Of a stretch of DNA of 64,000 nucleotides, positions 1 to 64,000 are shown piece after piece; the first letter of the stretch is position 1, and each line of letters opens with the position of its first letter. The DNA is from Cyclobacteriaceae bacterium (GTDB taxonomy: Bacteria; Bacteroidota; Bacteroidia; Cytophagales; Cyclobacteriaceae), in NCBI GenBank assembly GCA_028284125.1, contig JANQSI010000008.1, positions 186,001 to 250,000 on the forward strand, in the 5' to 3' direction. The position numbers were made by a program, and so were the translations under genes. The notes under the pieces are model-generated. The model saw nothing but the letters and a program-made list of their open reading frames with translations. It had not been told where the DNA came from and did not search any database.

Positions 1-1
1 C

Positions 2-931
2 CTTGATGCACCAACCGTAGTTGGAACTGATATTGCAGTACGAATTTCAACAGACTACAATGGTACAGATCCATCTACTGCCACGTGGACAGACCTTACC
101 GCTCAGTTTGATCAATTTCCTACTGGATCCGGGGCAGATTTTGGTCAGTATGAATCGCAGGTCAGTTTGGCAGCATGGGAAGGCCAGCAAGTTTACATTG
201 GATTCTACTATCGATCAACACTTGATAACTCTGCACTTTGGAGAGTAATTGATATTGGTGTGGATAATGGAACTCCAGTGAATATTACCACACAAAATGA
301 GTTTTATGAGTACAGTGAATCTACAGATTTCTGGTCACCGGCCGATGAGGATGGCTATTTTGTTACAGAAGCTGATTTTGAATCGATGGGCGTATTTTTG
401 AACTTTGGTAGCGATGTGCCTGCTGATGATTATCTGCCGCAGTTTCTGACAACTTTACGACCATTTGCTCAAGAAGAAGACGAGCAGGTGATTGTATACG
501 ATTATGTTTCAAGTAGTTCTGGCGCCCAAATACGTGGAGACTTTTACACATTCCTGGGAGGTACTTGGGTTAAATGGGAGTCTACAGTAGCTCAAACCCT
601 TGGTTTTGCTCATGACGGAACAGGATGGGAGGCAGATAATACAATTAAGTATTCATTGACTGGTGATGACTATACCGCGATTGCAGCTGCGTATGCTAGT
701 AGCAACTCAGCAGGCTCTGAAAGTATGTCGGACTTTGGTAATTATGACATTGGTCTCTGGTCAAGTACGGAGATTTTTGAGTCAATCACAACTCGATTGG
801 AAACTAACTTCGGTCCTATACCTGCAGGTCAGAAATACCTGGTTAGTTATGCAGTATGGAAGCCGGGTAATGATGTTTTCACCTTGAATGTTATCTACGA
901 CGGATCATCTTGGTCTGAAATAACTGAATAA
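2..931 (+). CDS. Secreted protein C-terminal part, choice-of-anchor-J/DUF5017-like; 5' end lies outside window
   Basis: Frame 2 is open from base 2 (LDAPTVVGTDIAVRISTDYNGTDPSTATWTDLTAQF...) and joins the 167..931 ORF. Confidence 0.7.
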   Translation, partial: LDAPTVVGTDIAVRISTDYNGTDPSTATWTDLTAQFDQFPTGSGADFGQYESQVSLAAWEGQQVYIGFYYRSTLDNSALWRVIDIGVDNGTPVNITTQNEFYEYSESTDFWSPADEDGYFVTEADFESMGVFLNFGSDVPADDYLPQFLTTLRPFAQEEDEQVIVYDYVSSSSGAQIRGDFYTFLGGTWVKWESTVAQTLGFAHDGTGWEADNTIKYSLTGDDYTAIAAAYASSNSAGSESMSDFGNYDIGLWSSTEIFESITTRLETNFGPIPAGQKYLVSYAVWKPGNDVFTLNVIYDGSSWSEITE

Positions 932-942
932 ATATTAACATC

Positions 943-977
943 AAAAAACGCTCCCTATTTGGGGGCGTTTTTCTTTT
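943..977 (+). terminator. Rho-independent terminator
   Basis: aacgctcc-ctattt-gggggcgtt stem-loop followed by a T-rich tract, just after the stop at 931. Confidence 0.75.
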
Positions 978-1030
978 TTGCTTTGTGAAGCAAATTATGT
1001 GTAGTTTAAGATTTTAACACCAATACTTGA

Positions 1031-1600
1031 ATGCACAAAATCCTACCTTATGAACGATGGAATCAATACTACAATTCCAGCTATGATGAAAAATCTCCGT
1101 TTGCAGGTAAAGAGTATAACTACGATTTGTATTCTGAAAATATCTATGGGTATTATATAGATCCGGCATGGGATTTTATTGGGTCGGAGACGCTGTATAT
1201 TAAGATCATTTTCGTCGATTATGAAATTAAGTTTGCGGTTATAGAAATGATTGGGGAATGGAACGACGCGATCAACAATGATATTATGCAGCTCAAGCGT
1301 AGTATTTTGGAGTTTATGATGGATTATGGAATAAATAAGTTTGCGCTAATTGGTGAAAGTGTCATGAATTTTCACGGAAGTGATGATTGCTATTATGAAG
1401 AATGGTTTGAGGAGGTAGAGGATGGTTGGATTGCAGGAATTAATTTTCATGAGCATGTTGAAAATGAAATGAAGAAATTCAATATTGATAACTACATAAA
1501 TATGTCTGGGAGTCTTTCGATTGACAAGTGGAGGACGCTTACACCGCATAAGTTTTATGAGCTGCTGGATGGATTAATTATGAGAAGACTTTCCGCTTAA
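1031..1600 (+). CDS. Hypothetical protein, 189 aa
   Basis: Open ORF between well-supported genes; no family recognised. Confidence 0.6.
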   Translation: MHKILPYERWNQYYNSSYDEKSPFAGKEYNYDLYSENIYGYYIDPAWDFIGSETLYIKIIFVDYEIKFAVIEMIGEWNDAINNDIMQLKRSILEFMMDYGINKFALIGESVMNFHGSDDCYYEEWFEEVEDGWIAGINFHEHVENEMKKFNIDNYINMSGSLSIDKWRTLTPHKFYELLDGLIMRRLSA

Positions 1601-1611
1601 AGGAGAATGTA

Positions 1612-2526
1612 ATGAAAGTATTATTTACATGGTTTGGGTTAGTACTTGGATTCTTATTCCTGACTAATTGTGGGTCTGAAGATCCTAATCCTGCAGGAGA
1701 TGAAGACCAGGGTGGTGATAGTGCTACGGAAGTAGGAGATGCTGGTAAGGATGCTTCAGAATGTTATCCAGCCTTTGAGGAAAATGAGCTCAATGTGGTC
1801 ACCTGGAATATTCAATTTTTTCCTTTGGTAGGAAATTCCACTGTGGGTAAGGTACAGGATATTATTGAAAGCCTAGATGCTGATATCATTGCTGTACAAG
1901 AGATTGCTGAAGCTCCGGAATTTATTGCAATGGCCGATGAAATGGACGGCTGGAGTGGGGTCTATTCTGATGTGAGGTTTACTTTGGAAATAGGCTACCT
2001 ATACAAGCAGAGGGCGTTTACATCTTTTGGAGAACTGACTGAATTATTTGGTGACGACTCAAATGCCTTTCCTCGTGAAGCAGTAAGAGTAGATGCAACA
2101 CATGTTAGTGGATTGGAAGTTACCTTTATAAATATTCACCTGAAATGTTGCGGTGGAAGTGGTAGCGAAGAGCAAATGAGAAGAGAAGCAGCAAGCATAC
2201 AGCTAAAAGAATATATCGATACCAATCTTGCAGATAGAGCGGTCATTTTGCTTGGAGATTTTAATGATGGTATTTCAGATACTGATTCTCCTTTTCAGAA
2301 TTTCAAAGGTGATCCGAATTATATGTTTGCAGATCAAACAATAGCAGATGGAACTGAGACAAATTGGAGTTATCCTAGCTGGCCAAGCCACCTGGACCAC
2401 ATACTAATCAGTGATGAGCTTTTTGACATGGTTCGGAATGTTCAGACTGTGATACCAATAGATTGCGTAACCAATTATGAGTCCAGGGTTTCTGATCATT
2501 ATCCCGTGCTTGCTTCCTTTAAATAA
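1612..2526 (+). CDS. Endonuclease/exonuclease/phosphatase family lipoprotein
   Basis: Lipobox-like FLTNCGSE; NVVTWNIQFF, AVQEI, LLGDFND, SDHYPVLA motifs. Confidence 0.85.
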   Translation: MKVLFTWFGLVLGFLFLTNCGSEDPNPAGDEDQGGDSATEVGDAGKDASECYPAFEENELNVVTWNIQFFPLVGNSTVGKVQDIIESLDADIIAVQEIAEAPEFIAMADEMDGWSGVYSDVRFTLEIGYLYKQRAFTSFGELTELFGDDSNAFPREAVRVDATHVSGLEVTFINIHLKCCGGSGSEEQMRREAASIQLKEYIDTNLADRAVILLGDFNDGISDTDSPFQNFKGDPNYMFADQTIADGTETNWSYPSWPSHLDHILISDELFDMVRNVQTVIPIDCVTNYESRVSDHYPVLASFK

Positions 2527-2569
2527 ATTCTACTTTTCTCCTAGATTCTGTCTTGTTTTTGTGAATTGT

Positions 2570-3403
2570 CTAATCCAACACCGATTGGCCATCTGAATAC
2601 TCTTTTTCAATTCCGTGATCTTTAACCACTTCGTCGATACTCATTGAGTTAAGGCGTTCAATGACTTCCTCACTTAGTGCCATGAAATCTCCTGCAACAT
2701 CACTTTGATCCAGAAAATTGTAAATCGACTGGTTGGAGTCATGCGCTTCACACACCCTTATCGATTCTCTCACAGGCTGATTCAAAATCAATTTCCCCAG
2801 TTCCTTTTCAGCCTGCCGTTTCACTTTTTGATGATGCAGGGTATGCTTTCGAAAAAAATTAAAATAGATACCCAAAACGTTCAAAGGAGTTTCTTTTTCA
2901 ATTTCACTCACATAATGCAGTAATTTTTTAAATCCGTTAATAGAAAAGGAATCAGGAATCGCTGGGATCAGGATGCTATCGGTGTTGGCAAGAAAAGACT
3001 TTACTGTGACACCAAAATGTGTTGGACAGTCTAATAAAATCAAATCGTATTTATGCTTCAGATTTGAAAGCAGTTTGTAAAAAAGGATGTGACCAAAAGA
3101 AATAAACTGAGTATTTGACTCAAAAGCTGCCATCTGATAGTTTCCGGGAATCAAGTGCAGATAATAAGAGATTTCGAGAGGTTCAATCTTAGGCTGACCG
3201 TCGTGAAGGAGCTTTTTGGAAATGGAAAATAAATTGGAAGTATGTTCACTAGAGTTTGATAACGCCAACGTGAGATTAGCCTGTGGATCACAATCAATGA
3301 CAAGGACTTTGAAAGACCGAGACCAACTGAGCGCAAGGTTAAGCGTAGTGCTGGTTTTTCCAACACCACCTTTGAAGTTATAAATTGCTATTGTATGCGA
3401 CAT
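2570..3403 (-). CDS. ParA family ATPase
   Basis: Walker A KGGVGKTSTTLNLA, VIDCDPQANLT, LILLDCPTHFG. Confidence 0.9.
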   Translation of the reverse strand: MSHTIAIYNFKGGVGKTSTTLNLALSWSRSFKVLVIDCDPQANLTLALSNSSEHTSNLFSISKKLLHDGQPKIEPLEISYYLHLIPGNYQMAAFESNTQFISFGHILFYKLLSNLKHKYDLILLDCPTHFGVTVKSFLANTDSILIPAIPDSFSINGFKKLLHYVSEIEKETPLNVLGIYFNFFRKHTLHHQKVKRQAEKELGKLILNQPVRESIRVCEAHDSNQSIYNFLDQSDVAGDFMALSEEVIERLNSMSIDEVVKDHGIEKEYSDGQSVLD

Positions 3404-3487
3404 GGTTTATTCTAATGCTACAACAGCGGGCGATTAGATTAGACTATCAAGATAGGGAAAAAGGAAGTTTAAATCGTTATGTAGGTG

Positions 3488-4096
3488 TTATTTCTTTTGG
3501 TTGAGGGACGAAACCTCCGCTATCTCTGCTATAGCATATTTCCTTCCTGTTTTTATTTCGAGACAAATGCTACGAGTTCTTTTCTTCTCAAGTTTTCTGA
3601 AAATCCGCTTATTGAATTGAAAATCTGCACCAACGTTGACGTCTTTCAACTGGAGTGAGGGAGTTGAATCGAATTTTTTTAAAATATTGAAAAGTGCTGG
3701 GTCAGAGCAACTCGAAGCTTTTGGATTGGAGAAGTATTTATTTAAAGCTATAAGTACTCGTTCATCAAACACCTTATCGGTTAGCATTGGTTGCGCAACT
3801 TCTTTGAAGCATTTTTTCCATTCAATCCCGTGTGGCATGATACGATTTCCATACTTCTTAAAAGCCACCAAATGTGCCACCTCATGTAAGTACGTCACAA
3901 GGAAAGAGTAGGCGTTTAGATCGTTGTTTATGGAAATAATGTGTCGATCGATCTCATGATCGTAGCGGTAGTCTCCCAGCTTTGTTTGACGAGTTTTCTT
4001 GATTTTGAATTCAAAGCCAAGCTTTTCGTATAGCTTATTACAGTAAGAAACTGCGGCGGAGGGAACAAATTTTTTGAAGACTTCTTCTGCGGTCAA
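3488..4096 (-). CDS. SprT-like zinc metalloprotease domain protein
   Basis: HEVAHL motif with downstream MPHGIEWKKC. Confidence 0.8.
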   Translation of the reverse strand: MTAEEVFKKFVPSAAVSYCNKLYEKLGFEFKIKKTRQTKLGDYRYDHEIDRHIISINNDLNAYSFLVTYLHEVAHLVAFKKYGNRIMPHGIEWKKCFKEVAQPMLTDKVFDERVLIALNKYFSNPKASSCSDPALFNILKKFDSTPSLQLKDVNVGADFQFNKRIFRKLEKKRTRSICLEIKTGRKYAIAEIAEVSSLNQKK

Positions 4097-4097
4097 A

Positions 4098-4316
4098 TCA
4101 AGCGTATGATAATTTTCCTTTAGGAACAGGAATTGGACGATTTTCTGACTTTGCAGTTTCGATCCATTCTTGAATGATTACGTTGGTATTCCTAAGAGCT
4201 TCTTCATAGCTACTTCCATCAGCCATGCATCCAGCTAGTTCAGGAACTTCCGCAATGTAAGAATCGTCTTCCTCACTCCAATAAATTATGATTTCATACT
4301 TGTAATCATTCATCAT
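4098..4316 (-). CDS. hicB: HicB family antitoxin
   Basis: YEIIIYWSEEDDSYIAEVPELAGCMADGSSYEEALRNTNVIIQEWIETA, typical HicB partial RNase H-like fold. Confidence 0.85.
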   Translation of the reverse strand: MMNDYKYEIIIYWSEEDDSYIAEVPELAGCMADGSSYEEALRNTNVIIQEWIETAKSENRPIPVPKGKLSYA

Positions 4317-4540
4317 GAAACAATTTATACTTTAATATAACATTTCTAACTTGTTTAACCTGATATGGCTTGGCCATGTCTTTTTTAGGTTGAAGGTTCA
4401 AAATTTCCTCTATCCCTTCCTTGGTATAGATATGATGACTTCCCTTATCCTAAGTTAAGTAAGATTGTCTTCAGAACTTTAAACTTAATATTCTTGTCTC
4501 TAGTTCCAGATAATATCTGTATTATGTCCTTCTGACCCAT
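4306..4540 (-). pseudogene. hicA: HicA family toxin remnant (frameshifted)
   Basis: Two reading frames: MGQKDIIQILSGTRDKNIKFKVLKTILLNLG-stop (4540..4445), then KGSHHIYTKEGIEEILNLQPKKDMAKPYQVKQVRNVILKYKLFHDE-stop (4446..4306). Together they make a HicA with a short deletion before GSHHIY. Confidence 0.75.
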
Positions 4541-5844
4541 TACTTCTTTCTAAACACCACCTTTACAGGTACTCCTTTGAAATCAAAATGAGACCGTATT
4601 TTATTAGTCAGATAACGCTGGTAAGGTTCCTTTATGTATTGAGGGAAATTGCAAAAAAAAGCGAACGTGGGTGTTTGTGTAGGTAGCTGAGTGATGTACT
4701 TGATTTTTATATACTGACCTCTGACTGCTGGCGGGGGATAGTTTTTTATTTCTTCGCCGATGATTTCATTCAGCTTTGAAGTTGGGATCTTGCGTGTTCT
4801 GTTTTCATAAACTTCAAGTGCCATTTCTAACGTTTGCATGATCCGCTGCTTATTAAGAACAGAAGTGAAAATAATTGGCGTGTAGCTCATAGGACCAAGC
4901 TTTTCTTCAAAAACCTTTCTGTATTCATCAGCTGTTTTGGTCTCCTTGGTCACTAAGTCCCATTTGTTGACCATCAAAACGATTCCTTTTTTGTATTTGT
5001 GAGCCAAACCAATGATGTTCATGTCCTGGCTTTCGATTCCTGTCTGTGCATCAATCATAACAATGCAAACATCAGAATCTTGAAGCGCTTGAATGGCTCG
5101 AAGAACCGAATAGAACTCAATGTCTTCTTTGACTTTTGCTTTTCTTCGTATTCCTGCTGTGTCTGTAAGAATGAAATCTTTCCCGAATTGATTATATCGT
5201 GTATTGATGGCATCCCGAGTTGTTCCGGCAATGTCCGTGACTATGCTTCTCTCTTTGCCAATAAGTGCGTTTACAAATGAAGACTTTCCAACGTTTGGTC
5301 TTCCCAAAATCGCGATTCTAGGAATGTCATCTTGTTGAGGCGCTTCTTCTTCAAAATGTTCTGAAATGGCATCAAGTAGATCTCCGGTGCCTGATCCGCT
5401 GGAAGAAGCTATTGGGAAAATATCAGCATCTAACCCAAGTGCATAGAATTCATTGGCGACCAGTGCTTTTTCCTGATTATCGGCTTTGTTAGCTGCAAGA
5501 AATACTGGCTTTTTGATTTCCCTAACAACGTTTGCAAAATCTTGATCTAATCCATGCAGTCCAGCATCACAGTCAACCATGAAGAGGATTGCAGATGCTT
5601 CTTCGAGCGCTTCCTTTACTTGAGTTCTGATTGCACCTTCGAAAATATCGTCTGATCCTTCTACATATCCACCAGTATCAATCACGGTGAAGCTTTTCCC
5701 GTTCCATTCCCCATAGCCATAATGGCGATCTCGAGTGACTCCAGATTCATTGTCCATAATCGCCTGCTTCCTTTCAACCAATCGATTGAAGAGCGTTGAT
5801 TTGCCCACATTAGGGCGACCCACTATGGCGAGAATGTTTGACAT
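4540..5844 (-). CDS. der: Ribosome biogenesis GTPase Der (EngA)
   Basis: Two G domains (GRPNVGKSTLFNRL, GRPNVGKSSFVNAL) and C-terminal KH-like region. Confidence 0.97.
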   Translation of the reverse strand: MSNILAIVGRPNVGKSTLFNRLVERKQAIMDNESGVTRDRHYGYGEWNGKSFTVIDTGGYVEGSDDIFEGAIRTQVKEALEEASAILFMVDCDAGLHGLDQDFANVVREIKKPVFLAANKADNQEKALVANEFYALGLDADIFPIASSSGSGTGDLLDAISEHFEEEAPQQDDIPRIAILGRPNVGKSSFVNALIGKERSIVTDIAGTTRDAINTRYNQFGKDFILTDTAGIRRKAKVKEDIEFYSVLRAIQALQDSDVCIVMIDAQTGIESQDMNIIGLAHKYKKGIVLMVNKWDLVTKETKTADEYRKVFEEKLGPMSYTPIIFTSVLNKQRIMQTLEMALEVYENRTRKIPTSKLNEIIGEEIKNYPPPAVRGQYIKIKYITQLPTQTPTFAFFCNFPQYIKEPYQRYLTNKIRSHFDFKGVPVKVVFRKK

Positions 5845-5850
5845 TAAAAT

Positions 5851-5947
5851 AGTTACAAGTTGCTAGTTGTAAGCGATAAGTTGTCAGTTTGAGAGTGCAA
5901 AAGTACCCAGTAGTTGGAACTTGCAGCTAGAAACTTGTGACTAGCTA
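5851..5947. repeat. Degenerate AAGTTGCNAGTTGTAAG / AACTTGCAGCTAG dispersed repeat
   Basis: ttacaagttgctagttgtaag and aacttgcagctagaaacttgtgactag in the der-era intergenic region; related to 45107-45134. Confidence 0.45.
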
Positions 5948-6832
5948 TTAGTACCCAAACTTCTTAAGCTTACGCTCATCCTTCCGCCAGTCCTTTTCTA
6001 CTTTAACAAACGTTTCCAAGTGTATTTTTTTTCCGAAAAAGGCTTCCATATCTTTCCTAGCCTGAGTTCCAACTCGTTTGATGGCTTCTGCTTTTTTGCC
6101 GATGATGATTCCTTTTTGACTGTCTCGCTCAACATAGATCTCAGCTTCAATCCGTATGATGTCTTTTTCTTCTTTGAAACTGATAACAGCGACCTCCGTG
6201 CTATAAGGAATTTCTTGTTTGTAGTTCAGAAATATTTTTTCCCTGATTATTTCAGAGCAGATAAACCTTTCCGATTTGTCGGTCATTTCATCTTCTGGGA
6301 AGTAAGCAGGGTGTTCTGGAAGTAAATCAAGTATTCGATTGAAAAGCGTATCTGTGTTTTTCTTATCTAGTGCTGATAAGGTGATGATTTCAAGATCCGG
6401 ATAAAGCTCTTTCCAGTAATTCGTTTTGTCCAACGTCTGAGAGCCTTTCTCCAGATCTGTTTTATTAATCAGAAACAAAACAGGTGCTCCAGCTTGCAGC
6501 GCCATTTCGATGACTTCTGGGTGATCATTCTTGTCTTCAAGTGCCACCATTAATAAAATAACATCGGCATCTTCGAAAGCACTTCGTACGAAACCCATCA
6601 TTTTCTCCTGAAGTTTGTATGCAGGATCAATGGCACCAGGTGTATCAGAAAAAACAATTTGATAGTCGGGGTCAGTAAGAATACCAAACATCCGATGGCG
6701 GGTAGTCTGAGCCTTACTGCTGGTAATGGCTATTTTTTCGCCCATAAAAGCATTGAGCAATGTTGATTTGCCAACATTGGGTCTGCCAATGATATTTACA
6801 AAACCTGCCTTGAATGGTTTCTTTGCCTCCAT
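5948..6832 (-). CDS. era: GTPase Era
   Basis: GRPNVGKSTLLNAFMGEKIAITSSKAQTTRHR and KH domain near C-terminus. Confidence 0.97.
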   Translation of the reverse strand: MEAKKPFKAGFVNIIGRPNVGKSTLLNAFMGEKIAITSSKAQTTRHRMFGILTDPDYQIVFSDTPGAIDPAYKLQEKMMGFVRSAFEDADVILLMVALEDKNDHPEVIEMALQAGAPVLFLINKTDLEKGSQTLDKTNYWKELYPDLEIITLSALDKKNTDTLFNRILDLLPEHPAYFPEDEMTDKSERFICSEIIREKIFLNYKQEIPYSTEVAVISFKEEKDIIRIEAEIYVERDSQKGIIIGKKAEAIKRVGTQARKDMEAFFGKKIHLETFVKVEKDWRKDERKLKKFGY

Positions 6833-6867
6833 GAAGAACGCAAAGCTAGAAAGGTTAAACTACCAAT

Positions 6868-7896
6868 TCATTGATTGTTCATAGGATTATCCTTCCACTT
6901 GACTTTAGTTGTAGATTTTTCGCCAGAATATTCACCCCAAACTTCATCGGAAGCTCCCTTTACTATTTTGAATGATCCGTAGGGAGATACTTCAACATTT
7001 CCTTCTTCTGTATTAAAAATCAGTGGAAAAGAGCTGAATTTAACTCCATTTTCCAAAGTCACAACAGGGTTGATCCTTGAAAAATAATAGCCTTTCCTTT
7101 GTGCGCTTGGAATGTACTCTGTCTTTAATTCAAATGAGGCGATCTCAGATTTGGGTCCACGTGTAAAAAGGATTAGTGGATACTTCAGCCTTTTTGACCA
7201 GGAATCACCAGTGTGACTTCCCTTGTTATCCTCATAGTAAAAAAGATTTTTTCCTGGCTTAAATCCGGCTTTAGAAAGTGTATAGTACATAGTCAATACA
7301 TCGTCCCAATCATTTGTTCCAATATCAATCCAAATGCACTGGTTTGATTTTGAAATCTTTTCATTGTGTATTTTAAAATCACTTACCCAATAGGAGGGGG
7401 ATTGGGCAATAATAAATGAAAAAACGTTCGGGTTTTTAATGCCTGCCCAGGTGCTGTGAAGCCCGCCAAAAGAAGCGCCCATTAGAGCACGCCTTTTTGA
7501 GGTTGCATACTTGGAATCAACAAATGGTATGATTTGATTGACGATCTTGTTGGTATATTCATTTGCAGTTGACGAGTACCTTCCTATTGATTGATCCTTG
7601 TAAGGAAGGAATTTTGACTCCCTTTTTCCTTGATTAAAGATGGCAACCAGGATGATGGGCTCTATTTGATCACTTTTAATCCATTCATCAAGCTTTTCAT
7701 TGAGTTGCCACGAGTTTGCACCAAAGAGCCATTCTCCGTCATTTGAGTAGACAGTAGGGTAAACTTTACCAGAGTAGTAATCCGGTGGGAGATAGACTTC
7801 AATGGTCATATCGCCTATTGAATGTCGTTCTATTTGAGCATGAACTATGCAGCTTATGAAGAGAAATACGATGGTGAAGTTTTTGAGCATTTTCAA
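6868..7896 (-). CDS. Alpha/beta-hydrolase esterase (esterase D-like), secreted
   Basis: Signal peptide; GASFGGLHSTW nucleophile elbow. Confidence 0.75.
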   Translation of the reverse strand: MKMLKNFTIVFLFISCIVHAQIERHSIGDMTIEVYLPPDYYSGKVYPTVYSNDGEWLFGANSWQLNEKLDEWIKSDQIEPIILVAIFNQGKRESKFLPYKDQSIGRYSSTANEYTNKIVNQIIPFVDSKYATSKRRALMGASFGGLHSTWAGIKNPNVFSFIIAQSPSYWVSDFKIHNEKISKSNQCIWIDIGTNDWDDVLTMYYTLSKAGFKPGKNLFYYEDNKGSHTGDSWSKRLKYPLILFTRGPKSEIASFELKTEYIPSAQRKGYYFSRINPVVTLENGVKFSSFPLIFNTEEGNVEVSPYGSFKIVKGASDEVWGEYSGEKSTTKVKWKDNPMNNQ

Positions 7897-7933
7897 ATTG
7901 ACATACAGAAAAAATAAAACCCCTACAATTCTA

Positions 7934-7963
7934 TTGTCAATCCAATCGAGAATATTATTTTTG
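7934..7963 (+). promoter_or_regulatory. Bacteroidota-type promoter of the initiator tRNA
   Basis: TTG (7934-7936), N19, TATTTTTG (7956-7963), matching the TTG/TAnnTTTG consensus. Confidence 0.65.
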
Positions 7964-7973
7964 CAATCCTTAT

Positions 7974-8046
<73 letters not shown>

Positions 8047-8050
8047 CTAG

Positions 8051-8077
8051 AAGGCCGATTTTGTCGGCCTTTTTTGT
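8051..8077 (+). terminator. Rho-independent terminator after tRNA
   Basis: aaggccga-ttttg-tcggcctttttt. Confidence 0.8.
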
Positions 8078-8279
8078 TTTGGATGCAACTTCGGACAGTG
8101 AAAAATTGGCATTATTTCACTTTACTTTCGAGTTAAAAATTGTAAAAAAGACTTATTACAGAAAACTCGTACTTCCCCAGAAAAATTTCATCATAATTAT
8201 TTTACTAAAGTTTGTTAACCGACGCTCATGTATAAGATTCGATTAGTACTTTTCCAATAAGAATAGCTGCTAATTCACT

Positions 8280-8735
8280 GTGTTTTCTAACCGAATTGCT
8301 AAACTCATCTTGACAATTTCATTTGTCTTAATTGCAACTTGTTCCTTTTCTCAATCTTACCTGCATGTGAATCATAAACGGACTTACTTGTATAAACAAG
8401 GAGATGAAATCACCATCTCATTTGATGGACGCAAAACATCAGGTATGATTGCCTTTTTTACAGATTCAAGCATGTTTTTTGAAGACAGACGTGAGATTCC
8501 TGTTAGTAAAATTGAAGTCATCTATAGAAAAAACCCTAGAAAACGAGGGATTAGTAATATTTATATTGCTGCATTGGTATTGCCACTGGTGGATATAGCA
8601 AACAATGGCTCACCAGTTGATAATGACGTTTTAAAAATTAGTTCGGCCTTAATCACTTCCGCACTTATCATTCAGTTCTTACATCGTAGAAAACTGAAGA
8701 TTAGGTATCCAGGACAATTGCGAATCATTGAATGA
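8280..8735 (+). CDS. Hypothetical secreted/membrane protein, 151 aa
   Basis: GTG start, N-terminal signal peptide, intact ORF. Confidence 0.6.
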   Translation: MFSNRIAKLILTISFVLIATCSFSQSYLHVNHKRTYLYKQGDEITISFDGRKTSGMIAFFTDSSMFFEDRREIPVSKIEVIYRKNPRKRGISNIYIAALVLPLVDIANNGSPVDNDVLKISSALITSALIIQFLHRRKLKIRYPGQLRIIE

Positions 8736-8809
8736 CAGGAACATTTATTTGGTTTCATTTGTTTTGGCGTCAATTGGAGTTATTCATTAGGGATGAATTC
8801 TAATGATTT

Positions 8810-11230
8810 ATGGCACAAACTTTGAGTCATTTAGTTAAACCAAGCGTCTTGAAGATCAAACTACTAACAGTCATAATTGCAGTGTTGACAGCATTTCAGG
8901 GACTCTCACAAGTTCAAAATGAAATGGAGAGCACCTTGAATGTTTATCAGAAAGAGAATTTTTCCGAAAGAGTTTATTTGCACACAGACAAATCTAAAGT
9001 GATACCAGGTGAAACGCTTTGGTACAGTGCCTATCTCGTTCAAGGTCCTTTTAACTCTTTTTCAAATCAAAGTAAGGTTCTACATGTTGATTTGATTAAT
9101 GTTCATAATGAGATAATTGTAAGTAAAACGCATAAGATTGAAGGCGGACTTAGCGCTGGCGCTATAACCTTTCCTACTAATGCCCCTGAAGGCTATTATA
9201 TGTTGAGAGCCTACACAAATTGGATGCGCAATTTTGATGATCGCTTGTTTTTTTCAGAAAAAATAGAAGTTGTTTTGACCTCCTATGAAGAACCGCCGAC
9301 GAATCAGAAGCAAGATGTTAACATTTCCTTTTTCCCAGAAGGAGGCCAATTGGTAAATGGATTACTAGGACGTGTGGCGTTCAAAATCTCAGACAGTGAT
9401 GGTAAAGGGATTTCCGAAGATCTGGAAGGCCGCATTATCGATTCCAAAGGGAATACAGTCACTTTTTTCAAGGCTCTTTACAAAGGGATGGGCACTTTCT
9501 TTCTTGATCCGAAAAAAGAAGAACTTTACAAAGCCATATTACCAGATGGATCTGTTTTTCCTCTCCCGGCATCCGTAGATCAGGGAATTTCTATGATGGC
9601 AATCACGGATGAAAACGATATTAAGCTTACGGTAAACGCAAGTTCTGATTATAAAGGAAAGGAAGTGCATCTAATCGGTACGCTTGGAAATAGGTTCGTT
9701 TTCAATAATACCTATGCTATTGATGACGGAAGGATTGAATTCGAAATTCCTAAATCAAATCTTCCAAAAGGAATGCTCACATTGTCATTACTGGATGCTT
9801 CTATGAATCCAAGATGTACAAGACAAGTGTTTATTCAGAATGAGCAATCACTCAATTTCAAGACCACTTTCAAAAAGGAAGGTGAGGACAAAATGATTCT
9901 CGAGGTAAGGGTGACAGACAAGGACGGAAATCCTGTTTCAGCTAATTTCTCAATAGCAGTCACTGATTCTGATTTCACGGATAAAAGTAAATCTGAAAGG
10001 AATTTGGCTTCTCATCTCTTAATTGAGTCGAGAAGCCTTCAACCAATAGAAAATTCTGTTCCTTTTGTGATGAGTGATGACCGAACATCCATCTTGAAAG
10101 CGGATTTACTTATGCTAACTCACACATTCAAAAGTACTGATTGGAGTGAGGTGCTAAATCCGACTAATTCAAATAAGGAATATGATATAGCCAAAGGATT
10201 GACAATTTCTGGTACGGCTAGGTGGGAGGATGGCATTCCATTGCGGAACAAGCAATTTAAAGCCATGGTTTTTGATGAGAAATTAATGTCGCAATTTTCT
10301 ACTTCAACCGATGAAAAGGGAAGATTTTCCATCTATAATTTCGATGAAGAAGGAACGGTCAATGTTATTTTCAGCACCTATGATAAAAAAGGGAAACTGA
10401 TACCGAGCAGAATAACCTTGGACGAGTCTGAGTCTGAACTTCCAATTCCCGACTACAAATTTCAGGAAGCTATCAAAGAAATGATTTCTGAAAATGCTTC
10501 ATCGGAACAGACATTTTCTGAAGAACAAACAAGTTATGCGATGTTTGATGAAGACGCTACTTTTCTTGAAGAGGTTACGGTAGTTGGAAAGAAGATTGAA
10601 GAAGACAGGGCACCATCAGTTCTTGGAGTTAACCCAAGTGCAACGCGATACCTTGAAGAAAATAAGATAGATCAAAGAGACTACTTGCAGGTATTAAACA
10701 CGATTGCTGGAGTTCAATATACTGGCCGTGGACCTACTGCTAATGTCACCATTCGTGGACCTGTCAATTTTGGTGCCTCATCACCACTGTGGATATTGGA
10801 TGGAGTCATTATTACACCTGATCCTAATCCTGGAAATTCCAATGTGCCAGAATTTATTGCAAATCTGAATCCTAACTCAATAGATCGAATAGAGGTAGCA
10901 AAAGGTGCTGAGGCTTCCATCTTTGGATCGCGTGGAGGTGCTGGTGCAATCCTTATTTATACAAAACAAGGAGGAAGTGCCTATGAATCTAAAACAACCA
11001 ATTTGGAAGTAAATGGGCATAGTGCTCCTAAATACTTTGACCCTATTAATTCTTCAAGCACTAACAGGTTTACGCTATATTGGAATCCACGAATTCAGAC
11101 AGACGAGAATGGAATGGCAACTATCTCATTTTATAATAATGTCAATGCAGAAGATATTCAGGTAGATATTCAGGGGCTTTCTACCAGGGGTCTAATTGGC
11201 GTTTATTTAGAATCCATCAAAGTAGAATAA
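8810..11230 (+). CDS. MG2-like plus TonB-dependent receptor plug-domain protein without an evident barrel
   Basis: ERVYLHTDKSKVIPGETLWYSAYL (MG2-like); plug region VLNTIAGVQYTG...WILDGVII...IDRIEVAKGAEASIFGSRGGAGAILIYTKQG near the C-terminus. Confidence 0.85.
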   Translation: MAQTLSHLVKPSVLKIKLLTVIIAVLTAFQGLSQVQNEMESTLNVYQKENFSERVYLHTDKSKVIPGETLWYSAYLVQGPFNSFSNQSKVLHVDLINVHNEIIVSKTHKIEGGLSAGAITFPTNAPEGYYMLRAYTNWMRNFDDRLFFSEKIEVVLTSYEEPPTNQKQDVNISFFPEGGQLVNGLLGRVAFKISDSDGKGISEDLEGRIIDSKGNTVTFFKALYKGMGTFFLDPKKEELYKAILPDGSVFPLPASVDQGISMMAITDENDIKLTVNASSDYKGKEVHLIGTLGNRFVFNNTYAIDDGRIEFEIPKSNLPKGMLTLSLLDASMNPRCTRQVFIQNEQSLNFKTTFKKEGEDKMILEVRVTDKDGNPVSANFSIAVTDSDFTDKSKSERNLASHLLIESRSLQPIENSVPFVMSDDRTSILKADLLMLTHTFKSTDWSEVLNPTNSNKEYDIAKGLTISGTARWEDGIPLRNKQFKAMVFDEKLMSQFSTSTDEKGRFSIYNFDEEGTVNVIFSTYDKKGKLIPSRITLDESESELPIPDYKFQEAIKEMISENASSEQTFSEEQTSYAMFDEDATFLEEVTVVGKKIEEDRAPSVLGVNPSATRYLEENKIDQRDYLQVLNTIAGVQYTGRGPTANVTIRGPVNFGASSPLWILDGVIITPDPNPGNSNVPEFIANLNPNSIDRIEVAKGAEASIFGSRGGAGAILIYTKQGGSAYESKTTNLEVNGHSAPKYFDPINSSSTNRFTLYWNPRIQTDENGMATISFYNNVNAEDIQVDIQGLSTRGLIGVYLESIKVE

Positions 11231-11295
11231 ATAGCATTTGAAAAGCAATGGACATAATCAATTTGAAAGTGTCTTGTTGCATTCAGGCTTTGTTA

Positions 11296-11323
11296 CAAAA
11301 AAGCCTCTGATAATTCAGAGGCC
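11296..11323 (-). terminator. Rho-independent terminator of the S9 peptidase gene
   Basis: Minus strand GCCTCTGA-atta-TCAGAGGC followed by TTTTTT. Confidence 0.75.
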
Positions 11324-11350
11324 TTATCGCGGTAATAGATAAAAAAGTCG

Positions 11351-13474
11351 CTATTTATCATCGAGTTCTAATACCTTAAAAAGAAAAGCGATTTGTTCGG
11401 CTTGAGTTTGAGCTCGATCAAGTCTTGTGGCTCCCGCGCTGTGTCCTGCTCCTCTTGCAATTTTTAAAACAACCGGATTTGAGCAATCATCTGGAACAGC
11501 CGACTGTAGCGCTGCAGTGTACTTGTATCCGTGCATTGGAGTAGTTGTATTGTCAAGTTCTCCGACCTGAACCAATGTCGGTGGATAACACCTTCCTTCG
11601 ACTAGGTTGTGATATGGAGAATAAGATCGTAACAATTCAAAATCTTCTTCATTATCTGCACTTCCAAAATCACCGGTCCAATTGGCTGATCCGAATTTGT
11701 CATATCTAAGCATATCCAGCACTGGATAATCTATGATGCACGCACCATACAAATCAGGACGAATATTAGTTGCAATGGCAGGCAGAAGTCCACTGGCACT
11801 TCCACCATTAGCCACTATCAGTCCTTTTCTTGTGTAACCATCCTCAATTAACCATTCAGATGCACTGATATAGTCGTCTATGACATTTTGTTTGTTCTCA
11901 TTTGATCCTGCTTTATACCATTCAGCTCCATAAACACCACCACCTCTTACACTTGGTACCGCATAAATGCCACCTCTTTGAATCCATGGACGCAAATAGC
12001 TTTGCCAAAGAAAGGCACTCCAGTTGAAAGCTCCATAGGCATAAAGAAAGACAGGAGTGTTGCCATCTTTCTTGAGCCCCTTTTTGTAGATAAGTTGAAT
12101 TGGAATCTCCGTTCCATCTTTTGAGGCATAAGAGGAATGCTCAAAAGTGTAGTCATCAGGATTGATTGAAAGATCTACATTGCTGTAGAGTGTTGTTTGA
12201 CCGGATTGAAGGTCGACTTCCGAAACGGAAACAGGAGAAACAATGCTCGCTGATGTCAAGTAGGCTTTAGTGCTATGACGTTCAGCTCTGCTCAGAAAAA
12301 TATTGGAACCGTCCGGTTCTAATTTGAATTGAAAATTTCCGTCAAGATCGTAGAAATTAAGCACTTTCCTAGTGACCACATTAGAACGGAGTACTAGACG
12401 AGAACCAACTACAAAAGTCCCTGAAATCACTTCTTCTGACTCTGGAATGATCTCCTCCCATTCTCTTTCCTCCAATTGATTGGTGTTTATCGCGACTACT
12501 CTGTGGTTCGGTGCATCAAGCGTAGTTCTGAAATACAATCGATCACTGTTTTTATAAAGAAAAGTAAAGGTGTTTTCAAAGTTATCAACCAGGGTTACAA
12601 ACTGACTGTTTGGTTTCCGAAGGTCTTTTACCATTATTCTATTTCCTAGCTCACCGGGATCAACAATACTTACAATTAACCATTGGTCGTCATAGGAAAT
12701 GCTGCTCGCATAGATCCAGGTTGGTTGATCTGGATTTTCATAAATTAATCTATCATCTTCCTGATCCGTACCCATTTTGTGATAGAGGAAACGAGCTCTA
12801 GGTAGAGGAGCCTGTGGATCTTTTGGAACCTCATACTTTGAATAATAAAAGCCTGAAGCATCCTGATTCCATGCCATAAATGATCTTCCAAAGTAGTAAC
12901 CGTTAATTGTGTCACGAAGTGTTTGTTTCTTGTTAATATCTAAGAAGTAGAGATTGGCGTAACGAGATTTGTTCACTGTTTCACTGAAACATAAGTAGGC
13001 ACCGGCTGGACTGAGATTGTTAAAAGAGTACGTTTTTGTTTCAGTGTTGAGCTTTTCAAGGTCGATAAGAAGGTCTCGTTCTTTTGTGTTGCGGTCTATC
13101 AAATAATAACTTGATGAAGAGCTACCGGCAGTAGCAACCGGCAAGATTAATTTTTCCCCACTTTGCAAAGGAGCACTAGAAACATCTTTTTCTGATAACT
13201 CAGCAATTTCACTTTTGAACTGTTTGATCATCGACTGACTAGATGCTAAGTACGATTCGTAAAAATCATCCTGAGCACTCATCCATTCATTTAACTCTGG
13301 ACTGTTAAGGTCTTCCATCCACTGATAGGGATCTGAAACCTCACTTCCATGATAGATATTCACTTTATCAATCTTCTGTGCGAAAGGATAGTCGTGAAAT
13401 TGTTTAGTCTGACTGCTGCAATCAAAGTAGATGACCGCAATAAGTAGACTCAGTTTTGTTGTTATTTGCTTCAT
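11351..13474 (-). CDS. Prolyl oligopeptidase family S9 serine peptidase
   Basis: DPYQWMEDLNSPELNEWMSAQ N-terminus; NGGSASGLL nucleophile region; GAGHSAGA His region. Confidence 0.9.
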   Translation of the reverse strand: MKQITTKLSLLIAVIYFDCSSQTKQFHDYPFAQKIDKVNIYHGSEVSDPYQWMEDLNSPELNEWMSAQDDFYESYLASSQSMIKQFKSEIAELSEKDVSSAPLQSGEKLILPVATAGSSSSSYYLIDRNTKERDLLIDLEKLNTETKTYSFNNLSPAGAYLCFSETVNKSRYANLYFLDINKKQTLRDTINGYYFGRSFMAWNQDASGFYYSKYEVPKDPQAPLPRARFLYHKMGTDQEDDRLIYENPDQPTWIYASSISYDDQWLIVSIVDPGELGNRIMVKDLRKPNSQFVTLVDNFENTFTFLYKNSDRLYFRTTLDAPNHRVVAINTNQLEEREWEEIIPESEEVISGTFVVGSRLVLRSNVVTRKVLNFYDLDGNFQFKLEPDGSNIFLSRAERHSTKAYLTSASIVSPVSVSEVDLQSGQTTLYSNVDLSINPDDYTFEHSSYASKDGTEIPIQLIYKKGLKKDGNTPVFLYAYGAFNWSAFLWQSYLRPWIQRGGIYAVPSVRGGGVYGAEWYKAGSNENKQNVIDDYISASEWLIEDGYTRKGLIVANGGSASGLLPAIATNIRPDLYGACIIDYPVLDMLRYDKFGSANWTGDFGSADNEEDFELLRSYSPYHNLVEGRCYPPTLVQVGELDNTTTPMHGYKYTAALQSAVPDDCSNPVVLKIARGAGHSAGATRLDRAQTQAEQIAFLFKVLELDDK

Positions 13475-13526
13475 TCTATAAGAAAATTACATGCTGAATT
13501 TTCAGCACTTTATATCAAAAAAATAT

Positions 13527-15221
13527 TTACTTGGTTTGATTAATGACTTCTTTCAGTTTAGTAAAATCTCCACTATTGGAAATGGCTAGTAGGCGCTCAC
13601 CGAGAATCCTCTTTTTACTGGCATCCTCTGATTTCAGGATTTCAGAAAGTTCATCAATGGATTGATAACCATTGATCCAACTCATTTTATTTCCAATAGA
13701 AGTGGTCAAATTATTGTTGTATTTGAAATTGATGGCAAAATTCCTGATCGATCTTTTCAGTTTAGCTTCATCAAAGCGCTGAAAATGCTTTAGTGCAGCC
13801 GCTGATATTGCCGGGTCTTGATCATTTATGCAGGCTTCAATGACCAGATAGGAGGGAAAGCAACTAATAGCCTCCATATAATCCAATACCTGAAGTTTTA
13901 CTTTTAAGTCCTCAGAATTTATTTGCCGGGCAACTAAGTAAAATTCCCTGCTGTTCTCAAATTTTGTGATTGCAGCAATTAAACTAGTCGTTACTTCAGG
14001 ATCTTCTTCGGTTCTTAGCTGGTTGAAAATTGGTATCATGATTCTTGGATTGTAATCACTGATCAAAGCTTTGGCTGCTTCTCTTCTGATCTGAACTTTT
14101 TCGGAATTGATTAACTCCAGTGAGTTTGAATCCTTTCTCGGACTAGTGAAAGTAGTTGATCTTAAATTCTTAACGGTATAGAATTGGATGGAGGAAAGGG
14201 AATATGCTTCAAAAAGTACCAGGAAACTTAGGGCAATAACCAAAGAAAGAGATACCGCTTTTTTCCTTTTTGGACTTTCAATGATGAGTTTAATTCGTTC
14301 CTTTATACTGGTTGCGCCCAAAATGGAAACCATGGAATTCAGCTTCAAAGTACCAACATGATTTCCCTCGGCAAGTTTCAAGAGTTCAGAAGCATACTGA
14401 GTAGGCTTGATATCATTAGCCAGTACTTGCTCATCGCAAGCTTTTTCACATTCAGCTTTCTGTTGTTTGAGTGCGAACCAAACCAGCGGATTGTACCAGC
14501 AAATAATCACGCCAAGACTAGCTATTAAGTTGGTGAGATAATCGTTACGTTTAATGTGAATCAGTTCATGCAACAAGACGATTTTGATTTTCTCTTCCTC
14601 CCAATCTTTCGCAATCTCAGGTAAAACAACAATTGGTCGTAAATAGCCAAAAGTCAATGGAGTGTTTACTCGCTTGTTATACAAGATTTTGATTCTTCTA
14701 TTAAGGTTTATCTTCCTTTGACATTCAAGAAGAATCGAATGGAGAGACACGGTGGCTTTTGATCCAGTTAATAGGAGCGTTCTTAACCAGATCGTTTCTC
14801 TGATTAGCAATGCAGCTAATAGTAAGATGCCTAAAAGCCAGGCAATAGCTGAGATTTCAACGAATGAAATAGGTGATTTTTCTGCGACTGCTGCTGTTCC
14901 CTTTTTGATGGCTTGAATAGAATTTGTCTCGGTGTCTACTATAGTTTCAGTCTTTACTTGCTCTGTCACAAATGAGTCGTATTCATAGAGATCTACTTCT
15001 AAAGGTTGTCCAAGATCTGATAGCAGTGGAATGACCAAGATCGCTATCAGTGATAAGTTCCAAACTTTGTACTTAACAGAAGAAGAATACTTTTTTAAAA
15101 GCCCTTGAATGATCATTGCCGAAATCATGATCAACGAACTTTTTATCAAGAAACTGACCAGGAAATCAGATCCCAGGAAATCGTACATTGAGCCGGTGAT
15201 TCTTAGTAGAAATTCAATCAT
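13527..15221 (-). CDS. M56 (BlaR1-like) metallopeptidase with C-terminal HEAT-like repeats
   Basis: HELIHIKRNDY motif and multiple TMs; repeated helical segments after about residue 370. Confidence 0.85.
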   Translation of the reverse strand: MIEFLLRITGSMYDFLGSDFLVSFLIKSSLIMISAMIIQGLLKKYSSSVKYKVWNLSLIAILVIPLLSDLGQPLEVDLYEYDSFVTEQVKTETIVDTETNSIQAIKKGTAAVAEKSPISFVEISAIAWLLGILLLAALLIRETIWLRTLLLTGSKATVSLHSILLECQRKINLNRRIKILYNKRVNTPLTFGYLRPIVVLPEIAKDWEEEKIKIVLLHELIHIKRNDYLTNLIASLGVIICWYNPLVWFALKQQKAECEKACDEQVLANDIKPTQYASELLKLAEGNHVGTLKLNSMVSILGATSIKERIKLIIESPKRKKAVSLSLVIALSFLVLFEAYSLSSIQFYTVKNLRSTTFTSPRKDSNSLELINSEKVQIRREAAKALISDYNPRIMIPIFNQLRTEEDPEVTTSLIAAITKFENSREFYLVARQINSEDLKVKLQVLDYMEAISCFPSYLVIEACINDQDPAISAAALKHFQRFDEAKLKRSIRNFAINFKYNNNLTTSIGNKMSWINGYQSIDELSEILKSEDASKKRILGERLLAISNSGDFTKLKEVINQTK

Positions 15222-15603
15222 TCTTCTTCTTTTCTGCTTCTTCGATCAGTTTTTTTAATTCGTTAATATCATCCTCCGATAATTTATCCTTAGAAAAATT
15301 CAGAATAGTAGAAATGGCTTTAGGAGCCGATCCGTCATAGAAATTGTTGACCATTTTCTTCAGCATAGATCCCTTTTCTTTCTCCTGTACAGCTGCTGGA
15401 TGATAAATGAGTTTCTTCCCTTCCCGATAACTCTTCAAGTATCCTTTGTTGACCATAATGGTCATGATGGACCTGATTGCATTGTAAGTAGGAGGATCGG
15501 GCAAATGATCAAGTACTTCCTGGGTGCTACCTTTTTTGAGCCGAACAAGAATGTCCATTACTTGTCGCTCTCTCATGCTTAGCTTATCGTACAGATCACC
15601 CAT
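15214..15603 (-). CDS. BlaI/MecI/CopY family transcriptional regulator
   Basis: LSMRERQVMDILVRLKKGSTQEVLDHLPDPPTYNAIRSIMTIMVNKGYL; overlaps M56 gene start. Confidence 0.92.
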   Translation of the reverse strand: MGDLYDKLSMRERQVMDILVRLKKGSTQEVLDHLPDPPTYNAIRSIMTIMVNKGYLKSYREGKKLIYHPAAVQEKEKGSMLKKMVNNFYDGSAPKAISTILNFSKDKLSEDDINELKKLIEEAEKKKND

Positions 15604-15690
15604 TTTTAGATCCTTAACTTTTAATGCTGAAAATTTAGCAGTTTATACGATGAATGAAAAGAAAATGTTTAAATTCTGATTTATCAGTCG

Positions 15691-16356
15691 CTATTGCTCC
15701 TTCTCAAACCTTTCTATTTCTTCTGTCAATGCGAGTGCTGAAACAATTTGACTTCCATTTCCACGCAGAAGAGCATTCATCCAACGCTTTTCGGCATTCT
15801 TAGGACTTAGCTTGAAATGAGCCCAAATGGCAAACGGCACGAAAACTCCAATACTTAAAATGAAATTGCTCGCAATCCAAGTCTGATTTCCGACGGCTAC
15901 TATATCGATATTCCAAACAAGTTTGAAAAGCAGAATAATAAAGCCAAAGTAGAGTGGAGCAATCCAGACACCGAGTCTAAGGTATCGAATGATCATCAGT
16001 CGGATGGCGCTCAGTCTTTTTTGCATTTCAGGAATCGGTGTTGAATAATCCAGGTTAGTGATCAATTGTAGCTCATGAATTGTTGCTACACATATGGATA
16101 TCGTCCAGATGGCAAAAACAATACCTGTTGCTGCCATATGAATAACTTCCCAGTTATTGACACTAAACATCAGGAAGAGGATTGAGAATAGGAAATAGAA
16201 AGCCAATGTTGCCGCCTTTACCCAAATCAAATTATTCATTTTGTTTTTGACTTTGTCCAAATTGGATCTTCGAATGATCTCCAAGTTGAGTTTCCAGTTA
16301 CGTTCTATCTTTTTATCCAAGGAAGCCCACGTTTTTTGTAAATCTTCTAGTCTCAT
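15691..16356 (-). CDS. Membrane protein, possible anti-sigma partner
   Basis: Several TM segments; overlaps ECF sigma gene stop. Confidence 0.55.
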   Translation of the reverse strand: MRLEDLQKTWASLDKKIERNWKLNLEIIRRSNLDKVKNKMNNLIWVKAATLAFYFLFSILFLMFSVNNWEVIHMAATGIVFAIWTISICVATIHELQLITNLDYSTPIPEMQKRLSAIRLMIIRYLRLGVWIAPLYFGFIILLFKLVWNIDIVAVGNQTWIASNFILSIGVFVPFAIWAHFKLSPKNAEKRWMNALLRGNGSQIVSALALTEEIERFEKEQ

Positions 16357-16853
16357 TGCTGTTCAATAGTTTTAAATTGTTCTTTTAATTTTCTTTTTAT
16401 TCGATTGATTTTGGTACCGACGTTACTCGATGTAATCGATAGAATTTTTCCAATCTCTTCGTAACTTTTTTCTTCCAAGTAGAGGATCATCAATGCTTTG
16501 TTAATCCCATCAAGTTGATCAATGAATTGACGGAGTAGTCTTACGTCTTCTTCCGCTTCATTTTCGGTATTATCAATGATCACTAAATCGTTATCAAGTG
16601 GTGTTAAATATTTCTTTTTGGTTTTGAGTTTTCGATAGTTAGAAATTGCCACATTGAGTGCTACTCTGTAAACCCATGTGGAACGTTTTGATCTACCGTC
16701 AAACCGGTCAAAGCTGTTCCATAGTTGAAGAATCACTTCTTGCACCAGATCTTTCTGACTTTCAGGATCAGAGCAATAAGAATGACAGATCTTGAAAATG
16801 ATGCCTTTATCTTCTTCAAGCATTTCCAGAAACGCCTCCTTATTGTGATGCAT
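16353..16853 (-). CDS. ECF RNA polymerase sigma factor
   Basis: DLVQEVILQLWNSFDRFDGRSKRSTWVYRVALNVA and sigma4 region YLEEKSYEEIGKILSITSSNVGTKINRIK. Confidence 0.93.
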   Translation of the reverse strand: MHHNKEAFLEMLEEDKGIIFKICHSYCSDPESQKDLVQEVILQLWNSFDRFDGRSKRSTWVYRVALNVAISNYRKLKTKKKYLTPLDNDLVIIDNTENEAEEDVRLLRQFIDQLDGINKALMILYLEEKSYEEIGKILSITSSNVGTKINRIKRKLKEQFKTIEQQ

Positions 16854-17099
16854 ATCCTAAAGTTATCAAGTTGGAAAAATTCATTTACTCGAATTATTTC
16901 CTAATTAATCGTGTGACCTCTTCGAAAATCACAGTTAGTCGGAAAAAATTTCAAATGTTATTCAAAACAAGATTTTAAGGTGGTGGCTTATTTATAATTT
17001 CTCTGTTCTCATTGGAATAGTCATGTAGTAGTGTGATTTTGATCATGTTTAGTTCTTATCAAATTCGGATATTTACGCCCTCTGATATGATTTGAAAAC

Positions 17100-17510
17100 A
17101 TGGAAAACGCGACAATAAAAGACATAATGTCTCATCAGGTGCAGAAACTAACCACCAACGACGATGTAATTACAGCTAAGGAAATGATGGAAGAACATAA
17201 GATCAGCCACATTCCTATCATGTTGAATGATGAACTGGTTGGTATTGTGAGCAGTAATGACATTGCTCAAGTCGAGTATCTGTGTGATTTTATTGGAGAA
17301 AAATTAGAAAGAAGTAGAATTTTCCAGTCATTATCCATGCATGAGGTAATGACGAAGGATGTAGTTTCTCTAAATTCCGATTCTATGATTTCTGAAGCTA
17401 TTCTGGTTTTTAGCAATGCTTCTTTTCATAGTTTGCCAGTTATGGATGACGGAGAACTTGTTGGAATTGTAACTGCTAAAGATGTATTCAGATATTTAAG
17501 TTTGCGATAA
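17100..17510 (+). CDS. Tandem CBS domain protein
   Basis: TIKDIMSHQVQKLTTNDDVITAKEMMEEHKISHIPIM and MTKDVVSLNSDSMISEA...HSLPVMDDGELVGIVTAKDV. Confidence 0.92.
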   Translation: MENATIKDIMSHQVQKLTTNDDVITAKEMMEEHKISHIPIMLNDELVGIVSSNDIAQVEYLCDFIGEKLERSRIFQSLSMHEVMTKDVVSLNSDSMISEAILVFSNASFHSLPVMDDGELVGIVTAKDVFRYLSLR

Positions 17511-17522
17511 AGTGAACTTGAT

Positions 17523-18767
17523 TTAGAAAGGTGCTAATCTAGTATCCTTTAAAGTTTCGCCTTGGCTCGCTAGAGTGAACTCACTTACTTCTCCAAAGCC
17601 AATAAAGATGAATTTTATCACTTTCAATGATCCTATCGATTGCGTATATGAAGTTTGAAATGGATCATTTTCACTAATAGTAATTGAAACTTCCTTACTG
17701 TCATTTTTGATTTTAACAGAATTGCTTATTAGCAAATCAGTAGATAGAAGTGAAAGGTCGTTCACTTTTCCAGAAAGCTCAACTTCACTACATTTCAATG
17801 ATGTTATTCCATAGCACCCATCATTGCTGATTGGTATACGAATCGAATTCTTTTCGCCTTTTATCACTATATCTATTTGACTGCAAATTCGATTTTCCAG
17901 ATATCCCAGGCCTTTTACCGTGGTGCTCAATTCAAAACTATCCCCATTTATTTGACTGAGCATCTCATTCGAAAGTGTAAATACCAAATACATTTCATCA
18001 AGATCTTTGATTGCGTATTTATCAGATAACTCTTTTGAAATTACCAGTCGATCGTTTTTCATGAAATCATCCTTGTTCACATAGATTGGGTTGCTATCGA
18101 ATCCGGATTTCATAATTAATCCATGCCAAGTTGGAGAGGTAATATGCACATAACTGCTTGCAAGAATTTCATCCTCTAATAGAAGCTTGGCTTGATGATA
18201 ATCGGGATAAAAATAGGTGCCAGTATAGAAATTCTTTGAAGGATCTAAAACTGTTTGTTCAAATGGATTCCAGGACAATTGAATTTTGATTTCCTGTCCA
18301 GTAGCATTCGAAATATCATAGTTAAATCCGATGGTAGCAGGTACTCCTTCATGTTGTGATTTTTCTGGTACCAGAGTGACGATAATTTTCTCTTCAGAAA
18401 TCCAATAACGAGAGATGAGAATACCTCCTAGTAAAAGAATTATTACTCCCAACAATTGACCAGCTATTTTAGCAATATTGCGATTCGAAGATTTAGGTTT
18501 TACAGGATTTGCTTGTTTGAATGCGTGCCATCCATCATAGCCAAGGACGATTGCCATTGCGTCCAATGTTTTTATCTGAGGAATCCCATCCCGTTCATCA
18601 GTCCAAATTCTTCTCAGGGTAGCAGTACTTAAATCAACTCCGGATTTCTCATATATCACTTTGTTCAAGTATTCGAAATCTCGTTGCATGAGTGAATCAT
18701 TTTGAAGATTCAATTCCTCAGCGATTCTCATTTTACACAGTGAGATATAATGATTTTCAGGATTCAT
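17523..18767 (-). CDS. Hypothetical protein with N-terminal HTH-like region and one TM helix
   Basis: VDLSTATLRRIWTDERDGIPQIKTLDAMAIVLGYDGWHAF, then TM LLGVIILLLGGILI. Confidence 0.55.
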   Translation of the reverse strand: MNPENHYISLCKMRIAEELNLQNDSLMQRDFEYLNKVIYEKSGVDLSTATLRRIWTDERDGIPQIKTLDAMAIVLGYDGWHAFKQANPVKPKSSNRNIAKIAGQLLGVIILLLGGILISRYWISEEKIIVTLVPEKSQHEGVPATIGFNYDISNATGQEIKIQLSWNPFEQTVLDPSKNFYTGTYFYPDYHQAKLLLEDEILASSYVHITSPTWHGLIMKSGFDSNPIYVNKDDFMKNDRLVISKELSDKYAIKDLDEMYLVFTLSNEMLSQINGDSFELSTTVKGLGYLENRICSQIDIVIKGEKNSIRIPISNDGCYGITSLKCSEVELSGKVNDLSLLSTDLLISNSVKIKNDSKEVSITISENDPFQTSYTQSIGSLKVIKFIFIGFGEVSEFTLASQGETLKDTRLAPF

Positions 18768-18867
18768 AGATAATTAAGAGAGTGAAAAGGTTTTGCAAAG
18801 GTTTTGAAAAACCCAATCTGCCTCCTTCTTTTCTTGAACTCGTTAGGCTTGCTAAAACTATCATTTT

Positions 18868-20022
18868 ATGAGAAAATATGCGATTCGCTTAATCACCTTG
18901 TCATTGATTTTTATGTCCAACTCTCAGCTGTTTGGACAAACGTTGGAAACGATTTGGACCTTTGATGCAGGTTCAAGGATACTCGCTACCCCAATCGAAA
19001 TCAATGGTACTATCTATGTGGGAGATGTCAAAGGTGTTTTTTATGCCATTGATGCTACTTCTGGAAAAGAAAAGTGGAAGTTGGAAACGGATGGAAATAT
19101 TCAAGCAAAAGCATTGGATGTAAATGGAAATGTGTTTTTTGAGTCCGCGAATATTTTCTATTTGGTGAGAGGAAAAGATGGAAAACAACTTTGGAAGTTT
19201 GATACAAAAATGGAACCTCTTTCTTTCACTTATGAAGAAACAAAATATGATTACAAAATCGACCCTTGGGATGACAAACGATCCATCGCAACCATATCTG
19301 ACGGAATTATCTACGTGGGTTCTGGGAATGGAACGCTTTACGGACTGGACGCTATAAGCGGGAAAGTGGAACTAACCGTGGAATCTGATGAAAAATCCCC
19401 GGTCCGTTCATCTCCTTTGGTAAGTAATAATCAACTCTATTTCGGTGATTGGAATGGCATGGTTTATTGCTATGACCTTCAGAAGCGAGATTTCTTGTGG
19501 AAGAAAAAAACGTACAGTTGGGAAAAACCCTATGGAACTTTCGGTGGAGTGGTTTCGGAATTTGTTGTAAATGAAGGTCGCCTATACTTTGGTGCAAGGA
19601 ACTACATGCTCAATATCCTGGATTTAAAGACGGGTGAAAAAGAATGGACCTACACAGATCCTGAAAAGGGATGGATTGTCGGAGATCCCGTCTTATTTAA
19701 GGACACTCTCTACATTGGAGGTTCAGACAACTTTTCCATGTATGCCTTTCATCCTGTGTACGGTCAGGTTTTGTGGAAACAAACTCAAGAAAAGAATATC
19801 TACACCAAACCGATTTTAACCGAAGAATGGCTGATTTACACAGCTGGTAACGGTTATAACTGGCGAGATACTGGAAGTTTGTTTTTGTTGAACAGAATGA
19901 ATGGCGAAGTGATTAATTCGATGGAACTACCAAATGGGGTTTTCTCTTCACCAATATTAGTTGGTGATAAAATCTGTTTTGGATGTTACGATGGAAAATT
20001 GTATTGCGTGAAAATTGAGTAA
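18868..20022 (+). CDS. PQQ-binding-like beta-propeller repeat protein, secreted
   Basis: Repeated GxxYxxDxxxGxxxW blades (VYAIDATSGKEKWKLETDG, LYGLDAISGKVEL, MLNILDLKTGEKEWTY). Confidence 0.85.
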   Translation: MRKYAIRLITLSLIFMSNSQLFGQTLETIWTFDAGSRILATPIEINGTIYVGDVKGVFYAIDATSGKEKWKLETDGNIQAKALDVNGNVFFESANIFYLVRGKDGKQLWKFDTKMEPLSFTYEETKYDYKIDPWDDKRSIATISDGIIYVGSGNGTLYGLDAISGKVELTVESDEKSPVRSSPLVSNNQLYFGDWNGMVYCYDLQKRDFLWKKKTYSWEKPYGTFGGVVSEFVVNEGRLYFGARNYMLNILDLKTGEKEWTYTDPEKGWIVGDPVLFKDTLYIGGSDNFSMYAFHPVYGQVLWKQTQEKNIYTKPILTEEWLIYTAGNGYNWRDTGSLFLLNRMNGEVINSMELPNGVFSSPILVGDKICFGCYDGKLYCVKIE

Positions 20023-20024
20023 AC

Positions 20025-20966
20025 CTACTGCGGTGTGTAATAGAATCCATTAGTAGCTCTGTAGGTAGTAGTGAGTTGTTCTCCTGTTATGTTAGCATAA
20101 ATCGGTAATTCTACCTGTAAGGAAAGAGATAGACTAGTACTAAGTGGGATACGAATTTCAGGATTGATGAATAACCATTTTCCACCCGTACTTTCCAGGT
20201 CTTGTCCATCAATTCTGTCTTTAGTCGCTTGTCGATACCGAAGTGTCAATGAACCATTCAATAATGTGCTTCCAATTACAAACTGGTCTGAGATACCAAT
20301 ATGGAGGCGATAATTGTCACCAATCTCATAGGTTTGAACTTGGCGGTAGGTATCATGAATGCCAGTTCTTCGAACGACCAGTAAGGCGTTAAAGGAAGCG
20401 GAGGGTCTAAAACCCAATTTCCTAGTTAACAAAGCCCAGAAAATCCCATCCAGGGCTCCGGTGCCAGGCTGAAGATCAAGATTAAGTGGAATACCATCAT
20501 CTGATTCCATGGCTGTTTTACCGTTTGGTAATTTCCCCCCAACACCAACCAGCAGTGCCATGTCCTGATTCGTAGGTTTTGTCACCTGGTATTTTAGTAA
20601 AAACATGATATCACCAAACCCATTGGTTCTTTCCACATTTCTTGGAAGACCTTGACGGTCAATGATTCGCTGTTGCCACACATAAGACAGTGACACATCG
20701 GCGGAAAACCTAGGAGAAAAAGTATATCCTGTGGAAAAAAGGATGGAATGAGTTCTGCGAGTTCTTGATCGGTCATCAATCGTTTCAAGTCCATTCTTGA
20801 GTGTTCTTAGCACATTTACATCATGTGTCAGTGAATATTGAAAACTTCCCTTGCTAGCTGCTGGGAATCCTATATTAGCAGCTAATGGAACACCTCCTGA
20901 ACAACATGTTTGACTGACCCCATCAAGGGCCAGAAGTAGTAGGAAAAGTGTTACCCATTTCTTCAT
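20025..20966 (-). CDS. Outer-membrane beta-barrel/transporter-like protein
   Basis: Signal peptide; alternating beta-strand pattern, e.g. RFSADVSLSYVWQQR. Confidence 0.6.
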   Translation of the reverse strand: MKKWVTLFLLLLALDGVSQTCCSGGVPLAANIGFPAASKGSFQYSLTHDVNVLRTLKNGLETIDDRSRTRRTHSILFSTGYTFSPRFSADVSLSYVWQQRIIDRQGLPRNVERTNGFGDIMFLLKYQVTKPTNQDMALLVGVGGKLPNGKTAMESDDGIPLNLDLQPGTGALDGIFWALLTRKLGFRPSASFNALLVVRRTGIHDTYRQVQTYEIGDNYRLHIGISDQFVIGSTLLNGSLTLRYRQATKDRIDGQDLESTGGKWLFINPEIRIPLSTSLSLSLQVELPIYANITGEQLTTTYRATNGFYYTPQ

Positions 20967-21096
20967 CTTATTAAATTAGACATTTAAGTATGATAAATTG
21001 ATTAGGCTATGGAAATCAAAATTTGACGTATGTCGTCTGGTTTACAGAGACTTACAATGGAATAAGCGTATATATGTAAACGATAGTTATAGAAGT

Positions 21097-22194
21097 ATGC
21101 GGAAAATGAAAAGGAGATTGATTGTAACGCTAATTCTAGCTAGTCCAATGCTATTCACGAAGTGTGGTGGAGAAGAGCCCAAAGCATTTGTTCCACCAAT
21201 TGACAACCGAGGAGAAGCTTGCCAGGTTTTGGAAAATGGTTGGACGATTTCTACACAAACAGTTGTTGATGGTGGCGTGGGTAAAGACGGGATTCCATCT
21301 ATCGATAAGCCATTATTTGTTGCTGTTAACCAGGCTCAGAACATGACTGATGATGAATTGGTAATCGTTGTTAAAGTTGGTGGTATTATCAAAGCGTATC
21401 CGCAGAGAGTTTTGGATGTACATGAAATTGTAAATGATACCTTTGGTGATCAACCAATTGCTGTGACCCTATGTCCTCAAACAGGGACAGCACTAGCTTT
21501 TGATCGAACAATAAACGGAGAAGTTACCACATTGGGTGTCTCTGGACTTTTGTATAATTCTAATCTGGTGATGTACGACAGAAATTCGGACACCAGGTGG
21601 GCTCAGATGACCTCACAAGCTGTTAATGGAGCTTTGGCTTGCGACGATCTTACATTTTCACAAACGCTTGAAATGACATGGGAGGGAGTAAGGACACTTT
21701 TTCCTGAGGCATTAGTTTTAGCCGGAGACGATGGCTTAAATAGGGAGTACAAGAATCCTCCGCTAAGCAGTCGAACTCCTCTTAACAGCCTTCCAACCTT
21801 TCCATATACACCTAAGGATCTGAGAAAGGAAAATTACGAAAGGGTGCATGCCATTATTGATACTGTCAAAGTGCAGGTCTACTCATTTGATCAATTTGAC
21901 AATGGCCTGATTCTTACCATAGATAATTCCAATATTATACTGAGTCACTCCGACTATGAGTTCATTATCTCTTACAAATCCAGAGCGAAAACCATAGAAT
22001 TGGGAACAGATCCTAACAATTTAGATGTGGTCATGAAAGATTCTGATGGGAATGGCTATAATATTTTCGGAGAGGTAATAGCTGGAGATCTTACCGTCGG
22101 ACGTTTGGAACCTACATTTTCATACATGGGCTACTGGTTTGCTATGGCTGCTATGTTTCCAAATCCAATTGTTTTTGAAAACGGTAGCGATTAA
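21097..22194 (+). CDS. DUF3179 domain-containing lipoprotein (paralog 1)
   Basis: Lipobox LFTKCGG; AVTLCPQTGTALAFDR, GVSGLLYNSNLVMYDR. Confidence 0.85.
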   Translation: MRKMKRRLIVTLILASPMLFTKCGGEEPKAFVPPIDNRGEACQVLENGWTISTQTVVDGGVGKDGIPSIDKPLFVAVNQAQNMTDDELVIVVKVGGIIKAYPQRVLDVHEIVNDTFGDQPIAVTLCPQTGTALAFDRTINGEVTTLGVSGLLYNSNLVMYDRNSDTRWAQMTSQAVNGALACDDLTFSQTLEMTWEGVRTLFPEALVLAGDDGLNREYKNPPLSSRTPLNSLPTFPYTPKDLRKENYERVHAIIDTVKVQVYSFDQFDNGLILTIDNSNIILSHSDYEFIISYKSRAKTIELGTDPNNLDVVMKDSDGNGYNIFGEVIAGDLTVGRLEPTFSYMGYWFAMAAMFPNPIVFENGSD

Positions 22195-22329
22195 CCAAAC
22201 CTTACATGAATTGAAGAGTTAAGAAAGAAACTTTTGATAAAACTCGCTTCTTTAGCTGAATTGTCGTGCGATATACAGGTTGTTGGCCAGTAATAGAAGT
22301 AATTTTAATCTGACTTAGATTGTACCACA

Positions 22330-23421
22330 ATGTTGACCAAGCGGCTATCTTTTAATTTGCTTGTTTTCTATAGCGTAATTCTCTTTACAGGATGCAGCTT
22401 AGATGGCCATCGTAGCATTGTCGTACTCCCCACGAATCAAATTTCTGATGAATGTACAGTGATGGAAAATGGATGGACCATTCCTACTACTACTTTAGCA
22501 GATGGTGGAGTGGGGTTAGATGGTTTTTTGGCTATGGAAAGTCCAAGGTTTGTTCCTGTGGCCGAAGATGAAATTATCCAAGATTTTGAGTTGGTTGTCA
22601 TTATCAAAGCTGGGAACGAAATTAAAATTTATCCGCATCGGCAGCTAGACCGTCATGAAATTGTGAATGATTTTATTGATGGTATCCCAGTAGCAATTAC
22701 TCTCTGTCCGTTGACTGGTACGGCTGTGGCCTTTGAAAGAGAACTCGATGGTAGCGTGACAACTTTTGGTGTTTCAGGATTGCTCTATAACAGCAACATG
22801 ATACTTTATGATAGAAACTCCACGACTTTTTGGTCTCAAATGACGACTCAAGCCATTTTTGGTCCTTTATCATGTTCTAATCTTACTTATTTTCCTGCCT
22901 TGGAAATGTCGTGGAAGGGTGCTAAAGAATGGTTTCCTGATGCTGTTGTGCTAGTTGGTGATGATATAGATGTAAGAACTTATGAATCTATTCCTCTAAG
23001 TAGCTTTATTCAAGCTGACAGCAGGCCAAGATGGCCATACCTGCCTGTAGACACGAGACTAGCGTATCATCAGCGTGTTCATACGATAATAGATTCGGTC
23101 AAAACAACTGTCTACACCATTGACCAGTTTGATGATAAACTTGATCTTATTGTTGACAACACAAATCTTCTCATTACTGACCCAACGATAGATTTCATGA
23201 TATCTTATGAGGCGACTTCCGCAAACCTTCAATTGGCCCCAGACCTTAGTGAAGGAGTTGTGATGGTTGATACCGATGGAAACAAATACAATTTGTTCGG
23301 AGAAGTTGTATCGGGTGAAATTGGAAAACGATTAGAACCGACATTCTCATACATGGGGTATTGGTTTGCCTTTGCTGCCATGTTTCCAGACCCAGTTATT
23401 TTTGAAAACGGTCAAGATTAA
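22330..23421 (+). CDS. DUF3179 domain-containing lipoprotein (paralog 2)
   Basis: Lipobox LFTGCS; AITLCPLTGTAVAFER, GVSGLLYNSNMILYDR. Confidence 0.85.
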   Translation: MLTKRLSFNLLVFYSVILFTGCSLDGHRSIVVLPTNQISDECTVMENGWTIPTTTLADGGVGLDGFLAMESPRFVPVAEDEIIQDFELVVIIKAGNEIKIYPHRQLDRHEIVNDFIDGIPVAITLCPLTGTAVAFERELDGSVTTFGVSGLLYNSNMILYDRNSTTFWSQMTTQAIFGPLSCSNLTYFPALEMSWKGAKEWFPDAVVLVGDDIDVRTYESIPLSSFIQADSRPRWPYLPVDTRLAYHQRVHTIIDSVKTTVYTIDQFDDKLDLIVDNTNLLITDPTIDFMISYEATSANLQLAPDLSEGVVMVDTDGNKYNLFGEVVSGEIGKRLEPTFSYMGYWFAFAAMFPDPVIFENGQD

Positions 23422-25998
23422 TCATTCATCCCTTAAGAATTTTACTGGATTTGCTCTTACAACCTTAAAGACTTGGGAAATGATAGTCATCAAAGCAATA
23501 GTTAACGTAACTATGACTGTTATTGAGATAATTCCAGGCCCAAAATCTACTCTAAATGGATAATTTCCCAACCAATCTTCAATGAGATAGTAGCCCAGAC
23601 TCAAACCGCCAGCAAGACCAATAGCAACAATAAAGATGTACCTTTTGGTAAAAACTTGATACAGATTAATTGAGCTTGCACCCAATACTTTCCGAATGCT
23701 GATTTCTTTAAAACGCTGATTCAGTTGAAGGCCTACGATTCCAAGCAAACCCATTCCAGCAAGGAAAATGGAAACAATACAACCGATCCCGACGAGTTGC
23801 ATCATTTGATTTTCAGATTCATAAGCGGATAGATATTCTTCTTCTAAGAAACTATATTCAAAAGGAAAGGGATCGAAATTCTTTGTCCACAACTTTTCAA
23901 ATCTTTCTTTGTTGAACGTAGCTGCGCTGTTCAGTTTGACGTAGACTGATTGAAGTCGATATTCTTCTGATTGATAAATAACCAACGGGTCAATGACATT
24001 TCTGGCTGATTCAAAATGGTAATCTTCTACTACGCCAATGATTTTAGGATTTTCGAGTTTATTGTATTTAAATGGAATTACTTGTCCGATTGGATCTTCT
24101 AATCCCATTCGTTCCACAAACGCTTCGTTGACTAGAACTGCTTGTGTTTGATCAGTAGTAATTTCTTCACTGAAATTTCTGCCATTGACAATTTCTATAT
24201 CCAACAAATTCATGAGGTCCCGATCAATTCTCAAGTGTCTTACATCAAATTGTGTTTCGTCAGAGACCAGTCGTGTGCCGTTGTATCCTGAAATAGCCGC
24301 CACCTGCTCCACTTCTGGAAGTTGATCAAGATCTAACATAAATTGCTTAACCTGACTTTCTTCAGCCGGTATGTAATCATGGTAAATGACGTTATCGAAA
24401 TTGACCTTTGTATCGAATGAAGATAGAAATTTCACTTGTTCTCTCATTGTTAACATGCCTGCGACAAGACCAGTTGCCAGGATGAATTGAACTCCTAAAA
24501 GTGTCTGCGTGATCCATTTTCCTGAACGAATCTTTTGTTCGCCTTTCAAAGATTTCACGATCGAGAATCTCGAGAGAATAAGGGCGGGATAGAAGCCACT
24601 AATAACTGCTGTAGCTGTCAAAATTGCTAAAGCTCCTAAGATGAATCTTAAGTTGATTAAAAAACTCGGTGTGTAGCTTTTTTCAACAAAAGACGAGAAT
24701 AGCGGTAGGATTAAAATCAAGACTGCTAATGCTAGCAGTCCTGCAATAAGTGAAGAAAGGAATGACTCAGTAATTAATTGACTGAAAATACTTTTTTTCT
24801 CAGCTCCGATCACTTTTCTCAAAGCGACTTCTCGGGAACGATTGATGTAAAGTGAGATATTGAAATTAGAATAATTGATCATTGAGATTATCAGACAAAA
24901 GATCCCAATACCAACAAAGAGTCGAATCATCTCAACGTTGCCTCCGCGTGCGATTCCATTATAATGACCATAGTCCTGATTCAAATGGATTTGTGACATA
25001 GGCTGTAGCTTGATTGTTACTTCTGCTTCTTCATCCGGTTCATTTTCTTCATGAAGAGCACTCATTTTTTCTTCTACTTCCAGAACATTCCTTTTGTCAT
25101 GTAATTTGACTAACGTGTTCATATTCAAATCAAACCATTCGGTTAGCCTTCTTTCAGGTGCGTTAGCCAGGTAGTTTGAGTAAGACATAATAAGGTGACG
25201 CCTTACCGAAGTATTCGCCGGGATATCCTTGTATACGCCGCGAATGATAAAATCTTCAAAATCATCGCCACGATTTAATGACAAAATCTTTCCTACAGCT
25301 TTTCCTCTTAGATTCAAGGTGCCCGCTAGTGTTTCAGAAATGACTACATCGTTGGGTTGATCAAATGCACCTGGAACTCCTTCAAGAAAATTCAATTCCA
25401 AGAGTGTGATTAATGACTTATCAGCCACGATCAAGCTTTGTTCGATGACTTCTTCTCCTTTGCGAATCAATCCGAAATCCGATTTTATTCGAGCTACCTG
25501 ATCTATTTCCGGGATTTTGTCTCCAAATTGAACAGACATGGCATTGGAGCTTCCCCCAATATGATGGAGGTCATCGCCACGTCTAAAATCAATAACGATT
25601 CTGTACATTTCTTCATGATGCTCCAAATACTGATCGAAGTTCATTTCATCATCAGCATACAAGTAAGCCAGCCAGCAAAATGAGATGCCCATAGCTAATC
25701 CGAGGATATTGAGGCTGGAATAGAGCTTGTTCTTTTTTAAGAACCTCCAGCCGGTTTTAAAGTAGTTTTTGTACATCATGAGTTTTTGATTTAGTAGTCT
25801 GAATGGAGTTAGTGATGATAATCGTGATGATTTAATTGCTTCTGCAACAAAATGCCATTTTGCTCTGGTTGTACCAAATTCCGACACCCGCCAGTGGTAG
25901 GCTTCATGCAGATCACCTTGCACCTCTTCAAGCCTGGAATCAGGACATAATTGCTCTACCAGCCAATTGGCCCACTTTGGAGGACTAGATGTGGACAT
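23422..25998 (-). CDS. ABC transporter permease (FtsX/MacB-type) with permease-prefix domain
   Basis: N-terminal PPKWANWLVEQLCPDSRLEEVQGDLHEAY; repeated MacB periplasmic and FtsX regions (SREVALRKVIGAEKKSIFSQL, FKEISIRKVLGASSINLYQ). Confidence 0.92.
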   Translation of the reverse strand: MSTSSPPKWANWLVEQLCPDSRLEEVQGDLHEAYHWRVSEFGTTRAKWHFVAEAIKSSRLSSLTPFRLLNQKLMMYKNYFKTGWRFLKKNKLYSSLNILGLAMGISFCWLAYLYADDEMNFDQYLEHHEEMYRIVIDFRRGDDLHHIGGSSNAMSVQFGDKIPEIDQVARIKSDFGLIRKGEEVIEQSLIVADKSLITLLELNFLEGVPGAFDQPNDVVISETLAGTLNLRGKAVGKILSLNRGDDFEDFIIRGVYKDIPANTSVRRHLIMSYSNYLANAPERRLTEWFDLNMNTLVKLHDKRNVLEVEEKMSALHEENEPDEEAEVTIKLQPMSQIHLNQDYGHYNGIARGGNVEMIRLFVGIGIFCLIISMINYSNFNISLYINRSREVALRKVIGAEKKSIFSQLITESFLSSLIAGLLALAVLILILPLFSSFVEKSYTPSFLINLRFILGALAILTATAVISGFYPALILSRFSIVKSLKGEQKIRSGKWITQTLLGVQFILATGLVAGMLTMREQVKFLSSFDTKVNFDNVIYHDYIPAEESQVKQFMLDLDQLPEVEQVAAISGYNGTRLVSDETQFDVRHLRIDRDLMNLLDIEIVNGRNFSEEITTDQTQAVLVNEAFVERMGLEDPIGQVIPFKYNKLENPKIIGVVEDYHFESARNVIDPLVIYQSEEYRLQSVYVKLNSAATFNKERFEKLWTKNFDPFPFEYSFLEEEYLSAYESENQMMQLVGIGCIVSIFLAGMGLLGIVGLQLNQRFKEISIRKVLGASSINLYQVFTKRYIFIVAIGLAGGLSLGYYLIEDWLGNYPFRVDFGPGIISITVIVTLTIALMTIISQVFKVVRANPVKFLRDE

Positions 25999-26314
25999 AT
26001 TGAAGTGATGGTTTAGTGATACCTTGCCAAAGCTTGGATTTGGCTTCTGTCAATTCACTAAGAAGGTCATATGCTTTTGGAGTAGCCCAATAAATGCGCT
26101 TTCTTCTACCACCTCTTTCAGCAGTTGGTGTTCCAAACTCGGACTTTACCCAACCTTTTTTCTGCATTCGTTTTAACGTTACATGAATGCTTGGTATTGA
26201 AAGGTTTTTGCCGATAGCATTGTAGTATTCTTTTGCAATTTCCACGCTATTGATCTTATCATTTCTAAGCAAGATCATCAATACAATTTCTTCAAGCGAT
26301 CCGACTAATTCCAT
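25985..26314 (-). CDS. PadR family transcriptional regulator
   Basis: LEEIVLMILLRNDKINSVEIAKEYYNAIGKNLSIPSIHVTLKRMQKKGWVKSE. Confidence 0.88.
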   Translation of the reverse strand: MELVGSLEEIVLMILLRNDKINSVEIAKEYYNAIGKNLSIPSIHVTLKRMQKKGWVKSEFGTPTAERGGRRKRIYWATPKAYDLLSELTEAKSKLWQGITKPSLQYVHI

Positions 26315-26396
26315 TACTTTAATAATTGTTTAAGTTATGGATACGAATATGATTAATAAATGTTTAAAAAATGAATTATTTGTGTATTGGGATAGC

Positions 26397-26412
26397 TTAT
26401 TCATATGAATAA
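26397..26412. promoter_or_regulatory. 16-bp perfect palindrome, candidate operator
   Basis: TTATTCATATGAATAA, 83-98 bp upstream of the PadR start. Confidence 0.4.
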
Positions 26413-26458
26413 CGCCTAAGAAAATGGATTCACTTATTTGATAAATCAAATATTTTGA

Positions 26459-27733
26459 TTAATTCAAACTTAAAGCCCTCTTTACTTTTTGATACATGAA
26501 TCCGTCTTCCTCTTTGCCTAACAATAAGTGAGTAGCCAGAAGCCCATAGGTTAATGAACCTTTTGCACCAACACCAGACATGCCACCAAGAAGAACAGCA
26601 TTAGGATCTTGAGAATTTTCTGGATTGGGCAAATTGGATACAATGGGAATTTCGGATTCAGTCATGGAATAGACACATGAATATCCGGACTGATGGGTTA
26701 AATCAGATTCATCCAATGGGATGTTGAGAAATTCGAAGTAGTCCGTAATACTTTTTTTACTCCATTCTATTTCATTAGCAGTTAGTTCTTTTTTCCAAGT
26801 CTCATCAAGATTGGAAATTTCTTCCCGAAGGAAATGTCCGCCTACTTTAAATAACGGGTGTCCATTTGCATCTTTTTTTTCAATCATTGAAAATATGTGA
26901 TCCGGACCAAGGTCTATAAGAGGAAAGAAATTGAAGATCCTTTGTTTCTGCTCAGGCGAGTAGTTGTCAAATCTATTCGGATCAATTTTTAAAAATGCAA
27001 GGAAGACACGCTTTGGTGTGATCAATTTATCAATCGAAGGTACAAGCCTCTTGAGAAGAGTTCCTGTGTAGGGACCTGCGGCTGATATAATTTTTCGAGC
27101 TTTTAACTTTTGCGATGATTCTGATTTTAGGTCCTTGAATTCTACTTCATAAACTCCATCTTTTATTGTTATGCTTTGGACCTGCTGTTGATATCTGATC
27201 TCTCCTTTCTTTAGCGTAATCGATTTATGCAATTTTCGAATGAGCATTTTAGGGTTTATAGTCCCGGTGAATCTTCTATATTCCTGGATAACGATTCGAT
27301 TGTTGGTGGTACGAACCCCGAATTTGCGCAAGGCTTCTTCGGGTGAAGTAGCACATTCGTAATTATCATCTTGCTGTCTCAGCATTCTTTTTACCACTTC
27401 CGATTTATCTGAATGAAGAATATATGTAACCGGAGAATCGGTATAGATATCTTCCATCGAATGAGATTTCGAATCATTTGCATTGAGAAATTGGATTAGA
27501 ATCTCAGTTTCTTCAAGAGCTCTTCGATGAAGGTATGACCAGATATCGTTTTTTGGTCCAAGGCTGCGACAGATACGAGCTTCTCCGAAACTGGATCCAA
27601 AAGTGTATTCTTCATCCTGTTGTTCTAAGAGCAAGACGTTTTCTCCGGCCCTTGATAATTGCCATGCGGTAGCACTTCCCATCAACCCGCCTCCAATTAC
27701 TACAATATCTTTAATGGTGTCTGTCTTTTCTAT
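26459..27733 (-). CDS. FAD-dependent oxidoreductase (DAO/monomeric sarcosine oxidase-like)
   Basis: In-frame IEKTDTIKDIVVIGGGLMGSATAWQLSRAGENVLLLEQ; the Rossmann motif begins upstream of the TTG-based ORF start at 27685. Confidence 0.8.
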   Translation of the reverse strand: MEKTDTIKDIVVIGGGLMGSATAWQLSRAGENVLLLEQQDEEYTFGSSFGEARICRSLGPKNDIWSYLHRRALEETEILIQFLNANDSKSHSMEDIYTDSPVTYILHSDKSEVVKRMLRQQDDNYECATSPEEALRKFGVRTTNNRIVIQEYRRFTGTINPKMLIRKLHKSITLKKGEIRYQQQVQSITIKDGVYEVEFKDLKSESSQKLKARKIISAAGPYTGTLLKRLVPSIDKLITPKRVFLAFLKIDPNRFDNYSPEQKQRIFNFFPLIDLGPDHIFSMIEKKDANGHPLFKVGGHFLREEISNLDETWKKELTANEIEWSKKSITDYFEFLNIPLDESDLTHQSGYSCVYSMTESEIPIVSNLPNPENSQDPNAVLLGGMSGVGAKGSLTYGLLATHLLLGKEEDGFMYQKVKRALSLN

Positions 27734-27742
27734 TTACTAAAC

Positions 27743-28645
27743 TTATTTAGAGCTGTTGAGGTCCATAATTTTTGGTAAGAAATCTTTTAGCAATTCAGCA
27801 TTTGCTTTTCCATTGGTCGATGATTGGACACGATCAATAAAATAATCTGCTACCCTCAAAGATGTTAATCGATTTCTTGATTTGGTGTATTGATATACAA
27901 ACCCTCGAGCCAAACTGAGTAATACTAGAATGAACACGGTCAGTCCAGAAAACAGCAATATTTTCGTTGATAAAACAGTGTAGAAAGCGAGGTTGGGATC
28001 TGAAAAGCTCGTAGAAAACGTACTATCAATAATCGGTTGAATTAGGAAAAAGACCAGAAGTCCCATCACCAATAATATTCCGATGACAGAAAAGATTGCA
28101 AGTGAGGCGTACTTTTTAATTTGAGCTATCGAATCTTTGGATATTTCCTTGATATCTCGTGGCAAAAGCCCGTATTCTTTTTTCAACTCAGCTATCGAAG
28201 AATTGTATTTTGCTTTTTCATCTCTCAACTTAGCAATTTGATCCTGGGCTTTTTCTTCATTCTTTAGGAGATTTTCTACTTTTCCTCCAATAACCTCTTT
28301 TCTGCTTTCCAGTTTCTCTAAATCGGATTCCAGCGTTTTCTTCTTGGGATTATTGTTTTTGAGATAGTTGCTTAACTTCTTCTTCTCGTCATTGAGTTCT
28401 TTTACCTCTTGCGAAATACTCTGTTGCTGTACCGTCAGTTTTCCAAGCTCCAGTTTTTTCTGCGTCAACTCATTGACCTCATTCTGAAGTAGTTCTCGCT
28501 TGTCAGAGAGCTTCTCCAGATCACCAATTTTTGAATTTAGGATATCTAATTCTGCTTTTCTGGACCTTATTTCTCTATTGAGTTTGGTCTTCTCATCCGT
28601 CAGTTGTCTCTTGGTTTTTGGCTTAGCTTTGGTTTTAGCTTCCAT
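27743..28645 (-). CDS. Coiled-coil membrane protein, function unknown
   Basis: Long charged coiled coil, then two TM helices. Confidence 0.6.
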   Translation of the reverse strand: MEAKTKAKPKTKRQLTDEKTKLNREIRSRKAELDILNSKIGDLEKLSDKRELLQNEVNELTQKKLELGKLTVQQQSISQEVKELNDEKKKLSNYLKNNNPKKKTLESDLEKLESRKEVIGGKVENLLKNEEKAQDQIAKLRDEKAKYNSSIAELKKEYGLLPRDIKEISKDSIAQIKKYASLAIFSVIGILLVMGLLVFFLIQPIIDSTFSTSFSDPNLAFYTVLSTKILLFSGLTVFILVLLSLARGFVYQYTKSRNRLTSLRVADYFIDRVQSSTNGKANAELLKDFLPKIMDLNSSK

Positions 28646-28723
28646 GATACTGGTTGGTTAGGTGTATTAAAGAAAGCTATCTTCTGAAGAAAATACAAGA
28701 ATCCACAGATCATTAAATGATCA

Positions 28724-29335
28724 TCAATTCGGAAATTCTCCCCCAGCTTTTATGTAAGAATCAAGCAATTTTTCCCATTTTTTTGCTGCTTTTAAACTTG
28801 GCTTGAATCCACTCTGAATATAAATCTGGTGAATGGTTGTTGAGTCATTTTCTTTGGCCCATTCCACCAAAGGTTTGATTTGATCGTGCATACTTCGATT
28901 GTCAGGATTCCAGGCATACAATGTCTCTTTTACCCGATAATTATCGTCAAACCAAAAGGTGACTGTAGCCGAAAAACCTTCGGACATGCCAATAAGCTTT
29001 AGAAAATCGGTGGTTTCATTAAAGTCGCCTGATACTTTCATTTCATCAATGTCAATCTTTGGGTTGTTGAAAGCGTAAGTTCCATTCCAAGCTTTATCCC
29101 ATTGCTTCCAGCCAGAGTTAGGATTGAATATTGATCGATTTCCTGAACCTTCTTTTGTTCCATGCCAGGTGTAACTCGTATCATTTTTGAATAGTGAGAA
29201 ATTCGGTGATTCAAAATCTTGACGGTTCCATGCAGAAAAGTATCTTTCAACTTTTTCTTGAATTATGGCTTCCTTGTTTTCATTACAACTAAGAAGAATA
29301 GTAATGCTAAGGGCGAGTAGCGCGGTTGGTTTCAA
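28724..29335 (-). CDS. Lipoprotein, possibly NTF2/SnoaL-like
   Basis: Lipobox SITILLSCNEN; VERYFSAWNRQDFE start resembles SnoaL-like proteins. Confidence 0.55.
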   Translation of the reverse strand: MKPTALLALSITILLSCNENKEAIIQEKVERYFSAWNRQDFESPNFSLFKNDTSYTWHGTKEGSGNRSIFNPNSGWKQWDKAWNGTYAFNNPKIDIDEMKVSGDFNETTDFLKLIGMSEGFSATVTFWFDDNYRVKETLYAWNPDNRSMHDQIKPLVEWAKENDSTTIHQIYIQSGFKPSLKAAKKWEKLLDSYIKAGGEFPN

Positions 29336-29348
29336 GGCGACTATAGGT

Positions 29349-29459
29349 TCAAATGTTCACCACATCTTGATACAGAATGATTAAGCAAAAGACTATCCCA
29401 ATCACAAGGTGTGTGACAAATGCAATGAAACTTAGATTTTCTTGAATTTTCTTTTTCAT
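29349..29459 (-). CDS. Small single-TM protein, 36 aa
   Basis: MKKKIQENLSFIAFVTHLVIGIVFCLIILYQDVVNI*, ends 13 nt before the downstream lipoprotein start. Confidence 0.45.
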   Translation of the reverse strand: MKKKIQENLSFIAFVTHLVIGIVFCLIILYQDVVNI

Positions 29460-29604
29460 GAGTCTTTAGTTTTCGCTTCATTCATAGTTAGCAGCCAATA
29501 TCCACTTTCACGAAGTTTTCGGACACCTTTAGGATATTATTAACAACTATTTTGGAATTCATTAACATTACCCGTTAGAATGATCCAATCTGCTTGTTTT
29601 CAAG

Positions 29605-29634
29605 TTGACAATTTTGTATATTGAAATAGGTTTG
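29605..29634 (+). promoter_or_regulatory. Bacteroidota-type promoter upstream of candidate sRNA
   Basis: TTG (29605-29607), N19, TAGGTTTG (29627-29634); same spacing as the tRNA promoter. Confidence 0.55.
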
Positions 29635-29640
29635 ACGAAA

Positions 29641-29727
29641 AGTCAAATCTCATTGGAGGTTAGATTGGACTTACGATTCTTTTCGTAAGCCACACCGACC
29701 CAAAGGCGAGCAACCCTCGCCTTTTTT
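29641..29727 (+). ncRNA. Candidate small RNA of unknown family
   Basis: Promoter, stem AATCT/AGATT with GGAGG-containing loop, stem CTTACGA/TCGTAAG, then GC-rich terminator. Confidence 0.5.
29702..29727 (+). terminator. Rho-independent terminator of candidate sRNA
   Basis: AAAGGCGAG-caacc-CTCGCCTTT followed by T-run. Confidence 0.7.
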
Positions 29728-30877
29728 AATGTCCATTTTCCTTTAACGATTGCTCCTTTACTGACTTGTAAAACTCATTGGGGGTACATCCCATTTTCTT
29801 TTTGAAGGCTCGATTAAAAGTACTTTTACTATTGAACCCTGATTCATAGGCGATGGCTTCCAACGTGCGAGAAGAGAGATCTCCTTCCTGGATTTTCTTT
29901 ATAGCAAAATTGACTCTGTGTCCGTTAATGAAATTAAAGAAGTTCTCTCCATATTTTTCATTAAGTAATTGGGACAGGAGGTAGGATTGTGTGCCTACAA
30001 GCTCAGCTAGTTGGTTGAGGTTCAGTTCCTGAGTTAAATATGCCTTTTCTTGTTCGAGCAGATGTTCCAGTTTTTCTTTAAGCTCCTTTGAATCAACATC
30101 AGAAAGGGGTGAATTCTTGTATTTGCCTGGTTCTTCATACAGTCCGGAAACGACTTCAGGTTGTCTCCAGGATTTGTAGACGATGCTCGCGATAATGATC
30201 GAAATGAGAAGTAAAAAAAGAAAGTCAGCTGTGTTATTGATTTCATAATATCCTCCGGTGACGATTAGGAAGTACATTCCGAAAATCGCTATTCCAAGAA
30301 TAGAGGTTATCATGAGCAATTGTTTTACCCATCTTAAGTTGATTCTGGAAATTGTTGAGTAATACGATTCACATTTTTTAGCATAATCAGCTACTAGTTT
30401 ACCTGAGTAAATGACGTATCCTAGAACATGAATCACTTGAAGGCTTATGAAAAAGATAGAAGCAATCTTTAAAAAGGTAAGGTCTTCAACTTTATCGATT
30501 TCACATCGATAAAAAAATAGGACAGTCATAAGGGCAATTGATAGGGCTGCAGCAGCAGAATGTTTAACTAACCGACGGAATGAAGCTTTTCCACCTGTCA
30601 AATAAGTGATATGGAAATAGATAGACGGCCCAATGAGGAAGATGAATCCGTGAGAAATAAAATACAGATAGAGACTGAAGTTGTTTTCCTCGATATTGGC
30701 CGTTCTCCGCAATAGGAAAGTAGCCAGAATTGAAACAAGTACAGCAAGAAATCGGTTGGCAGCCATATTCCCTCGCCGGTGAGTAAAAAGAATATACGCC
30801 CAAACCAGTCCTAAGATGGCAATAAACAGCAGGGCCATTTGTATATCCAGGTTTATTCCTGATAAAATCGGAATCAT
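29726..30877 (-). CDS. AraC family regulator with N-terminal 7-TM-like membrane region
   Basis: C-terminal LEAIAYESGFNSKSTFNRAFKKKMGCTPNEFYKS; multiple N-terminal TM helices. Confidence 0.92.
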   Translation of the reverse strand: MIPILSGINLDIQMALLFIAILGLVWAYILFTHRRGNMAANRFLAVLVSILATFLLRRTANIEENNFSLYLYFISHGFIFLIGPSIYFHITYLTGGKASFRRLVKHSAAAALSIALMTVLFFYRCEIDKVEDLTFLKIASIFFISLQVIHVLGYVIYSGKLVADYAKKCESYYSTISRINLRWVKQLLMITSILGIAIFGMYFLIVTGGYYEINNTADFLFLLLISIIIASIVYKSWRQPEVVSGLYEEPGKYKNSPLSDVDSKELKEKLEHLLEQEKAYLTQELNLNQLAELVGTQSYLLSQLLNEKYGENFFNFINGHRVNFAIKKIQEGDLSSRTLEAIAYESGFNSKSTFNRAFKKKMGCTPNEFYKSVKEQSLKENGH

Positions 30878-31030
30878 TTGTTTCAGTTTATAAAGTGACT
30901 CGTCGTACTTGAACGATCCTTCTAAATTTTCCCCAACTATTTTAAACCTGGTGGAGGTATGCTGATCGGTACGTTTTCCATTTATCAGTCAGCAGCCTTC
31001 ACTTTTAAGATTACTCAAAATTTGATCAAA

Positions 31031-31381
31031 ATGAAAAAAGGAAAAGCTAGAACCATTGTTACTTGGGTACTTCAAGTTTTATTAGGACTCGAATTTATAA
31101 TTGCGGGTCAGGCAAAATTTACCAGGTCAGATGTATGGGCCAGGGAATTCAATCAATGGGGATTTCCTGATAATTTCTACCTCATAATAGGTGTTTTGGA
31201 ATTGATTGGCGCAGTTCTGATTTTTATTCCAAAATTTGCTTCCAAAGCTGCTGCTGGACTTGGAATTATTATGTTAGGCGCAGCAATCACTCATGCCATT
31301 CATGGTGAGACTGATAGGATTGTTGTAACCCTCATCATTGCTGGGTTATGTGGATTGGTTTTTTATTTAAGAAAAGACTAA
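31031..31381 (+). CDS. DoxX family membrane protein
   Basis: VLLGLEFIIAGQAKF...WGFPDNFYLIIGVLELIGAVLIFIPKFASKAA. Confidence 0.8.
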   Translation: MKKGKARTIVTWVLQVLLGLEFIIAGQAKFTRSDVWAREFNQWGFPDNFYLIIGVLELIGAVLIFIPKFASKAAAGLGIIMLGAAITHAIHGETDRIVVTLIIAGLCGLVFYLRKD

Positions 31382-31390
31382 TTGAGAATA

Positions 31391-32335
31391 CTAGGTTCCA
31401 AGAATTCTCTTAAGGATCGATTTTTGTTCTTGTTCAGGTTCGGTTGGATTTTCTTTCATAAAAGAACTAACATCAATACCCGCTTTCATAGCATATGATT
31501 TCAATTCATCATCACTGATCTTTTCCCCTGTAATTATATTCATAGGATGTCTTACATGGAAGTCAGTCCTGAAAGGTGCGCTGAGCATAGGAGTATAAAA
31601 AAAACAATCTTCGAAAAAGTAATGAGTCACTTGACTGTGTCGTGTTCTCGATTGATCCAAAATCGGATCCCCACCATGAAATAGATTTGCAGACCAAATG
31701 AGGCATTCACCTTTTGACATTGTTACTGATTCTTTTTTTAAATCTAGCGCTTCAATGAGTTCCTGTAACCCCTTCTCATATTCTGGGTACAGATCGTAGC
31801 TAGGAGGATCAGAAGATCCATGTATTGAAAACTGATCTAATCCAAAGAAAGGGAGCTTATGGGATCCAGGATAGTAATGTAGTGGACCATTCTTTTCATC
31901 GATATCTTCCAGGGCGAACCAAATACCGCACATAAATCCATATGGATACGTGTTGAAGTGGACAGAATCACTATGAGTCGCTTGCTCAGATCCTTTTTCA
32001 AAATTCAAAGTTTGAAAGGGGATTGGATTTCTTCCGAAAGCATTGCGTAGAAGATCGAGTAGAAAGGGTTCCAGAGCCAAATGCTTCACACTTTCAGAAA
32101 ATGTGAATGCATTTTCGATTCTTCTTCTGCCCGACCCTTCGTAGTTGACTTTTTTATACTCTTGATTACAATCGGAAATTATTTGGTCCAAAATGGAATG
32201 CTCGAGTTCAAGATCAACAATGCAAAACCCCTGATTTCGAAGACCTAGTACAGCCTTTTGACTTTTTGAATCCAGCGATTTGAATTTTTCGTCAAGCTCA
32301 ATATCCTCGATGAGATAAAATGGTTTGTCAAGCAT
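31391..32335 (-). CDS. Phytanoyl-CoA dioxygenase (PhyH) family protein
   Basis: THSDSVHF Fe-binding HxD; NGPLHYYPGSHKLPF; HGGDPI. Confidence 0.85.
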   Translation of the reverse strand: MLDKPFYLIEDIELDEKFKSLDSKSQKAVLGLRNQGFCIVDLELEHSILDQIISDCNQEYKKVNYEGSGRRRIENAFTFSESVKHLALEPFLLDLLRNAFGRNPIPFQTLNFEKGSEQATHSDSVHFNTYPYGFMCGIWFALEDIDEKNGPLHYYPGSHKLPFFGLDQFSIHGSSDPPSYDLYPEYEKGLQELIEALDLKKESVTMSKGECLIWSANLFHGGDPILDQSRTRHSQVTHYFFEDCFFYTPMLSAPFRTDFHVRHPMNIITGEKISDDELKSYAMKAGIDVSSFMKENPTEPEQEQKSILKRILGT

Positions 32336-32347
32336 ACGTGTTATGTT

Positions 32348-33289
32348 TTAACCGAATACTCTTTGCATGAAAGACTTTTTTTCTTTCCCGCTTGGTTCAC
32401 TCTCATTATTAGTTAGGGCCTTAATATTAACGCCTGCATTTGAGGCAAATTTTTCTTGATCACTCACACTTATAGGTTCTCCTGTAATGATATTCATCGG
32501 ACGTCTAATATTGAATTCCTTCGTAAATGGCGAACTAAGTAAGGGCGTATAGTAAAAGCAGTCCTCAAAAAAATAATGAGTTACCTGACTGTAGCGAGTT
32601 CGAGATTTGTCGTGGATTGGATCTCCGCCATGAAGCAGGTTTGCGGCCCAAATCAAGCAATCTCCTTTTCGCATCGTTACTGACTCTTTTTTTAGGTCAA
32701 GAGATTCTATTAGTCGTTGCAGTTCTTTTTCATATACTGGATAGTGTTCGTAAGTTGGAGGATTTACTGATCCATGCATTGAGAACTGGTCGAGTCCAAA
32801 GAACGGTAACTTATGAGATCCAGGATAGTAGTGCAGGGGACCATTGTTTTCATCGATATCTTCAAGAGCTACCCAAACACCACACATAAAACCATATGGA
32901 TACGTGTTGAAATGAATGGAATCGCTGTGAGTGGGTTGTTCAGTTCCCCTGTCAAAATTCAAAGTCCCAAAAGGAATCGGTTCTCTGCCATAGGCAGTTT
33001 TAAGTAGCTTAAGTATGTTTGGATTTAAAGCCAGACTTTTGGCGCTTTCGGAAAATAGATGAGCTGAGGCTACCCGAGCTCTATCTGATCCATCGCTTTT
33101 TGCTTTTTCGAATTCTTCAGTGCAATCTTCAATTATTTTATCAAGTAGTTCATCATCGACATTTATATCGATCACACAAAACCCTTCATTTCTTAGACTT
33201 AACAATGCATCTTGATCTTTCGAATCTAGCGATTTGAATTTTGCATCGTCTTTGAGATCAGGTATGAGGAAGTAGGGTTTTTCCAGCAT
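32348..33289 (-). CDS. Phytanoyl-CoA dioxygenase (PhyH) family protein, tandem paralog
   Basis: Same architecture: THSDSIHF, NGPLHYYPGSHKLPFFGLDQFSMHG, LLHGGDPI. Confidence 0.85.
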   Translation of the reverse strand: MLEKPYFLIPDLKDDAKFKSLDSKDQDALLSLRNEGFCVIDINVDDELLDKIIEDCTEEFEKAKSDGSDRARVASAHLFSESAKSLALNPNILKLLKTAYGREPIPFGTLNFDRGTEQPTHSDSIHFNTYPYGFMCGVWVALEDIDENNGPLHYYPGSHKLPFFGLDQFSMHGSVNPPTYEHYPVYEKELQRLIESLDLKKESVTMRKGDCLIWAANLLHGGDPIHDKSRTRYSQVTHYFFEDCFYYTPLLSSPFTKEFNIRRPMNIITGEPISVSDQEKFASNAGVNIKALTNNESEPSGKEKKSFMQRVFG

Positions 33290-33403
33290 TTGATTCGAAC
33301 TATGGATTGAATTTACAAAGATTGATCATGACACGATCAATCTGAAATTGAATTTGATACAAAGCTAGGAAAATCTTTAGCTTGCTACTTCTATGTTGAC
33401 AAA

Positions 33404-35173
33404 TCAAATCACGCCCATTTTCTCCATTAGAAACGTAGCGCTTTTGTTTCGGCAAATTCCTTTTCGAAGTGTATAATCAAAGACAAGTTCATTGTCTACT
33501 ATCTCCACTTCAAAACATTGGTTTTCAAGAATATCCGGAAATTCTTCGGCAGTTTTGCAAACTTCCAAGTCGTGTGTGGCAATGATTCCGATGGCTTTCT
33601 TTTCAACCATATTCCGAATGACTTCTATAGTTCCTGTTCGTTTGTCATCTGAATTTGTACCTCGTAATATCTCATCTAAGAGAACAAATCCCTTTTCGTT
33701 TTCAAGGCTTTTCATAATTCTCTTGAGTCGTTTCACTTCTGCGAAAAAGTAGGATTCATTCTCATTTAATGAGTCAGACAGCCGCATGGAAACCAGAACT
33801 GGTAATGGATGAACATTCGCTTCCGTAGCACAAACAGGTGCACCGATGGCGGTTAAGACCATGTTGATTCCCAAAGTCCGAAGAAATGTACTTTTTCCAG
33901 ACATGTTAGAACCTGTAAGGATAAAGAAGCTATGCGAGTTGAATGTTATATCATTATTTACTCGGTTCTTGTTTTCGATTAAAGGATGTCCAATTTCGCG
34001 AAAGGAGATTTCCTGGTTCTTGTTGAGTGAAGGATATGAATAGGAAGGGTTATTGTGAGCAAAATTTGCCAAGCTGCTCAATGCTTCGACCTTGCCAATC
34101 ACATCTAACCATTTGAAAACATGATTAGCATTCTCTTTTCTCCATTTAACTAATGAATGAAGTGTCAGTAAATGGAAAGGGAAAAAACCATTGGCAATAC
34201 CAGCTAATAAGTTTTGGAAATGGTCCATTCTTGCAAATAGTCCAGAAAGTTGTTCGATTTTACCGCTGGCAGCCTGATTTCCTGTTTGTAGTTCTTTTTT
34301 TAGATCTTCTAATGTTGAAGATTCAAATGGCTCTTCTTCGATTCTTTCTAAAATGAAGCTGTACTGCTTTAGTATTTTGTCGACCTCACTTGAATCAACG
34401 ATTTCAGCCTGGATTTTTTTCGCCTGGGACCCAACCAGAACCATATTGATTAGAAATGAGAGAAATGTGATGTTCCCAGCTATTTCAAACGAAGTATTTA
34501 AGTAAACCAGTCCAGAAATCAAGAGAAGGATTGAGTTTATGTAAGAAACAGTTATTATCGCTTTTGGAATGTTATTGCTCGTTTTAAAAACCCATTTCTT
34601 AAGAGCAGTATAACTTTCTTCACTGTCAGGTTTAATTTTTCCAAGTGCTGTAACTTCCTGCCTCCAATCAATTTTTGGCTCTAACTCCTGAATTGCTCGT
34701 TGAGTTTTCAGTATTTCTTCAGAGGAAAGAAAGGTAAGAAGCGAGGAAGCTAATTGATGCTTGCCCATCCGGGTGGATGTTCTGTTCAGGTTGTGGAAGA
34801 ATGAATGCTCACCAAAGAAATCAAGGTCGTACGAATACGAATGCTTGGTGTTGATGAATTCAGAACCGTTCTCGTAAGGAATTCCATTTCCTTTTAAATA
34901 GTTGATCTCATCACTGTTTAGTTGGAGAAGTGCTTTCTTGAGTCTCTTTTTCCATGAAACATTTTGATGAACCCTGACTGCCAAGAGAAATGCCACTGCC
35001 AGCACAATAAGTGGAATAATCAGGAACGCATTTCCAGGCTGGGTATAGAAGTAAAGGTTAATTGCGAAAACCAGTGCGAAAAGCAATCGAACCCCGCTGA
35101 TCAAGTTGTATTTTTTGTTTAGATCTTCAAGAACTTTTGTGTGGCGACTAAATATCTCTTCGTATTCTTCCAT
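33404..35173 (-). CDS. Membrane-associated MutS family ATPase
   Basis: GSNMSGKSTFLRTLGIN Walker A, LLDEILRGTNSDDK, TM helices near residue 30-65 and in the middle. Confidence 0.88.
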   Translation of the reverse strand: MEEYEEIFSRHTKVLEDLNKKYNLISGVRLLFALVFAINLYFYTQPGNAFLIIPLIVLAVAFLLAVRVHQNVSWKKRLKKALLQLNSDEINYLKGNGIPYENGSEFINTKHSYSYDLDFFGEHSFFHNLNRTSTRMGKHQLASSLLTFLSSEEILKTQRAIQELEPKIDWRQEVTALGKIKPDSEESYTALKKWVFKTSNNIPKAIITVSYINSILLLISGLVYLNTSFEIAGNITFLSFLINMVLVGSQAKKIQAEIVDSSEVDKILKQYSFILERIEEEPFESSTLEDLKKELQTGNQAASGKIEQLSGLFARMDHFQNLLAGIANGFFPFHLLTLHSLVKWRKENANHVFKWLDVIGKVEALSSLANFAHNNPSYSYPSLNKNQEISFREIGHPLIENKNRVNNDITFNSHSFFILTGSNMSGKSTFLRTLGINMVLTAIGAPVCATEANVHPLPVLVSMRLSDSLNENESYFFAEVKRLKRIMKSLENEKGFVLLDEILRGTNSDDKRTGTIEVIRNMVEKKAIGIIATHDLEVCKTAEEFPDILENQCFEVEIVDNELVFDYTLRKGICRNKSATFLMEKMGVI

Positions 35174-35279
35174 ATATGAATCCTACTGCTTCATTAAGAG
35201 CAAAAACCGCAAATAAATAAAATGTCCACTAGATTCAAGGCTTCTTGACTTTTTTGAAATTTACTTTTTGGAGTTTCCT

Positions 35280-36740
35280 TTATTGGCTTTTGTTTTCCAG
35301 AATAAGATCATAGACTTTTTCTAGAACGGCATCCTTTCCCATGAGGATATCATTAACTGTTGATTGGACAGGAACAGTTGGTAAAACTCCTCTTCCATTT
35401 CCTGGATCATCCACTTCGGAGCGTAGATACCAGAGCCTGAAATCGATTCCTAGTCCGCTATTGGGGAGTTTGAAAATAGCACCAGGATAGCCTTCCGAGT
35501 CTGCGTAATTTCCTCCTGATTCTTCTCCAACAATAGTCCCCACCTTGTTATGATCTGCCAATGCCATGAAAATATTGCAAGCAGAAAAACAATTGCCGTC
35601 GGTCAGAATATAGACGTCACCTTTGAAGGCATTTTTCTTTACAGGATCAATTGTATACAAGACATCATTCTTTCCTGTTGAGGCTACAAATCCTGAGTCA
35701 ACTTCTTGAAATCGTTTGTTGCTGAATGAATGGTGAAATATGTTGAGTGAATCTAGTAGTTGATGATCCAGGCTCTTGGTAAAAACATATTTGTGAACTT
35801 TCAAAGGGTTGTCCATCAGATAGGAAAGCAAATGTGCCCCTAGTTTTTCTTGCCCACCTCGATTTCCACGCACATCGATGACAAGATTCGATACCCTTGA
35901 TTCGGCAATCTGTTCAAAAGATTTTTGATAAAACTTCAGGTACTCTTTCACGCTGTATCCAATGATGAAATGGGCAAACGTTTTAATCTTGATAACCGCC
36001 AAGTCTCGATCTTTATCTATTTTCAATGAATAGGGAGGTGTGGTTTCTTGTGGGCTCAAAATTGTGGCTACTTCGAAATCGGGAGAAACCCCTTCTACAA
36101 CCGTGGCCTTTGTCTCGCCATTGCCAGTTTCTTTATATTCTATGAGATAGGACGGACTTTGATCTACAAATAAATAATAGGCCAGTGCGAAGTTTCTTGG
36201 GTATGATAATTTCCGATAAATGCGAGAACGATTGTTGGCTGTACCTTCGCAGGAAATGCTGTCCACGATGTTCATTATCTCATCCACTTTTTTTCCGTTA
36301 ATGGACAGTAACTCGTACCTGGATAGTTTCTTAGATTCGGAAGTAAGGTCTTTTAAAATGAATGCTCTGTTGTCGTAGAAATGGATGTCATATGGAAATA
36401 GTTTTCCGTTTGTTTCGACATAACTTTTTATTTCCTCAGAAATATCCACATTGGAATGAGCTTCCCCAACATCCGACATGGCTGACGATATGACCTGGAA
36501 AAACTCTAACGAATTCAGCGTGTCTTTAAGTAGAGATTCGTATTGATCTAATCGTACTTGAAACTCCTGAGAATCATAAAGTCGATTCGGGTTTGGATGG
36601 GCACCAATTATGGCAGTGCGGAAAAAAATAAGGTCTTCTTGAAGCTTATCCGGAGATAGGTTAGTGAGTGATTGACCCAAAGATTGACCAAGACATAAGG
36701 ACGATACTAGAAAGTAAATTACATGTAGTTTGGTTTTCAT
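35280..36740 (-). CDS. S41 family peptidase
   Basis: VIDVRGNRGGQEK; TDGNCFSACNIFMALADHNKVGTIVGEESGG. Confidence 0.85.
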   Translation of the reverse strand: MKTKLHVIYFLVSSLCLGQSLGQSLTNLSPDKLQEDLIFFRTAIIGAHPNPNRLYDSQEFQVRLDQYESLLKDTLNSLEFFQVISSAMSDVGEAHSNVDISEEIKSYVETNGKLFPYDIHFYDNRAFILKDLTSESKKLSRYELLSINGKKVDEIMNIVDSISCEGTANNRSRIYRKLSYPRNFALAYYLFVDQSPSYLIEYKETGNGETKATVVEGVSPDFEVATILSPQETTPPYSLKIDKDRDLAVIKIKTFAHFIIGYSVKEYLKFYQKSFEQIAESRVSNLVIDVRGNRGGQEKLGAHLLSYLMDNPLKVHKYVFTKSLDHQLLDSLNIFHHSFSNKRFQEVDSGFVASTGKNDVLYTIDPVKKNAFKGDVYILTDGNCFSACNIFMALADHNKVGTIVGEESGGNYADSEGYPGAIFKLPNSGLGIDFRLWYLRSEVDDPGNGRGVLPTVPVQSTVNDILMGKDAVLEKVYDLILENKSQ

Positions 36741-36762
36741 TCAGGATTGTGAACTTATAAAA

Positions 36763-37155
36763 TCATTGAATAAAACCTTCTTCACTGCTTTTTTTGATTT
36801 TAATCATCATAAGCTCACCCATCAATTTTGCTCGTTTAACAGCTTCATTTGCTTTTTCCCCACTGAAGTTAGTACGAACCGTGGTTTCCCAAAGTTGGAT
36901 CCATCGCTTGAAATGCATGGGTTTAAGTGGCTCTTTTTTGGATAATTCAATATGAACGGGTATTGGACTTCCTTTGTATCGAATTTGTCCAAGAAGAATC
37001 GTTTCCCAAAAATTGTACATGATTGGGATATGCTTTTTCCAATCAAGCTTGATTACTTCATTAAAGAAATAACCAATGATAGGATCTTCAATCACTTGTT
37101 GATAAAATCGGTCTACAAGTAGTTCAATGTCTTTCCGTTCTTGGATATCCTTCAT
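36763..37155 (-). CDS. Group III truncated hemoglobin
   Basis: DIELLVDRFYQQVIEDPIIGYFFNEVIKLDWKKHIPIMYNFWETILLG; PMHFKRWIQLW. Confidence 0.88.
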   Translation of the reverse strand: MKDIQERKDIELLVDRFYQQVIEDPIIGYFFNEVIKLDWKKHIPIMYNFWETILLGQIRYKGSPIPVHIELSKKEPLKPMHFKRWIQLWETTVRTNFSGEKANEAVKRAKLMGELMMIKIKKSSEEGFIQ

Positions 37156-37228
37156 GAGTAGATAAAGGCACTCGAAAGGTTTGATGTGACTTTTATGTCT
37201 CGAACTACCTATCAAATTTTTATGAAAG

Positions 37229-38101
37229 TTATTTAAGTAATCTCAATCCAAGAGTTATATCGAATCTGGAAACATCAAAATTGACACCACTAATCGTTCC
37301 ATTTGTAGTGTCATATTCATTGATTCTACCAAGATTAAGTGCTAGCCCAAGTCCGATTGCTAAGTTCTCACTCATTGCATAGTCATACGCTACGGCCAGT
37401 TCCAGACCAAAAGTTTCACCATGTTCGAAAAAAGGAACATTGTTGTCCTTGAAGCCATCATCTCTGTACATGACCTGCCCTCCAGTGATACTGTAAATAA
37501 TATACTGATCACTTCCTCTCGGCTGACGTCCAAGAAGGGAAAATCCGATGTAGTGAAATCTCACCTTTTCTTCTATGCTATTTGTTCCAAAGGCTTGAGC
37601 AAAAAAGGGATTAAAATTTTCTTGAGCAGGCGTACTTGTCCTGTTGTACTTTATGCCAAAGCCAAATCGGTCCGTGGGGAAAAATTGAATATCTGTTCCG
37701 AGATGTACAAAAGTCCGGAGTTGGTTTGCATAGGATTTTGGGTGATTTTCATACCCTCCAAATTGATAAGTAAATCCTGTGTTAAAGACTATACGAAACC
37801 GGTTCGACTCATTGTAATTAGCAAATCGATCATTGAGGCTAACTTCTTCCTCTGTTTTAGGATCTCCAATTTCAACTTGTGGTTGTTGTTCTTCCGGCTG
37901 AAAATAAGATTGTACTTTTTCACGTTCAATTCTTGTCCGAATAGGACCAGTGATGTCAGCTATTTGAAAATGAATATATGCAGAAGAAATCCTTGTGATC
38001 TTGCAATTGATTGTATCGCCTGCTTTTGTGATGATTTGATCCTGGGCTTGCGAAGCAAGACACATGATTGAAACAAGTAGAAAGAAAAGTACTTTTTTCA
38101 C
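37229..38101 (-). CDS. Outer-membrane beta-barrel protein
   Basis: Signal peptide; KAGDTINCKITRIS; beta-barrel C-terminus. Confidence 0.65.
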   Translation of the reverse strand: MKKVLFFLLVSIMCLASQAQDQIITKAGDTINCKITRISSAYIHFQIADITGPIRTRIEREKVQSYFQPEEQQPQVEIGDPKTEEEVSLNDRFANYNESNRFRIVFNTGFTYQFGGYENHPKSYANQLRTFVHLGTDIQFFPTDRFGFGIKYNRTSTPAQENFNPFFAQAFGTNSIEEKVRFHYIGFSLLGRQPRGSDQYIIYSITGGQVMYRDDGFKDNNVPFFEHGETFGLELAVAYDYAMSENLAIGLGLALNLGRINEYDTTNGTISGVNFDVSRFDITLGLRLLK

Positions 38102-38173
38102 GCGTTTATTAAAGAATTCTCAAGTATGGCCTGAATATTGAATATCTATTACTTTCAATTATAAATAACAACA

Positions 38174-38854
38174 ATGAAAAACGTTCTCCTAATACTAACA
38201 TTAATTACTTCTAACTTCTTGTTTTCTCAAGATGAAAAAAATATACACAATGTGCCTTACATTGAGGTCACAGGTGAAGGTAAAATGGAAATCAGTCCTG
38301 ACGAGATTTACTTATCCATTTTCATTAACGAAGCAGATAGAGGTAAGCTTTCGATGGAGAAATTAGAAAAAGATATGCTTCGAAAGTTGACTGATTTGGG
38401 AATTGATACTGATGAACAAGTGAGGGTATTGAATTTTAATAGTGGTTTCAGAAATCGTGTTTTGGGTCAAAAAATCAATACATCCAAGCAATACGAGCTT
38501 CTATTGAAGGAAACGAAGCAAGTTCCCCAGGTATATGCGGAATTAGAAGAACTCAATATTTCAAACATAAATCTGATTCGAGTTGATCATTCAGATAGAG
38601 AATCGCTTGAAATGGACGTGAAAGTTGCTGCTGTCCGATCGGCAAAGGAAAAGGCAGAACGTATGCTCGAAGAACTTGGAAATTCGGTTGGCCAGCCGCT
38701 TTACATCAAGGAGCTAAATCAGGGATACTATCCAGGGAGTTCTGATTTTCAGATCAGAGGAGTTGCAAGTGTCTCAAACGAAGCTCTCCCAGATTTGGAT
38801 TTTAGAACAATCGTAATTCAATACAACGTTCAGGTAAGGTTTGCTATTGAGTAG
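38174..38854 (+). CDS. SIMPL (DUF541) domain protein
   Basis: PYIEVTGEGKMEISPDEIYLSIFI; AVRSAKEKAERMLEELGNSVGQPLYI. Confidence 0.88.
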   Translation: MKNVLLILTLITSNFLFSQDEKNIHNVPYIEVTGEGKMEISPDEIYLSIFINEADRGKLSMEKLEKDMLRKLTDLGIDTDEQVRVLNFNSGFRNRVLGQKINTSKQYELLLKETKQVPQVYAELEELNISNINLIRVDHSDRESLEMDVKVAAVRSAKEKAERMLEELGNSVGQPLYIKELNQGYYPGSSDFQIRGVASVSNEALPDLDFRTIVIQYNVQVRFAIE

Positions 38855-38866
38855 AACTGGTTCAAC

Positions 38867-39903
38867 CTACCGCCCAGGAAACACTCGTTTCTGTTCCAAA
38901 ACAAGTCCAAACAATTTTCCATAATCGGTTATTCTCATTCTTGGTTCGTCTGGACTGTTTACTTGCGTTTGATGAACGATAACTATGTCCCATTCTGGGA
39001 TTATTGTTAGGCTTTGCTGTCCGGTTCCTTGTGCTGAATAGGTTCCATCGGGAACGTTCACGAAAGGTAAGTGAAAACCTTCTTCTGCGGCCCACCAGCA
39101 ATACCCATAACCACCACGAATTCCAGCACTGGAGTAAGGTTTGGTACTTTCCTCGATCCATTCCGAAGGGATGATTTGTTCTCATCCCAATTTCCGTTCT
39201 GAAGCAGCAACTGACCAAGAAGCATTAAATCCTCTGCGGAGAAATACCATAGGGCTGCTGGATGTTCGGATATTTCCTCGTAATGGTATTTCTGAAGAGC
39301 AGTATCAAAATTCATTGCTAGTGGTTTGGCAATGTCTTCCTTGAAAACCTGAAAGAGTGATTTTCCAACTTGCTTTTCAAAAATTGTGACCGAAGCATTG
39401 AAGTCCCAATTATTGTAGAACCAATATTCATCTCGCTTAAATTCCCCTCGTTCTGGTCTGTTTCGCATCATAGCCGAAGTTTCGAAAGCAGCTTTATGAT
39501 ATACTCCGGATCTTGCCCTGAGTAAGTCAATGACTCGCGCATTCTTTTCTTCTTCTGTTAGCCCTTCTTTATCATCAATTCCTAATTCTGAAAGCGTTGA
39601 TTCTGGATTGATTATTCCCTTTTCAATGTAAATCCCATACATCAAGCTAAGAATGCTTTTTCGCATGGAAAATATCATGTAAGGAGCGACTGTATCTCCA
39701 TATTCATAGACTCGTTCTCCATTGTGATATACGATGAATGATTTAGTCAATTTATCAGAAAGGAAATTGGTGATTTTGTCTTTTTTTTCCTGACTCCACG
39801 TGATTGATTCTGCGAAATCAGGATGTTTGATATCATTTCTGGAAAGTTGTGCTTGCGTGGTAAATACAAACAGCACGACCAGAAGACTAAGCGAAGTTTT
39901 CAT
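38867..39903 (-). pseudogene. Serine hydrolase (beta-lactamase family), frameshifted
   Basis: SMRKSILS nucleophile motif in the 39058-39903 ORF; one extra A near 39175-39177 restores NKIIPSEWIEESTKPYSSAGIRGGYGYCWWAAEEGFHLPFVNVPDGTYSAQGTGQQ... through 38867. Confidence 0.8.
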
Positions 39904-39956
39904 TGCGGATTAGGTTTAAGGCAATACTCCGCGTTCAGTGATAAGTTACAGAGATT

Positions 39957-40994
39957 TTAGTCGGTGAGTACGTTCGTTACAAAAGTCGATTTCGTTACTA
40001 ACCAAAGGAGTAGAAATACAATTGCCCAGCGTAAGTAAATGGAGTAGTAGTCAGTGGTGTCTTTGTATCGCGTTTCCTTGATTTCCGCTTTTTCAAGCTG
40101 ATCGATCTCATCAAAAACCTGTTTGAGTGCTTCTTTATCCGATACTCGGTAATAGTTGCCATTCCCGATTTTTGCAATTTCCCGAAGCGTTGTTTCGTCA
40201 AAAGTATTTTCTACGTATCTGGTCCTTCCAAAAAAGTCGGTTCCATAAGGAACACGTCCTTCTTTTCCAATGGCAATCACATAAATGGTGATGTCATAAG
40301 CAGAAGCCAACTTTGCAGAAGTAATTGGATCGATGTTTCCAGCCGTGTTATCGCCATCACTCATCAAAATCATTACTTTGGATTCTGACTCGGATTCTCT
40401 TAGCCGGTTGGTGCTAACGGCTAATGCACTCCCAATGGCGGTTCCTCGACTTTCAATAAGATCAAAAGAAATATCGTCAATGTAGGTGTAGAGTAGATCA
40501 TAATCTGTCGTAAGCGGTGATCGCGAGTACGCATCTCCTGAAAAAACTACTAATCCAATTCGATCCTGAAAGCGTCCAGAAACGAAATCTCTTGCGACTT
40601 CTTTGGCAGCTTCCAACCGATTAGGCCGAAAGTCTTCTATTTGCATAGACTGTGAAATATCCACCGTCAACATGATATCAATCCCCTCGCTCCATTGTTC
40701 GGTTTGTTCGTTGGTCGTCTGTGGCCTAGCCATTCCAATGATAATGAGTAGAAGAGAGAGAACGAAAAAGATTCCTGGAATGAACCTAAGCAAGCTTATA
40801 GTGTCACTCTTCAACTCTGTTTTGGTTAAAGCAATTGGTAATTTTTGACGAAATCGATTGACAATCAACCATCTTAGAATAAACAAAATCGGAATTAGTG
40901 GAATCGCATAGAACCAAACAGGATTTTCCCAATCAAAATTCTCGAGCCTTGATACGGAAAACCAATCCAATGACAGCCAACTTCTATTTTCCAT
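39957..40994 (-). CDS. VWA domain protein (BatA-like)
   Basis: DIMLTVDISQSM (MIDAS), MILMSDGDNTAG, two flanking TMs. Confidence 0.92.
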   Translation of the reverse strand: MENRSWLSLDWFSVSRLENFDWENPVWFYAIPLIPILFILRWLIVNRFRQKLPIALTKTELKSDTISLLRFIPGIFFVLSLLLIIIGMARPQTTNEQTEQWSEGIDIMLTVDISQSMQIEDFRPNRLEAAKEVARDFVSGRFQDRIGLVVFSGDAYSRSPLTTDYDLLYTYIDDISFDLIESRGTAIGSALAVSTNRLRESESESKVMILMSDGDNTAGNIDPITSAKLASAYDITIYVIAIGKEGRVPYGTDFFGRTRYVENTFDETTLREIAKIGNGNYYRVSDKEALKQVFDEIDQLEKAEIKETRYKDTTDYYSIYLRWAIVFLLLWLVTKSTFVTNVLTD

Positions 40995-41883
40995 CTCTTA
41001 TTTCTTCTACTTTTTTGTTGTACCGATACTGGGTGAAATCTTCAATCTGTTGAAAATCCTGGAAAATTGATTCAGTCTCCCGTTTACCGTAAACCAATCG
41101 ATCGATGGAATGAAGTGGCTTCTCCAATTCTTTCGCAAATGATTCAGCTAATATTTCCTTAGTTGTGAGCTTAGTAAATGGAAACTTATCCAATCGCTCC
41201 TGGTATCGTTTCCAGAAGAAAAGTGCTTTTTCTGCAAGATCAGATTCAGGATTTGATTTCAGACTGTTGATGTAACCAGAAAGCTGACCTGAAAAGTTTT
41301 CGTACTCTTTTCTCAATTTTCTCAATTTGAAGAAACGAATGATCTTTTTCCCGAAAATTAACAAGAGGACAATCGCAATAAATGCAAGGGATCCCAAGAT
41401 GATGTATAAAAGCGGATAATTGAAAAACCTATTTACCGATTCATAATCCGTATTTGCGATAAGTGTGGTCGTGTCCGATACGATTGGCGCGAGTTCCTTA
41501 AGTAAAATAGAATCGATGGGGGTTTGTATTACCGCAGAGTCCAAACCATCTAAAATGATTGCTGGAATTGAAAGGTATTGGACAAGATCAATTTCATACG
41601 ATTGAATGGTGTAAACCGTACTATCGAACGCAGCTCCGTCAATTGATTTGGTAGGAAAGAATGTCTTTGAAGAAAATTCGAATGGAGAAAAATTGTAGAC
41701 ACTATCAGGAAAGACCATTTCCAAGTCAGAGGGGTAAGATGCAGTAATCCAGAAATTCACATCTTCTCCAATCAGAAGGCTATCTTCAACAAAACCTCCA
41801 TTCACCTTGATCTCCTGGGCAGAGACATGAACGGAAAAAATTAAAAACAGAATGGTCAAAAATCTACCTCGTCCGCCTAGCAT
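40984..41883 (-). CDS. BatD/DUF4381-like membrane protein
   Basis: Signal peptide, Ig-like N-terminus, TM LLYIILGSLAFIAIVLLLIFG; sits between DUF58 and VWA genes. Confidence 0.6.
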   Translation of the reverse strand: MLGGRGRFLTILFLIFSVHVSAQEIKVNGGFVEDSLLIGEDVNFWITASYPSDLEMVFPDSVYNFSPFEFSSKTFFPTKSIDGAAFDSTVYTIQSYEIDLVQYLSIPAIILDGLDSAVIQTPIDSILLKELAPIVSDTTTLIANTDYESVNRFFNYPLLYIILGSLAFIAIVLLLIFGKKIIRFFKLRKLRKEYENFSGQLSGYINSLKSNPESDLAEKALFFWKRYQERLDKFPFTKLTTKEILAESFAKELEKPLHSIDRLVYGKRETESIFQDFQQIEDFTQYRYNKKVEEIRDGK

Positions 41884-42769
41884 TACTTCTATTTCTATGT
41901 CTAAATAGTTTGATAAGTTTAGGAACGTAATCTTCCTCCGTGGCTATAGATACGTAGTTTACATCATTTCGTCTACAGAAATTTTCAAGCGACTCCTTAC
42001 TATCCCCATGTGTTTTTCCAACAGCTTCTTTGAAAGCAGTTGATGATGTATTCATCCACACGGTTTTTTGGGATTCCTTTTCGTAAAGTGGGACTATGCC
42101 AAGGTTAGGCATTCCGCTTTCTCTCTTATCTGATACATCTATCACAACCAGATCATGCTTTCGCGCAAGTCCTTTCAACGATTGCGTATATCCTTCATCA
42201 ATAAAATCTGAAACGATAAATACGACCGTTTTTCTCTTCAGGAGATTGAGTAGGTATTTGATTGCATCATTCAGGTTTGTCTTTTTCGATTTTGGTTTTA
42301 GTTGAAAAAGACGATTGATGACTTCATAGGCATGCTTGAGCGTCTTGGCCGGCTTCACATAATCTTCTACCCGATCAGAATAACAGAGAACTCCAACTTT
42401 ACTTCCTTCTTTCACTGCAGAAATGGACAAGAGTCCGGTGATTTCTTTGGTAAGATCAATTTTCTGCTTTTTGTCCTTCCCAATCTCCTGTGAAGCAGAA
42501 ACATCGACAAGGAAAAATACCGTTTGTTCTTTTTCTTCAATGAAGGTCTTAACGAATGTTCCATGACCTTTAGCAGTCACTCGCCAGTCGATCGTTCGAA
42601 TATCATCACCCCATTGATAAGGTCGTGCATCTTCGTATTCTAAGCCCGCACCTTTGAATATGGAACGAAAATCACCTTGCATTTGCGAGTTGATCGCCTT
42701 CCGTATTCGGATGTCGTATCTCCTAAGTTTTTTTAGAATTTCCTTCATCTGATCATCCCAAAAATTCAA
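41864..42769 (-). CDS. DUF58 domain-containing protein
   Basis: GDFRSIFKGAGLEYEDARPYQWGDDIRTIDWRVTAK. Confidence 0.93.
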   Translation of the reverse strand: MNFWDDQMKEILKKLRRYDIRIRKAINSQMQGDFRSIFKGAGLEYEDARPYQWGDDIRTIDWRVTAKGHGTFVKTFIEEKEQTVFFLVDVSASQEIGKDKKQKIDLTKEITGLLSISAVKEGSKVGVLCYSDRVEDYVKPAKTLKHAYEVINRLFQLKPKSKKTNLNDAIKYLLNLLKRKTVVFIVSDFIDEGYTQSLKGLARKHDLVVIDVSDKRESGMPNLGIVPLYEKESQKTVWMNTSSTAFKEAVGKTHGDSKESLENFCRRNDVNYVSIATEEDYVPKLIKLFRHRNRSNARRTR

Positions 42770-42814
42770 TTGGCATCAAAATGGCTACTGAATTTTGCGT
42801 TTGTTATGTGATCT

Positions 42815-43201
42815 TTGCCTTTGATCTTCAAAATTATAGCCTCAAGCAATTATTCGTTTGTAGTGAAAAAGCTTTTTTTAACCGTTCTTGTAATAGTTTC
42901 CGCTTGTTCCACCAAAAGTGAGCCACCAGAAGACCTTATTCCGGAGGATCAAATGGTTTCAATATTGGTAGAAGTTCATTTGCTTGAATCTAAAGTAAAG
43001 AACTTGTCTATCAAAGACACCGACTCTGCGAAAGTAGTTTATGAACATTACGAAAAGCTTCTTTTTGCAGATTTTAACATTACTCAAGATCAGTACGAAC
43101 GTAGCTTTAACTACTACATTGACAATCTGGACGAATTTAAAGATGTCTATACGATAGTTGTAGATACATTAATGCAACGAGAAAAACTTCTTCAAAATTG
43201 A
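42815..43201 (+). CDS. DUF4296 domain-containing lipoprotein
   Basis: Lipobox VIVSACST; PEDLIPEDQMVSILVEVHLLESKV; true start likely GTG near 42863. Confidence 0.8.
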   Translation: MPLIFKIIASSNYSFVVKKLFLTVLVIVSACSTKSEPPEDLIPEDQMVSILVEVHLLESKVKNLSIKDTDSAKVVYEHYEKLLFADFNITQDQYERSFNYYIDNLDEFKDVYTIVVDTLMQREKLLQN

Positions 43202-45582
43202 ATTTATTCCCTAATGATATCGAGGGAAATCTCGGCTTTGATGAGATTAGGAATTTGCTGAAAGGTTTTTGTCAGAGTGAAAGAGGTGAAAACCTTGCTT
43301 CTAAGTGTTCTCCATCAGATCATATAAAATCCGTAGATAGATGGCATGCGCAAACGCGTGAGATGCTCAAATTATTGACCGACGATCGTTCGAGTGTACA
43401 ATTTCAATTTCCTGATATTGATGAGTATCTCACGAAGGTAAAGGTTTCGGGATCATGGTTGGATCCACTGGATTTTCATGAACTAAAAATCGGAATAAAC
43501 ACGCTATCGAGTTGGACTTTATTTTTTTCTGAGAAGAAGGAATTGTATCCTGAACTCTCTTCATTATCATCCACCATAGCTATTCATCCTGATTTAGCTC
43601 CGGCGATCAATAATGCAATTGATGAAAAGGGTGAAGTAAGAGATTCGGCTTCTCAAGAATTGCTGCAGATCAGAACGCAAATTTCAAAGTCTGAGCGGGC
43701 AGTTCGATCTGCCATTATGAAAGTCCTGAAAAAGGCGAAGGCAGATCAATTCACCGATGAAGATAGTTCTTTGACGGTAAGGGATGGAAGATTAGTCATT
43801 CCACTGAAAGCTGAATTTAAAAAAAGAGTCCCCGGATTTGTGCACGATGAATCTGCCACGGGTCAAACTGTTTTTATTGAACCTGGAGAAGTCCTTGATC
43901 TCAACAATGAAGTTCGTGAGCTGAAATATGCCGAAAGAAGAGAAATCATTCGGATTCTGGTTTCGCTTTCTGATCTGGTTCGTGAAAACCTGAAAGATTT
44001 GGTGAAAGGAACGGATTTACTAGAAAAGCTAGATTTCGTTCATGCCAAGACAAGACTTGCTGATCATTTGAATGCCATCGTGCCAACTTTTGAAAACAAA
44101 ACAGCATTCGGTTGGGTCAATGCTGTTCATCCACTTTTGTTTCTATCTCATAAAGCTTCTAAGAAGAAAGTCGTTCCCCTGAACATTTCTCTTGGGCATG
44201 ATCAGCGAGTTCTTATTATTTCTGGTCCGAATGCGGGCGGTAAATCTGTGGCTTTGAAGACGGTTGGCTTGATTCAGTATATGTTTCAGTGTGGATTACC
44301 TGTTCCGGTAAGTGAGGAGAGTAGATTCGGTTTGTTTAGAAATTTATTTCTTGACATTGGTGATGCCCAATCAATTGAGGATGATTTGAGTACGTACAGT
44401 TCTCACCTTACGGCGATGAAACATTTTGTGAAATTTGCTGATAAGAAGACACTTTTTCTCATTGACGAATTTGGAAAAGGAACTGAACCACAGTTTGGAG
44501 GAGCGATCGCCGAATCTGTGCTTCATGAAATAAATCAGAAACGTTCTTTTGGGATTGTAACGACCCACTATCAAAACCTCAAAGACATGGGTGAGAAAGT
44601 GGTAGGGATGGCGAACGGAGCGATGAAATATGATTTAGAGAAGTTGGAACCACTATTTGAACTGGAGGTGGGGAAGCCTGGGAGTTCTTTTGCTTTCGAA
44701 ATTGCTGGAAAGATTGGATTGCCGTCAACAATCATTAAGTCTGCAAAAGCTCGGATAGGACGTTCACATGTCGACTATGACCAATTGCTTAATCAGCTGG
44801 AAAAAGAAAAATCCAAGTTTGAGAAGCTGACTAAGAAATTGGACCTGGATAAAAATGAGCTCATCAAGGTCAGAGGAGATTATGAGGATTTGAAACAGAT
44901 GCTGGAAGTAGAACGCAAAGAGATTTTGAAAGAAGCAAAGCAGGAGGCAAGTCGGATTGTAGAGTTAGCCAATAAGGATGTAGAACGAGTGATTCGAGAA
45001 ATTCAGGAAAGCAAAGCTTCGAAGGAGAAAACGAAGAAGTTGAGAGAGGAGCTGGCGGAAAAAAAGGAGCAGTTAGGAAGTGAACTTAAGGTTGAGAGGA
45101 AAAAGTCGCAAGCTGCAAGCTACAAGTTGCAAGTGGGTGATCAAGTGAGAATGGTTGGTCAGGATACGACTGGTGTCATTCAAAAGGTGAAAGGGAAACA
45201 GGTTGAAGTTTCTTTCGGGGCGTTAAAGTCATTCGTTTCACCAGATAAACTTGAGAAAGTTGCGGTGAATAAAAAGCAGCAGCGACATCAGCTGAAGGTT
45301 AAAAAGCTGGGAATTGATGTGAGTAGTAAAATGGCGAATTTCAATCATGAATTGAGCCTTCTCGGAATGAGAGCTGATGAAGCTATGGGAAAAGTTGAAT
45401 CGTTTATTGATGAAGCACTGCTTCTCGGAATTGATGAAGTAAAGATCATTCATGGAAAAGGTTTTGGGGTCTTGAGAGAAATTGTAAGAAACTACACGAA
45501 AGATCATCCTGGAATTGAAAGTGTCAGTGACGAGCACGCAGATAGAGGAGGTGATGGGATTTCGATTATAAAATTAAAGTAG
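43198..45582 (+). CDS. mutS2: Endonuclease MutS2
   Basis: GPNAGGKSVALKTVGL Walker A; C-terminal Smr domain (HGKGFGVLREIVRNYTKDHP); TTG start. Confidence 0.95.
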   Translation: MNLFPNDIEGNLGFDEIRNLLKGFCQSERGENLASKCSPSDHIKSVDRWHAQTREMLKLLTDDRSSVQFQFPDIDEYLTKVKVSGSWLDPLDFHELKIGINTLSSWTLFFSEKKELYPELSSLSSTIAIHPDLAPAINNAIDEKGEVRDSASQELLQIRTQISKSERAVRSAIMKVLKKAKADQFTDEDSSLTVRDGRLVIPLKAEFKKRVPGFVHDESATGQTVFIEPGEVLDLNNEVRELKYAERREIIRILVSLSDLVRENLKDLVKGTDLLEKLDFVHAKTRLADHLNAIVPTFENKTAFGWVNAVHPLLFLSHKASKKKVVPLNISLGHDQRVLIISGPNAGGKSVALKTVGLIQYMFQCGLPVPVSEESRFGLFRNLFLDIGDAQSIEDDLSTYSSHLTAMKHFVKFADKKTLFLIDEFGKGTEPQFGGAIAESVLHEINQKRSFGIVTTHYQNLKDMGEKVVGMANGAMKYDLEKLEPLFELEVGKPGSSFAFEIAGKIGLPSTIIKSAKARIGRSHVDYDQLLNQLEKEKSKFEKLTKKLDLDKNELIKVRGDYEDLKQMLEVERKEILKEAKQEASRIVELANKDVERVIREIQESKASKEKTKKLREELAEKKEQLGSELKVERKKSQAASYKLQVGDQVRMVGQDTTGVIQKVKGKQVEVSFGALKSFVSPDKLEKVAVNKKQQRHQLKVKKLGIDVSSKMANFNHELSLLGMRADEAMGKVESFIDEALLLGIDEVKIIHGKGFGVLREIVRNYTKDHPGIESVSDEHADRGGDGISIIKLK
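45107..45134 (+). repeat. Short tandem repeat inside mutS2
   Basis: cgcaagctgcaagctacaagttgcaagt, encodes SQAASYKLQV. Confidence 0.5.
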
Positions 45583-45607
45583 TCAGTAATTCATAATCTC
45601 AATTCAA

Positions 45608-45841
45608 TTGTCAGGCAAGCAGTATACCAAATCACAATTAGCCCTCCGCAACGGCTCAGAAAAACCTGAAATTTGGATTGCCTATCAAGGAGTTATTTAT
45701 GATGTAACGAATTCAAAGCTGTGGAAAGATGGCAAGCACTATGAACATTGGGCGGGGCAAGATCTTTCGGATGAGCTAGAAGATGCTCCGCATGATACGA
45801 AGGTTTTTGAAAGATTGAGGGTGGTTGGGAGGCTTGGGTAG
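45608..45841 (+). CDS. Cytochrome b5-like heme-binding domain protein
   Basis: WIAYQGVIYDVTNSKLWKDGKHYEHWAGQDLSDELEDAPH. Confidence 0.85.
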   Translation: MSGKQYTKSQLALRNGSEKPEIWIAYQGVIYDVTNSKLWKDGKHYEHWAGQDLSDELEDAPHDTKVFERLRVVGRLG

Positions 45842-45994
45842 AATTCAAGCATTATTAAGATGAGGTGCAAGATCTCTTTAAGACAAATTACTCATTAGAC
45901 ACAGGTATGTTTGCCCTTTAACAATCTAAAACTGAATTTCTGGAACTTGTTTTATTTTCAATCTGACGACTTTGAATAATTAGCCTCCTAAGAA

Positions 45995-47860
45995 TTATTC
46001 AACCGCAAGGTTCATGATCTCCTCATCAGATAAAACTCTGTCGTAAATTCGAATATCATCAATTGCACCTTCGAATGACGAACATGGACCTGCGGCGCAT
46101 TCATGTCGACCAAACCTGAATGGGTCCTCAGATTCGATAAAAGTACCTCCGGCACAGTTTATTGAGCCCACGTTTTCCAAGTTTACTGCAATTTCGGATC
46201 CATCTAAATGGATCTTAAAATTGTCTAAGGATGATCCCAATAAACTACCACTCCAAGTAAATGCTATATGTTGCCATTCGTCAGTAATTATTGTACCTGC
46301 AGAAGTTCTTACACCAACTTGATCATTACCATCAACCCTATATTGAAAACTAATACTAGCATCATCCCAAAGTCTTAAGAAAAAGCCAATTCTGCCATTA
46401 CAATCACCAGGTGTTCCCTGACCGTTATAGTTGCTTATGATTGTTCTATTTATAACACCAGCAATCTCTTTAGGGAAAATCCAAACAGAAAATGTTGCGC
46501 CTCCAACAAGATTTTGATCTATTTCGGTACTAGTAGTAATTTCATCTGAAACATCATTAAAATCATATGCAGAATTAGGAGTGCCGTATCTATCAGCTGT
46601 TAATGTAGGTGTTCCGATAAGCGTTCCATTGTAACCTGAACCGCTCACATCATTAGCATTTCCACTAAATGGAAAGTAAGCAATATAATCTGTTGGAACG
46701 GGTAAAGAGGTAACCATGAATAAACCAGAATACTGTATTGGAATGCCATCGTTTATGACCTCAATCATATAATCCCCACTAGTTAATCCCGGTACAATTA
46801 CTTTAAGGTTAGTGGAAGAATTTTCAACTATTGTTGCTTCTACATCATTGAAAAGAACTTGAATTTGAGAAACATCCAAAGAAAAATTTGAGCCCGATAT
46901 AATCACTTCCGAACCTGGTGGACCAGAAATTGGTAAAAATTCACCTGCTGTGGGACCAATAATCGAAATTTGTTGATTAAAAGTAGTTGATTGATCTAGG
47001 ACACTCAACTCTATATTGTAATTACCTGTTCCGAGGGTTGGAACTATAAAGTTGATTTCATTTTGAGAGACTGATGTTAGGGAGGAATTTTTAGAATCGA
47101 TCAATAGCTGGTTTGTTGGTGTATTTATAGGGTAAAAATTGCTTCCACTTATAGTGACCGTTTGACCTACATTAGCTTCTAGGGGATCAACTGAATCGAT
47201 CTGTGGTCCATTCAGTACAAATAATTCTTGAGTTGATTCGGTTATTCCAGAAGTGGTAACTTCAATGTTAGAAGAAGAAGTTAAAAGTTCAATGGGGACT
47301 TCAACTGTTATTGATTGATTTGTAATCTCAGTTATGTTAGCCGCACTAGTACCGAATTTAACTGAAGTGTTCCCTTCATTGTATGAATCAAAATACTGAC
47401 CGGTAATTGTAATTATATCTAACCAAGTGCCATTTTTTGGATTGAAATCCTCTAAAACAATAGGAGGACTATTCCGTACTGATTCAAAAGTTACTATTTC
47501 TCCGTAAACTGTTTTGCTCTCATTGCGAGCAAAGGCGCGTACAAAATAACTTTCCCCTGAAACCAGTCCACTATTGACCTCTAAAAAAAAATTACCGATA
47601 GACTGTATAGCACCCAAGGAACCAACTGCGCCAGATTCAAGATTTAGATTATCATTTAGCCCCCAAACAAATCCATGATCAATAACGTCACTTGAACCAA
47701 TGCTCGATAATTCAGCATTAAAAGTGACAGTTCCATCATTATCAATATCCGTTACTGATAATGTCTTTACAATCGGGTAATTTCTTTTGATGGAGATTCC
47801 TTCTTCGCAAGCAATAATTCCAAATAATAAGATGATTGTGGTAACAATGTATTTTTGCAA
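45995..47860 (-). CDS. IPT/TIG-repeat lipoprotein with C-terminal LamG-like domain
   Basis: Repeated PxxGxxGxxVTISGSNF; LamG AYFPFSGNANDVSGSGYNGTLIG...FEGAIDDIRIYDRVLSDEEI. Confidence 0.85.
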   Translation of the reverse strand: MQKYIVTTIILLFGIIACEEGISIKRNYPIVKTLSVTDIDNDGTVTFNAELSSIGSSDVIDHGFVWGLNDNLNLESGAVGSLGAIQSIGNFFLEVNSGLVSGESYFVRAFARNESKTVYGEIVTFESVRNSPPIVLEDFNPKNGTWLDIITITGQYFDSYNEGNTSVKFGTSAANITEITNQSITVEVPIELLTSSSNIEVTTSGITESTQELFVLNGPQIDSVDPLEANVGQTVTISGSNFYPINTPTNQLLIDSKNSSLTSVSQNEINFIVPTLGTGNYNIELSVLDQSTTFNQQISIIGPTAGEFLPISGPPGSEVIISGSNFSLDVSQIQVLFNDVEATIVENSSTNLKVIVPGLTSGDYMIEVINDGIPIQYSGLFMVTSLPVPTDYIAYFPFSGNANDVSGSGYNGTLIGTPTLTADRYGTPNSAYDFNDVSDEITTSTEIDQNLVGGATFSVWIFPKEIAGVINRTIISNYNGQGTPGDCNGRIGFFLRLWDDASISFQYRVDGNDQVGVRTSAGTIITDEWQHIAFTWSGSLLGSSLDNFKIHLDGSEIAVNLENVGSINCAGGTFIESEDPFRFGRHECAAGPCSSFEGAIDDIRIYDRVLSDEEIMNLAVE

Positions 47861-47910
47861 TGGTGATGATTTTTTATGCTTAATTTGAATTCAAAAATAA
47901 AATAAATAAC

Positions 47911-49140
47911 ATGTTCACAAAGTATAATCGGTTGTTCATTTTTACTATAATATCCTTATATGTTATTGTTGCGCAAGGACAGGATAGCTATTATGAGGGG
48001 TATCTCATAAAGAATGATGGCGATACGGTTAGAGGATTCATTCGATTTGAAAATCAAATCGAGGCTCAAAATGAGTGTGTTTTTAAAATCAATTCATCTG
48101 ATCAGTCGGTAATATACGAGCCATCAGATTTGAAGGGTTATGGATTAAACAATGGGGCAACTTATTTCTCAAAAAGAATTACGGTAAATAATATTACAAT
48201 TCGAACTTTTTTTTTGAAACAAGGTCTGAGTGGTACGATTAGTTTTTATCAATACCATTTACCTAAGTTTAGTAGGTATTTTGTTCAAAAAATTGGATCG
48301 GAAAACTTGTTAGAACTAAAGGAAGAGAGAAAACTGTATATAGGAATTTTAACCTTTTTAATGGACGACTGTGATATTGATAAAGCCAACCTTAATGCTG
48401 TTTCTTTCGATCCTAAAGAAATAAAAGAGCTGATCAATAGCTATAATGTTTGTCAGGATCCATCCATCTCAAGGGAGATTGATATAGCAGAGACAGTTGA
48501 AATTGAAAAAGGACCAAAGAAATCAAGTATGGGTGTGGCTATCGGTATGGGTTTAGATGACTTAAAATTGAGTACTAGCGACCCAGATTTCGAGTATCTA
48601 CAATCATTGAAACTGGACAATAATGTTTTACCGAGAATTGAATTTTTTTATAAATCTCATTTGAAAGGTACAAAAGACAAGTTGGCAATTTCATTAGGCG
48701 CGGCTTATTTTCTTAGAAAATTTACGGGAGATTCTGAACGCCTGCTTCCACCTAATATTACGGAACGCAACAATATTTTAATTCAACAGCACTCATTTAA
48801 TGTTCCAATCTATTTTGAATATGTTCTTTCTAATGGAAAGTTTTATCCATTCATAAAATTAGGTGGAGAGTACCGTTTTACATCTCAAAAAACCAATTTA
48901 AGGTTCAGTGAGAACGAGATAGATGATGAGATTTTTATTGGTGAAGAAAATGTGCTGAATTTAAATTCAAACGAATTAGCGTTTGGCCTTGGAGCTGGTG
49001 TTTTTTACAATTTGTCAAATGAAAAAGTTATTGGTTTTGAATTAAGATACTACTCAGGAAATGGAATTGACAATGATGGATTTAGCTCTACATCTCAAAT
49101 TCAGGCACTAATATCACTGGGCTTTCAAAAAGTAAAGTGA
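47911..49140 (+). CDS. Outer-membrane beta-barrel protein
   Basis: Signal peptide; YEGYLIKNDGDTVRGFIRF; barrel-like C-terminus. Confidence 0.65.
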   Translation: MFTKYNRLFIFTIISLYVIVAQGQDSYYEGYLIKNDGDTVRGFIRFENQIEAQNECVFKINSSDQSVIYEPSDLKGYGLNNGATYFSKRITVNNITIRTFFLKQGLSGTISFYQYHLPKFSRYFVQKIGSENLLELKEERKLYIGILTFLMDDCDIDKANLNAVSFDPKEIKELINSYNVCQDPSISREIDIAETVEIEKGPKKSSMGVAIGMGLDDLKLSTSDPDFEYLQSLKLDNNVLPRIEFFYKSHLKGTKDKLAISLGAAYFLRKFTGDSERLLPPNITERNNILIQQHSFNVPIYFEYVLSNGKFYPFIKLGGEYRFTSQKTNLRFSENEIDDEIFIGEENVLNLNSNELAFGLGAGVFYNLSNEKVIGFELRYYSGNGIDNDGFSSTSQIQALISLGFQKVK

Positions 49141-49168
49141 GTGCCTGATTATATATCACCGTAGTATG

Positions 49169-50518
49169 TTAACACAGTTTTTCTGCTATCTTCCAATCCA
49201 TTTGAGTGAATAAACCTATCGACGAAAGTTGATCCATCATGACATGGCCAATTTTTCCTGTGATCATTTCATTGTTTTGAAGAAATGCCGCCTTGGTTAC
49301 TGCATTGATTCCCCCAACCTGCTTAAAAAGTGCTTCTCGTTCAAGTTTGGTATATTTATCTCGTTGAAGAATCGGATGCAAACCATCTCCGTGATGTTGA
49401 TAGAAAACAGAATTATCTGATCGGACTCCAATGATAGAGTCTGAACCAAATACCAGCATTGTATTGATCACATCATCAATTTTGTAAGCTCTCAGAAATG
49501 GGTATTCTAGTGTAATTACAGTAATTACTTCAAAGATCTTGTTATTGTTTATTGCTTCTTGAACAATTTCATTAATTGTTGGGTTTAAATTTTGATTATA
49601 TCGCGCTTGGTCTTGTTTCCTTTTATGAAATATCAGTTTAGAATCTTCTTTGAATGGTTCGAGGAGTTCCTCAACTACATTATCAGGGGAGGTAACAACA
49701 ATATGTTCAATACTCTTTGACTTAAGTAGCTTCTCAATTTTCGATTGTAGAATATTTTTTCCTGCTAAAGATTGAAATGCCAGGTCTTGCTCACCACCTC
49801 TGATTGGTACAATAGCAAGCGAACGTGTATCAATAGATTGTTGTCGAATAAAGTCTGCATTTATTTTTGCTCTTGTCCCAAGAATTTTAGATTCATCTTT
49901 TGTTAAGTTATTCCCATGTTGTCTGTAGTAAAATAGTGGTTGTGAGATATTGGCAACTTTGTAATGTCTAATGAATTTCACCCAGAGTTCATATCCATCC
50001 TGACAATTGTAAGATTCGTTGTAACCCCCGACCTCTTTTAGGAAATCCAGCCGAATCATGCTACAAGCCCCATGAGCTGGTTGATCCAAAAGCTCAACTT
50101 CATTTTGAAAATCATGCCTTTTTTCTTCTCCTATAATTTGTCCGGCAGCATCAACATAATAGTAGTCAGGAAATACAAGACCAAACGCATCATCTGATTC
50201 AAGTTTATCACTCATGATTTTGAGTGCTTCTTGGTGTAGATAGTCATCAGCGTCCAACCGAACAAGGTACTTTCCCCTTGCGGCTCGCATGGCAATATTA
50301 TTGGTAATATTAAGTCCTTTGTTTTGTTGATAAATGATTTTAATTCTCTCATTATCAGCATACTGTTCAATGATGTCTTTGGAATTATCTGTTGAACCGT
50401 CATCGATTATGATTAGCTCATAATCAGTAAACGTTTGTTGGAGTATGCTATTTATGGCTTGCTCAATGAATAAACCATAATTATAGTTGGTTATATATAC
50501 AGTTACTTTTGGACTCAA
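49169..50518 (-). CDS. GT2 glycosyltransferase fused to CMP-sugar synthetase-like domain
   Basis: GT-A: VTVYITNYNYGLFIEQAINSILQQT...DDGSTDNS...RLDADDYL; from residue ~233 SLAIVPIRGG...IVVTSPDNVVEE. Confidence 0.8.
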   Translation of the reverse strand: MSPKVTVYITNYNYGLFIEQAINSILQQTFTDYELIIIDDGSTDNSKDIIEQYADNERIKIIYQQNKGLNITNNIAMRAARGKYLVRLDADDYLHQEALKIMSDKLESDDAFGLVFPDYYYVDAAGQIIGEEKRHDFQNEVELLDQPAHGACSMIRLDFLKEVGGYNESYNCQDGYELWVKFIRHYKVANISQPLFYYRQHGNNLTKDESKILGTRAKINADFIRQQSIDTRSLAIVPIRGGEQDLAFQSLAGKNILQSKIEKLLKSKSIEHIVVTSPDNVVEELLEPFKEDSKLIFHKRKQDQARYNQNLNPTINEIVQEAINNNKIFEVITVITLEYPFLRAYKIDDVINTMLVFGSDSIIGVRSDNSVFYQHHGDGLHPILQRDKYTKLEREALFKQVGGINAVTKAAFLQNNEMITGKIGHVMMDQLSSIGLFTQMDWKIAEKLC

Positions 50519-50521
50519 TGC

Positions 50522-51148
50522 CTATTTTCTTTCGTTAATAATGTTAGCAGGAATACCTCCTAGAATAAGATTCTCTTTATCGAAGTTTTTGGTAACTACC
50601 GCTGTACTTCCTACAACTGTACCTTGCTTGATTGTAATTCCAGGCATAACGACCACATGTGTTCCTAACCAGACGTCATTTTCTAGATGGATTGGTTCAT
50701 GTCTAAAGCCTTGATCCGAAATATTACTATCTAATTTATAATTATGCATACTAGTTTGCAAATAAACAAAGCCGGAGATCAAAGACTTAGAACCGATTTT
50801 GATATCGCTCCCGCCGTTTAGAACGGAGTTAAGTCCAATTCTGGCCCCGTTTCCTATTTCAATTTTTGATTCATTTGTAGCCAGAACTCTTACAGATCTG
50901 TCGACTCTTACATTATTCCCTATTTTGATTGTTGCTTTCTGATGTGCTCGTAGTTCAACATTTCTTCTAAAAAAGACTTTTTTGTCAATCTTGATTTGAC
51001 ATTTTTTGTCGATTTGAATTTTTGGGATAGCATCACACCTAAACGATGAATGAATATCAATTCCTTTGCCCGAATACAGTACTCTTGTGAGCCATCCGAG
51101 AAATTCTGGCCTAATTGTGTTGAGATAGTATTGAGTTAATCTTAACAT
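50522..51148 (-). CDS. Left-handed beta-helix acetyltransferase (CatB/WbbJ-like)
   Basis: Hexapeptide repeats; NDVWLGTHVVVMPGITIKQGTVVGSTAVVTKNF. Confidence 0.88.
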   Translation of the reverse strand: MLRLTQYYLNTIRPEFLGWLTRVLYSGKGIDIHSSFRCDAIPKIQIDKKCQIKIDKKVFFRRNVELRAHQKATIKIGNNVRVDRSVRVLATNESKIEIGNGARIGLNSVLNGGSDIKIGSKSLISGFVYLQTSMHNYKLDSNISDQGFRHEPIHLENDVWLGTHVVVMPGITIKQGTVVGSTAVVTKNFDKENLILGGIPANIINERK

Positions 51149-51149
51149 C

Positions 51150-52160
51150 TTATTTGAAAAAACTCCAATCCAATTTTTCGTGTTTCTTAAGTGACTTTGT
51201 TGTTTTCTTTCCGATCAGCAGATCAAATTCGTTGGCGGGGATTCCATGATCCGGTCTCAGTACAACCAAATCTTCTTCAGCAATTACTTTATTGTTAGGA
51301 ATTTCTCTAGCAGGATAAACACCTCTTCGAAAACTTATCACGTGATCTCCTTCGACTGAAAGTGGCTGTTTTTTGAAATCTCCTTGTAAAGCATAAATAT
51401 CTTTGATTCGATCAATCAAACCTTGCACTTCTTCCGAAGTAAGCGACACTTTGTGATCTCGGAATTCTTTTCCTGTTCGATCATCTGTGAAATGAAATTC
51501 AAGAATTTCTGCGCCCATCGCTACGGCAACCTCAAGAGCATATACTCCTTCTGTATGATCGGAATATCCCACTGGGCAGCGAGTGAGTTCCTTTAGCGAA
51601 TGCATCACATTCAAATTGGCATCTTGAAACGGAATAGGATACATGCTTGTGCATTGAAGTATCGCAATGGTGTTTGGATTTTCATAAAATGGATCGCATG
51701 ACTGGATGAATGAAACAGCTTCAACAACTTCCTTTTCTGTTGCCAATCCCGTAGACAAGAGTATTGGTTTTTTTCTTTTGGAAATGGATCTTAAAAGAGG
51801 ATAAGCTGTCAAGTCCCCCGATCCAATCTTATAGAAATCCATAAATTCATCAACCCAGTCTAGTGCTGATTCTTCCCAAACGGAGGCCAAATAGCCAACT
51901 CCATTCTCTTTGCACATTTGGGCCAACTCAATGTGTTGCTCTTTGGAAAGTTCAAATTTTTTAAAGTGCTTATTTCTGTCCGGACTTTCAACTGGATTCG
52001 CTAATCCGTCACCGGTGTAGATTTGAAACTTGGCATAATCACTACCTGATTGAATGGCTAATTGAGTGAGCTTCTTGGCGTATTCAAAATCACCTTCATG
52101 ATTTCCACCAATCTCAGCGATTAGCAGTGGACCATTCTTACCTTTCCAAATGTCACTCAT
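51150..52160 (-). CDS. N-acetylneuraminate/nonulosonate synthase-like protein with SAF domain
   Basis: PLLIAEIGGNHEGDFEYAKKLTQLAIQSGSDYAKFQ; ILSTGLAT; GYSDHTEG; SFRRGVYPAREI. Confidence 0.85.
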   Translation of the reverse strand: MSDIWKGKNGPLLIAEIGGNHEGDFEYAKKLTQLAIQSGSDYAKFQIYTGDGLANPVESPDRNKHFKKFELSKEQHIELAQMCKENGVGYLASVWEESALDWVDEFMDFYKIGSGDLTAYPLLRSISKRKKPILLSTGLATEKEVVEAVSFIQSCDPFYENPNTIAILQCTSMYPIPFQDANLNVMHSLKELTRCPVGYSDHTEGVYALEVAVAMGAEILEFHFTDDRTGKEFRDHKVSLTSEEVQGLIDRIKDIYALQGDFKKQPLSVEGDHVISFRRGVYPAREIPNNKVIAEEDLVVLRPDHGIPANEFDLLIGKKTTKSLKKHEKLDWSFFK

Positions 52161-52839
52161 TGGTAGCCAATTTCACGATTTCTTGCCAGCCATACTCAAT
52201 ATGTGGCTTGTCCATTTTTTGAAGCAGCAAAGAGACAAAATTCAAGTCTTCCTCGCAATCTAATGCCAACTTTAATCCATGTGCATCTGTGAATGAATCG
52301 TTATAGAAATACTTGAAGTTTCCGCTAGCTGGATGTCGATACAACCATAAAGTGACATGTTCTCGAAATTCCAGAGCGTCAAATTGACTGATTATTTTTT
52401 CGTAAAACGAGGTTTTAACTACTTCAACACTCATTCCAGTTGGGTAAGTGCGTTGATCGACATTAGAAACGAAATCATAATTTCCTTCCAATGCGATATC
52501 AATAGCCTGATCAACTAATACTGGATCGGTGAAAAGATTGTCGCCATTGACCCTGGTTGCAAAATCGAAGTGGTTTTGTTGCGCACATGCTAAAAATCGT
52601 TCACTTACATCTTCAAGCGATCCTCTGAAACAGTTTACTCCTCGATCTTTACAATAGTTCGCAATCGGATCATCGGATGATGAATCTGAAGTGGCGATTA
52701 CAATTCCGTCGGAATACTTAGATTTTTCTAACCGTTCCAGGATGTAAGTAAGAACGGGCTTCCCATTAATTTCTTTCAGGATTTTTCCGGGAAGTCTCGT
52801 TGAGCTGTATCGACACAATACAATGATTCCAGCTTTCAC
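52153..52839 (-). CDS. Cytidylyltransferase, SpsF/NeuA-like
   Basis: IIVLCRYSSTRLPGKILKEINGKPVLTYILERL; RVNGDNLFTDP. Confidence 0.88.
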   Translation of the reverse strand: MKAGIIVLCRYSSTRLPGKILKEINGKPVLTYILERLEKSKYSDGIVIATSDSSSDDPIANYCKDRGVNCFRGSLEDVSERFLACAQQNHFDFATRVNGDNLFTDPVLVDQAIDIALEGNYDFVSNVDQRTYPTGMSVEVVKTSFYEKIISQFDALEFREHVTLWLYRHPASGNFKYFYNDSFTDAHGLKLALDCEEDLNFVSLLLQKMDKPHIEYGWQEIVKLATNE

Positions 52840-53387
52840 TTTCTTTTACCGATTTTCTTTGCTGGGACTCCTCCAAATATTTCATACGGACCAATGTTTT
52901 GTGAAACAACTGCTCCGGCCGCTACTACAGCCCCATCACCAATTGTCACCCCTTTCAGAATTTTAGCTCCCGTACCAATCCAAACATCGTTTCCAATGTT
53001 AATTGGGCTGGTTTGATTGGCTTGTTCATTGATCAGTTGGTCCCTTTCGATTTGATGATCGCTATCAACTAGATAAACGAATGGTGCGATAAGACAATCA
53101 TTTCCAATCGTGATTTTTTCAGAGGAAAAGATGAAGGTATGATATCCAACTGTAGTGTTGTTCCCAATCGCAATTGTGGCAGTTTCATTACATGTACAAA
53201 TTCTTGCTCCTTCTTTCAAGACAACTCCAGCTTTAACAGTCAGATTTTGAGGGTATCGCAGAACTTTAACATTTTTCTCAATGAATACATCATCTTCACA
53301 AAGTGCCAGTTTTTCTTTGAATTTTCTGAGCCGCTTGTTATGCTTTTCTGTGAATTTGAGATGCTTTCGTAGTTGATCGTTCTTCAT
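52836..53387 (-). CDS. Left-handed beta-helix acetyltransferase
   Basis: Hexapeptide repeats; GNDVWIGTGAKILKGVTIGDGAVVAAGAVVSQNI. Confidence 0.9.
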   Translation of the reverse strand: MKNDQLRKHLKFTEKHNKRLRKFKEKLALCEDDVFIEKNVKVLRYPQNLTVKAGVVLKEGARICTCNETATIAIGNNTTVGYHTFIFSSEKITIGNDCLIAPFVYLVDSDHQIERDQLINEQANQTSPINIGNDVWIGTGAKILKGVTIGDGAVVAAGAVVSQNIGPYEIFGGVPAKKIGKRK

Positions 53388-53416
53388 TTCGCCAATAGAT
53401 CAAAAGTAGCCGATTT

Positions 53417-54799
53417 CTAATTACTGAATCTGGTCCAATTATCTTCTCTCAATTCTTTTCCAATGCCTTCTTTCTTATAGAAATCATCCAGATATTGAAA
53501 TAACGTATTTTTTCTTTCTTCAAATCCAGGCATTTTTCTGTTTTCAAAAACGTAGACTGTCTTTTTGAATTTAGGAAGTTTAAGAAATAGCGATTTGTTG
53601 TAAAAGAACCTTCCTAAATGCATCAATAGGTACAACCGAAGATGTCTCATGCTTAAAGAGACCTTGCGTTTTTCGCGTGTTTTTGGAATTGATTTTTTGA
53701 AATGAAACATCGTTCGGAGGTGATTTAAACCATCGGCAAAACCGATGGAATCTTTTATGGCTTGATCTTGCAATTCGGCTTTTTCCAAAAACTGTTTGAT
53801 GCTTCCATTTGAGTAATATTCATCAATGCAATGCTGTAGATCCTTGGCTTTATCGACAATAACTGAAGCCCAATAAGGAGAGGAGCGTGGAAACTCAGGC
53901 TCTGAATTTATCAACAAGGTGGTTTTGCCCAGCATCCAGGATTCCATAGCTGTGGTTGATTCGAAAGCAATCCATAGATCAGAAACATTGATTAGGTCGG
54001 CGATGGATTCTTCATTTTTGAGATAAATGACATTGTCATAGTGAAGCAGTTCATTCATTTCGTTGAGACCTTCATGCGGATCTGATTCGTAGTTTTCTTT
54101 TGGATGTTTTTTGAAAATAAAAAGGGTATCTGAGTTGTTTTTGATTGTAGTTTCGAGAATATCTCTTACAAAAACACGCTGAGATTCGATCCATTTTAAT
54201 GCTTCTTCACGGGGCTTCCAATCATTTAGGTATAGAAATGATTGATCTTTATGCGTCCCATAAATTTTACCAAAGCCCCAACCGGCATAGCCTATTACTT
54301 TTTTGTATTTTCCAAAATTGTATTTCGATAAGAACTCCTTCTTCGTCATGAATTTCTCAAAAACGTATCGATCAAATCCGGTACCGCCAGTTACAATCAT
54401 CTTGTCATGATCTTTTTCATTCATGATTCTTTTCAAGTAGTTTTTGGTTCGTTCGGACCAAGTTGTTAACCATTCTTGATAAATAGTTTTCTTCGTATTG
54501 TATCCCCAGTAGTTGTAAGATCCGTCTGTCATGAAATTGCCTTCTGATTCCAATGCCAAAAGTGTGATGTTATTCTTTTTGGCAAAGGCAGCAATTTCCA
54601 GGTACATGTGATGACCTTTAATATTAGGAAGTAGAATGACATCCGGTTTCCAAATCCAGATGTAAAGTAGATCCCAGAGGAATTTGGTTTTAACCTCGGC
54701 TCTCATATACTTTTCGAGGCAATAGATCATTGGAAGCAAGATTTCTGTGTCTCTTCCTAAGGGATTATCCAAGAAACATAGAACTCTAGATTTGCTCAT
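53417..54799 (-). CDS. Surface carbohydrate biosynthesis protein, GT-B-like
   Basis: Position in glycan operon; MESWMLGKTTLLINSEPEFPRSSPYW and SIADLINVSDLWIAFESTTAMES resemble capsule GT-B C-termini. Confidence 0.6.
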   Translation of the reverse strand: MSKSRVLCFLDNPLGRDTEILLPMIYCLEKYMRAEVKTKFLWDLLYIWIWKPDVILLPNIKGHHMYLEIAAFAKKNNITLLALESEGNFMTDGSYNYWGYNTKKTIYQEWLTTWSERTKNYLKRIMNEKDHDKMIVTGGTGFDRYVFEKFMTKKEFLSKYNFGKYKKVIGYAGWGFGKIYGTHKDQSFLYLNDWKPREEALKWIESQRVFVRDILETTIKNNSDTLFIFKKHPKENYESDPHEGLNEMNELLHYDNVIYLKNEESIADLINVSDLWIAFESTTAMESWMLGKTTLLINSEPEFPRSSPYWASVIVDKAKDLQHCIDEYYSNGSIKQFLEKAELQDQAIKDSIGFADGLNHLRTMFHFKKSIPKTREKRKVSLSMRHLRLYLLMHLGRFFYNKSLFLKLPKFKKTVYVFENRKMPGFEERKNTLFQYLDDFYKKEGIGKELREDNWTRFSN

Positions 54800-56070
54800 A
54801 CGATCTGATCCAGGTATGCTGCTACCTGTTTGGTTTGGTTATAGTTGGAAAAACTTTCGATTTCCTTCAAGTTAGGATTGAAAGGCTTTTCTTCAGTCAT
54901 CAATTTCTTCAGTAGATCTTCCTGAGCTGATTTGTCTTCATATTCCAGGCAAATCCCAGTTCCAGTCGAGTGAATGATTGCTGCCGCATCGCCTTTTACG
55001 GGCCCGAGAGCCAAAATGGGATTATAGGTCCTTAGGTACTCGTACAATTTGCCCGGTAATCTTCCTTGAGCGTTTTCTGCTTTGTTTAGTGGAAGAAGCA
55101 ATAAATCTGCATTTTTAGCTAATTGCAATGCTTCTTTTCTTGAAACTGTTCCTAAAATTTCTAGTTTGAAATTCCCTTCAAGTGAATTCAACGCATCTTC
55201 TACTTGAATGTCAATTTGACCAGCCAAAAGAAGGCGTACAGGTTTTGAAAGTTCCATTTTTGATAAAAGCTCAAAGAACTCTTGCGGATGACGATCGATC
55301 CCCAGCAATCCAATGTGCACGATATCAAAGTGGTCTGAATCTTCTTTTTTCAACGCTTTGAAATCTGTCTCATCATATCCATAGTAGATCACATCAACAT
55401 TTTCTGCACCAATGGATTCAAGTTCTTTTTTCCAGGTCGGACTTGCAATGGTGATCTTGCTAGCTTGCTTGAAACATTCTTGTTCCATTTTCTTATGTTT
55501 TCGATCCGCACTTTTTCCAATTCGAAGCATTTTATAGTAATCCACCTGAGTCCATGGGTCTTGGTAATCCGAAAGCCATGGAATACCGGTTTTCTTACTG
55601 ACGAGATTTCCAATGTAAGTATTCGTGTGGGGAGGTCCATCGGTGAAAATTGCATCTATTGGATTTTCCTTCAAAAACTTCAATAGGAATTTAACAGAAG
55701 GCTTGATCCAGAATGACCTTGCATCAGGGATGAAGAAATTACCACGCAACCAAATGCCCATTTTGTCAATGACAGAAGGTTTTCTGTCTCTTACTTGAAC
55801 AATGGAATTAAGCGGTTGATCTTTTTTTCTTCCACTTAGAAATTTGAAGATTCGAAAGGGCTCCAGAATTGGTTTTCGAATAATCTGCAAATGTTCAGGA
55901 ACATCCAATTCATTGCTTGTGTCGACATATGGGTAGTGAGCGTTTGAAGGTGCATACACGATTGGTTCCCATCCAAAGTCTCTCAAGTACTTGACAATTT
56001 TTAAAGTCCTCAAGACACTAATGCCGCCTGAAGGTGGCCAGTAGTATGAAATGACTAAAACTTTTTTCAA
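54796..56070 (-). CDS. Glycosyltransferase family 4 protein
   Basis: YWPPSGGISVLRTLKIVKYLRDFGW; FTDGPPHTNTYIG; LPGKLYEYLRTYNPILALGP. Confidence 0.9.
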   Translation of the reverse strand: MKKVLVISYYWPPSGGISVLRTLKIVKYLRDFGWEPIVYAPSNAHYPYVDTSNELDVPEHLQIIRKPILEPFRIFKFLSGRKKDQPLNSIVQVRDRKPSVIDKMGIWLRGNFFIPDARSFWIKPSVKFLLKFLKENPIDAIFTDGPPHTNTYIGNLVSKKTGIPWLSDYQDPWTQVDYYKMLRIGKSADRKHKKMEQECFKQASKITIASPTWKKELESIGAENVDVIYYGYDETDFKALKKEDSDHFDIVHIGLLGIDRHPQEFFELLSKMELSKPVRLLLAGQIDIQVEDALNSLEGNFKLEILGTVSRKEALQLAKNADLLLLPLNKAENAQGRLPGKLYEYLRTYNPILALGPVKGDAAAIIHSTGTGICLEYEDKSAQEDLLKKLMTEEKPFNPNLKEIESFSNYNQTKQVAAYLDQIV

Positions 56071-58490
56071 TTGCTCATTGTCTTCCTCAAATCGATGAAT
56101 AAGGCAAAAAATAGAAGCCCAATGGAAAGTACAGAACCGACTAGCATGAACTTATTTCCAACGAAGTAAGCCTTTGGTTCAAATCTGAATTCAATGGTAT
56201 GGTTTCCGGCTGGTATTTCAAGTCCTCGAAGAACATAATTCACTTGATGGATTGGAACTTCAGTCTCATCGATGAATGCTTTCCATCCTTTTTCATAAAA
56301 TATCTCTGAGAAAACTGCGAAACCGTCTCCTTCATTGGAGGATTGGTAGGTCATGCGATTCGGTCGATAATCAGTCAAACTGATGGTGCCAACGGATAGG
56401 CCAAACTGATTTTGTAGTTTTTCACTGATTGCTGTGCTACTCAAGTCGGTTGAACCGAGTTCATTTATTGCTTCATCCGCATCATTTACGGATTTGACAT
56501 CTCCCACAAACCATGCATTGCCGAGTGCTCTTCCATTCGCCAGAACAGCATTTTCAGCACTTCCAAGTTTGAAGTATTTGGTATTCAGCATGCTCATGAT
56601 TGGAATACCAGTAATGTTGAAAGTTCCTCCCTGGATTTGAGAGATTGCGTTTTGAATTTCTGGATTGAGATGGTAATCGATTAAGTCATTGTATCTTCTG
56701 ATTTTTGCCCCGTGATATCCGCCAATTGATAAATGATGTTGACTTGTTGTCGCATCATTAAATGGGCTTACTGCCAAATTCAAAACGCGATAGTGTCCAC
56801 TTTCATTCTTAATTCTAAGATCTGCTGCGTCGGCATTATAGGTTGTTGTGGCAGAAGGTTGCGAAAATTTTTCATTGGAAATGTACCCTTTGTCAACTGG
56901 GTAAAGGTCCAAAAGTACCAATGCTCCTAATAGCCCGACCATTAGTTTGTAACGTATTTTCTCCTGAATTAGGAAATAAAGCAAGCCTCCAACAACCAGA
57001 ACCAAGAATAATGATCTCAGTGTGCTGGCCTGGAACATTGATTTTCGTTGAGCGATAATGGCATCAAGAAAAACTTGTTGGTTGATAGAAGCATCGGCTG
57101 GACTTCTAAAACTCATAAAAGCTGAGGAGATCAAAAAGAGAAGCAGTATTCCAGCAACAATTCCCACTGCTTTGAATAGCACTTTTTTGTCGGGTGATTT
57201 TAAAAATTCTGAAAGCCCTAGGAATCCGAGAATAGGAATGCATAAAATAGGAATGATCAATGCCATGGAAACCGCCCTGAATTTGTTGTAGAGAGGGAAG
57301 TAGTCAAACATGAAATAGTTGAAGGCGGAGAAATTTTTACCCCAAGACAACATGAATCCTAATATTACGGTGATCACCAGCCACGATCGAATCGGGCCTT
57401 TGACTGTGAATATTCCAAGCACGAACAAGAAAACGACGATCACTCCAGGATACATTGGACCAGCTACAAATGGCTGATCACCCCAATAAATCGGAAGCCT
57501 CTGCGAAATTTGTCGTATTTGACCTTGAGTAACGCCTGCTTTCCTCAGTTCCTTAGCAAACTTTGATTTTGTTCCCACATTTTCTGCATGACTACCTCCA
57601 TAAAAGTAGGGGACTAGGAATGTGAATGATTCCATGACGCCATTACTCCAATTGAATGCATAGTCTCGATCGAGACCGCCTGAAGTACTTTGTGTATTTG
57701 CCTTAAGTTCTGATTTTCCTCTGATCGTGTACGAGCCATATTCTGCGGAAGCCCATAACTTCCCCAAATTGGTACTTAGCCCGAGTAAACCTCCAATAGC
57801 AATGAAGGCTGTAATTTTTCCAAAAGACGGGAGATCCTTGCTTTTTGCGCTTGTAACCAAATGAACTAGCCAGAAAACCAGAAGAACGAAGAATAAGTAA
57901 TATGCTATCTGTATATGGTTCGTTCGAATCAACAAACCAACGGCAGAAGCCGTAAGCCCAATTCCAAGCAGCGTTCTTTTTTGCATGATCAGTTGGATTC
58001 CTGCCAAGACCAGTGGCATGTAAGTGACAGCTGCAACTTTCCATATGTGTCCAGCCTCAATACTGACCATCGTAAATGAATTTATCCCATAAGCGATACC
58101 GCCAGCAATTGCGAGGTAAGGATTGACCTTAAAGCTCAACAGCAGGATATAGAAACAAAGCATTCCTAAGAAGGCATACCTCGCTGGGGAAGGAAGATAC
58201 AATGACAAAAAATTATGAAGATGCCGAGTAAGATCGCCATTCCAATAGACATCTATCAAATAAGCAGGCATTCCAGAAAACATGGAATTGGTCCACAATG
58301 CTTCGTCTCCAGTTTTTTCACGAAAATCTCTTATTTCTTGTCCGGAAGAGACCCCTTGAACAATGTCATGTTGGGTCATCACTTTTCCAGAAATAACTAC
58401 TGGATGAAAAAAGAGTAAGGTGACTACAATAAAAACGATAACTGCTACCAGGTGCGGGAGCAAATCCTTCATAGATATTTTTTTCATCAA
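56067..58490 (-). CDS. YfhO family membrane protein
   Basis: VMTQHDIVQGVSSGQEIRDFREKTGDEALWTNSMFSGMPAY; many TMs; C-terminal ENAWKAFIDE-type region. Confidence 0.88.
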   Translation of the reverse strand: MMKKISMKDLLPHLVAVIVFIVVTLLFFHPVVISGKVMTQHDIVQGVSSGQEIRDFREKTGDEALWTNSMFSGMPAYLIDVYWNGDLTRHLHNFLSLYLPSPARYAFLGMLCFYILLLSFKVNPYLAIAGGIAYGINSFTMVSIEAGHIWKVAAVTYMPLVLAGIQLIMQKRTLLGIGLTASAVGLLIRTNHIQIAYYLFFVLLVFWLVHLVTSAKSKDLPSFGKITAFIAIGGLLGLSTNLGKLWASAEYGSYTIRGKSELKANTQSTSGGLDRDYAFNWSNGVMESFTFLVPYFYGGSHAENVGTKSKFAKELRKAGVTQGQIRQISQRLPIYWGDQPFVAGPMYPGVIVVFLFVLGIFTVKGPIRSWLVITVILGFMLSWGKNFSAFNYFMFDYFPLYNKFRAVSMALIIPILCIPILGFLGLSEFLKSPDKKVLFKAVGIVAGILLLFLISSAFMSFRSPADASINQQVFLDAIIAQRKSMFQASTLRSLFLVLVVGGLLYFLIQEKIRYKLMVGLLGALVLLDLYPVDKGYISNEKFSQPSATTTYNADAADLRIKNESGHYRVLNLAVSPFNDATTSQHHLSIGGYHGAKIRRYNDLIDYHLNPEIQNAISQIQGGTFNITGIPIMSMLNTKYFKLGSAENAVLANGRALGNAWFVGDVKSVNDADEAINELGSTDLSSTAISEKLQNQFGLSVGTISLTDYRPNRMTYQSSNEGDGFAVFSEIFYEKGWKAFIDETEVPIHQVNYVLRGLEIPAGNHTIEFRFEPKAYFVGNKFMLVGSVLSIGLLFFALFIDLRKTMSN

Positions 58491-58602
58491 GTAATTCTAG
58501 TTCTATTGATAAATGTAGCTAGTAGTTGAAACCACCTGCTGTTTGGGCTCCAAAAGTACATATTAAAAGGATGAGTTAGATAGAAATCGAGTTTCGATCA
58601 AT

Positions 58603-60093
58603 CTAGCTTTTTCGAAGAATTTTCATCATGAATGACTCCAAAAACCGGTTGATATCTTCGGATACCTTGAGTTTGTATAGTAAATAAGTGAAAAAGATGC
58701 TTGTTAGAATGGAACGGATGATGATATCAAGAACAGGATTTAACGATGCGTCAAAAAGGTAGAAAATAAGGAATGTGACTATTCCTAATCCAAGCAGCAA
58801 TCCATGAGATTTCATGAATGGATGAATTCCAAAGTGTTTTTGAACGAATGCATTTTTTACAATGGAATGTAAAAGGATCGTCAGAAAATAGCTTATCGCA
58901 ACTCCATTTAATCCATAAATAGGAATAAGGATATAGTTACCAACGATAAGAAACAACGCGGCTAAAACCTGAAAGAGCAAGTTATACTTATAGTGTTTCG
59001 AAAAGTTGATGATTTCTCCAGCGAAACTTGAAGTCATCAGAACAAGTTTGGCTGCACAAACGGCGAGAACCACGCCGTATCCCAAAGCAAAATCATCTCC
59101 TTTTGGAATGAATAGAAACAAGTCATTGATGTTGGTCATAATTCCAATAAACAAAAGCATACCTATAGATGCCATTGTAATAGAACTCTTCTTGTAAAGT
59201 ATTTCCGTCTGTTTAAGATCGTTTTGAGTGATGGAATCAGACAAGAGAGGACCAACCACTCGCGCCATATTTCTTCTTGGCATTTCTACGATCACTCCGA
59301 TGAAAAAGCAGGTTACAAAAATTCCATTGAAAGCGTCACCCATCATGCTGGAAACCTGGTTGTAGCTTGCATTATTTAGTATGGCAAAACTCACCGCAAT
59401 CGACATGGAATAGAGTCCGAAATTGAGAATCTTCTGTTTCCATTCTTTGCTGATCAAATTGAACTTGAAACTGAATCTTAGCTTATGAACTAGGATTAAC
59501 TGCACAAAAAGAATCAATACAACCAGCGTGTAGTTGATAGCCAGTCCTTTCACCGCCCAGTCAAATGAAAAATAGTCGAGAGCATATCCGAGTACCAAGA
59601 CGATCGCTGCAACGCGTAGAAAAACCTCTCGCAAAAAAGCCGGAAAGATCACTTTAAGTATTGTGGAGCTGTAAGAATAAAGTTGATCAAATAAGCTATT
59701 TACAATGACAATTATGGCTGTTATTGTCAAATAGTTTGCGTACTCAGATGAACCTTTGGAGAACATTGCAATGATCCAATCACGATTCAAAAAAGCAATG
59801 AAAAGAATGACTAAATTAGATAAGATGATAAGCAACAATTGAAAAGAAAAGAATTGTCTGGCCAGCAATGGATCTTCCTTAAGAGTCGGGAAATATTTTA
59901 TATAGGTACCGTTCATCCCAACCGAGCATAGCGGGGAGAGTATCATCGCATTTGCAGTCACAAGAGTGAAAAGCCCTATTTCATCAAGCGAGAAAAACTC
60001 TGGTCTTAAATAGAGTGTATTGATATAGCCAATGGCTACTCCGAAGTAGGCAATAAAGGTCCCCCAGAAACTTTGTTTGATTACTACGCCCAC
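58603..60093 (-). CDS. Polysaccharide flippase (MATE/Wzx-like)
   Basis: 12+ TM helices; LSPLCSVGMNGTYIKYFP N-terminal region; adjacent to glycan genes. Confidence 0.85.
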   Translation of the reverse strand: MGVVIKQSFWGTFIAYFGVAIGYINTLYLRPEFFSLDEIGLFTLVTANAMILSPLCSVGMNGTYIKYFPTLKEDPLLARQFFSFQLLLIILSNLVILFIAFLNRDWIIAMFSKGSSEYANYLTITAIIVIVNSLFDQLYSYSSTILKVIFPAFLREVFLRVAAIVLVLGYALDYFSFDWAVKGLAINYTLVVLILFVQLILVHKLRFSFKFNLISKEWKQKILNFGLYSMSIAVSFAILNNASYNQVSSMMGDAFNGIFVTCFFIGVIVEMPRRNMARVVGPLLSDSITQNDLKQTEILYKKSSITMASIGMLLFIGIMTNINDLFLFIPKGDDFALGYGVVLAVCAAKLVLMTSSFAGEIINFSKHYKYNLLFQVLAALFLIVGNYILIPIYGLNGVAISYFLTILLHSIVKNAFVQKHFGIHPFMKSHGLLLGLGIVTFLIFYLFDASLNPVLDIIIRSILTSIFFTYLLYKLKVSEDINRFLESFMMKILRKS

Positions 60094-60103
60094 AAAATGA
60101 AAG

Positions 60104-60850
60104 TTAGAAAAACCAAAGTTTAATTGATAGGCCTATTACCATCACAACGAGAATTTTCTTGATCAGTTGATCACTTTTGCCAACAGACCATCTGCTAGCA
60201 ACCCAAGCTCCCGTGGCATTTCCAATGGCAAGGATTAACCCATATTCCCATCGAATTTTCCCCTCTATCCAAAAAATGAATAATGCAATGACTGTATAAA
60301 CCAGGATGACAAAGACCTTAATGCTATTGGTTTTGGCCATATTAAATCCGTGAACGCCCGTGAGCGCAGCGATCACTAAAAAACCAACTCCAGCCTGAAT
60401 GAATCCACCATAAATACCAATAAGAAAAAAGAGAAATATGCTTAGCCATGTTTTTTTCGGACTGATAATTTCCTCCAATTGTTGCTTTACTCCGGGCTTA
60501 AAAACAATCAATCCAATTACCATAAGCATTACGATGGCAAGGATTCGGTTGAAAACAACGTCATCAATGTCAACAGCGATTTTCGAACCAATGTACGCTC
60601 CGAATGAGGCAGAAATTGCCAGCCATAGTGCAAATGGAAATACTGAAACTCCTTTACTCTTGAAGCCAGCTACTGAGAAGATGTTTTGCAAAAACAGTGC
60701 AACACGATTGGAAGCATTTGCTTCAGCCGAAGGCAATCCAATGAATATTAGAAGTGGCATGGTCAGTAATGATCCACCGCCGGCGATGGTATTCACAAAT
60801 CCTGCAAATAGACCTGCGGCAATCAATAGGAAAGCTTCTATCAGCGACAT
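60104..60850 (-). CDS. TSUP (TauE/SafE) family permease
   Basis: GLFAGFVNTIAGGGSLLTMPLLIFIGLPSAEANASNRVAL; ATG overlaps folK stop. Confidence 0.9.
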   Translation of the reverse strand: MSLIEAFLLIAAGLFAGFVNTIAGGGSLLTMPLLIFIGLPSAEANASNRVALFLQNIFSVAGFKSKGVSVFPFALWLAISASFGAYIGSKIAVDIDDVVFNRILAIVMLMVIGLIVFKPGVKQQLEEIISPKKTWLSIFLFFLIGIYGGFIQAGVGFLVIAALTGVHGFNMAKTNSIKVFVILVYTVIALFIFWIEGKIRWEYGLILAIGNATGAWVASRWSVGKSDQLIKKILVVMVIGLSIKLWFF

Positions 60851-61341
60851 TAAAGTTGGAACTCTGTCAGCCTGCAATCTAGTGCATCCTCACATTTTGA
60901 AAGCAACATCACCTGTGATTGACTGGAGATAGGATGTGTTTCATTAGGAGCGATCTCACAAAGTGGCATTAATGTGAACCGTCTGGTCTCAATACCAGGA
61001 TGAGGAAGAGTGAGTTTTTCTGATTCCAAAATTTGATCGTTATAATAGAGGATATCAATATCGATTAATCGAGCTCCCCATTTTTCTTTTCTTTCTCTTC
61101 CCATTTTTTGTTCTACTTCCAGGCAAAAATTGAGGAGAGAGTTTTCATCTAAGAGTGTCTCAACTTGGATCACAATGTTCAAAAACCAAGGCTGGTCACT
61201 AGGGCCCCAGGGTTCTGTTTCATAGATGGAGGATTCGTTGAGAATTTTAATGTTTTCATTTTGTAAAAAGTTAGAAGCGGTGCGAAGATTATTCAGGCGG
61301 TCGCCCAAGTTGCTGCCAAGAAGCAAGTAGATCCCGTTCAT
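60850..61341 (-). CDS. folK: 2-amino-4-hydroxy-6-hydroxymethyldihydropteridine diphosphokinase
   Basis: YLLLGSNLGDRLNNL; YETEPWGPSDQPWFLNIV; RLIDIDILYY; LPHPGIETRRFTLMPL. Confidence 0.95.
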   Translation of the reverse strand: MNGIYLLLGSNLGDRLNNLRTASNFLQNENIKILNESSIYETEPWGPSDQPWFLNIVIQVETLLDENSLLNFCLEVEQKMGRERKEKWGARLIDIDILYYNDQILESEKLTLPHPGIETRRFTLMPLCEIAPNETHPISSQSQVMLLSKCEDALDCRLTEFQL

Positions 61342-61423
61342 ATAAATTGAAAATCAATAGTTTGTGAACCTCGTCTTAAATTTGCACTTCATTTCTGTCG
61401 GAACAAAGTAATGAACTAATTAC

Positions 61424-63157
61424 ATGGCATTTTTAAGAAACCTACTCGCCACTCTGGTTGGGCTATTTATTTTTTCAGTTGCTGGGCTTTTTATTTTTTT
61501 CGCTGTTTTAGCAGCGTCCTCTTCGGAAGAAATTCCTAAAGTGGAGGAGAACTCCGTTCTGTATTTTAACATGAGCGGAGTAATGGTTGACAAAGCCATT
61601 GATGATCCGTTTTTTGAAGCGCTCAGCGATCGTCCGTCAGCCTACAGCTTACTTGATATAATAGAAGCCATAAAAAAAGCCAAGACAGATGATCGAATAA
61701 GAGGGCTGTATCTAGAGCCAATGTATTTGTCTACCGGCTATGCAAGCTTGCAGGAGATCCGTGATGCTATTTTGGATTTCAAATCATCGGGGAAGTTTGT
61801 TTATGCCTATAGTGAGTACATGAGTGAGTCAGATTATTATGTGGCTTCCGTGGCGGACAGTGTTTTCATTAATCCTACCGGAGCAATTGAGTTTAATGGG
61901 CTCAGCGCCAACATCACTTTTTACAAGGGGTTATTTGACAAACTAGAAATAGAACCAGAAGTATTTAGGGTAGGGGCGTTCAAAAGTTATGTCGAGCCTT
62001 ATACAAGAACGGAAATGAGTCAGGAGAACAGGCTTCAATACAGTGATCTTTTGCTTTCTATGTATGATACTTATTTGAATAATCTCTCTGAAAGCATTGG
62101 AAAATCTGCAGAAGAGCTTGATGATATTTCTTATTTGATGAAAGTGAGATTGCCAAAGGATGCAAAGGAGCAGGGGTTAATTCACAAAGTTGGCTATGAG
62201 GACGAATTGGAAAGTGTGATGAAAAGACGTTTGGGTCTGCTCCAGGATGATGACATTCCCTACATCGATATAAAGAGCTACAGCCAGGTTGTTGCTGCGG
62301 AATCAAAATACTCAAGCAATCGTGTAGCGGTGATTGTCGCACAAGGTGATATTGTGATGGGCGGAGATGAAGGAATTGTTGGAGAAACTTTTGCCAATGA
62401 GATTAAGAAAGCTCGTGAAAATAGTTCGGTTAAGGCCATTGTGATGCGTGTCAATTCTGGAGGAGGAAGTATGACAGCATCAGATATGATCTGGCGTGAA
62501 ATGATGTTAACCAAAGGCAAGAAACCGATCATAGCTTCGATGGCAAATGCTGCTGCTTCAGGTGGTTATTACATTGCCATGGCAGCTGATACAATCATTG
62601 CTCAGCCAAATACCATTACAGGCTCGATCGGAATTTTTGGGTTATGGTTGAACTTCACCAATTTCCTGGAAAACAAGATTGGCATAACCCATGATGTGGT
62701 AAAGACTGGTGAATACTCAGATATCTACACGGTAACTCGAAGATTGAATTCTTACGAACGTCAGATCATACAAACGACTGTTGAAGAAGGTTATGAAACA
62801 TTTACGCGGAAGGTAGCCGAAAATAGAAACATGAGACAGGAAGAGGTAAAAGAAATTGCTGAAGGAAGGGTTTGGAGTGGCGTGCAAGCAGTTGAAAATG
62901 GGTTGGTAGATAGATTAGGAAGTTTTGGAGATGCAGTTCAATTGGCTGTGGAGATGGCTGGAATTGAGGACAATTATCGTTTGAGTTATTATCCAAAGCA
63001 AAAACCTTTTCTCGAGGAATTCTTTGATCGAATGTCTTCATCTATAAAAACCAAGTTGTTTAGTGATCCGATCGATCCAATCCTGACTCAGTTCGAACGC
63101 GTGAAAAACTTACAAGGGGTTCAAGCTCGGATGAGCGGAGATTTGGAAGTGAAGTAA
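61424..63157 (+). CDS. sppA: Signal peptide peptidase SppA, 67K type
   Basis: Two S49 regions; VNSGGGSMTASDMIWREM, ANAAASGGYYIAMAAD. Confidence 0.95.
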   Translation: MAFLRNLLATLVGLFIFSVAGLFIFFAVLAASSSEEIPKVEENSVLYFNMSGVMVDKAIDDPFFEALSDRPSAYSLLDIIEAIKKAKTDDRIRGLYLEPMYLSTGYASLQEIRDAILDFKSSGKFVYAYSEYMSESDYYVASVADSVFINPTGAIEFNGLSANITFYKGLFDKLEIEPEVFRVGAFKSYVEPYTRTEMSQENRLQYSDLLLSMYDTYLNNLSESIGKSAEELDDISYLMKVRLPKDAKEQGLIHKVGYEDELESVMKRRLGLLQDDDIPYIDIKSYSQVVAAESKYSSNRVAVIVAQGDIVMGGDEGIVGETFANEIKKARENSSVKAIVMRVNSGGGSMTASDMIWREMMLTKGKKPIIASMANAAASGGYYIAMAADTIIAQPNTITGSIGIFGLWLNFTNFLENKIGITHDVVKTGEYSDIYTVTRRLNSYERQIIQTTVEEGYETFTRKVAENRNMRQEEVKEIAEGRVWSGVQAVENGLVDRLGSFGDAVQLAVEMAGIEDNYRLSYYPKQKPFLEEFFDRMSSSIKTKLFSDPIDPILTQFERVKNLQGVQARMSGDLEVK

Positions 63158-63194
63158 TTCGAGATTTCAAAATGGACGAAGCTGGATTTCTCAT

Positions 63195-63749
63195 CTACAC
63201 CACTGATTGATCCATTTCGAAAGCCAAAGTCAAATATTGATTCTCGTTGAAATAAAACCGGTCAATTAATTTCCAGCCTAGTTTATCATGTGCCTTAATT
63301 GAGACTAGATTGGTGGCATTGATGAATGTGATCGAAAGTGGAAATTGCTTTTGCCATTCAAGTCGCATGGCCTCAAATGTATGATTGAATATCCCTTTAC
63401 CACGGTATTTTTTATCTACGCATACAGGACCGTATTGAAAAGTGTCTTCCACAGTGACTAAATAATCTTTGAAACTTAAATGCGGAAACCTGGAAGTCAT
63501 GTAAGGAAAAATGGGCCACTGCTCAAAGAAATCCCATTTCCCGGCAAAAATGTAGGCGATAATCTGACTCTCATCTTCTGTAATGAACATGCCCTTGTTT
63601 TTGACTCGATCTTCAATTTGCTCTTTTGTAAATGGTGTGGTAACAAATCCAGATTTACGTTCTTCCGGACTAAGAGAACTATGTAAATATTTTTCTTGAA
63701 GTTCGAGTATCCCGGAAATGTCTTGGAGGTTGGCGGCTCTTGATATCAA
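63195..63749 (-). CDS. GNAT family N-acetyltransferase
   Basis: GPVCVDKKYRGKGIFNHTFEAMR; TNLVSIKAHDKLGWKLIDRF. Confidence 0.85.
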   Translation of the reverse strand: MISRAANLQDISGILELQEKYLHSSLSPEERKSGFVTTPFTKEQIEDRVKNKGMFITEDESQIIAYIFAGKWDFFEQWPIFPYMTSRFPHLSFKDYLVTVEDTFQYGPVCVDKKYRGKGIFNHTFEAMRLEWQKQFPLSITFINATNLVSIKAHDKLGWKLIDRFYFNENQYLTLAFEMDQSVV

Positions 63750-63831
63750 TTGATTGGTTTAGTTGGATGTCTAAGACATAGGCATCATAAGTACGCAACT
63801 CCCCTAAATTAAGAAATCAAAAATTGGATTT

Positions 63832-64000
63832 CTAAATCCTACTCTGATACGTGAACAACTCGTAGTAGCGACCCTTGGCAGCAATCAACTCGTCGTGAGT
63901 ACCTCGCTCAATTATTTTGCCATTTTCCACAATGAGAATTTGGTCTGCTTGACGGATCGTACTTAGTCTATGAGCAATCACAAACGTTGTTCGATCTTTC
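63832..64000 (-). CDS. ABC transporter ATP-binding protein C-terminus (gene continues beyond window)
   Basis: Minus strand [55 protein letters not shown]. Confidence 0.93.

Follow-up and report, generated by a model that had tools for sequence, protein, structure and literature searches.

A conserved, structured candidate small RNA with a predicted promoter and terminator of its own in Ekhidna and related Cyclobacteriaceae

Few small RNAs of the Bacteroidota have been described beyond those of gut Bacteroides and flavobacteria. GibS of Bacteroides thetaiotaomicron is an intergenic RNA of 145 nt that has its own start site and terminator and a conserved 5' seed that is largely single-stranded; it comes from a genus with no obvious Hfq or ProQ (PMC7366714). 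Rfp18 of Flavobacterium psychrophilum is independently transcribed, strongly structured and conserved across a Bacteroidota genus (PMC9723704). The locus described here, located in a window of 64,000 nucleotides from a genome of Ekhidna (Bacteroidota, family Cyclobacteriaceae), resembles GibS in its intergenic position and its predicted start site and terminator, and Rfp18 in its predicted independent transcription, strong structure and conservation. Set against the published descriptions of these RNAs, however, it differs from both. The Ekhidna RNA is predicted to be ~99 nt long, begins with a hairpin and carries its conserved sequence mostly in paired regions and in its 3' half, unlike GibS, whereas Rfp18 belongs to a different lineage. 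While its size falls in the range of small structured RNAs such as 6S, SRP RNA and tmRNA, no Rfam 15 family reached its gathering threshold on the stretch or its homologues, nor was there any sensible weak match, in line with the novelty claimed in an initial annotation of this DNA; the sole Rfam match within the window is the tRNA. Likewise, among the papers listed for Cyclobacteriaceae, Ekhidna and Fulvivirga, none describes this RNA. The family is new, but its kind, the intergenic small RNA, is known.

We estimate a probability of roughly 80% that the locus is a free-standing gene whose product is a structured small RNA of ~99 nt, that it has a promoter and a terminator to itself, and that the RNA most likely serves as a trans-acting post-transcriptional regulator. 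Sequence comparison establishes that the promoter, the structure and the terminator are conserved and do not depend on neighbouring genes; transcription of the RNA and its action in trans are inferred from this. The features of the locus are as follows.

29594..29624, + strand: predicted promoter of the Bacteroidota sigma-A type, TTG (29594-29596)-N20-TATATTGA (29617-29624); homologues and PMC9723704
29629..29727, + strand: predicted small RNA gene, ~99 nt, predicted +1 at 29629; conservation, fold z = -6.2, covariation
29629..29649, + strand: hairpin P1, GGTTTGAC (29629-29636) / GTCAAATC (29642-29649); covariation
29650..29657, + strand: unpaired linker TCATTGGA, terminal GG(A/T) kept, remainder variable; alignments A2 and A6
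29658..29700, + strand: hairpin P2; MFE and centroid fold, covariation of the tip
29658-29661 / 29697-29700, + strand: base of P2, GGTT / GACC, followed by the internal loop AGAT/CACC
29666-29668 / 29690-29692, + strand: upper part of P2, TGG / CCA, with the tip stem CTTACGA (29670-29676) / TCGTAAG (29683-29689)
29702..29727, + strand: P3, predicted intrinsic terminator, AAAGGCGAG-CAACC-CTCGCCTTT (arms 29702-29710 / 29716-29724) and T-run; terminator scan, homologues
29726..30877, - strand: AraC/HTH_18 regulator gene, a convergent neighbour outside the RNA; ORF, Pfam HTH_18 E = 4.7e-16

Single-sequence matches are of little help in judging this promoter and terminator. A consensus sigma-70 scan did not single out this promoter, and the number of terminators in the scan did not exceed that in shuffles; with such matches at chance level, the case rests on comparison and conservation. 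A TTG-N19/20-TAnnTT element lies at a fixed place immediately 5' of P1 in 19/19 homologues tested. In 16 of them the spacer is exactly N20 and the element ends 5-8 nt short of P1, compared with 0.03 expected in shuffles; the remaining three have N19. The consensus and position (-12 to -5) of the Bacteroidota -7 box have been published (PMC9723704). Setting the 8-nt box TATATTGA at that position places the predicted +1 at 29629, where P1 begins. The initial annotation had instead proposed TTG at 29605-29607, N19 and TAGGTTTG at 29627-29634, in analogy to a tRNA promoter that is indeed present in the window (TTG at 7934-7936, N19 and TATTTTTG, upstream of tRNA-Met at 7974). The proposed elements are found at these positions; they are not conserved in relatives, lie ~10 nt too far downstream, and TAGGTTTG runs into the 5' arm of P1. 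With the promoter at 29594-29624, which is conserved, the predicted start thus moves from near 29641 to ~29629 and the length from ~86 to ~99 nt. At the other end, the homologues share an intrinsic terminator, P3 with its T-run, whose stem is invariant.

The segment 29629-29727 folds at -38.6 kcal/mol (z = -6.2), a stability matched by 0/200 shuffles; the same holds for the 88 nt of the initial annotation (z = -5.8; 0/200). The covariation among relatives that the annotation had called for is indeed observed. Across 16 homologues, 97.1% of cells pair and 15/29 pairs have changed on both sides, yielding a covariation score of 0.447 (0.166 in shuffles, <= 0.091 with partners slid) in an alignment that was fitted to the structure. 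A MAFFT alignment of seven sequences, made first, agrees with this, giving 98.0% pairing and a score of 0.273, compared with <= 0.074 with partners slid. P1 pairs in 97.6% of cells, with both-side changes in 7/8 pairs, and the P2 tip shows such changes in 5/5 modelled pairs, whereas the P2 base is nearly invariant in sequence. The stems noted previously are all present, including CTTACGA-TTCTTT-TCGTAAG (29670-29689), AAAGGCGAG/CTCGCCTTT (29702-29724) followed by T's, and AATCT/AGATT flanking GGAGG. The last of these, proposed as the first stem, holds up in close relatives, where 94% of cells pair, albeit without compensatory change; across the 16 homologues of A6, pairing falls to 76%. Its AATC is part of the 3' arm of P1, and a refolding switch between P1 and AATCT/AGATT is not supported. 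Distant types also have a layout of three domains, although the middle one is less certain in some of them; they include the Fulvivirga type (GGCTGTACAG...TAGCC) and a type with GAGGGAACGC in P1 (L058/L062/L070/L075). The four members of the latter lineage share a conserved inner element of P1, ~GUGGAGGGAACGCYAC, that is absent from the Ekhidna type.

BLAST detected the RNA in 7/10 Ekhidna species searched (the window and six others, Ekhidna lutea among the carriers), with one copy each and no convincing match in the other three. A covariance model built from these seven sequences (R1) matched 17/297 family genomes. A second model built from 16 sequences (R2) extended the distribution to 45/397 Cyclobacteriaceae genomes in 13 genera at E <= 0.01, a tally that includes weak in-family matches (e.g. 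L082-L084) resembling ordinary terminators. Most family genomes are without a detectable copy, so that the distribution is patchy. Matches in an order-level sample were confined to the same family, and a phylum-level sample gave no convincing match outside it, the one weak hit being G939 (E = 0.008). Since G939 and L082-L084 look like ordinary terminators, they were kept out of the argument. In 84,980 species genomes, the pattern ACCCAAAGGCGAG-N3-6-CTCGCCTTT occurs at 21 loci only, the records of which carry the labels Cyclobacteriaceae, Fulvivirga, Flammeovirgaceae, Cytophagaceae, Ekhidna or Bacteroidia, and the loci that were folded have hairpin-rich, RNA-like sequence upstream of it. Each Ekhidna genome carrying the RNA contains exactly one copy of the P3 terminator, and a repeated or mobile element was rejected on this ground. 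Judged by its homologues, the RNA is thus confined to a single family of marine bacteria, only part of which retains it. Comparison among them strongly supports the core proposal, a small RNA that is novel and has a promoter and terminator to itself, and argues strongly that the RNA gene is real.

The constraint is unevenly spread along the molecule. Each of the 18 columns of the terminator stem carries 2.00 bits; in mean information per column it is followed by the P2 base (1.81), the internal loop (1.41) and P1 (1.07), whereas the P2 tip and the P1 loop retain 0.37. Both arms of P3 are invariant in the 16 homologues, while P1 and the P2 tip vary by compensation; the ACCC preceding the terminator stem is also fixed in sequence. 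In an ordinary terminator one would expect compensated drift as well. The search model and the ACCCAAAGGCGAG-N3-6-CTCGCCTTT pattern partly favour terminator invariance, so that the contrast is cleanest for the BLAST-found genus members, which show the invariance too. That P1 covaries freely while the terminator stem stays invariant gives a hint as to which part of the RNA is recognized. Because the P2 base, the ACCC and the terminator stem are kept as sequence, the 3' half (GGUU...CCACACCAACCCAAAGGCGAG...CUCGCC) is a putative working surface, and we infer that a partner may read it as sequence. The pattern of constraint points to this half, either read by a protein or serving as a C-rich pairing site, as a likelier working surface than the AGGAGG-like linker. 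A more specific proposal, which we regard as rather doubtful, is that a Cyclobacteriaceae RNA-binding protein reads the 3' half, including the terminator hairpin, in a sequence-specific manner and that the Fulvivirga-type RNA is switched on via a regulator binding TGAC-N4-GTCAT. This palindrome occupies a near-fixed place in Fulvivirga-type loci, 133-141 nt before the terminator stem (exact in L053, L126, L127 and L132, one mismatch in L125 and L078), and the TTG -33 element is mostly not found there; for five Fulvivirga-type members, one of them with a mismatch, the distance is 133-138 nt. The palindrome possibly resembles an activator site and may be akin to CRP/FNR-type sites.

The linker raises the most tenable of the competing explanations, although an improbable one, namely that its AGGAGG-like sequence titrates the anti-Shine-Dalgarno of 16S rRNA and the RNA thereby modulates ribosomes. 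Such an activity would be notable in Bacteroidota, whose ribosomes are described as sequestering the anti-Shine-Dalgarno (PMC9976891). In the window, its close relatives and most members of the Fulvivirga type, GGAGG does lie directly 5' of P2. However, about half of the 16 A6 homologues have GGTGG or no motif at all, which breaks the pairing with CCUCC, and the second GG of GGAGG is paired at the P2 base. A sponge for a GGA-type protein was rejected, as GGA is not conserved and many members have GGTGG.

The gene neighbourhoods bear on a second explanation, marginally less probable still, in which the RNA controls a downstream + strand gene in cis, as a riboswitch or attenuator leader. In L010-L012 the RNA occupies the equivalent site next to the AraC gene; in L013-L015 it is found elsewhere, upstream of a pentapeptide-repeat gene. 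Among all homologues, the neighbours varied between AraC/LytTR-like genes, the pentapeptide-repeat gene, cbb3-oxidase accessory genes (FixH, DsbD_2) and others, and the RNA thus occurs in several unrelated neighbourhoods. The arrangement in L013-L015 would suit a leader, as the pentapeptide-repeat gene is on the same strand and follows ~140-200 nt downstream, counted from where the terminator stem begins. By contrast, the next gene is convergent in the window and several other lineages, so that no cis control is possible there. Moreover, P3 has an invariant stem and all the parts of a terminator, and there is no conserved, mutually exclusive antiterminator; divergent members have lost the single alternative pairing that was tested. 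In one genus and its relatives (L060, L071 and L049), the convergent genes downstream encode cbb3-oxidase accessory proteins (FixH, DsbD_2 family, FixG-like).

It is very unlikely that the RNA is translated, as the mRNA of a small protein or of a leader peptide. A frame of 7 codons does open in the window with a TTG codon 5 nt past GGAGG, but relatives stop within a few codons or read through. There is no conserved ORF in 34 members, in agreement with the earlier statement that the segment holds no substantial ORF; the longest ORFs are unrelated, several comprising only 0-8 aa, and substitutions track base pairing rather than codons. Least probable of all is that the element is merely the 3' end or terminator of the AraC or an upstream gene with the remainder incidental, because, although the two genes do meet tail to tail as first noted (the ORF at 29726-30877 on the - strand ends there) and the AraC stop overlaps the T-run, giving both genes a common boundary, the T-run is on the + strand and a minus-strand reading gives TTTGGGTC after the stem, so that P3 would end + strand transcripts, and the whole RNA including its promoter is kept without a nearby AraC gene in L013-L015, L044-L052 and Fulvivirga, homologues in several unrelated neighbourhoods that refute this reading and make the RNA more than an AraC terminator.

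With no stable neighbour, no conserved ORF and no Rfam relative, a trans-acting regulatory RNA is the best reading. Transcription would start from the sigma-A-type promoter and end at the P3 intrinsic terminator, and the RNA would then act in trans at the post-transcriptional level, by pairing with mRNAs or by binding a protein. As a clean, comparatively supported family for which the 5' end and structure are predicted, it lends itself to pull-down experiments on RNA-binding partners, with Ekhidna or Fulvivirga as culturable hosts. A search within the genus for complements of GGAGGUUAGAUUG yielded no promising mRNA target: the near-complements fell for the most part within coding regions and showed no pattern in 5' UTRs, and several of them lie antisense within the same F1-ATPase-like gene. 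Elsewhere in the window, on the - strand at 31391-33289, two similar tandem genes encoding 314 and 313 aa represent an apparent duplication, and their products, judged by eye, resemble phytanoyl-CoA dioxygenase-type proteins.
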